28,342 nt of DNA from a virus. The translations under genes were made by a program, and so were the position numbers. Shown here piece by piece: positions 1 through 28,342 of the stretch (its first letter is position 1; each line of letters opens with the position of its first letter). The stretch spans positions 1 through 28,342 of the IMG/VR virus record IMGVR_UViG_3300021197_000911; one strand, given 5' to 3'. The notes under the pieces were generated by a model that saw nothing but the letters and a program-made list of their open reading frames with translations, ran no database searches and was not told the origin of the DNA.

Positions 1-733
1 AATTCCAGTGAATATAACCAGTGCCATTTGTTCTTATTTCTAGGTTTTGATTTGAACCTGTTTGGTTAATCAATGTGCCACTAAATTCTAAATCACCGTT
101 ATGTAAATCTGGTGCTTCTAATGTTCCACGAGCGTTAATTGAACCACCACCAACAGATGGGCCGAGATTAACTGTCGTGTCGTTTAATGTTGTTGTGTTG
201 CTCCTAGAAGCCATATTAATAGCACCTGCTGTGCCAGTGGCACCACCTGCAAAAATATCAATCGTCTGACCAGTATCGGTTGTAAAATTAATAGTATCCG
301 CATCATCAGAACCAAGAACAGGGTGGTCGTCAATATATAATGTGCCTGGTCCTAGATACAATGAATGCCATCTTTTTGAAGATGAACCAAGATACTGTGC
401 GTTATCTGTTGCAGGAATAATATTACCACCTACTGTTGTTAATGCTGTATCTACTCTTGCATCAGTATAATATAAGTTTGTTGTGCCTTCGCTTAAATCA
501 TCTGTGTCGTTATTGCTGATATTATCTTCTGTGGCAGCGATTGTAAGGTTACCAGCATCGTCATCTGTTATAGTAACGTTTGCACCTGCTGTAACTGAAT
601 TTAGAGTATGAATTCCACCTGCTGAAGTGTTAATTAATGAAATACCACTACCTGAGGTTGTTATTGTTGTGTCAGAGGCCGCACTGGCTACCTGAACTGT
701 ATAAACTGTGTCGTCTACGTATACTTTAGTCAT
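1..733 (-). CDS. Tail fiber protein, N-terminal part (cut by left window edge)
   Basis: The minus frame is open from an ATG at 733 to the window edge, giving 244 codons plus one base. It starts MTKVYVDDTVYTVQV and continues as a Thr/Ser/Gly/Asn-rich beta-type sequence. The segment DDLSEGTTNLYYTDARV (about residues 79-95) is a motif seen often in tail fibers of marine phages, and DNAQYLGSSSKRWHSLYLG (about 109-127) is another typical fiber module. The start overlaps the stop of the upstream gene as TAATG, so translation is probably coupled. The likely role is host recognition at the distal tail. The frame continues without a shift into the partial fiber at the right edge (26652-28342) if the ends are joined, which would give an 807-residue protein. 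Function is inferred from composition and motifs. Confidence 0.8.
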   Translation of the reverse strand, partial: MTKVYVDDTVYTVQVASAASDTTITTSGSGISLINTSAGGIHTLNSVTAGANVTITDDDAGNLTIAATEDNISNNDTDDLSEGTTNLYYTDARVDTALTTVGGNIIPATDNAQYLGSSSKRWHSLYLGPGTLYIDDHPVLGSDDADTINFTTDTGQTIDIFAGGATGTAGAINMASRSNTTTLNDTTVNLGPSVGGGSINARGTLEAPDLHNGDLEFSGTLINQTGSNQNLEIRTNGTGYIHWN

Positions 734-1065
734 TATCGTGTTACCTCCGCTGTTGTGTCTGCTATTCCCTCAAGAATACGGGTAACAGTTCCGTCTTGTT
801 TGACCCACTCAACATCATAAACTAATCTACCACTAGATATAGTGGCTGAATCTGTTGCTGACAATGACCACGCAACAACACCATTTGTGCCGTCTGTGAT
901 TGTGAATGTGAATGTTGCTTGAATATCTGTTGATGAATGATGTTTTCTTACTTGACCACGAAAAGTATCATTCGTAATATTAATGACAACATCATTATCA
1001 TCTTTTAATGTAATTGATTTAGAAAAAGTTGACCCTTGGTCAATCGTTATATCGTGAGATGCCAT
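733..1065 (-). CDS. Ig-like (BppU-N-like) phage tail/baseplate adaptor protein
   Basis: The 110-residue product begins MASHDITIDQGSTFSKSI. It has the pattern of a small beta-sandwich family common in tailed phages: an early G-x-T-F, then alternating strands (TDTFRGQVRKHHSS, TFTFTITDG), then a late YDVEWV...TRILEGIADTTAEVTR. Such proteins usually sit immediately upstream of fiber genes and resemble the N-terminal domain of BppU-type adaptors. Here it directly precedes the fiber, overlapping it by one base (TAATG). A good ribosome binding site (GGAG, 7 nt before ATG) supports the start at 1065. It is probably the first gene of a minus-strand late unit, 43 nt below an ATAAATAC motif. The family assignment is from pattern recognition only. 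Confidence 0.65.
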   Translation of the reverse strand: MASHDITIDQGSTFSKSITLKDDNDVVINITNDTFRGQVRKHHSSTDIQATFTFTITDGTNGVVAWSLSATDSATISSGRLVYDVEWVKQDGTVTRILEGIADTTAEVTR

Positions 1066-1107
1066 ATGTTTTCTCCAGAGAATTTATTAAAGCCGTCGCT
1101 TGTATAT

Positions 1108-1115
1108 GTATTTAT
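1108..1115 (-). promoter_or_regulatory. T4-late-like promoter motif ATAAATAC, copy 1
   Basis: The minus strand reads GATAGATAAATACATA here, 43 nt upstream of the 110-residue gene at 1065. It shares the core of the T4-type late promoter (TATAAATA) except for the first base. I see no convincing -35 box above it. Three other copies occur near the upstream ends of the other minus-strand blocks. Function is inferred. Confidence 0.4.
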
Positions 1116-1162
1116 CTATCTGGAGATGGTAGTAAACATATGAGAAAAAAACACTCAAAAAC

Positions 1163-1190
1163 TTGACAAATCCTAGAATCAGTGTATACT
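1163..1190 (+). promoter_or_regulatory. Sigma70-type promoter (TTGACA-16-TATACT)
   Basis: TTGACA at 1163-1168 and TATACT at 1185-1190 are separated by 16 nt. The -35 box lies in the 13-base context CAAAAACTTGACA, identical to the promoters at 1715 and 21223. The predicted start is near 1197, giving a leader of about 85 nt before the gene at 1282. Confidence 0.85.
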
Positions 1191-1198
1191 GTAAGTAT

Positions 1199-1224
1199 AG
1201 AAAGTAAGAAATTAAGTACTTTCT
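1199..1224 (+). promoter_or_regulatory. 5'-end hairpin of the 1282 transcript
   Basis: AGAAAGTA (1199-1206) pairs perfectly with TACTTTCT (1217-1224) around a 10-nt loop. It would lie 2-3 nt from the predicted transcript 5' end, a position typical of mRNA-stabilising hairpins. The second leader (before 1808) lacks it. Confidence 0.45.
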
Positions 1225-1231
1225 TAGTAAG

Positions 1232-1264
1232 AAGTGAAGTATCAACACTAATTTTGATACATTA
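1232..1264 (+). repeat. Leader hairpin repeat, copy 1
   Basis: This 33-nt element matches 1762-1794 at 32 of 33 positions. It contains the inverted repeat GTATCAA / TTGATAC (7 bp) around the loop CACTAATT (stem-loop 1239-1260). It lies in the 5' leader just before the ribosome binding site of the 1282 gene. The identity of the loop as well as the stem suggests protein or RNA recognition rather than folding alone. Confidence 0.7.
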
Positions 1265-1281
1265 TAAAAAAGGAAAATACA

Positions 1282-1650
1282 ATGAAGACAGAAAAAGAAT
1301 TAAGAGAGATTGGCAAGAAAGTGTTATTTGACTATGATATAAAATATGGTTATGTAACAGTCATATCAACTAAAGGTTGGGACGATTTATACTACCTAAC
1401 ACCACTTAATGATGATGTATTAGAAGACGCATTTAATTTAGAAAACTTATTAGATTATTACACTGATTTAGTGCGTGAGTGGGAAGCCGCTGATGGCATT
1501 GATGAAGCACTTGAGTTAATGAAGAAAGATGTAGGTTATCATAGTGATGGGTTTGAAGGTTTATTTAAGTCATATAAACCTATGACAGAAGTAGATATTA
1601 CAGAGATGAAAGCAAAGTATGACGAGTTAGCAAAGTCATTAGTTAATTAA
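1282..1650 (+). CDS. Acidic hypothetical protein (122 aa), early-type unit
   Basis: I do not recognise this protein. It is 122 residues, clearly acidic, with no signal peptide or membrane segment. The N-terminal part looks alpha/beta (KVLFDYDIKYGYVTVIS) and the rest mainly helical (LEDAFNLENLLDYYTDLVREW; TEMKAKYDELAKSL). The start has a purine-rich ribosome binding site (AAGGA) 8 nt upstream. It is monocistronic: its own promoter (1163-1190), a structured leader, and a terminator at 1678-1703. The layout matches early phage genes that act on the host, and small acidic early proteins are sometimes DNA-mimic inhibitors, but nothing in the sequence proves that. Confidence 0.8.
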   Translation: MKTEKELREIGKKVLFDYDIKYGYVTVISTKGWDDLYYLTPLNDDVLEDAFNLENLLDYYTDLVREWEAADGIDEALELMKKDVGYHSDGFEGLFKSYKPMTEVDITEMKAKYDELAKSLVN

Positions 1651-1677
1651 TCATTAATCATCGTAACATTTAACAAA

Positions 1678-1703
1678 AGAGAGCAGAAATGCTCTCTTTT
1701 TTT
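1678..1703 (+). terminator. Rho-independent terminator after the 1282 gene
   Basis: AGAGAGCA (1678-1685) and TGCTCTCT (1690-1697) form an 8-bp stem capped by a GAAA tetraloop, followed by a T run to 1703. The next promoter begins 12 nt later, so the two plus-strand genes are separate units. Confidence 0.93.
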
Positions 1704-1714
1704 ATGTCAAAAAC

Positions 1715-1742
1715 TTGACAGAATAGGAATATGTGGTATAAT
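1715..1742 (+). promoter_or_regulatory. Sigma70-type promoter (TTGACA-16-TATAAT)
   Basis: Consensus TTGACA (1715-1720) and consensus TATAAT (1737-1742) with a 16-nt spacer. The upstream context CAAAAAC is identical to the promoters at 1163 and 21223. It drives the glycosyltransferase gene at 1808. Confidence 0.92.
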
Positions 1743-1761
1743 ACTAGTATAAAGAATAAAA

Positions 1762-1794
1762 AAGTGACGTATCAACACTAATTTTGATACATTA
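1762..1794 (+). repeat. Leader hairpin repeat, copy 2
   Basis: Second copy of the 33-nt element at 1232-1264, with one mismatch located just outside the stem (A to C). The GTATCAA / TTGATAC stem-loop spans 1769-1790 and ends 17 nt before the ATG at 1808, next to the GAGAGG ribosome binding site. Confidence 0.7.
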
Positions 1795-1807
1795 GAGAGG
1801 CTCAAAA

Positions 1808-2656
1808 ATGATAAACAAGATATACATCCCTACAGTAAATCGTGTAAATCAACAAATTACATATAATAACTTACCAAAATCACTACAAAAAAGAGTAGTT
1901 ATGGTTGTTCAGTCTTGGGAACGAGACCAGTACGACTATGATTGTGAGTACTTAGTTCTTCCTGAAGAATTCAACTTAAGTGATTATCACTGTCTTGCTA
2001 AGACAAGAAAGTTCATTTATGAAACTGCTGGTACTGACAAGTACTGTATCTTAGATGATGATATTAAGTTTATTATGCGAAACAAAAAGTACTGGTCAGA
2101 CGAAGGTGACCAGTGGAGAATTAATCCTAAGACTGGTGAGTCAGTAACTAAAGAAGCGTGTAAAGATGAAGATATCTTAGATATGTTTAACTTGTATGAC
2201 AAATGGTTAGACGAAGTTTCTTTTTGTGGCGGCGTTATGGCGGGTTCACCTCCACCTAATGTTGCGTTTAAAGAAGACAGACCAATCTTTAGTCAGTTGT
2301 TTGTTAACGGTGCTGACTTACATCATAGACTTGATGAGTTTGATTTAACATCAGTTCGTTATGACGAAGATTGTTACTTTCTGTTACAGTTGCTTTCTAA
2401 AGGTTTCAAAATCAGAGAAAGTTCGAGGTATAACGTGTTCAACTTAAGTTGTAACGGTAAAGTAAAAGACACTCTGTGGGCTAACACGACTAAAGAAGAA
2501 GTTAGAAGATGTTACAGCATCATTGAGAAGAAGTTCCCTGCGTTCTATCAGTTGAAAGACAAACACGGTAAGATAATCACTACGAATGCGTTTCGTGGTT
2601 TTGTCGGTAAGAGTGTTCAGTGGAAAAAGGCTTACAAGTCAAGTCAAGTTGCTTAA
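1808..2656 (+). CDS. GT-A fold glycosyltransferase, similar to phage TET-associated glycosyltransferases
   Basis: The 282-residue product opens with a strand typical of nucleotide-sugar binding (KIYIPTVNRVNQQITYNNLP, residues 4-23). It has a C-L-A-K-T-R-K-F helix (62-69) and YCILDDDIKF (79-88), whose D83-D85 form the metal-binding DxD-type motif of GT-A enzymes. A later RYDEDCYFLLQLLSKG (184-199) supplies the downstream acidic residues expected for a catalytic or acceptor role. This order resembles the TAGT family of phages that sugar-modify oxidised or hydroxymethylated bases. No TET/JBP dioxygenase, hydroxymethylase or kinase partner is visible in this window, so the acceptor may instead be a virion protein or a host molecule. 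It is monocistronic, with a strong promoter, a leader hairpin and a terminator at 2680-2706. The fold call is fairly secure; the substrate is unknown. Confidence 0.75.
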   Translation: MINKIYIPTVNRVNQQITYNNLPKSLQKRVVMVVQSWERDQYDYDCEYLVLPEEFNLSDYHCLAKTRKFIYETAGTDKYCILDDDIKFIMRNKKYWSDEGDQWRINPKTGESVTKEACKDEDILDMFNLYDKWLDEVSFCGGVMAGSPPPNVAFKEDRPIFSQLFVNGADLHHRLDEFDLTSVRYDEDCYFLLQLLSKGFKIRESSRYNVFNLSCNGKVKDTLWANTTKEEVRRCYSIIEKKFPAFYQLKDKHGKIITTNAFRGFVGKSVQWKKAYKSSQVA

Positions 2657-2679
2657 CAACTAAACAAACAAGCAAAGAA

Positions 2680-2706
2680 AAACCCCTCGATTAAGAGGGG
2701 TTTTTT
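2680..2706. terminator. Bidirectional terminator between convergent units
   Basis: CCCCTC (2683-2688) pairs with GAGGGG (2695-2700) around GATTAA. It is flanked by an A run on the left and a T run (2701-2706) on the right, so it can stop transcripts on both strands: the glycosyltransferase mRNA from the left and the 3953-2746 unit from the right. It is almost identical to the terminator at 4912-4939. Confidence 0.9.
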
Positions 2707-2745
2707 GTTTACTAACTCTAGTAAACTATTGCACTCGCAATTCTT

Positions 2746-2877
2746 TTATTGAAATATCAAATAACAAACCCAAGAGATATCAATTGCTATAATATTTAGA
2801 TAGACTAATGATATCAAATTGTTTCTGAGTTTCATATATCTTTCATTCATTTCTACTTGGCTAGGCATATTCTTCAT
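2746..2877 (-). CDS. Small single-pass membrane protein (43 aa), unknown
   Basis: A 43-codon frame starts MKNMPSQVEMNERYMKL and continues as a hydrophobic segment of about 20 residues (LISLVYLNIIAIDISWVCYLIF) at the C terminus, long enough to span a membrane. The ATG follows the stop of the HNH gene by one base (TAAAATG). An AGGAG ribosome binding site lies inside the last codons of HNH, 7 nt before the ATG, so this is a strong candidate for a real coupled gene. It is the last gene before the bidirectional terminator. A lysis, anti-host or superinfection role is possible but cannot be inferred from the sequence. Confidence 0.6.
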   Translation of the reverse strand: MKNMPSQVEMNERYMKLRNNLISLVYLNIIAIDISWVCYLIFQ

Positions 2878-2878
2878 T

Positions 2879-3364
2879 TTACTTCTCCTGTTCAACCCAT
2901 TTATATAATCTTCTTTTACATATTGACCACATATGACCTTCTCTGCAATTGTATTTCTTTGCTAAGTCTCTTACGCATCCGTGATAGACATTAGAATCGT
3001 AGTCATTACGAATTGCTCTAATTTCATCTGGCGTAAAGCGACAATTATCACCAGTTTGTTTTGCTTGACGCATTACATCTGTCATATTTTTTAGAACAAT
3101 ATGCTCTGGATTAACACATTTGATATTGCCACACGACCTAGTTAACTTTGCTTTATCACTTTTACCAGGAACAGTATTGCCTAGAAGTTCCCATATAGCA
3201 GAATGAGTCGTTCTCATAGATTGTGTTTGTGCCCATCTGACCATTGGATACCCTTGACGATGCCAAGGGCCGTTCCAAATGTGACAATCGCCTTCTTCTG
3301 TTGTGCGTTCTTTTATTCTTTCGAGCGTCAGAAATTTAATTTTTGGACCTGATTTATTTTTCAT
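2879..3364 (-). CDS. HNH endonuclease with C-terminal helix-turn-helix
   Basis: The 161-residue protein has the His-Me finger layout of the HNH_3-type phage nucleases. GDCHIWNGPWHRQGYPMVRW spans 25-44, H54 in the TTHSAIWELLG segment is the likely catalytic histidine, and the zinc-type knuckle C78-x4-C83-V-N-P-E-H88 follows. The C-terminal part (about 111-156, TPDEIRAIRNDYDSN ... DLAKKYNCREGHMWSICKRRLYKW) reads as a helix-turn-helix DNA-binding domain, the usual arrangement in free-standing homing endonucleases. A good ribosome binding site (AGGAG, 6 nt) supports the start at 3364. It could be a homing enzyme that moved into a non-essential spacer, or a packaging-linked HNH nuclease; it is far from the terminase, which favours the first. 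Confidence 0.85.
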   Translation of the reverse strand: MKNKSGPKIKFLTLERIKERTTEEGDCHIWNGPWHRQGYPMVRWAQTQSMRTTHSAIWELLGNTVPGKSDKAKLTRSCGNIKCVNPEHIVLKNMTDVMRQAKQTGDNCRFTPDEIRAIRNDYDSNVYHGCVRDLAKKYNCREGHMWSICKRRLYKWVEQEK

Positions 3365-3373
3365 ACAGTACTC

Positions 3374-3727
3374 CTATAAAGAAAACAAATCACTATCAGT
3401 AATCGCACCAGTTGCCTCTTTTGCTGGTTTCATATACTTTTTGTTTAGTGGTTTGTCTACTAATTCTAACAGTCTCGGAGTACTGTCTGCGTTCCATAAA
3501 CCATCATCTTTGAGTAGTTTAACGTTATTGACTTTTAGATAGAAACCTCTCCAATCAGTTTCAATGATTTCTTTCCATTTGTCATAATTGTCATTTGATG
3601 GGTCAATGTATGTGTGTCCACGTCTTTTGACATTATCAGCATCTTTATAACTTCCTGAGATATGATAGTAATGATTGTCGTTTACTTTTGATTTCTCATA
3701 AGCAACTCTTTCAATAAGTACTTCCAT
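3374..3727 (-). CDS. Hypothetical protein (117 aa)
   Basis: I do not recognise this protein. I chose the ATG at 3727, not an upstream in-frame ATG at 3805, because it has an AGAGGA ribosome binding site and starts one base after the stop of the preceding gene. The product starts MEVLIERVAYEKSKVN and has mixed strand-rich sequence (NHYYHISGSYKDADNVKRRG; GFYLKVNNVKLLKDDG). Its C-terminal tail ends TDSDLFSL. An acidic tail ending in a bulky hydrophobic residue is seen in some phage single-stranded-DNA-binding proteins, but this is only a weak resemblance. It sits second in the 3953-2746 unit, upstream of the HNH gene. Confidence 0.75.
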   Translation of the reverse strand: MEVLIERVAYEKSKVNDNHYYHISGSYKDADNVKRRGHTYIDPSNDNYDKWKEIIETDWRGFYLKVNNVKLLKDDGLWNADSTPRLLELVDKPLNKKYMKPAKEATGAITDSDLFSL

Positions 3728-3728
3728 A

Positions 3729-3953
3729 TCATTTCCTCTTATTATCTCTAGCAATGAGTTCATTGATTCTATCAATCTCATATTCTGCTGTAAGAATTTT
3801 AGCACTATCTTTCATTTCTTTTGCTTGTGCTAATCTATCTGTATGAATCTTCAATAACGGAGCAAATTGACCAGTATACTTCTTAGTCTTTTTCTCTGTC
3901 TTTTTAGGTTCATCTTCTGTTGTTATTTCTTTTATTTCTTTCCATTTCGCCAT
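3729..3953 (-). CDS. Lysine-rich hypothetical protein (74 aa)
   Basis: First gene of the 3953-2746 unit. The N-terminal half is a charged, Lys/Glu-rich, probably disordered segment (TEDEPKKTEKKTKKYTG, 12-28). The C-terminal half is predicted helical and coiled-coil-like (LLKIHTDRLAQAKEMKDSAK ... DRINELIARDN). The start has AGGAG 6 nt upstream of the ATG. A sigma70-type promoter at 4000-4028 places the mRNA start about 40 nt above the gene. The function is unknown. The basic character would fit nucleic acid or protein contact, but no family is recognised. Confidence 0.8.
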   Translation of the reverse strand: MAKWKEIKEITTEDEPKKTEKKTKKYTGQFAPLLKIHTDRLAQAKEMKDSAKILTAEYEIDRINELIARDNKRK

Positions 3954-3999
3954 TATTTTCTCCTAATTTTAATGATAACAATTTATTACCATATCTCTT

Positions 4000-4028
4000 A
4001 CTATAACATAATTGACTCTGAAAGTCAA
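4000..4028 (-). promoter_or_regulatory. Sigma70-type promoter (TTGACT-17-TATAGT) for the 3953-2746 unit
   Basis: On the minus strand TTGACT (4028-4023) and TATAGT (4005-4000) are separated by 17 nt. The -35 box is one arm of the inverted repeat TTGACT / AGTCAA (4012-4028), which could be an operator. The predicted start is near 3993. Confidence 0.7.
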
Positions 4029-4033
4029 CTAAA

Positions 4034-4041
4034 GTATTTAT
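4034..4041 (-). promoter_or_regulatory. T4-late-like promoter motif ATAAATAC, copy 2
   Basis: The minus strand reads AATAGATAAATACTTT, sharing AGATAAATAC with copy 1. It lies directly upstream of the sigma70-type promoter of the same unit, so the unit could be read both early and late. Confidence 0.4.
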
Positions 4042-4099
4042 CTATTTCTATTAGACGTAATTATGCTTAAATTATACGATAATATTAAAACACTCATAT

Positions 4100-4691
4100 C
4101 TGATGCCAAAGGCATCTAAAACGATTTGTTTTAATTCACTCGCTTTGCTCGTTCAATAAAGCCAAATCATTTTATTGTTTCCACAAACAAATAATTAAAC
4201 CACAAGTAAATGATAATTCATTTAATAATTATAATCCACTTGAAGATGAGCCCATAGTCACGCCTACTACGGCGCAACTAAAAGATTACTTGAAGCAATC
4301 GTCCATTACTTAATCAACTCAACTCTTACGAGAAAGGCAGGTTTTGCTGTCTCCTTTTACAAGCGTGTCTGTTTAACGCAAAGCATCACTACCGATTAAG
4401 CAGTACTTGTGACACTTTTGTTGAATACTCTTTCGAGCGTGTTTTTCAACTCACTTAGTTAATATTAGTTTAATATTAGCCTATTCACGTATTTCTACGC
4501 TACAACCATTAAGACAAGTGAAAAGCAGTACCACATAGGGGGTTCTTTTAAGGCATCCTGCGATTAACAGGGTAGACACTTGAATTTAGATAATAAGCAA
4601 TCCAGATTACCCTACGACATCACTAGGGATTCATCAACACTATTATAATCGGCGTGTCAACCTTAATCTTATTTGTAGGGTTCTGTGGGGG
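4100..4691 (-). ncRNA. Candidate large structured RNA in a gene-free 600-nt region
   Basis: No frame of useful length exists on either strand from about 4080 to 4710. G+C is about 39% over 4251-4670 but about 21% over 3961-4090, a classic sign of structured RNA in AT-rich genomes. Inverted repeats are dense. They include 4102-4107/4111-4116 (GATGCC), 4123-4128/4163-4168, 4207-4213/4218-4224, 4255-4264/4271-4280 with symmetric CA/CA internal loop, 4333-4340/4347-4357 with a bulge, 4363-4366/4376-4379, 4420-4425/4445-4450 enclosing CTC-GAG, 4488-4491/4496-4499, and the long-range pairs 4515-4520/4577-4582 and 4610-4615/4675-4680. Two loops read GAAA only on the minus strand (4431-4434 and 4492-4495), which favours minus-strand transcription. 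Size and setting recall the GOLLD and ROOL giant phage RNAs; no specific match is claimed. Ends and strand are inferred. Confidence 0.5.
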
Positions 4692-4710
4692 GAATTGTAT
4701 TAGATTTGTA

Positions 4711-4845
4711 TTAGTGTTTTTGTTTTCTACTAGGTCGTCTTCTTTTGCCATTTACAAGTGGTCTACTATCACGTTTCTTAGGTTTAACTTTAAGAAGTTC
4801 GTCTGCCATTTGCTTTAGTTGATTTGTTGTATATTTTGTATTCAT
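4711..4845 (-). CDS. Small basic protein (44 aa), probably from a leaderless mRNA
   Basis: The frame starts MNTKYTTNQLKQMADELLKV (amphipathic helix) and ends in a strongly basic tail with KPKKRDSRP, GKRRRPSRKQKH. The basic tail suggests RNA or DNA binding. There is no convincing ribosome binding site. Instead, the promoter at 4852-4880 has its -10 box ending 6 nt before the ATG, so the predicted mRNA begins at or very near the A of the start codon. It lies between the bidirectional terminator (4912-4939) and the large candidate RNA, so the same transcript may run on into that RNA. The family is unknown. Confidence 0.6.
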   Translation of the reverse strand: MNTKYTTNQLKQMADELLKVKPKKRDSRPLVNGKRRRPSRKQKH

Positions 4846-4851
4846 CTTTAT

Positions 4852-4880
4852 ATACTAACATACTCTAAAAGAGATGTCAA
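4852..4880 (-). promoter_or_regulatory. Sigma70-type promoter (TTGACA-17-TAGTAT)
   Basis: Consensus TTGACA (minus strand, 4880-4875) and TAGTAT (4857-4852) are 17 nt apart. It drives the 44-codon gene at 4845 and possibly the structured RNA region downstream. Confidence 0.8.
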
Positions 4881-4911
4881 GCATTTTATAGTTTTATTTA
4901 GCATATTAATG

Positions 4912-4939
4912 AAAAAACCCCTCAATTAAGAGGGGTTTT
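4912..4939. terminator. Bidirectional terminator at the end of the structural unit
   Basis: CCCCTC (4918-4923) pairs with GAGGGG (4930-4935) around AATTAA, with flanking A6 and T4 runs. The minus-strand reading ends in TTTTTT, the stronger direction, and would stop transcripts that have crossed the tail genes. Its core differs by one loop base from the terminator at 2680-2706. Confidence 0.92.
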
Positions 4940-5038
4940 GAGTGTTTATTCGAGTAATGGCAGTAACTAAAATAAACAATGTCAAGGATTACACTAAAAT
5001 CCTAGGAGATAACAAAAGTAATACAAGGCTTTTGTTAT
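4912..5038 (-). ncRNA. Candidate small RNA between late-like motif and terminator
   Basis: Immediately below the ATAAATAC motif at 5043-5050, the minus strand has a perfect 10-bp hairpin (5029-5038 with 5009-5018), a 6-bp hairpin (AGGATT/AATCCT, 4985-5003) and the strong terminator. A transcript starting near 5037 would be about 125 nt long and contains no usable reading frame. It might instead be only the 3' untranslated region of the tail unit; the exact fit of motif, hairpin and terminator is why I list it. Confidence 0.4.
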
Positions 5039-5042
5039 AATA

Positions 5043-5050
5043 GTATTTAT
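5043..5050 (-). promoter_or_regulatory. T4-late-like promoter motif TATAAATAC, copy 3
   Basis: The minus strand reads GTATAAATACTATTATAAC, containing the full TATAAATA core of T4-type late promoters and the following CTATT often seen in T4. It overlaps the stop codon of the gene at 5047-5346. Confidence 0.5.
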
Positions 5051-5346
5051 ACTTTTGCGAAAGCGACTGCTTTCATTTTCTTTGCAATTGACTCTGTGTC
5101 TTCTGCAACTTCTGAATCATAGATTTGAATTTCCCAACAATCTTTACGAATCATAATATCACAGTCACAATCTATTTTATCTAAACTAGGATTATTTGTT
5201 AAAATTAATCCTTTAGTTCTAGCAGGCATACTCAGTCTACGTGTTGCTCTCGCATCTTTTATTCTCATAAACTTTTTAATATCGAGTACTTTATACAATT
5301 GATTTTCCAGCATTTGATTTATTCTGTATTCATTATTATAACTCAT
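5047..5346 (-). CDS. Hypothetical protein (99 aa), last gene of the tail unit
   Basis: I do not recognise this protein. The ATG at 5346 is preferred; a TTG at 5358 would add four residues. Neither has a strong ribosome binding site, so coupling to the upstream 1715-residue gene (22 nt away) is likely. The product is basic in its first half (IKKFMRIKDARATRRLSMPA) and has a short Cys-rich strand (DKIDCDCDIMIRKDCWEIQIYD), then an acidic stretch and a helical end (SIAKKMKAVAFAKV). Its place after a large fiber-like gene would suit a fiber assembly chaperone, but there is no direct evidence. Confidence 0.7.
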   Translation of the reverse strand: MSYNNEYRINQMLENQLYKVLDIKKFMRIKDARATRRLSMPARTKGLILTNNPSLDKIDCDCDIMIRKDCWEIQIYDSEVAEDTESIAKKMKAVAFAKV

Positions 5347-5367
5347 TTTGTTGCCCAAGTCAATACT

Positions 5368-8300
5368 TTAAGTTTTTGAATAATCATATTTAATATTTGG
5401 TCCATATTGTGTTGGATGTTTTCCAACATTCAATACTGCACCCCAAGGAGTCCATACCTTGAAACCGAACTCTCTTGTTTGGTTAGTGAACGGACTTCTT
5501 GGATACCATTCACCACTGCTTGAAACCTGCCCTATTATATTGCCGTTTTGTGACCAATCATAATATTCTTCTCGTGTTATAGGAGAAAATGTTATTATTG
5601 AACCGTCTAATGTGAGAGTGCCAGTTTGCGTAAGCCTATCATCAATTATGTAATCTCGGTATGATAAATTTGGTTTTGGTAAATAGTCTCCTCTAAACCA
5701 ACTGCCACCCGGTCTTGCATTATGTTTTTGCCAGCCCATTGTATTACCATCACCAACGTAATTAACGTAGTTCGAGGTTGTCGACCACTCACTATAATGG
5801 TTATCAAATACTCTATATTCGAGGTCGCCAAGTATGTCTTTATCCCAATAATTGCTTATTGGTAATTGTCCCCAATTAGTAAGGGGTGTATTTTGTCTAG
5901 CAATAAGAACACTAAAGTTGTAAACTCTCGTTGCCTTTCTAATTGATATTGTATCATTGATTGATAAATTATCTATTCGATTAGTGGTACGTGGTGAATA
6001 CCAATTACTTCCATAACCAGACGTTTCAGAATACCAAAGTTGTAGCCCAACTTGATGTTTATATGTAAGTTGTCCATTTGCTATCTGTGATTCTGTTCCA
6101 GTATAAGTTTTTTTGTGAATCGTAAAGTTAACGGTATGTGTCGTATCGTGGCTTGAAATATTTGCATTTGCTTCATTGATACCTGTAACATAAATTCCAG
6201 AATCTAACATTGAGTGAATATCTTCTCTAGTTCCGTAACCAGTGTCAGTTATATTAAGAGATGCACCTAACAATGTCATTAGTGTTCCACCCGAGAATAC
6301 AATTTTATATTGAGAAGTAGTATCAACGTCTACGATTGTAATTGGTCTTTCATATGTTAAACCTTTGTTTACCGTTAATTGTTTAGGAGTCAATGTTACA
6401 TCAGCAAGACCCGAAAAAATATCCGCATCTGAGGCACTAACATCTATTCCTGAAATAAATTCATCTGCAACATAATACTGTAAGTTTTGGTTTGCTGTTC
6501 CATATACAAACTCGGCGGAATCTGTTCCAGTTGCTGTTCCTATGTTAACATCTGTTGCTTGAACTATATCTGCTGAGCCTGTTATGTGTCTTGTTTGTGA
6601 GTAAAGAATATCAAAATCTATATTAGTATCTGCTAAAGGAGTCACTTGTAAAACATCAATAGCCGCATTCACAACTTCTTTTGTTCCTGTAATTATTATC
6701 TTATCACTGTTATTACTTGTGAATTTAGCATCACTACTAGGTGTGCATTCTAATTCTACCGTATATGTCACGCCTGTAATAGTAGGATTTACTGTTTCTG
6801 TTATTCCTATAGTCTTACCACTAAACAGTGATGTAACTGTGTTTTCTTCAAATGTCATTGCTGGTGTAACTGAAGTTACATACGGAGTTACTGCTGTTCC
6901 AGTAACTGTTCCGATGTTAACTGTTCCGTCTGCTTGAACTAAATCAGCATCACCACTACGATAACGTGTTTGTTTATAAAGTATTGATGGATTATTTGAA
7001 CTATCTAATGTTGGTGTAAACACTAATGCTTTTAATTCTGCGTTAACATCTTCGGCGTTTCCAACTGCTGTTACGTAAGTTGAACTACCTGTTGTTCCCC
7101 ATTGACCATCTGCGTTAGGACTAATCTCTACTTCGACTTGATATGTTACCGCGTTACCTGGATAAAGTGGGTCAGCCGTTGCTGTTTCTGTGATACCTAC
7201 ATCTTTGCCTGCGAATATTGTTGTTGGCGTGTCTTCATTGTATGCCATATTCGAAACTGTTGCAAAGTAAGGGTCAATAGGAGTTCCTAAGTTAAAGTTT
7301 GTAGAACCTGATGCATAATGATTGTATATAGTAGAATCTTTAAGTCTTGTTATTTTATATTCAAACCAGAAACTAGTGGCTGTTGGTAAGTGGTCGGTTG
7401 GAGTTGTCATATCCAAAAATGGAATCATTTTCATATTAGCCATAGCAGTGTTTACTTCTGCTTTTGTTCCTGTGATGTTTAACTTTGAAGCATCTGTTCC
7501 TATTCCAGTTACAGTTGCACCACCGTTGTTTGTGCAGTTCCAAACCGCTTCATTCATTGGTTGTGATGCTGATGCTGTTCCTGTGCCTGAACCTACTCCT
7601 GTTGCCGTAAATGTAACACCAACGGTGTTTGCTGATGCACCGATGGCTGTAAAGTCTGTGTTGCCCACTGTTACAATAGTATGTGTGCCTCCAGTAACAA
7701 ATGAACCTGCTGTTAAAACTTTATAATGTTTTGCTCTTGCTTCTATTTGAAAGTTTGTGTCAAACCAGTCTGCGTGGTCTACGTTCTCTGTTGCTTTGTC
7801 TGTTATTACAACACCAGAATTAAAAGATAAACTTTCAATCTGGTCTTCATTCCAAGCGATACTAGATGGAACTGTGATTGCATAATTTGATGTTGCTGTG
7901 TTAGTAGCAAAAGTAGTTGATGCTGAATCACCCACATATACAATAGGAAAAGTGTCGTGTAATCTAGTAATTTTATACCATACAACTGGACCAGCACCAA
8001 AGTAATCTATGTCTGGAATAAACTTCATAGTCTGTAATGCGGCATTTATGTCTGCTTTTGAACCAGTCATTACTAAGTCATTTGCGCCTCTACCAGTTCC
8101 TGTGATTACCAATGAACCAGGAGTTGCTGTGCTTAGTGTTCCGTGGTCGTAAAAATTAGTAGTAGCACTACTAATCGAGTCGGTCATCCAAGTTTCTAGT
8201 TTATATTCTGTTTGATAAAACGCAGAAAGTGGTGACACATATTTTGGATTCTCTGTAACTTTATCCAGAATTTGCACTCCACTATCAAATTGCTTTGTTA

Positions 8301-10515
8301 CGTTTTCTTCCCAAGTTACAGTTTGTCTTGTTATTTGGAATTCTGCTGTATTAGATGCTGATAAAAACTTTGAAACTACCTCGTGAGGATATGAATATTG
8401 ACTGCCATTAGGTTGTATTGGACCTAATGGAGTCAAATAAGTATTATCAACTACTCGTTTAATATAATACCAAATCCAAGGACCATCACCTTCAAAATTA
8501 GGATTAGGTGTGAATTCTAAATTTTGCAATGCTGTGTTTACTTCATCTTTTGGTCCAGAAATAGTAAACGCATTACCACCAAATTCACCGTTACCGCCTT
8601 GTCCGTTTGTTGCTGAAATTGTTAAATTTGTTCCTTGTGATGCAGTTGCAACTCCTAACGTGCCGTCTGTGTAATCGCCACCACTATAACTTGGTTCATA
8701 CATTTCACAAGCAACTATATAATGTGTGCCAAAATATGCACCATCTTCTACTTCATCTGCTGTGTCTGTTATCTGTAATCCTGAATTAAATGCTTGTGTT
8801 ACATCTTCGTCCCATACTTGGTCTATCAATTGTGTTATTGAATATTCACCAACTGGTGTTCCTGTCATTGTAAATGAACCAGTTGTTGTTGGAGGTGAAC
8901 CTCCTCCACTCGTTCTTACTGCTGAAAATGAAATTGTATGATTTGCGTTAAAGTCTGGTGCTGGAATATACTGAAGTGTTAATAGGTCTGCGTTAACATT
9001 ATTTCTTGTTCCTGCTAATGTAAACACACCATTACCAACACTAGTTAATGTCGCCGCTGTTCCTGATTTTTTTAAACTACCAGTTGTGACACCTAATGTA
9101 AATGTGATTGTAAAGTTATTATTAGCATTATGAACAATTTGTGGAACTGTTCCAGTGCTAAAAGAATATGCGTTATCTTCTACGTATGTGTGAGCCGTAG
9201 AAGTGTTTCCCATTTCTTCTACGCCTGTTCCCGATACTGCTACTGTTTGTAATGTGCTTGTGTATGATGAACTAATTGCTGAACCAGTATAAGTTAACTG
9301 AACAGTCATATCGAAATCAGAATCATAATCTGTTTCTGGTGTAAATGTTATATTACGAAGTGCTGTTAATAATGTTGCTTCAGACGAATGTGACACTTCA
9401 TATACGCCTGTTCCTGCTGTATATGATTGTGTTATACCTGCTGTGCTTGATGTGATATTAGATGCGGCTGCGGTTGGAACTGTAATAGTTGCCGCAAAAC
9501 CGTCAACATCTGCTGGAACACTTGTTGTTGTTAATGCACCAAAGTCCCAAGTAGCGGCTGTGTCTTCTATGTATGATTGTCCTGGAACTGTAGTAAGTCC
9601 AATAACATTATCAGCATACCAAATACTTTTAGTTAAAGTTGAACCAACAACACCATTTGAAAGTGTAAAGAACATATCAAATGTTGACTTATTAGCCTGT
9701 CTGTAATATGACACAGTGTCAAGGTATGCTTGAACTTCTGCTTTTGTTCCAGTAAAGTTAATTCTGTTAGTATTATTATCTGTTGAACCTGGTTTCTTGT
9801 CACCAATAAATGAATTATCAGCAGAAGTAAATCCTCCTGTAGCAGTTCCTGTGTATGTAGTCGTTGTGTTGTAGTTTCTAAATTCACAAGTAATAGTTAG
9901 TGGGTCTGTATCAGTTTTTTGGTCAATTGTGCCTAAGTCAAGTAATCCGCCTGCTACCGCACTATGGGCGGCACTAGATGCATCTTCATCTGCTGGAACA
10001 ACTGACCAATAAGGTCTTTGTTTGCCAAATGTCGGTTGAGTTGCATCAAATGTTATTTCATAAGTTCCGTCTAAACTGCCATCACTAAGGTCATAAACTT
10101 TTAATTCAAAAACTGTATCAGGAATAGGAACGGTATCTGCTGGATTTTCATTCGTATAATTACCAGTAGTTTGATTTGTTTTTGTTGCTGTTGTTGTCCA
10201 ACTTCTAACTGCTGGATAATCTGCTGGAAATAAATCTAAGGAATCTAAAACAGCGTCAACATCTGCAAGTGGACCCGAACAAGTCCATTCGAATTTTGCT
10301 TTATTATATGAAGCAACTGCTGAACCAGAACCTGTAGTTGAAATGTGTCCTGTTGCGTCCCACTGATTTACTGTTCCAACTGGTAAATTTTTTGGTGCTA
10401 TTACAACTTTAACATTTGTAAGTCCACTATGTGTTCCTGATAAGTCACCCGAAGCAAATCCCCAACTTGTTTTGTTAAATGGTGTATATGTAACTGTTTT
10501 ATTTGCTAATGCCAT
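5368..10515 (-). CDS. Giant repeat-containing tail adhesin (1715 aa) with cadherin-like repeats
   Basis: The protein is built from about nine divergent beta-sandwich repeats. Each ends in a recognisable signature of the type I-T-G-T-K-x-x-V-N-x-A-L-x-x-L-x-F-x-P. Clear copies lie near residues 75 (GPLADVDAVLDSL), 255 (GTKAEVQAYLDTV), 495 (GTRNNVNADLLTL), 650 (GPKDEVNTALQNL), 815 (GSKADINAALQTM), 1010 (GTKAEVNTAMANM), 1155 (GNAEDVNAELKAL) and 1275 (GTKEVVNAAIDVL). This is like the cadherin/Ig-like repeats of bacterial secreted adhesins. Later repeats start with W/Y/F-N/E-E-D/N-x-V. The last about 330 residues are unique, rich in Trp and Tyr, and may be the receptor-binding end. The ATG has AGGAA 7 nt upstream. 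Directly after the J-like gene, it is probably a tail-tip or side-fiber protein binding the host surface. Confidence 0.75.
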   Translation of the reverse strand: MALANKTVTYTPFNKTSWGFASGDLSGTHSGLTNVKVVIAPKNLPVGTVNQWDATGHISTTGSGSAVASYNKAKFEWTCSGPLADVDAVLDSLDLFPADYPAVRSWTTTATKTNQTTGNYTNENPADTVPIPDTVFELKVYDLSDGSLDGTYEITFDATQPTFGKQRPYWSVVPADEDASSAAHSAVAGGLLDLGTIDQKTDTDPLTITCEFRNYNTTTTYTGTATGGFTSADNSFIGDKKPGSTDNNTNRINFTGTKAEVQAYLDTVSYYRQANKSTFDMFFTLSNGVVGSTLTKSIWYADNVIGLTTVPGQSYIEDTAATWDFGALTTTSVPADVDGFAATITVPTAAASNITSSTAGITQSYTAGTGVYEVSHSSEATLLTALRNITFTPETDYDSDFDMTVQLTYTGSAISSSYTSTLQTVAVSGTGVEEMGNTSTAHTYVEDNAYSFSTGTVPQIVHNANNNFTITFTLGVTTGSLKKSGTAATLTSVGNGVFTLAGTRNNVNADLLTLQYIPAPDFNANHTISFSAVRTSGGGSPPTTTGSFTMTGTPVGEYSITQLIDQVWDEDVTQAFNSGLQITDTADEVEDGAYFGTHYIVACEMYEPSYSGGDYTDGTLGVATASQGTNLTISATNGQGGNGEFGGNAFTISGPKDEVNTALQNLEFTPNPNFEGDGPWIWYYIKRVVDNTYLTPLGPIQPNGSQYSYPHEVVSKFLSASNTAEFQITRQTVTWEENVTKQFDSGVQILDKVTENPKYVSPLSAFYQTEYKLETWMTDSISSATTNFYDHGTLSTATPGSLVITGTGRGANDLVMTGSKADINAALQTMKFIPDIDYFGAGPVVWYKITRLHDTFPIVYVGDSASTTFATNTATSNYAITVPSSIAWNEDQIESLSFNSGVVITDKATENVDHADWFDTNFQIEARAKHYKVLTAGSFVTGGTHTIVTVGNTDFTAIGASANTVGVTFTATGVGSGTGTASASQPMNEAVWNCTNNGGATVTGIGTDASKLNITGTKAEVNTAMANMKMIPFLDMTTPTDHLPTATSFWFEYKITRLKDSTIYNHYASGSTNFNLGTPIDPYFATVSNMAYNEDTPTTIFAGKDVGITETATADPLYPGNAVTYQVEVEISPNADGQWGTTGSSTYVTAVGNAEDVNAELKALVFTPTLDSSNNPSILYKQTRYRSGDADLVQADGTVNIGTVTGTAVTPYVTSVTPAMTFEENTVTSLFSGKTIGITETVNPTITGVTYTVELECTPSSDAKFTSNNSDKIIITGTKEVVNAAIDVLQVTPLADTNIDFDILYSQTRHITGSADIVQATDVNIGTATGTDSAEFVYGTANQNLQYYVADEFISGIDVSASDADIFSGLADVTLTPKQLTVNKGLTYERPITIVDVDTTSQYKIVFSGGTLMTLLGASLNITDTGYGTREDIHSMLDSGIYVTGINEANANISSHDTTHTVNFTIHKKTYTGTESQIANGQLTYKHQVGLQLWYSETSGYGSNWYSPRTTNRIDNLSINDTISIRKATRVYNFSVLIARQNTPLTNWGQLPISNYWDKDILGDLEYRVFDNHYSEWSTTSNYVNYVGDGNTMGWQKHNARPGGSWFRGDYLPKPNLSYRDYIIDDRLTQTGTLTLDGSIITFSPITREEYYDWSQNGNIIGQVSSSGEWYPRSPFTNQTREFGFKVWTPWGAVLNVGKHPTQYGPNIKYDYSKT
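7560..7730 (-). other. Inserted fiber module inside the 1715-aa adhesin
   Basis: Residues about 929-985 (YKVLTAGSFVTGGTHTIVTV, then GNTDFTAIGASANTVGVTF and TATGVGSGTGTAS) match a short module that recurs in many marine phage fibers. It interrupts one of the cadherin-like repeats, whose flanking halves resemble the uninterrupted neighbours. This suggests exchange between fiber genes. Boundaries are approximate. Confidence 0.6.
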
Positions 10516-10524
10516 AATTTATTC

Positions 10525-13500
10525 CTATATTGTGTTTGCCCATACTCTAGTATATTTATCGGGGTCAAATTTCTGTGCTGTGACGGCATATATTCCATCC
10601 TCGCTTTCTTCAATAGCGATAACTCGATAATTACCAGAGTCGAGTGTTGAACTGCCTGTGTAGATATTCCATACTGCGTCTTTCTGAAATGTTCCACTCA
10701 TTGATACTGTAGTACCAGATGCTGTTCCGTATTGAATAACACCACTCGTGTCCATCACTGCAATGTTGCCAGAAGCACTTCTATCTAATGTGAGTGTTGA
10801 ACCATTTACTGCTATTACACGACCACCTGTGTTGTTTGCACCATCTGGTCTAAGTCCATCACTTAAGCAAATTAAATCTCCCGGAAGCGTGTCGAAGTGG
10901 TCCCACCCAGCAATGTAAGTTACTGTTTCTGAATTTGATGCTTCTGTGTGATATACCCAAGCGGCGTGCCATACTGCTTGTTGTTTAACTGAACAGCCCC
11001 ATAAATCAATCGTTGTTTCTCTCTCACCGAATGTTGCGATACTGGCACTGTTTCTATACTGAATTTCTTCTAATCTATTATAATTATCTTTGTTTGCGTA
11101 TTTGACGTTAATAACATTATATAAGTTATCAATAGAACCACTTTGATACATCAAGTTACCAGCATTTGTTTGATTAACAATTTTCTTAACTGTTGGTGTA
11201 TAAGCAGGGAAATCTGAGCCAGCAGAATACGGATATGACATACCATCATAAATCAATCTAGGATTACCATTCAAGTAAACAAACTTGCCGTGTCCTAAAG
11301 CCGCTATTTTCTGTAGTACTTCAATCTTTGATTCAGCACCATAAATGATAGCGTGACAATCGATAATGTCTTGACCTTGTTGGTGTTGAGAACACCAGCC
11401 AGAGAATTGCCATATATCATAATATAAAGCGTCTTTTTGTTCTATTGTAAGTTTAGAGTTTATCTCACTTCCTAATCCGTATGTTGTATTCGTAAAATAA
11501 TCGAAGAATACCCACGCTGGGTCAGTAGACCACTGATTAGGCTGATATGATGTGATAGCACTTCCATATCCAGATGAGCGCCAAGATAAAAATTCAGAAT
11601 AAGTTCCTGGACCTGGTCTTTGTATCAGTCTACCTGCTACCATAAATCCTACTTCTGATAATGTAGTTTGACCGTCACCTTGTGGTGGACGATAGGCTAC
11701 TTGAGCATAAGAAATTGCTGTGTCATTAAGTGTGTTTGAAAATGCTAATGCTGGTAAGAACTTCGCTTTCAAGTTACCTGCGTTTCTTACTGGTTGTGAT
11801 TTTCTACTAGGAGTAACACCGCCACCAATTGTCGATATTGATGTTACCATTGTGCTTGAACCATCTGTTGGTGTTACACCATTCAGACTGCTACCTAGCC
11901 CATTTTCACCTGTAACTGTAACAACATCACCAGATGCTGTAGCAATAAACTCTGGGTCACTTGTAGCACCAGAGATAGCACCAGCAATTAATCCTGCCGC
12001 TGTTGCATTATCTGTTGTGCCAGTGATTTCAGCCATAATGGCTGTGCCGTTAACTGAACATAAGAATGTGCCAGTGTGGTTACTTAAAACTGTGATTTCA
12101 AATGTTGGCGATGAATGTGATGTAGTTGCTTGTGAACGAATAGTTCTGTTATCTAAACTTGAACCAACTGTTGTTGAAATACTTAATGTTAATGATACAT
12201 CACCTAATGTTGCTGTAGTACTTGAGAATTCTACTCCACTATTCAAACAAGTTGTCAAGTCTGCTATTGTTCCAATCAGACTCAAACTCGAAGTATCTTG
12301 TCCGCTTCTTGCTACAGAAGATGGTAATGTTGTGACATCTAATGTTCCGTGTGAAACTGTTAATGTTAATGTGTTGTCTATAACTGTGTCTGTGTTTGTT
12401 ACTTCTATCGTTGGTAGTGTAACTGTGGTCGCAACACCATTGCCAGGATAAGATGCGTCTTTACCAGTAACAAATGGTATTGCGTCTGCGGCTGGAACTG
12501 TAACATCACCTTGTGTTCCTGCATTTCCTGAATCACCACTAGCACCTGTATATCCGCCATCTCCTATTTCTCCAGGTTGACCCATTGTAGAATAATCCCA
12601 TACCAATAACGGTGTTTCAGGAAGACCTATTTCTAATGCTGTTGGGTCTCTGTGTGGAGCATATGAGGCTAGAGTAATCGGACTAACACCACCTCGTTTG
12701 TTTGGTAAATCATAATCGTTAACACCATTGTCTCCTGGTGTATGATTGAATCCGTGGTCTGGTGCAAACTGATTGAATGGTGTAACTGTTGATGTGCCTG
12801 TGTCATATAATCCATTATAACCATCCATACCATCTAGTATCGAAATGCCTCTCAAGTACGTGTTTGTTGAAATAGTTTCACTACCTGCTTCGCCGTTGTC
12901 AATCCAAGCATAAACTTTTAGTTCGTTGGCAGCGTGTAGAATTTGGTCTGGATATGCTGTTATGTAATCAGACAATGTCCAATCATCAAATTTGTAGTAA
13001 TTAACATCTGTTGAGTTACAACTACCAAAGCCAATTAAAGAACCTATTTGTTGTGCTGAAGTTTCTAAGCCCGTTTCTTCGTCAATTAAAGATGTAAATC
13101 CTTTACCAGCGTTCATACCATTTGTTGTAAAAGTAAATGTTCTTTCGTATGGACCATTCTTAAAGTAATTTCCATCTTCGTCTGTTTGACCTTCACCTAT
13201 TCCTGCTGATGCAGATACTGAGGTTTCGTGTAGAACAAATTCTCTATTACCACATCCTGTACCTTCATTTAATTTTGTAGTCAATATAAGATGAATAACA
13301 ACACTACCTGATTGTCTTGTCTTTGTTGTTGCTGTTTGACCATCTTCTGATAGTTCTACATCATCGTCTAAGCACTCTAAATTGCCAGTATCTAAACCTT
13401 CTAAATCTGGTCTATTAGAATCACATTTTGTAATTTTAGTGCCATCTAATGTCGTAGTAACTGTTTCAAGTTCTCTATAGATTCCATCAGGCCAATAAAA

Positions 13501-14556
13501 TGTAACATCAATAGAATCAACTGTTTTGTCAACTCCTGGAAAAGTCTGTGTTGAATTAAAGATATAATCTGTGGCTTCTTCGTATTCTTTCATCGGAGCA
13601 CCTACGCCCGCAACGACTGATGTGCCTGTGGCTGGTGGTGCTACAATAGTAGTTTCTACTCTTACATTTTCAGTGTCTACTTCAATATGAGTTGGTGGGG
13701 GATTCCATTGGGTATATCTCAAACCTTCGCCATCTGCTGGGCCTACTCCACCAGTTCCTCCAGTTCCGCCGGTTCCCCCAGTGCCTCCATCACCACCGTC
13801 ACCACCAGCACCACCGTCATAAGTAGCACCCGCTTCGTTGAGTAGTTCATTGAAGGACTTTGCTTCCCATCGTCCCGCGGCTGCGTTCCAATAGAGAACA
13901 TTGTTAACGCCCTTTGCGGCAGTAACATCGCCCAAGTCGTTTAATAATGTGTCGTTAGTTGTGTCACCTTCTGCTTCAATTTCCATTCCTAGGAAAGGAT
14001 TTGTTAGTTCTAATGTTGCTGTTTTTTTGTTTAATGTGCCATCACCAAGTGTCATTTCGAATTTAACATCTTTATGATTAGCAACTCTAGTTGATGGGTC
14101 TATAACAAATGAATCATTGATAAGTACGTTTTTTAAATGACCAGTTGAATTAACACTGGCAGCCGTGCCTTCTCTGTCAGCAATATTATTAAAATTTTGT
14201 CTTAATGTTGCAACTCCTAGAATAGGTCCTTCAGAGATAGGCATCTTAACACTTTGAACAATAACTTCAGCATCAAGGTCACTTGGCTTTTGTCCTTGGT
14301 CGAATTGAGTATTTGACATTCCAACGTGTCCGTAGATAATTGGAATAATATTCTTAGGAGTTTGATAACCCATATCAATGCCATCAGCAATCTTTAATGC
14401 GTTTTCTTCCGATGTTTTTTTGGAGACAGTAGATAGCAAACTACTGATACCGAAAGCATCCGCAAATTGACCTATTTTAGATTTCTGAATTTGTTGTGCA
14501 AGTGTTGTCTTAATGAACCCTGCTAAATCCTTACCTTCCCAACTTTCATTAAACAT
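10525..14556 (-). CDS. J-like tail tip / host specificity protein (1343 aa) with collagen-like inserts
   Basis: The C-terminal third carries the signature of the lambda gpJ-like phage tail family. It has DPAWVFFDYFTNTTYGLGS, then helices and a Cys-containing WQFSGWCSQH segment, an interface with repeated YKNLIYDG-like strands (KFVYLNGNPRLIYDGMSYPY), and the final GDLICLSDGLR / GGRVIAVNGSTLTLD barrel. The N-terminal region (residues 1-200) also looks J-like (IIPIIYGHVGMSNTQ). Between them lie two Gly-X-Y stretches (about 248-274 and 659-685) and a beta-repeat region containing LIGTIADLTTCLN, related to the repeats of the neighbouring adhesin. It is placed after the L-like gene as in lambda. 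It probably forms the central tail tip and contacts the receptor. It lies 4 nt after the L-like stop with a poor ribosome binding site. Confidence 0.85.
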   Translation of the reverse strand: MFNESWEGKDLAGFIKTTLAQQIQKSKIGQFADAFGISSLLSTVSKKTSEENALKIADGIDMGYQTPKNIIPIIYGHVGMSNTQFDQGQKPSDLDAEVIVQSVKMPISEGPILGVATLRQNFNNIADREGTAASVNSTGHLKNVLINDSFVIDPSTRVANHKDVKFEMTLGDGTLNKKTATLELTNPFLGMEIEAEGDTTNDTLLNDLGDVTAAKGVNNVLYWNAAAGRWEAKSFNELLNEAGATYDGGAGGDGGDGGTGGTGGTGGTGGVGPADGEGLRYTQWNPPPTHIEVDTENVRVETTIVAPPATGTSVVAGVGAPMKEYEEATDYIFNSTQTFPGVDKTVDSIDVTFYWPDGIYRELETVTTTLDGTKITKCDSNRPDLEGLDTGNLECLDDDVELSEDGQTATTKTRQSGSVVIHLILTTKLNEGTGCGNREFVLHETSVSASAGIGEGQTDEDGNYFKNGPYERTFTFTTNGMNAGKGFTSLIDEETGLETSAQQIGSLIGFGSCNSTDVNYYKFDDWTLSDYITAYPDQILHAANELKVYAWIDNGEAGSETISTNTYLRGISILDGMDGYNGLYDTGTSTVTPFNQFAPDHGFNHTPGDNGVNDYDLPNKRGGVSPITLASYAPHRDPTALEIGLPETPLLVWDYSTMGQPGEIGDGGYTGASGDSGNAGTQGDVTVPAADAIPFVTGKDASYPGNGVATTVTLPTIEVTNTDTVIDNTLTLTVSHGTLDVTTLPSSVARSGQDTSSLSLIGTIADLTTCLNSGVEFSSTTATLGDVSLTLSISTTVGSSLDNRTIRSQATTSHSSPTFEITVLSNHTGTFLCSVNGTAIMAEITGTTDNATAAGLIAGAISGATSDPEFIATASGDVVTVTGENGLGSSLNGVTPTDGSSTMVTSISTIGGGVTPSRKSQPVRNAGNLKAKFLPALAFSNTLNDTAISYAQVAYRPPQGDGQTTLSEVGFMVAGRLIQRPGPGTYSEFLSWRSSGYGSAITSYQPNQWSTDPAWVFFDYFTNTTYGLGSEINSKLTIEQKDALYYDIWQFSGWCSQHQQGQDIIDCHAIIYGAESKIEVLQKIAALGHGKFVYLNGNPRLIYDGMSYPYSAGSDFPAYTPTVKKIVNQTNAGNLMYQSGSIDNLYNVINVKYANKDNYNRLEEIQYRNSASIATFGERETTIDLWGCSVKQQAVWHAAWVYHTEASNSETVTYIAGWDHFDTLPGDLICLSDGLRPDGANNTGGRVIAVNGSTLTLDRSASGNIAVMDTSGVIQYGTASGTTVSMSGTFQKDAVWNIYTGSSTLDSGNYRVIAIEESEDGIYAVTAQKFDPDKYTRVWANTI
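12502..12582 (-). repeat. Collagen-like Gly-X-Y stretch 2 in the J-like protein
   Basis: Nine consecutive Gly-X-Y triplets (GQP GEI GDG GYT GAS GDS, then GNA GTQ GDV). Such runs form trimeric triple helices in phage fibers. Confidence 0.8.
13735..13815 (-). repeat. Collagen-like Gly-X-Y stretch 1 in the J-like protein
   Basis: Nine triplets dominated by Gly-Gly-X (GGA GGD GGD, four GGT, GGV, GPA). At DNA level this is a short-period, locally G+C-rich repeat of GGT/GGA-type codons, unusual in this AT-rich sequence and prone to length change. Confidence 0.8.
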
Positions 14557-14559
14557 ATT

Positions 14560-15066
14560 TTATATTTCCAATTTTCTAGCACTTGGTCTATCTAGTCTTT
14601 CAGAACCAAGGCTTGGGGTTAAAGTAAATGAAATTGTTGATGGATTTAATTCATCAACTGACTTGACGTAGAATACTTGAGGAATAATTAATGTTGATAC
14701 ATTATAGAAAAAACGCTGTCTTCTTATACGAAGACCACGATAATCCATAAGACCAAATCCTGATGTTGCTGATGTCCAATCTGATATGTCCCATAAACTA
14801 TCAGCGGCTACTTTCAGTTTAGGTTCAGCAATACTACCTGTTAAATCACAACTGATGCCTGATACTTCGAAGTCTAGTCTATGAAATGTATGTGAACTGC
14901 CATCAATCCAATTTGCTACAACTGGAACATATGAACCTGATGGTTGATTGTGTTCTGTTGAAACATAAACACTTGTTGAACCACCAATTGAAGTAAAGTC
15001 AAATTCTAAACATTGAATAGTGCCTTCAGTAACAAGTTTTTGTGATTGTATAGTAGGAGTTGTCAT
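14560..15066 (-). CDS. Minor tail protein, L-like (168 aa)
   Basis: Its place between M-like and J-like genes is that of lambda L. The sequence is beta-rich (QCLEFDFTSIGG, YVSTEHNQPSGSYVPVV, FTLTPSLGSERLDRPSARKLEI), and the closing S-x-x-L-D-R-P-S-A-R-K segment resembles the end of the L N-terminal domain. It is shorter than lambda L (about 230 residues), lacking the C-terminal cysteine-rich iron-sulfur region. The start overlaps the M-like stop as ATGA. In lambda, L joins the tail tip initiator with M, I and J. The identity rests on context plus weak similarity. Confidence 0.6.
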   Translation of the reverse strand: MTTPTIQSQKLVTEGTIQCLEFDFTSIGGSTSVYVSTEHNQPSGSYVPVVANWIDGSSHTFHRLDFEVSGISCDLTGSIAEPKLKVAADSLWDISDWTSATSGFGLMDYRGLRIRRQRFFYNVSTLIIPQVFYVKSVDELNPSTISFTLTPSLGSERLDRPSARKLEI

Positions 15067-15416
15067 TCGCCAAACACCTCAATCATACTCGCGGTGACTG
15101 TTCTTAATTCGTTACTGGTCATATTGACTTCAAATGATTCTAAATAATATGTGCCTGCTAAGTCTAATAATTCATTAACAGCAATTGAAACAGCATCGGC
15201 ATCATCGTGTCTTGCTTCATAAAAAGCAATTAAAGTTGCTGCCTCGCTTTGACTTAAATGTTCGTGGACTACGCTTAGTTTTCTTCTGCCGGCATATGGA
15301 CCCCAAGAACTTCTTTGAATATATCCATCACCAAATTCAACTAATCTGTGTCTAGGTTCTGATGAGTAACTTGTTTGTAAACTTAATTTTGTTTGATACG
15401 GTAATGCTGATGCCAT
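15063..15416 (-). CDS. Minor tail protein, M-like (117 aa)
   Basis: The product contains HRLVEFGDGYIQRSSWG (about residues 23-39) and EHLSQSEAATLIAFYEAR (about 52-69). These match the family pattern of phage minor tail protein M (v-x-F-G-D-G-Y-x-Q-R, then L-S-x-x-E-A-x-x-I-x-x-F-x-E-A-R). Length matches the family. The ATG overlaps the tape-measure stop (TAATG) with GGAGGA upstream. It caps the distal tail tube next to the tape measure. Confidence 0.85.
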   Translation of the reverse strand: MASALPYQTKLSLQTSYSSEPRHRLVEFGDGYIQRSSWGPYAGRRKLSVVHEHLSQSEAATLIAFYEARHDDADAVSIAVNELLDLAGTYYLESFEVNMTSNELRTVTASMIEVFGE

Positions 15417-17032
15417 TAGATAAGTCCTCCATAGCCTTGATTCTGTCGTAATAATTTAGTAGCAACTTGCATTGATATACCTTCAATGTACTGCTTCATT
15501 GCTTTACCTTGTAACTGACCACTACCATCTACATCAACATTACTGATGTGAAAATTGATATTGGCATTTGCTGTAGAGGCACCCATTCTACTCATAGATG
15601 TAGTTGCACTTGAACCACCAACTTGTGATAGTGCTGATTTGAATGGTGTTATCTTTGCTGGTCCACTAATAAGTTCTGGTCCTTCTTCACCAACAATACC
15701 AAGTTTACCAGATGGTAGAACACCACCGTCAGCAAATCCAGGTATCTTAGATGAAATCCAATCACCAGCGGCTGAGAAGCCACCTGTAACTTTACCTTTA
15801 ACACCAGCACCGAAATCTTTAATCTTTGTTAAGCCTTCTGAAATCCAGTCAATCATTCCCTTAATCTTATCAACAACTACTGCAATTGTTTCAATTATCT
15901 TTTCCATTGCTGGAACAACAATCTCTGTCATTACATTGCCTAAACCTTCAAAGACTGTAGAAGCCGCTGGACCAATCGTGTCTACTATTGGACCTAATGC
16001 TTCTGCTACCTTGACGATAATATCGAATGCTGTTGATAATGCTGGTGATAGAATGTTTGTCCAAATAGAACCAATCAATTCAAAGATTGGGGCTGCCTTG
16101 TCCATATTGTCCATTAACAGAATGATACCATCCATAACAAGTGTAACTGCTTGACCGAGTTTCTCACCTAACATAATTGCTAAGTCTTCATTCTCAACTA
16201 AGAATTCACTCATAGATGTAGCGGCTTTATTGATAGCGTCTGATAGTCCACCTTCACCAACTGCGATTAAGGCATTATTACCTGCGATGCCTAAGTTAGA
16301 TAATGATACTGATAAGTTCTTAGATGCCTTGTCCATACCACCACCAAAGTCTTCATCAAGACCTTCAAGTAGAGCATCTTTCAATGTAGCCGCACCTTCG
16401 GCTGTTTTACCAAACTCTGATATCTCTAAACGTGAAAGTCCAAGTTTCTCTTGGAAAATATCGAATACAGGAATACCTCTGTCTGCTAGTCTGTTTAAGT
16501 CTTCAAGTCCTAAACCACCTGCTGTTGTTCTACTGAACAAGTCTGTGATGGCTGCCAATGAACCCATACGGTCAGTTGTCACAGATGCCATATCACCAAA
16601 AGAAGTCAATAATTTTTCTGTTGGTTCAATACCAGATGCTTTTAGTTTAATGAATGTTTCTGTTAGCGTTTCAATGTCGAATGGTGTTCTTGTCGCAAAG
16701 TCGTTAATAAACTTAAACGCTTTATCACCTTCTTCTGCTGAACCCGTAACTGTTGATAGAGTTGTCTTTAAGTCTTCTGCACGAGAACTTGCTTCAACAA
16801 CATTCTTAGTAAAGACTCCTAAACCACCAACAGTAATTGCACCTGCTAGTAGTCCTTTCATCTTACTGAATGAGCCAGATGTTTTCGTTATACTCTTTTC
16901 TACTTTGTCGAATTGCTTGTCTAGTTTTCCGACCTTCTTGTTAAGAGGACCGAGAGATGATTTCATTCCATCTAAGACTTTAGATGCTTTGTCGAGGGCT
17001 TTAATCTCAATTTCAATTTTAGCGTTTGCCAT
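15416..17032 (-). CDS. Tape measure protein (538 aa)
   Basis: The N-terminal coiled coil (about 1-55, KALDKASKVLDGMKSSLGPL) is followed by a hydrophobic Gly-rich segment (LLAGAITVGGLGVF, about 61-74). Next comes the conserved tape-measure core, with TRTPFDIETLTETFIKLKAS (about 113-132) and a tail-domain pattern (GGLGLEDLNRLADRGIPVFD, about 171-190). Long hydrophobic helices fill the centre (about 280-390), and a Gly-rich end carries the familiar FADGGVLPSGKLGIVGEEGP motif (about 433-452). It lies directly after the G/GT chaperone genes, overlapping the GT frame by 14 nt. From the rule of about 0.15 nm per residue, the tail would be roughly 80 nm. AGGAG lies 8 nt before the ATG. Confidence 0.95.
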   Translation of the reverse strand: MANAKIEIEIKALDKASKVLDGMKSSLGPLNKKVGKLDKQFDKVEKSITKTSGSFSKMKGLLAGAITVGGLGVFTKNVVEASSRAEDLKTTLSTVTGSAEEGDKAFKFINDFATRTPFDIETLTETFIKLKASGIEPTEKLLTSFGDMASVTTDRMGSLAAITDLFSRTTAGGLGLEDLNRLADRGIPVFDIFQEKLGLSRLEISEFGKTAEGAATLKDALLEGLDEDFGGGMDKASKNLSVSLSNLGIAGNNALIAVGEGGLSDAINKAATSMSEFLVENEDLAIMLGEKLGQAVTLVMDGIILLMDNMDKAAPIFELIGSIWTNILSPALSTAFDIIVKVAEALGPIVDTIGPAASTVFEGLGNVMTEIVVPAMEKIIETIAVVVDKIKGMIDWISEGLTKIKDFGAGVKGKVTGGFSAAGDWISSKIPGFADGGVLPSGKLGIVGEEGPELISGPAKITPFKSALSQVGGSSATTSMSRMGASTANANINFHISNVDVDGSGQLQGKAMKQYIEGISMQVATKLLRQNQGYGGLI

Positions 17033-17515
17033 TCATTCTGCTCCTCTTATCTTTTAACTTTAGATATTCACCCCAACCAACAAACTCGGATGCTGACATT
17101 TCCATAATCTCATCTACGGTCTTATGTAAATGTTCTGCTAACTGATACAAGAAGTATACGTCAGCATCCTTGCTTAGTTTCCCGCTATTTGTTCCGCTTC
17201 TGGTTCAGAATTAAGAATATGCGTAGCAACTCTCGTTACAACATCGGGGTCAACATTATTCATCAAGTCAAATTTGTCACCCATAGTAAACATCTTTGAC
17301 TTGTCTTCATTTAACGCTCTAGTGATTAACACGATTACTAATGCTTCAGCAATTTTGTTATCTCTATAAAGCGCCACAACTTCTTCCGTTTGCTTTAAGT
17401 TAGCAGATGACTTGAAATAGATTTTAGAGTTATCCCATTCAGGCACTTCTATCCATTCTAGTTTATCTGTTAACTTTGTCTTAAAATGCACTTTCGCATT
17501 GTTAATTACACTCAT
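17019..17515 (-). CDS. Tail assembly chaperone GT fusion (165 aa) made by -1 frameshift
   Basis: Slipping back one base on GGGAAAC (17183-17177) moves ribosomes from the G-like frame into a frame open for 52 more codons, to a TAA at 17019. The extension begins LSKDADVYFLYQLAEHLH and contains the T-domain hallmark EFVGWGEYLKLK. No start codon is needed or well placed for this region alone. This is the arrangement of lambda G/GT: G-part binds the tape measure, T-part recruits tail tube subunits. The shifted frame ends 14 nt inside the tape-measure gene. Its size, position and slippery site all agree, so I consider it real. Confidence 0.88.
17174..17515 (-). CDS. Tail assembly chaperone, G-like (113 aa)
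   Basis: This is the zero-frame product of the G/GT pair, between tail tube and tape measure as in lambda. It starts MSVINNAKVHFKTKLTDKLE, has a strand-rich N-terminal half and a helical C-terminal half (VALYRDNKIAEALVIVLITR; DPDVVTRVATHIL), and ends two codons after the slippery GGA. AGGAG lies 6 nt before the ATG. It is needed in assembly only and not expected in the virion. Confidence 0.85.
   Translation of the reverse strand: MSVINNAKVHFKTKLTDKLEWIEVPEWDNSKIYFKSSANLKQTEEVVALYRDNKIAEALVIVLITRALNEDKSKMFTMGDKFDLMNNVDPDVVTRVATHILNSEPEAEQIAGN
17177..17183 (-). other. Programmed -1 frameshift site GGGAAAC
   Basis: The heptamer fits X-XXY-YYZ with zero-frame codons GGA AAC, followed at once by the zero-frame TAA stop. 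Lambda uses the near-identical GGGAAAG at the same place. Confidence 0.88.
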
Positions 17516-17534
17516 TGTAGGCTCCTGTGTGTTA

Positions 17535-17927
17535 TTATGTTATTGCTAGTTCACCTGAACCAGTTAAATCTAGTGACATTGTAACTAGGTCTGCAACTGA
17601 TACATCTACTGCTGCCGATGTAATAACTGCTGAACCGGCATATGTGTTTGATCCGTCATTTAAAGAAACTGCCACTGTTGCACCACTGATATATGAATCC
17701 GTATCACCAACCTCGTTGTGTAGATAATCATTAGTATCAGAGTAATAGATTTCTACTGTTCCTGTCCACGATTGTAGAGAACCTTCGAATGTTTTCCATC
17801 CTGCTGTTCCCATTGAAGTTGTTTCTAAAGTGTCTGTTTCGATTGAAACATTCCACGATTGAACAACGCCTGTGACACTTGCGTTTGCTAAACTTACAGT
17901 GCCATCTTTACCTTTTAATATTGCCAT
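17535..17927 (-). CDS. Major tail tube protein (130 aa)
   Basis: A small beta-barrel type sequence starting MAILKGKDGTVSLANASVTG, with SWNVSIETDTLETTSMG (about 24-40), FEGSLQSWTGTVEIYY (about 47-62) and the C-terminal VDVSVADLVTMSLDLTGSGEL. This matches the pattern of siphovirus tail tube proteins: a tag-like T-x-x-S following a strand, then repeating T-G-x-V-E strands. The position between tail terminator and G/GT chaperone confirms it. GGAG lies 7 nt upstream. It polymerises into the tail tube and should be among the most abundant virion proteins. Confidence 0.9.
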   Translation of the reverse strand: MAILKGKDGTVSLANASVTGVVQSWNVSIETDTLETTSMGTAGWKTFEGSLQSWTGTVEIYYSDTNDYLHNEVGDTDSYISGATVAVSLNDGSNTYAGSAVITSAAVDVSVADLVTMSLDLTGSGELAIT

Positions 17928-17950
17928 AATATGTCTCCATTGTTATATTA

Positions 17951-18388
17951 TTATTTGTCTAAATCACCTTTAGGGTGAATATACTCAATTCGCACTACCA
18001 TTTGAATAGCACCTAACGGAAATATAACACCCTCATCGGTGTTAATCTCAGTCACCATCGTATCAATTGCATACCCACCGCGAGTAACATCTTCATACAA
18101 TTTCTGTTCTAACTCGTCACACAATTTGTTTCTTGCTGTGTCAAGGTATTTACCTTTTACGAAACCAGTTAGAATATATTCTATTGTTCCCTGTCTTTCA
18201 TAACCCATAGCGATATCATTCTTTAATTCGCTACCTGTGGTTATCAGTACTGCGGGAAACTGTGCATCACTTAGTTCGTCAATTTCGAACATATCCCGTG
18301 ATACAAATTTTGTTAACTTTACTGCCTTGATTACTTTCTCAACATCTTTGGCAATTTGTTCTCTGTAACTTGTTTTTATGTTGCTCAT
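17951..18388 (-). CDS. Tail terminator protein (145 aa)
   Basis: An alpha/beta protein starting MSNIKTSYREQIAKDVEKVI, with FPAVLITTGSELKNDIAM (about 44-61) and TIEYILTGFVKGK (about 68-80). It has a helix DTARNKLCDELEQKLYEDV and a final strand GAIQMVVRIEYIH. This is the fold pattern of gpU-like and similar tail terminators, and the gene precedes the tail tube gene as expected. Its ATG overlaps the upstream stop as ATGA. It caps the tail tube and docks to the head-tail connector. Confidence 0.8.
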   Translation of the reverse strand: MSNIKTSYREQIAKDVEKVIKAVKLTKFVSRDMFEIDELSDAQFPAVLITTGSELKNDIAMGYERQGTIEYILTGFVKGKYLDTARNKLCDELEQKLYEDVTRGGYAIDTMVTEINTDEGVIFPLGAIQMVVRIEYIHPKGDLDK

Positions 18389-18813
18389 ATGTTTCTCTCA
18401 AAAGTTTTCTCAAAAGCATCTTTAATGAACTTTTCTTCTTGTGGTCTAACACCGAAGAATGGTCTTGTTTTTTGGTTCATCTTTGCTTTCTTTTGTTCTT
18501 CTTTTCTCTTAAAGCCAACTATGACTTTATTCGTTGAAACTCTCTCAACATCCATACTAGATAACATTCTACCAGAGAAATTTAAATCTGGTTTAGTGCT
18601 TCTACCTTTCGCACTTCTAAAGTCTCTATAACTGTTGTTATATTTCTTAAAAGCACCATTCAATCCAACGCCTCTTGCTGTTCGATTGATTATCAATTCT
18701 TTGGTCTTTTCCCCTGCTCTATTTAGAGACTTAGGAATTGCCCTCTTTATATTGTTGCTAAGCCTGTCTAATTGGGCTTTTGCTTTTCTCGTATCAATGG
18801 TTACTTTTGCCAC
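18385..18813 (-). CDS. HK97 gp10 / lambda Z-like tail completion protein (142 aa), GTG start
   Basis: A strongly basic protein that begins AKVTIDTRKAKAQLDRLSNN after the start, followed by IKRAIPKSLNRAGEKTKELI (helical). This matches the phage gp10/gpZ pattern, a helix with A-x-x-x-x-L-N-R-A-x-x-x-T. It ends with RPFFGVRPQEEKFIKDAF, resembling the R-P-F-x-G motif of this family. The start codon is GTG and shares a base with the upstream stop (TAGTG), with a weak ribosome binding site, so it depends on translational coupling. It acts at the head-tail joint or tail completion. Confidence 0.78.
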   Translation of the reverse strand: MAKVTIDTRKAKAQLDRLSNNIKRAIPKSLNRAGEKTKELIINRTARGVGLNGAFKKYNNSYRDFRSAKGRSTKPDLNFSGRMLSSMDVERVSTNKVIVGFKRKEEQKKAKMNQKTRPFFGVRPQEEKFIKDAFEKTFERNI

Positions 18814-19262
18814 TATCTTGTAAGCCTTCTTGTATGTGTGACACGCTTTTCAGCATCTTGTATAACATTATCTGCGTTGGCATCATATTCGATTCCATCA
18901 CGTAAGATTGAAGTAAATTCTTCTTCATACTTCTTTTTATAATGAGCCATCATTACTTGAAACTTGTCTTCATCACCTTCAGCGTTCCATTTGGTTAACT
19001 GTGGTAAAGCATATTCTGAAAGAACACGATATACAGCACAACGGGTGAATTGTGATTCTGTTAGTTTAGTGGCATCCATTTCGTTACCCGTATTAGGGGA
19101 ATCTGCAAGACCTGTGTATGGTGCTTTTGGCCACCATTCATCTCTTACTTTGCGAAGAATGTCCGCTTCTGCTTTTGCGTGTTCGCCTGTGAATTCATCA
19201 ATTCCGTATTGTAGAATCTCTGGTTGATATACCATTAAATCACTATCTGTTGACATTGCCAT
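18813..19262 (-). CDS. Head-tail connector / adaptor protein (149 aa)
   Basis: A mostly helical, acidic protein starting MAMSTDSDLMVYQPEILQYG, with DILRKVRDEWWPKAP (about 34-48), FTRCAVYRVLSEYALPQLTK and HYKKKYEEEFTSILRDGIEYD. The helical arrangement and its place between the capsid and gp10-like genes agree with gp6/gp15-type adaptors that bind the portal. The ATG at 19262 has AGGAG 7 nt upstream. Confidence 0.7.
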   Translation of the reverse strand: MAMSTDSDLMVYQPEILQYGIDEFTGEHAKAEADILRKVRDEWWPKAPYTGLADSPNTGNEMDATKLTESQFTRCAVYRVLSEYALPQLTKWNAEGDEDKFQVMMAHYKKKYEEEFTSILRDGIEYDANADNVIQDAEKRVTHTRRLTR

Positions 19263-19288
19263 ATGTGTTCTCCTAATTTAAGTTAAAT

Positions 19289-19314
19289 GTAGAGGGAGAA
19301 TTAACTCCCTCTAC
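19289..19314 (-). promoter_or_regulatory. 10-bp hairpin just after the capsid gene
   Basis: GTAGAGGGAG (19289-19298) and CTCCCTCTAC (19305-19314) are perfect complements around AATTAA. No T run follows on the minus strand, so full termination is unlikely. In this spot it may slow transcription or protect the 3' end of the highly expressed capsid message. Confidence 0.75.
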
Positions 19315-19332
19315 TGCTAATCTAAAATTAGA

Positions 19333-20148
19333 TTATGCCGCGTCTACCATCTTAACACCACGAGTAGTGTCAACAACGCCTACACCTGCGTGGATGCTGG
19401 CTACAACGTCAAAGCCTACTGCTTCTGCACGTCTGCCAATCTCAACGTCTAGGTTACGACCCATTGCGATACGGGCTGCATCTGCGCCGAACATATAACC
19501 CATCTTAGTTACACCTTCTACGTGTGCTGACATAAACATATTAACACCTGCGATTTTTCCTAGGAAACCGTTGCGTAATGCTTCAGTTTGGAAATCACCA
19601 CCTGCGTATGCCGCTGTGCCAATTACTTTCATTAGTTCAACTGCCGCTGTTGGTGAAACAACTGCGTATAGTTGACCCATCTCACCGTTTCCACGGATTT
19701 GACCAACAACTTCTAAGATATCATTAACGTCCATTGAACCAATGTCTGTTGGAGCATCTTTTGCCTCTAATGAATCTAATGCGGCAATACAAGCAACGTC
19801 AAACTGTTTTGCAACTGCTTGACCTAAGGAACGACCAATCTCGTCTGGTGAAATTCCACCAAGGTCACGAACTACTGAACGTGCCGCGATTAGGTCTACT
19901 GTGATATCTGTTTTAGTATCAGTTATGTTTTGTGCCGCAACGTCTGTTGTGATAGTGTTACCCGCTAATGAGTGTGCTGTCACGTCAGCGATTTTTGGGA
20001 CACGAAGTGTCATTCCAGGTGTTGCCACTGCTGGAATTAAAGCACCTGATAAGAACAAAGATTGTTCTTGTGCTTGATAGATAGTCGCCGCTTTCAACGG
20101 GACCAATAGGTTACTTAAAGTTTCACCTGATGAATATGAATCCGCCAT
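19333..20148 (-). CDS. Major capsid protein, HK97 fold (271 aa)
   Basis: The sequence runs from a helical N-terminal arm (ETLSNLLVPLKAATIYQAQE) through a strand pair (GMTLRVPKIADVTAH; AAQNITDTKTDITVDLIAAR). The spine helix follows (GRSLGQAVAKQFDVACIAAL), then a central A-domain (DVNDILEVVGQIRGNGEMGQ, YAVVSPTAAVELMKVIG). The closing strands are the typical GKIAGVNMFMSAHVEGV and GRRAEAVGFDVVASIHAG. This is the HK97-like capsid layout. At 271 residues it is on the short side, without a visible delta domain; a separate scaffold gene lies just upstream. AGGAG is 7 nt before the ATG. Expected to be the most abundant virion protein. Confidence 0.92.
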   Translation of the reverse strand: MADSYSSGETLSNLLVPLKAATIYQAQEQSLFLSGALIPAVATPGMTLRVPKIADVTAHSLAGNTITTDVAAQNITDTKTDITVDLIAARSVVRDLGGISPDEIGRSLGQAVAKQFDVACIAALDSLEAKDAPTDIGSMDVNDILEVVGQIRGNGEMGQLYAVVSPTAAVELMKVIGTAAYAGGDFQTEALRNGFLGKIAGVNMFMSAHVEGVTKMGYMFGADAARIAMGRNLDVEIGRRAEAVGFDVVASIHAGVGVVDTTRGVKMVDAA

Positions 20149-20177
20149 AATATTTCTCCTAATATGGTTAAGTTAAG

Positions 20178-20843
20178 TTAAATTTTACCCTCAGCCTTCA
20201 ATTTTTTATATTGTTCTCTGTGGGCTGGCCTAGTCATATCTAATTCAGATATGTCTAAACGCTCTGTTTTAATAGTTCCGCCAACGCTACTTGTTGAACC
20301 TGTGCCTGATTGGCTAGGTGCCGCAAAGTGTGGGTTAGTAGTAAGAAATTCAGAAACTAAGTCTTTAACTTGCATTTGAGAACCGTTATCTAAATAAACA
20401 GGTGTGCCATTTGTATCGACAACCTCTGCTTCTCCTTGTTCGTTCAAACGAACTCGATTCTTTAACAAGTCAGCGACTTGATTGGGAGCAACTGATTTTA
20501 ATGATGCCGCTGAATTCAATAATGCACCATCTACTTTCTCTCGTTTTAGTGTATTTTCTAAATCACCAATACGACTTTGAAACTTCTCTGCTTGTTCTTT
20601 AATTATCTTATCGAACTCGCCTCTCTGTTTCTGTTGTTCCACTTTACGCTCTTCCTCTTGATTCTGCCAACTTTTGTATTGGTCAACATCGATACCATCA
20701 AACTTTTTACGTTCTCGGCTGATTCTGTCCGCTACAATACGATTAACTTCTTCTTGTGAAAAGCCCTTACTTTCTTTACTATCCAGAGCATTAGATTGTG
20801 AAGCCTCTGTTGCTTCAATTTCCTGATTATCTTCAGTATTCAT
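20178..20843 (-). CDS. Capsid scaffold protein (221 aa)
   Basis: Gp20-like scaffold pattern: an acidic Gln/Ser-rich start (MNTEDNQEIEATEASQSN), then FSQEEVNRIVADRISRERKK (about 28-47). A long charged coiled coil follows (about 50-105), with GALLNSAASLKSVAPNQVAD (about 106-125) and a low-complexity tail ending in basic helix HREQYKKLKAEGKI. I chose the ATG at 20843 because AGGA lies 7 nt upstream; an in-frame ATG at 20879 has no such site. It is directly before the capsid gene. It directs procapsid assembly and is probably lost from the mature virion. Confidence 0.88.
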   Translation of the reverse strand: MNTEDNQEIEATEASQSNALDSKESKGFSQEEVNRIVADRISRERKKFDGIDVDQYKSWQNQEEERKVEQQKQRGEFDKIIKEQAEKFQSRIGDLENTLKREKVDGALLNSAASLKSVAPNQVADLLKNRVRLNEQGEAEVVDTNGTPVYLDNGSQMQVKDLVSEFLTTNPHFAAPSQSGTGSTSSVGGTIKTERLDISELDMTRPAHREQYKKLKAEGKI

Positions 20844-20883
20844 TTTAATTTCCTCATAGAGTGATACCTTGCTAGGCAAGTTT

Positions 20884-20903
20884 AATTGTTTACGTAAACA
20901 ATT
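20884..20903. promoter_or_regulatory. 20-bp perfect palindrome, possible operator
   Basis: The half-site AATTGTTTAC is followed by its exact complement, GTAAACAATT. A third half-site, CGTTTAC, follows at 20904-20910. It lies between the ATAAATAC motif (20916-20923) and the scaffold gene start (20843), an ideal site for a dimeric repressor or for an mRNA leader hairpin. Confidence 0.6.
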
Positions 20904-20915
20904 CGTTTACAATAT

Positions 20916-20923
20916 GTATTTAT
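20916..20923 (-). promoter_or_regulatory. T4-late-like promoter motif ATAAATAC, copy 4
   Basis: The minus strand reads GCATAAATACATATTG, 73 nt above the scaffold start. It would restart capsid and tail transcription after the interrupting plus-strand island. The gene-free stretch 20880-21064 otherwise shows only the palindrome and AT-rich sequence. Confidence 0.45.
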
Positions 20924-21064
20924 GCTCCCAGGAATATCATAATATATAATGATTAAATTTAATCGTTTTATTTTTCTTTTGTATGATTTTAACGAAAAAC
21001 CCTATTGACTTCTATTCGAATCAGTACTAAACAGGTATTGTGTTAAACAAAAAGGAGATACACA

Positions 21065-21208
21065 ATGATTAAAGTAGATGAAAAAACAATTATAAATGTA
21101 ACAAATTGGTGCCAACAACAGGCGTGGAATATTACTGAATGTTTACCAGAGGTATTAAGTAATCCTGTAACAACTCAAATAATCAATAACTGGCACAGTA
21201 TTTTCTAA
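21065..21208 (+). CDS. Small hypothetical protein (47 aa)
   Basis: The frame starts MIKVDEKTIINVTNWCQQQA and ends NPVTTQIINNWHSIF. A textbook ribosome binding site (AAGGAG, 7 nt before ATG) supports translation. Two Trp and two Cys in 47 residues suggest a compact folded protein. No family is recognised. The promoter is unclear: a TTGACT at 21005-21010 has no convincing -10 box at normal spacing. It is the first gene of the plus-strand island. Confidence 0.7.
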   Translation: MIKVDEKTIINVTNWCQQQAWNITECLPEVLSNPVTTQIINNWHSIF

Positions 21209-21222
21209 AAAACCCCAAAAAC

Positions 21223-21250
21223 TTGACAGATATCGGTTCTGTGCTATAAT
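21223..21250 (+). promoter_or_regulatory. Sigma70-type promoter (TTGACA-16-TATAAT)
   Basis: Both boxes are consensus, with a 16-nt spacer and the same 13-base -35 context as the promoters at 1163 and 1715. It drives the genes at 21282 and 21623. Confidence 0.92.
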
Positions 21251-21281
21251 ATATGTATATTCAATAAAAAAGGAGTTAAAA

Positions 21282-21623
21282 ATGGCAGACACTAAAACAA
21301 TAACAAAAGTAGAATACATCGTGCAGTTAGAAAATGGCAACACATATGTCAGAGATATGAGTTCTTGGTCATATGGTAAACTATTGACTGACGATATGCA
21401 AAAGCCTACTAATGACGAAACTGGTTATTGGTCAGTTAGTAAATTAAGTATCGAAGATGTTGAACTTGACCACTATTACAAATACATCAATGCTTCTAAC
21501 TTAAAAGATTTAACTGACGATGAACGTGATGCAGTAGAAGAATCACGTAGAAAAAAACACGGTGACGTTATCGGTATTAGGTCAGTTGAGACACAAACTA
21601 TAATCATAGAGGAGACAGCGTAA
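21282..21623 (+). CDS. Acidic hypothetical protein (113 aa), island gene
   Basis: I do not recognise this protein. It begins MADTKTITKVEYIVQLENGN with a beta-strand pair (KVEYIVQLENGNTYVRDMSS), then an acidic helical middle (SIEDVELDHYYKYINASNLK; LTDDERDAVEESRRKK) and a final strand (RSVETQTIIIEETA). It is net acidic. AGGAG sits 6 nt upstream of the ATG. With its own strong promoter and terminator region inside an opposite-strand structural operon, it is a classic moron gene, a setting where host-modifying or anti-defence functions are common. The stop overlaps the next start (TAATG). Confidence 0.82.
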   Translation: MADTKTITKVEYIVQLENGNTYVRDMSSWSYGKLLTDDMQKPTNDETGYWSVSKLSIEDVELDHYYKYINASNLKDLTDDERDAVEESRRKKHGDVIGIRSVETQTIIIEETA

Positions 21624-21700
21624 TGGATTATTTTGAATTAATGTTTGGATTGTTATTCTTTATATCAACAGTAGTAGCGTTTGGTCTTTACGACAAATAA
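21623..21700 (+). CDS. Tiny membrane protein (25 aa)
   Basis: The 25-residue product has an acidic start (MDYFE), one hydrophobic segment LMFGLLFFISTVVAFGL, and a short polar tail YDK. The ATG shares a base with the upstream stop (TAATG), and GGAG lies 9 nt upstream inside the preceding gene, so coupled translation is likely. It is too short for database recognition. It may act with the 113-residue protein at the membrane. Confidence 0.6.
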   Translation: MDYFELMFGLLFFISTVVAFGLYDK

Positions 21701-21714
21701 TTTCACTTAGGGGG

Positions 21715-21743
21715 TTGACATTCAACTCCCTTTGTGTTACTAT
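21715..21743 (+). promoter_or_regulatory. Sigma70-type promoter (TTGACA-17-TACTAT) for the structured RNA
   Basis: TTGACA (21715-21720) and TACTAT (21738-21743), 17-nt spacer. The predicted start, 21750, falls exactly on the first base of the outer stem of the RNA below. Confidence 0.8.
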
Positions 21744-21749
21744 TATAAG

Positions 21750-21960
21750 GTAATGTTTTATTAATGAATTGCTTCTAATCGGCTTATTAGGACAACATTA
21801 CACAGTGATAGACTTGTTTTAATTTTAATTTAAGTTGATATTGTATACACTCAAGTCTGTCACTAACTACTTTTATACTCCAAAAAACTAGTCAATTTTT
21901 ATTCTTTTTTTAGTTGACGAGTTTATAAAGCACCTGATTGAGCCCAGGTGCTTTTTTTTC
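21750..21960 (+). ncRNA. Candidate structured small RNA of about 210 nt with own promoter and terminator
   Basis: No usable reading frame is present on the plus strand. Four successive hairpins fill the transcript. First, 21750-21757 pairs with 21794-21801 (8 bp) and encloses CTAAT/ATTAG (21775-21779/21786-21790). Second, 21804-21816 pairs with 21852-21864 (13 bp with one U-G pair). Third, AACTAGTCAA pairs with TTGACGAGTT (about 21886-21922, one mismatch). The last is the terminator at 21929-21959. Two ATGs in it run into stops within four codons. I recognise no known RNA family. The precise fit of promoter, stems and terminator makes a free-standing RNA likely. Confidence 0.65.
21929..21959 (+). 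terminator. Strong rho-independent terminator of the plus-strand island
   Basis: AGCACCTG (21929-21936) and CAGGTGCT (21945-21952) form an 8-bp stem with an 8-nt loop, followed by eight T. It keeps plus-strand transcription from running into the opposing head genes. Confidence 0.95.
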
Positions 21961-22025
21961 GTCTATTGATTATGTATGTGAAGTGATAAAGTCACTGGAA
22001 TCGAAGGATTCTCGCTCTGGTGAGA

Positions 22026-22211
22026 CTATTTTGTCTTTGGTCTGCCTGCTCTTTTTCTGATAGTAGGGTTCGTTATTTCGTCTTGGAGAGTTCTAAGACC
22101 CAACCCTTTTCTAGTTTTCTCGTTAATTCTTAACTGTTTCACAACTTCAATTAAGCCCTTTTCTTCGGCTTCTTCAATTGTGATATGAGATTTTATATAT
22201 GAATCAGCCAT
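22026..22211 (-). CDS. Small basic hypothetical protein (61 aa)
   Basis: The product starts MADSYIKSHITIEEAEEKGL, is helical in the middle (LIEVVKQLRINEKTRKGLG), and ends in basic KRAGRPKTK with a G-R-P core like an AT-hook. The ATG at 22211 overlaps the stop of the proline-rich gene (TGATG) and lacks a good ribosome binding site, so it depends on coupling. It is the last gene of the head block before the plus-strand island. The function is unknown; the tail suggests nucleic acid contact. Confidence 0.6.
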   Translation of the reverse strand: MADSYIKSHITIEEAEEKGLIEVVKQLRINEKTRKGLGLRTLQDEITNPTIRKRAGRPKTK

Positions 22212-22294
22212 CAATCTTTATGTGGTGTAAAGGGTTTATTTGGGCTGAATGGACTACAAGGGGGCAAGGGTGCTGGTCTAGGTGTTGGTTTCAT
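22211..22294 (-). CDS. Proline-rich micro-protein (27 aa), overlapping gene
   Basis: The frame MKPTPRPAPLPPCSPFSPNK continues to PFTPHKD, with ten prolines in 27 residues. It starts inside the end of the 66-residue gene (17-nt overlap, +1 frame) and its TGA overlaps the next ATG (TGATG). The chained overlaps on both sides suggest coupled translation. Chance is possible for so short a frame, but the strong composition and neat joins favour a real product. Confidence 0.45.
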   Translation of the reverse strand: MKPTPRPAPLPPCSPFSPNKPFTPHKD

Positions 22295-22478
22295 TTTTTC
22301 TTTTCTCGTAGTGTTTGATAATTTCTTCTACTTTTTTTCTGCGTTCTCTCGTAACAATTTCTGTTATTTCTTTTTCTGTTGCTGGTCTAGGAACTGGTGC
22401 GGGCTCGAAGTAATTATCTTCAAGTATGATATGAATTACTCGGTCATTGCCTGACCTTTTTATTTTATATGAAAGCAT
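22278..22478 (-). CDS. Hypothetical protein (66 aa) in head block
   Basis: The product starts MLSYKIKRSGNDRVIHIILE. A short beta segment is followed by a proline-rich hinge (YFEPAPVPRPATEKE) and a long charged helix (ITEIVTRERRKKVEEIIKHY). The ATG follows the stop of the 20-codon gene by one base. The family is unknown. In this place, between MuF and scaffold, phages often carry small poorly conserved head-associated genes. Confidence 0.65.
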   Translation of the reverse strand: MLSYKIKRSGNDRVIHIILEDNYFEPAPVPRPATEKEITEIVTRERRKKVEEIIKHYEKRKNETNT

Positions 22479-22479
22479 A

Positions 22480-22542
22480 CTAATATTTAGTATTCTTCTT
22501 CTTTGTCTTTTTAGTTTTCTTTGGTTTTTTCTTATAAGCCAT
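22480..22542 (-). CDS. Lysine-rich micro-protein (20 aa)
   Basis: MAYKKKPKKTKKTKKK and four more residues; twelve of twenty residues are lysine. GAGAGG lies 5 nt before the ATG. Tiny Lys-rich genes directly after portal or MuF genes are frequent in phages, which supports this one. It may bind DNA or the capsid interior, but that is a guess. Confidence 0.55.
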   Translation of the reverse strand: MAYKKKPKKTKKTKKKNTKY

Positions 22543-22552
22543 AATAACCTCT

Positions 22553-23428
22553 CTAATCTACTGGAACCCAGAAGTGTCTACAATTGTGTCCGCCTCTTAC
22601 AACGAATGGGTCACCACTTCTCTTACCTTTCCAAGATTGTCTTGCCCATAAACTTTGTGCTTCTGCTTTTGTGAATGTTCTGCCTACATTACGAATACAG
22701 AAATCTCTACTTTCTGATACTATTGAGCCTGTATATTTGAATTTAGTTAAGCCGGCTTGGTCTGCACGGTGTTTAATAAATGTAGCATCAAAGTCCATTA
22801 CTTTATCGTGCATTCCTGCTTTTACTGTGTTTTGTAAAGAACTGCCTACATTAACACCAGCAAACTTCTTTTTAAGAGCCGTATATGCTTTTGCGATATC
22901 GTCTTCTTTTCTGTTTGTGGCTTTACGAAGTCGAATTAACTTCTTTTGGAGTAATGTTGTTTGTAAATCATTAGTTTGAATGAATAGTCCTGATATAGCG
23001 TGTCTACTGTTTTGTGCGATTGCTTGAACGGTCATACCAGCGATAGCACCAATAACTATTTCACTGTTGACATTCTCACGCCCTGTTTTAACGCTTTCAT
23101 CGATTGATTGATAGGCTTGTGCTTTTAATTCACTTGCAACACGATTATCTAGTGGCGTTATTTCATCACCTACCATCTTTGTTGTGTCTACTGCTATCTT
23201 GTCGAATTCTTTAATATATTCCCGTACTCGAAGTGATATGAGTTCTTCAAAATCATCATTGATTGCAACTCTTAATCCTAGGAGTTCGTCTTTTGTTTTT
23301 GTTTCTAGTATTCGTTGAGCAATTCGATTTTCTAAGACTTTGCTGGCTGAATCCATATAATCATCGAACCCATCCAGAACCTCATCTATAATCTCACTAT
23401 GCTTCTGAATCTGTTCCGCTGTCGCCAT
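22553..23428 (-). CDS. MuF-type minor head protein (291 aa)
   Basis: The N-terminal two thirds are helical (EIIDEVLDGFDDYMDSASKV; GLRVAINDDFEELISLRVRE), with a membrane-like IVIGAIAGMTVQAIAQ stretch at about 125-140. The C-terminal part carries the Mu F-like fold signature: SESRDFCIRNVGRTFTKAEA (about 238-257), and the closing G-G-H-N-C-R-H (279-285). Cys and His at these places are hallmark residues. It overlaps the end of the portal gene by 32 nt, as portal-MuF pairs often do. The protein joins the procapsid with the portal and may be injected with the DNA. Confidence 0.88.
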   Translation of the reverse strand: MATAEQIQKHSEIIDEVLDGFDDYMDSASKVLENRIAQRILETKTKDELLGLRVAINDDFEELISLRVREYIKEFDKIAVDTTKMVGDEITPLDNRVASELKAQAYQSIDESVKTGRENVNSEIVIGAIAGMTVQAIAQNSRHAISGLFIQTNDLQTTLLQKKLIRLRKATNRKEDDIAKAYTALKKKFAGVNVGSSLQNTVKAGMHDKVMDFDATFIKHRADQAGLTKFKYTGSIVSESRDFCIRNVGRTFTKAEAQSLWARQSWKGKRSGDPFVVRGGHNCRHFWVPVD

Positions 23429-24809
23429 CTAAAATTACTCCAAACTCTGGTGCTTGTGAACCGTCTTCGATTTGCTTAATAATAATATCAATCGCTGTGT
23501 CATCTTCAACAACAGTTCTTGCAAGTTGTTTTGCAATCTCTGTCTTATATGCCGCTGATGATACTGGAGCAACAGAAGCCTTAAGTAAGAAATCTAATTC
23601 TGTATAAGCATCTCTCATATCAAAATCATCTGCATAATCAATAGAACCGTCAAATTCAATACCATAGAAACTAGAAAATAACTTCCAAATATGTTCTTCT
23701 GCGTTCTCTAAGTTGTCAGCCATTTGAGCAAGTTTTACATTCAGTAATTCTCTTTCAATCTTTAGACTAACACCCGAGGCTGTTCCTGTAGTTGTAGAAC
23801 GCAATGACGATAAGTGTGCCATTCTGTCAATCATTGAAACTTTCATTTCTATAGCACTAAGAATAGAACTAATAGATGATGATGCTGGTTGCAATAGATA
23901 AGGTTTTAATGCTGGATCCATATCATTGTCTTCTATAACAACAACACTACCAGCACCCGCTGAAGCATCAACACCTTCTGTCATCACAAGTGTTGGGTGA
24001 TTTGATATACGGATTACCTGCTCTAATTCCGATAATTCGTTGTAGATAGACTTCTGAACATCTGAAACATCTGCTATTTGAGAGATACCAATTCCTCTTT
24101 CGTGTGAGCGTTGTGCATACAAGAAAGTTGCTGGAATCATTTCCATTGCGTTGGCATATTGTTCAATCATAATATAAGTTTCTTCATCGTCTTTGTCTAC
24201 TTCATAAACAGTAACAACATCTTTATTCCAAACACGATAGACGCATTTTTCATCATCTTCGTATTCTTTAATCTTAAGCATTGTTATTTCATAACGACCA
24301 TTGCGTTGTCTTTCCCATTCCCAATCTATAATATTTTCTGGTGTGACAATAGACAAATAAGGTCTAATACCTTCTGCTAATTCTTCTGCTAATGTGTTGG
24401 CTTCACTCACTGGTTTATCTAAAATCAACAGCACGTGACCGTAGATAGTTGCAAGTGTGGTCGCATCACGCATAACAGAATCAAAACTTCTGCCTTCCAA
24501 ATCTGCATCGTTAAGAAATTCTTTTAATGCTTGATTTTCACTAAGTGAGCCAAACGTTCTATTTGGTGTTTCACGCCAAATAAAACTTGAATAAGTGTCA
24601 ACTACATTTCTACAATGATTGTCTAATGGAGTTGTCATCAAACGTTTTTCATATTCGTTCTGTCCTCCGTGTTCCTCTTGTAGATATTTGCGTAGATATT
24701 GACCGCTTTGGTAATCTTTACCGCCGTAATAACTGTTGTAATAATACTGCCAACGGTATACATTTGCTTTGTATAATTTATGTTTATTTGTTATTTCATC
24801 ATAATTCAT
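23397..24809 (-). CDS. Portal protein (470 aa)
   Basis: Placed between large terminase and MuF. The sequence has a portal-type layout. An N-terminal region with RWQYYYNSYYGGKDY (about 19-33) comes first, then TTPLDNHCRNVVDTYSSFIW (about 59-78). Clip and stem strands include YGHVLLILDKPVSEA, LSIVTPENIIDWEWER and YRVWNKDVVTVYEV, followed by the long stem helix SDVQKSIYNELSELEQVIRI. The crown helix EIAKQLARTVVEDDTAIDII is near the end. Length is typical for SPP1 gp6-like portals, though the subfamily is not certain. The ATG has AAGGAA upstream and follows the terminase stop by 11 nt. It forms the dodecameric DNA channel at one capsid vertex. Confidence 0.88.
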   Translation of the reverse strand: MNYDEITNKHKLYKANVYRWQYYYNSYYGGKDYQSGQYLRKYLQEEHGGQNEYEKRLMTTPLDNHCRNVVDTYSSFIWRETPNRTFGSLSENQALKEFLNDADLEGRSFDSVMRDATTLATIYGHVLLILDKPVSEANTLAEELAEGIRPYLSIVTPENIIDWEWERQRNGRYEITMLKIKEYEDDEKCVYRVWNKDVVTVYEVDKDDEETYIMIEQYANAMEMIPATFLYAQRSHERGIGISQIADVSDVQKSIYNELSELEQVIRISNHPTLVMTEGVDASAGAGSVVVIEDNDMDPALKPYLLQPASSSISSILSAIEMKVSMIDRMAHLSSLRSTTTGTASGVSLKIERELLNVKLAQMADNLENAEEHIWKLFSSFYGIEFDGSIDYADDFDMRDAYTELDFLLKASVAPVSSAAYKTEIAKQLARTVVEDDTAIDIIIKQIEDGSQAPEFGVILDGDSGTDSEA

Positions 24810-24820
24810 AGTGCTGTTCC

Positions 24821-26050
24821 TTACATATGTGTGAAACGAGATGGTCTCGCTGTTTCTCTTACTTCCTTTTTAATAGGAGAAAGATGCGATACCAAGTATC
24901 CTAAGGCATCGTTTTGGTGGTCAAATCCACCGTCTTTATCTGGAATTGCTGTTCCAGATTTATAAATTTGTCGCTCTAAACATCTCATTGAGTTAGTGCA
25001 TTTAGGGTCAATACTAAATCGTATTGTTCCGTCTGCTGACTCCATAAGACTATTTACTGCATTTATACGGTCTCTGACCGCATCGTGTTTTCTTTTTACT
25101 TCTACATTAAAATATTTCTGTAGAATCGTAACATCTGTTCTGCCGTTTGCTGATGTTTTGCGTTGTCTACCAGCAGGGTCAGGATATATTGTTACCATTG
25201 CCTGATTATAACGATTCATAATCTCTTGGCATAATTCTTCTGTATTCGAACCATACATTGATATTTCATCAAATTGATGTAGTACTCCATCGATGATTTG
25301 ACAGATTGATGCACTCATCGGGTCGATGTTAAAGTCCATACCAATATATATTCTGCCGTTCTCATCAAATTCTTTTTTCTTCATATGTTTCTCTCTGTCG
25401 AAGTTATAATAGATAACTCCAGAGAAGTTTTGAAATGCCGCTAGATATTCTTGCTGGAATTGTCTAGCATCCATATCTTCTTTGGCTCTTTCAACTTCTT
25501 CTTCACTTACTTGTCCACCGTCTAATGTCGTAAACTGAAATGATTCCCAATCTTTATCATCTCTTTGTCCGTAATCGTATAAGTCTTTGAAATGATTAAA
25601 TCCACGAGGTGTGCCACAAAACAACGCTGAACCCGGTGGGTTCTGTGCTGACAATGTTGGTCTTAATACTACTTCCCACGCTTCTCGTCTCATATCTGCA
25701 TATTCATCCAATACTAAAAAATCTACACCAGAACCACGCAATGTATCAAATCTATCTGAACCTTTCAGACTGATTTTACTGTTATTAACCAAACGAATTG
25801 ATAACTCATTTTGATTAATCTTTTTTGCCCATCCTAGTTCTTTCATTCTACCACAAAGTTCTTCCCATACAATGTTCTTCGCTTGTGCGTATGTGGGTGC
25901 GATATACCAAATATTCTTATTTGGAAATCTAGCAAATCTTGCCATCTCTCTGATAGCAAAAAATGTTTTACCACAACGTCTGCCTGCTACAAAAACTCTA
26001 AATCTAGCATCAGACTTCGCTATTTCTTTCTGCGCCTTATTCAGAGCCAT
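24821..26050 (-). CDS. terL: Terminase large subunit (409 aa)
   Basis: The ATPase domain has a deviant Walker A G23-R-R-C-G-K-T29, the adenine-region strand NIWYIAPTYAQAK, Walker B FLVLDEYAD with D115-E116, and the coupling motif GSALFCGTPRG (140-150). The nuclease domain follows, with YIGMDFN (D239), TIYPDPAG (D291) and GGFDHQNDALGYL (D377/D381), the expected RNase H-like metal ligands. All catalytic residues are present, so the enzyme should be active. The start overlaps the small subunit gene by 14 nt. It pumps DNA into the procapsid through the portal and cuts concatemers. Confidence 0.96.
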   Translation of the reverse strand: MALNKAQKEIAKSDARFRVFVAGRRCGKTFFAIREMARFARFPNKNIWYIAPTYAQAKNIVWEELCGRMKELGWAKKINQNELSIRLVNNSKISLKGSDRFDTLRGSGVDFLVLDEYADMRREAWEVVLRPTLSAQNPPGSALFCGTPRGFNHFKDLYDYGQRDDKDWESFQFTTLDGGQVSEEEVERAKEDMDARQFQQEYLAAFQNFSGVIYYNFDREKHMKKKEFDENGRIYIGMDFNIDPMSASICQIIDGVLHQFDEISMYGSNTEELCQEIMNRYNQAMVTIYPDPAGRQRKTSANGRTDVTILQKYFNVEVKRKHDAVRDRINAVNSLMESADGTIRFSIDPKCTNSMRCLERQIYKSGTAIPDKDGGFDHQNDALGYLVSHLSPIKKEVRETARPSRFTHM

Positions 26051-26375
26051 CTAGGTCATCTGTCCAAGGCAAAATCTTGTTCGTGTCATCATCCATAGGA
26101 CTTTCACTTTGTCCTAACCATTGCTTTCCTAGCCATATCAACATTGTTGGTTGACCTGATAAAGCAACTTCCATTTGCTTTCTTCTTAATGACATCTTAC
26201 CGTTTGCTTTTCCTCTAGCAATAATATCAGAAAATCTGTTTCTAATTGTATCAGGATGACAGCCTACTATATCTGCTATCTCTTTTACTGAACAATGAAT
26301 AGTTGCTAATTTTTCAACTAACTCCTTATCAATTTTCTTCTTCGGTCGTCCGTTCTTTTTCTGTTCTTCACTCAT
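26037..26375 (-). CDS. terS: Terminase small subunit (112 aa)
   Basis: I use the ATG at 26375, which has GGGAG 8 nt upstream; a longer frame from 26468 lacks a site and overlaps the preceding gene. The product begins MSEEQKKNGRPKKKIDKELV. It has a helix-turn-helix (LATIHCSVKEIADIVGCHPDTIRNRF as two helices and a turn, about 24-49) as in many small terminases, then a basic segment and VALSGQPTMLIWLGKQWLGQ. This last segment is a pattern typical of small terminase oligomerisation regions (N-x-x-M-x-x-W-L-x-K-x-x-L). It recognises the packaging start site and loads the large subunit. Confidence 0.88.
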   Translation of the reverse strand: MSEEQKKNGRPKKKIDKELVEKLATIHCSVKEIADIVGCHPDTIRNRFSDIIARGKANGKMSLRRKQMEVALSGQPTMLIWLGKQWLGQSESPMDDDTNKILPWTDDLDGSE

Positions 26376-26413
26376 CGAGTTTCTCCCATTTATCCCCTCT
26401 GGTAGAGGTAAAT

Positions 26414-26659
26414 TTACATAAAGTAATTGGCTACTGCCGATCCAACCACCAAGAGCATAATAGCCCAAAGACGGCCGTCAATCTTTTCAACTTTTTTATC
26501 AATCTTTCTTAATTCACTGTCTATGAATTTCTGGTTTGTTTTAATTTCAGTCAAATCATTTTTCATATCCATTATGTCCAGTGTATTTTGTTTAACATCA
26601 ATCTCTGTTTGATTTGCTTCAATCATCACAACTTTGTTTTTTGGTCTAATCTTATCCAT
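26414..26659 (-). CDS. XhlA-like coiled-coil membrane protein (81 aa), possible holin-associated
   Basis: The product has an N-terminal polar part, a long coiled coil (about 14-62, with DIMDMKNDLTEIKTNQKFID and SELRKIDKKVEKIDGRL) and one C-terminal membrane segment (about 64-80, LWAIMLLVVGSAVANYF). This matches the layout of the XhlA family of phage lysis-associated proteins. The ATG at 26659 overlaps the end of the fiber gene by 8 nt; an in-frame ATG at 26740 lies deeper inside the fiber gene and is less likely. No endolysin gene is recognised nearby, so a lysis role is only suggested by architecture. Confidence 0.6.
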   Translation of the reverse strand: MDKIRPKNKVVMIEANQTEIDVKQNTLDIMDMKNDLTEIKTNQKFIDSELRKIDKKVEKIDGRLWAIMLLVVGSAVANYFM

Positions 26660-28342
26660 GGAAGTTAACCCACGCTGTGCCATTGTAGCCTCTAAACTTG
26701 CCCGTAGTTGTATTAAAGTAGAAATCTCCGGCTTCAGCACTTGATGGGTCTGCTGTTAATGTGTGCATCTTAGTAACTTGATTTAATGAAACTCTGTCTT
26801 CTTCAAGTGTCATCATATCTGATGTTGTGCTTGTTCCTTCGTTTCTAAGTTTTATTTTACCACTTGGTGTTCCTTGTGACCCACTGCCATTATATGTTAG
26901 ATAGATACCACTTAAATCAGTTGCGCCAGAGCCTCCTGGTTTATTAACAACTCTTAACTCTGTTGATACTTCAGTAAAATTTATATTCGTTGTAACTGTG
27001 TTTGTTGTTAAATCACTAGTAGGGTTACCGTTGGCATCTGGTCCGCTATTACCTGTTACTGATAAAGTATATTCACCATCCCAACTATCTACTGTTGAAC
27101 TGCCTGCTGAACCGGACTCACTTGTGTTTACTAACTTGACCAAGTTAGCACCCATATTTAATAACTTGCCAGTCTCATCTTGTGCGGCGAACCTAACTTG
27201 AACACCGTGTCCTGCTAATCCACCAGAGATATCATAATCCATCTGGTTAATAAAATACTGTGCTTCTGGTTGTGCTTGGTTAATATTTGATGTTTGTTGT
27301 ATGCCAACGAAAGGATAACCTGTATTCGGAGTTGATGCTGAACGAATACCATCACCTTGTGTTAACATATTAAATCCGCCCCATTGTGATACACCAGGAA
27401 TAGTTAAACCTTGTGTATTTGCGGCGATACCTTTTGTGTCTGTGTTTGTTGCTGTTAAATCACCATTTAAGTTACCAGTTACATTACCAGTTAAGTTACC
27501 AGTTACATTACCAGTTAAGTTACCTGTTACATCACCAGTTACATCACCAGTTAAGTCACCTTCAAATGTTACATTAAATGTTGGACCACCAGTTACATAT
27601 GGTCCGATGTGCATATCTTGTCCCCAAGGTTTAAGCGTTGAATCAGCCCCAGAGTTTGACTGAAAGAATGCACCTGAACTACCGTCACCAAGCCAGAATG
27701 ATGGTGCGACTGAATATACATAACCTGCGGCACCCGATGCTTTTAATGTTAATACTCTGCCTGCATCTGCTTCTAGTTGGTTAAAGTTTTCACCATAACC
27801 AGTTGTTCCGTTAGTAAATGTGAGTTCGTCAATTGTTACTGTGCCACTTAAATCGAGTGTTGTTTCGCCCTCAATGGCAGAAATTGCGTTTGCATTTGTA
27901 TAATGTGATAAGTCTGAAATCTGTGATTCTGTTATCGATAATGCCGCTTGATGACCAGTTACATCTGATTCTGTTACTGTATATCCTGTAATATATCCTG
28001 GCGTTGCGTGATTACCCCAACCGTATGCTGTGTCCCATTGTGAAATCTTTGTGTTATCTTGTGTCCATTTTGTGCCAATACTTGTTGCTGTTGTTGTAGC
28101 AAAGTTGGCATCATCACCTAATGCGGATGCTAATTCATTTAATGTGTCTAAGGCTGCCGGTGCAGAATCAACTAAAGCCGCTGTGGCTGTCGAAATAGCA
28201 CTATCTGTTTCTGCTGAAGTATAATGTCCTGCGATATCTACTGAACCAGTTGCTGATATTGTTAGATTACCAGCAGTTGTTGTAATACTCGACTCATCAA
28301 TCTTAACTGCACCAGCAATTGGACCAACGTATACATCTGCGG
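26652..28342 (-). CDS. Tail fiber protein, C-terminal part (cut by right window edge)
   Basis: The minus frame is open from the window edge (first full codon at 28340) to the stop at 26652, 562 residues. An internal ATG at 27614 is not the start because coding continues upstream through it. It contains the common fiber segment LVDSAPAALDTLNELASALG (about residues 59-78), repeated SDLSHYTNANAISAIEGETT-type strands, and a tandem Gly-Asn-Leu-Thr-Gly-Asn-Val-Thr repeat (27469-27560). The end reads DPSSAEAGDFYFNTTTGKFR, GYNGTAWVNFHG, the widespread terminal module of phage fibers. It joins in frame with the partial gene at 1-733 if the window is circular. It precedes the holin-like and terminase genes. 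Confidence 0.82.
   Translation of the reverse strand, partial: ADVYVGPIAGAVKIDESSITTTAGNLTISATGSVDIAGHYTSAETDSAISTATAALVDSAPAALDTLNELASALGDDANFATTTATSIGTKWTQDNTKISQWDTAYGWGNHATPGYITGYTVTESDVTGHQAALSITESQISDLSHYTNANAISAIEGETTLDLSGTVTIDELTFTNGTTGYGENFNQLEADAGRVLTLKASGAAGYVYSVAPSFWLGDGSSGAFFQSNSGADSTLKPWGQDMHIGPYVTGGPTFNVTFEGDLTGDVTGDVTGNLTGNVTGNLTGNVTGNLNGDLTATNTDTKGIAANTQGLTIPGVSQWGGFNMLTQGDGIRSASTPNTGYPFVGIQQTSNINQAQPEAQYFINQMDYDISGGLAGHGVQVRFAAQDETGKLLNMGANLVKLVNTSESGSAGSSTVDSWDGEYTLSVTGNSGPDANGNPTSDLTTNTVTTNINFTEVSTELRVVNKPGGSGATDLSGIYLTYNGSGSQGTPSGKIKLRNEGTSTTSDMMTLEEDRVSLNQVTKMHTLTADPSSAEAGDFYFNTTTGKFRGYNGTAWVNFHG
27469..27560 (-). repeat. 24-nt tandem repeat in the fiber gene
   Basis: Three consecutive 24-nt units (27469-27492, 27493-27516, 27517-27540; the first two identical) plus a partial unit, each made of two 12-nt halves. 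They encode alternating G-N-L-T and G-N-V-T tetrapeptides. Such repeats can change copy number and vary fiber length. Confidence 0.85.

Follow-up and report, generated by a model that had tools for sequence, protein, structure and literature searches.

We find that a small aquatic phage carries, between two of its genes, a conserved structured RNA that encodes no protein, on the minus strand at about 4711-4102 of the window (the whole stretch of DNA analysed, 28,342 nt, which is positions 1 to 28,342 of IMG/VR record IMGVR_UViG_3300021197_000911). Our preferred reading, which we hold at a probability of about two in three, is that this segment encodes a large noncoding RNA of ~480-620 nt that folds independently and acts in trans, and that phages and mobile elements carry as a cassette. 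The part of this RNA that is already catalogued is a 141-nt end piece only (Weinberg et al. 2010). Bacteria have few known large structured RNAs, and what the phage-borne GOLLD and ROOL RNAs do is open; the family described here adds a structurally defined case, unrelated to either and with modular 3′ parts.

A structured RNA on the minus strand

4102..4711, minus strand: large structured RNA, with homologues at 71-86% identity; the core shared by relatives is at about 4687-4237

A preliminary description, made from the letters of the DNA, had marked 4100-4691 as gene-free and densely paired. The true unit is longer, from about 4711 to 4102, and perhaps starts from a promoter at 4880-4852. No ORF of more than 42 aa lies wholly within 4100-4711, and the contrast in G+C that had been noted is there (20.8% at 3961-4090 vs 38.8% at 4251-4670). 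The dense pairing was also recovered: the fold of 4100-4700 is more stable than all 20 dinucleotide shuffles, at -154 kcal/mol (z -3.5) for the minus strand and -129 kcal/mol (z -2.7) for the plus strand, so that the fold by itself speaks for the minus strand. GU pairs, which reading the other strand would turn into AC mismatches, are frequent in the minus-strand reading (18 UG and 17 GU in helix P2, for example), and this makes the minus strand the sense strand. Both GAAA hairpins that the description had read on that strand are present (CGTA-GAAA-TACG at 4487-4500 and CTC-GAAA-GAG at 4428-4437); in two relatives (L002 and L004) the first stem has become CATA/TATG, a compensatory change, and the second loop GTAA, which is still a GNRA loop.

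Relatives in phages and bacterial chromosomes

The HNH protein encoded at 2879-3364 led us to a related viral contig (L002), in which the RNA region has 86% DNA identity to the window. An exact pattern from a stretch conserved between the two (AAAAGGAGACAGCAAAACCTG) retrieved 11 viral contigs, all of which align to the RNA, most of them with 70-86% identity over the longer alignments, and a shorter pattern plus ACTACCCN{4,12}GGATGCCTTAAA gave more than 60 phage loci. No conserved reading frame was seen across the 60+ loci. BLAST searches of INPHARED phages with variants of the RNA, and of PLSDB plasmids with one variant, returned nothing usable; pattern matches in genome contigs L014, L015, L017-L022 and L024, which had no match to covariance model R1 of the 5′ domain (below), were taken as chance.

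Searching with R1 revealed 18 chromosomal copies in 16 of ~790 sampled genomes from two proteobacterial orders (5/399 genomes in one order and 11/391 in the other); a phylum-wide sample gave 4 positive genomes among 398, all previously found. The flanks of these copies are often of lower G+C than the surrounding chromosome. Within the fetched flank, DUF6641 was found for 13 of the 18 copies and a short tyrosine recombinase for 12, with a serine resolvase replacing the tyrosine recombinase at one copy. Relatives of the RNA are carried by many unrelated phages and by mobile elements integrated in marine and freshwater bacteria. The integrated elements L096-L107 and L108-L110 combine DUF6641, DUF6626 or DUF6876 with a tyrosine recombinase of 190-221 aa and the RNA; our literature search found no mention of these three DUF families.

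Two different copies of the RNA (L089 and L095) occur in one cultured genome, that of Marivivens donghaensis (G004, which is also the genome of L025); a tyrosine recombinase adjoins one of them and a serine resolvase the other. Such occurrence in cultured bacteria makes expression, structure and knock-out directly testable.

A 5′ domain with a three-way junction and a pseudoknot

4504..4664, minus strand: 5′ domain, covered by covariance model R1; homologous to Rfam Polynucleobacter-1
4659-4654 with 4640-4635, minus strand: helix P2, 98.7% paired, double changes in 5/6 pairs
4610..4628, minus strand: hairpin P3, CCCUA/UAGGG, 92% paired, double changes in 4/5 pairs
4515..4582, minus strand: three-way junction, with P5 (4582-4577 with 4520-4515) around P5a and P5b
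4571-4557 and 4549-4521, minus strand: P5a and P5b, inside P5 of the three-way junction
4592..4673, minus strand: pseudoknot PK1, AAUAAG (4673-4668) with CUUAUU (4597-4592) in the P4 hairpin loop

The 5′ domain is common to all loci that match R1; the window, which belongs to the R1 seed, itself scores 146 bits (E 1e-30). The P4 stem and the P9 pairing align too poorly to be scored. In our alignment of 25 sequences over 26 proposed pairs of the 5′ domain, 96.1% of cells are paired, against 36-54% when the partners are slid, and both sides have changed in 19 of the 26 pairs, including all six of P5. The covariation score is 0.63; shuffles reach 0.20 and slides no more than 0.11.

PK1 covaries across relatives (UAUAGC/GCUAUA and AACUGAC/GUCAGUU, for example). 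Both this pseudoknot and PK2 (below) were tested by comparing cognate with non-cognate strands, independently of any strand-to-strand alignment, by permutations that remove relatedness only in part, though compensating changes recur in distant clades. For PK1, among 52 distinct sequences, the cognate mean was 14.6 vs 12.5 for non-cognate strands, and none of 20000 permutations was as high; the contrast is the smaller because competing pairings fall inside its search window.

The preliminary description had suggested a switch, or a pseudoknot, formed by mutually exclusive pairings here. An exclusive pairing ACCCUAC/GUAGGGU can indeed be drawn, yet it is conserved among the closest relatives only, and the AACCCU-AGGGU alternative is absent from L007, L010, L043 and others; the GUAGGGU strand is used by the P3 hairpin, with its double changes in four of five pairs. 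The relatives do not support the switch.

A modular 3′ domain closed by a second pseudoknot

4487..4500, minus strand: P6, GAAA-capped hairpin, stem G-C changed to A-U with the loop kept; missing in some relatives
4420..4450, minus strand: P7 (99.4% paired) with P7a (4437-4428, GAAA/GUAA loop)
4382..4416, minus strand: P8, long hairpin, 88.9% paired, double changes in each of its 10 pairs
4309..4400, minus strand: pseudoknot PK2, CUUAAUC (4400-4394, P8 loop) with GAUUAAG (4315-4309)
4333..4358, minus strand: P10 and its loop, the most conserved core (AAAAGGAGACAGCAAAACCUGCCUUU)
4332-4323, minus strand: P11, 95.5% paired
4300-4284 and 4275-4260, minus strand: hairpins P12 and P13, read by eye
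4102..4116, minus strand: hairpin GAUGCC-UUU-GGCAUC, possible 3′ end

Across 33 aligned sequences the 3′ domain has a covariation score of 0.63, compared with at most 0.15 in slides. PK2 had to be tested free of alignment, as MAFFT misregisters P10 and PK2 between types (PK2 is 57% paired when aligned): among 31 distinct sequences the cognate helix score was 17.7 vs 10.9 for non-cognate strands, with none of 20000 permutations as high. The P10 loop, GCAAAACCUGC, is nearly invariant and its stem covaries (AAGG/CCUU, UCGG/CCGA, UGGG/CCCA, AGAG/CUCU); the conservation of the core is in part by construction, as AAAAGGAGACAGCAAAACCUGCCUUU served as a search pattern. At the possible 3′ end, L004 carries AGGUC/GACCU at the position of the hairpin; no canonical U tract lies 3′ of the hairpin at 4102..4116.

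The window has the commonest 3′ domain behind the 5′ domain, type A (GGAGACAGCAAAACCUGCC), of which the second bacterial order has a close form (GAUAGCAAAACCUGCUCU). Two further 3′ domains, from other phages and read by eye, stand behind the same 5′ domain and have conserved motifs of their own: GGGUAAGGNACAGAGCCC in L033, L051 and L067, and GAGACAUAGACAAUCC in L036, L062 and L072.

Covariation across homologues, which the preliminary description had proposed as a check, is thus strong in the helices and in both pseudoknots, and the comparative evidence bears out what it had suggested about the size of the RNA, its place in a phage, its dense folding and its sense on the minus strand. A decayed protein gene or a chance fold could account for a weak fold signal on both strands, but is refuted by this covariation and is further opposed by the lack of a conserved frame across more than 60 loci; we give it practically no credence.

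Polynucleobacter-1 as the 5′ third of the RNA family

Scanning the window with Rfam, as had also been proposed, gave no family at threshold, and a permissive scan of 3900-5100 gave chance-like matches only. The Polynucleobacter-1 model (RF01718, gathering cut-off 37 bits) has no match in the window at E 10 or better. However, the view that the region matches nothing known has to be revised, as its 5′ domain is homologous to Polynucleobacter-1. Three relatives (L027, L029, L030) score 25-27 bits with RF01718 and a fourth (L031) 73 bits, at the homologous place; L031 has a type A 3′ domain together with this match, and just 27.5 bits with R1. In genome G044 (C1:649525-649690) both models match the same place, R1 with 72.8 bits and RF01718 with 25.8 bits. 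It is these intermediates, L031 and G044, that establish the homology of the window's 5′ domain to RF01718.

The reverse search, with RF01718 in 399 genomes of one order, gave three over-cutoff copies (L108-L110), all adjoining DUF6641. Behind the RF01718 motif these have, by eye, the same 3′ domain, with the core as GGAGAUCGCGAAACCGCCC or GGAGACAGCGAAACCGCCC, PK2 (partners CCACUUAU/AUAAGUGG and GCACUUCGG/CCGAAGUGC) and the closing motifs. The presence of the same 3′ domain behind genuine RF01718 copies means that Polynucleobacter-1 makes up the 5′ third of the family. The two are alike in their homologous 5′ domain, their shared 3′ domain and their DUF6641 neighbour; they differ in that the Rfam model is of 141 nt, about one third of the RNA, and that the RNA described here looks free-standing and phage-borne. 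A 16-year-old motif is thereby redefined as one end of an RNA that has three to four times its length. The 2010 survey drew Polynucleobacter-1 from Burkholderiales and from fresh water and estuary, and has a y/y/? table entry for it, of which we take a 'y' to denote cis-regulation (PMC2864571); we found no later literature that names RF01718.

Comparison with GOLLD and ROOL

GOLLD, which is known from lakes and the sea, is an ornate RNA of large size that phages and prophages carry; it has pseudoknots and both a conserved and a variable part (PMC12286853). The resemblance to GOLLD and ROOL proposed in the preliminary description holds in kind and not in kinship. Like GOLLD, the present RNA is large, pseudoknotted and phage-borne, with a constant and a variable part; unlike GOLLD, which is often near tRNA islands, it is not near tRNAs (ARAGORN detected none in any viral locus scanned), and it is the 5′ part that is constant. 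ROOL is comparable to it in size (574 model positions), is likewise carried by phages and prophages and also has multiple pseudoknots; what sets the present RNA apart is its distance from tRNAs and the absence of a model match. The best stray matches of the GOLLD model (RF02032) were of 7-9 bits, against a cut-off of 150, and lay away from the RNA. The ROOL model (RF03087) had no match at E 10 or better, though the control genomes gave none either, and Rfam-wide scans yielded no ROOL match. Our best reading is that the RNA would work like GOLLD and ROOL while being unrelated to them in sequence.

Genomic setting and possible function

4852..4880, minus strand: sigma70-like promoter, TTGACA-17-TAGTAT with TG before the -10, consensus 10/12
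4914..4939, both strands: intrinsic-terminator-like hairpin, preceding the promoter-like site
4711..4845, minus strand: 44-aa basic ORF between promoter and RNA, in the present phage and L002/L004 only

The RNA-bearing transcript probably starts at the promoter-like site, and the terminator-like hairpin, which L002 keeps with a different stem and loop, may isolate the unit from the upstream gene. Sequence alignment places the beginning of the homology to L008 and L009 directly after the 44-aa ORF. The DNA of this ORF is 100% identical in L002, with more divergent stretches adjoining it, which could reflect either recent exchange or strong constraint.

Sigma70-like promoters lie upstream of the RNA in 16 of 56 loci (2.3 expected). 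An [N]ATAAATA or CTAAATA element, a motif defined post hoc after the sequences were inspected, lies upstream in 31 of 62 loci vs 5.7 expected, and at 15 of 16 chromosomal copies vs ~0.7 expected. It resembles the T4 late promoter, TATAAATA.

The gap between the genes flanking the RNA measures 507-1242 nt in 36 phage loci. Neighbours differ between groups, and the most widely shared is an HNH endonuclease, found at 9 loci either up- or downstream. Simple ORF calling in 37 phage loci put the upstream neighbour on the opposite strand at six and the downstream neighbour at six; the downstream gene is thus co-oriented in 31/37, a counterpoint to the trans reading since it would allow co-transcription and a cis role. 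The main rival reading takes the RNA for a long leader that regulates the following gene in cis, in keeping with the marking of Polynucleobacter-1 as probably cis-regulatory in the 2010 survey (PMC2864571). We consider it unlikely, because the downstream family changes by locus (unknown proteins of 74-98 aa, one protein of 684 aa, one of 257 aa, DUF6626 and others), because of the six opposite-strand cases and because, within the window, the following gene is equipped with a separate promoter-like site (4028-4000). Covariation, the lack of a tie to any particular downstream gene and the occurrence in phages and mobile elements together point to a trans-acting large RNA.

In this trans-acting reading, the minus-strand RNA would be made, as a separate transcript, within the phage programme and probably late. 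Its shared core is the 5′ domain, with PK1 and the three-way junction, joined in the commonest type to a 3′ domain closed by PK2 around the nearly invariant GCAAAACCUGC loop. Alone or with protein, it might form a structured scaffold or particle while the phage or element reproduces, a role also proposed for GOLLD and ROOL, and the whole RNA would pass as one cassette between phages and integrative elements.

The T4-late-like elements upstream of chromosomal copies, and the occurrence of the RNA both in phages and in recombinase-bearing integrated elements, could alternatively indicate a pRNA-like packaging or inter-element RNA of phages and their satellites, acting in DNA packaging or helper exploitation. 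This we regard as rather improbable: the RNA has no constant link to a terminase gene, its size is far over that of the phi29 pRNA, and the satellite status of the chromosomal elements is an assumption. A tentative and somewhat doubtful reading is that the RNA is a widespread machine of phages and of integrated elements with DUF6641 and a short tyrosine recombinase, made from T4-type late promoters only upon helper infection; as a phage-satellite RNA it would form a particle, or would control packaging or the expression of late genes.

The HNH relatives close to the RNA at the nine phage loci, and GNRA loops and pseudoknots that look tertiary, might suggest a catalytic or homing-type element, an intron-like ribozyme with a nearby endonuclease. 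This is very unlikely, since no Rfam intron or ribozyme model matches at threshold, the RNA lies between complete genes and not within one, and the position of the HNH gene shifts relative to it. Group I and group II introns, tmRNA and RNase P gave no Rfam or ARAGORN match at threshold; a plastid atpF intron line in the permissive scan (25 bits vs a cut-off of 52.5, E 0.8) was chance-like.

The host phage

The two ends of the record (1 and 28342) are contiguous in L002, where one 599-base alignment spans the joint, so the 28,342-bp record probably represents the whole of a circularly permuted genome. Its head and tail genes are lambda-like; among the phage proteins scanned, none was recognised as belonging to replication or lysis or as an integrase. 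A TET-associated glycosyltransferase-like protein (Pfam TAGT) is encoded at 1808-2656 on the plus strand, which suggests that this very small phage may have modified DNA bases.
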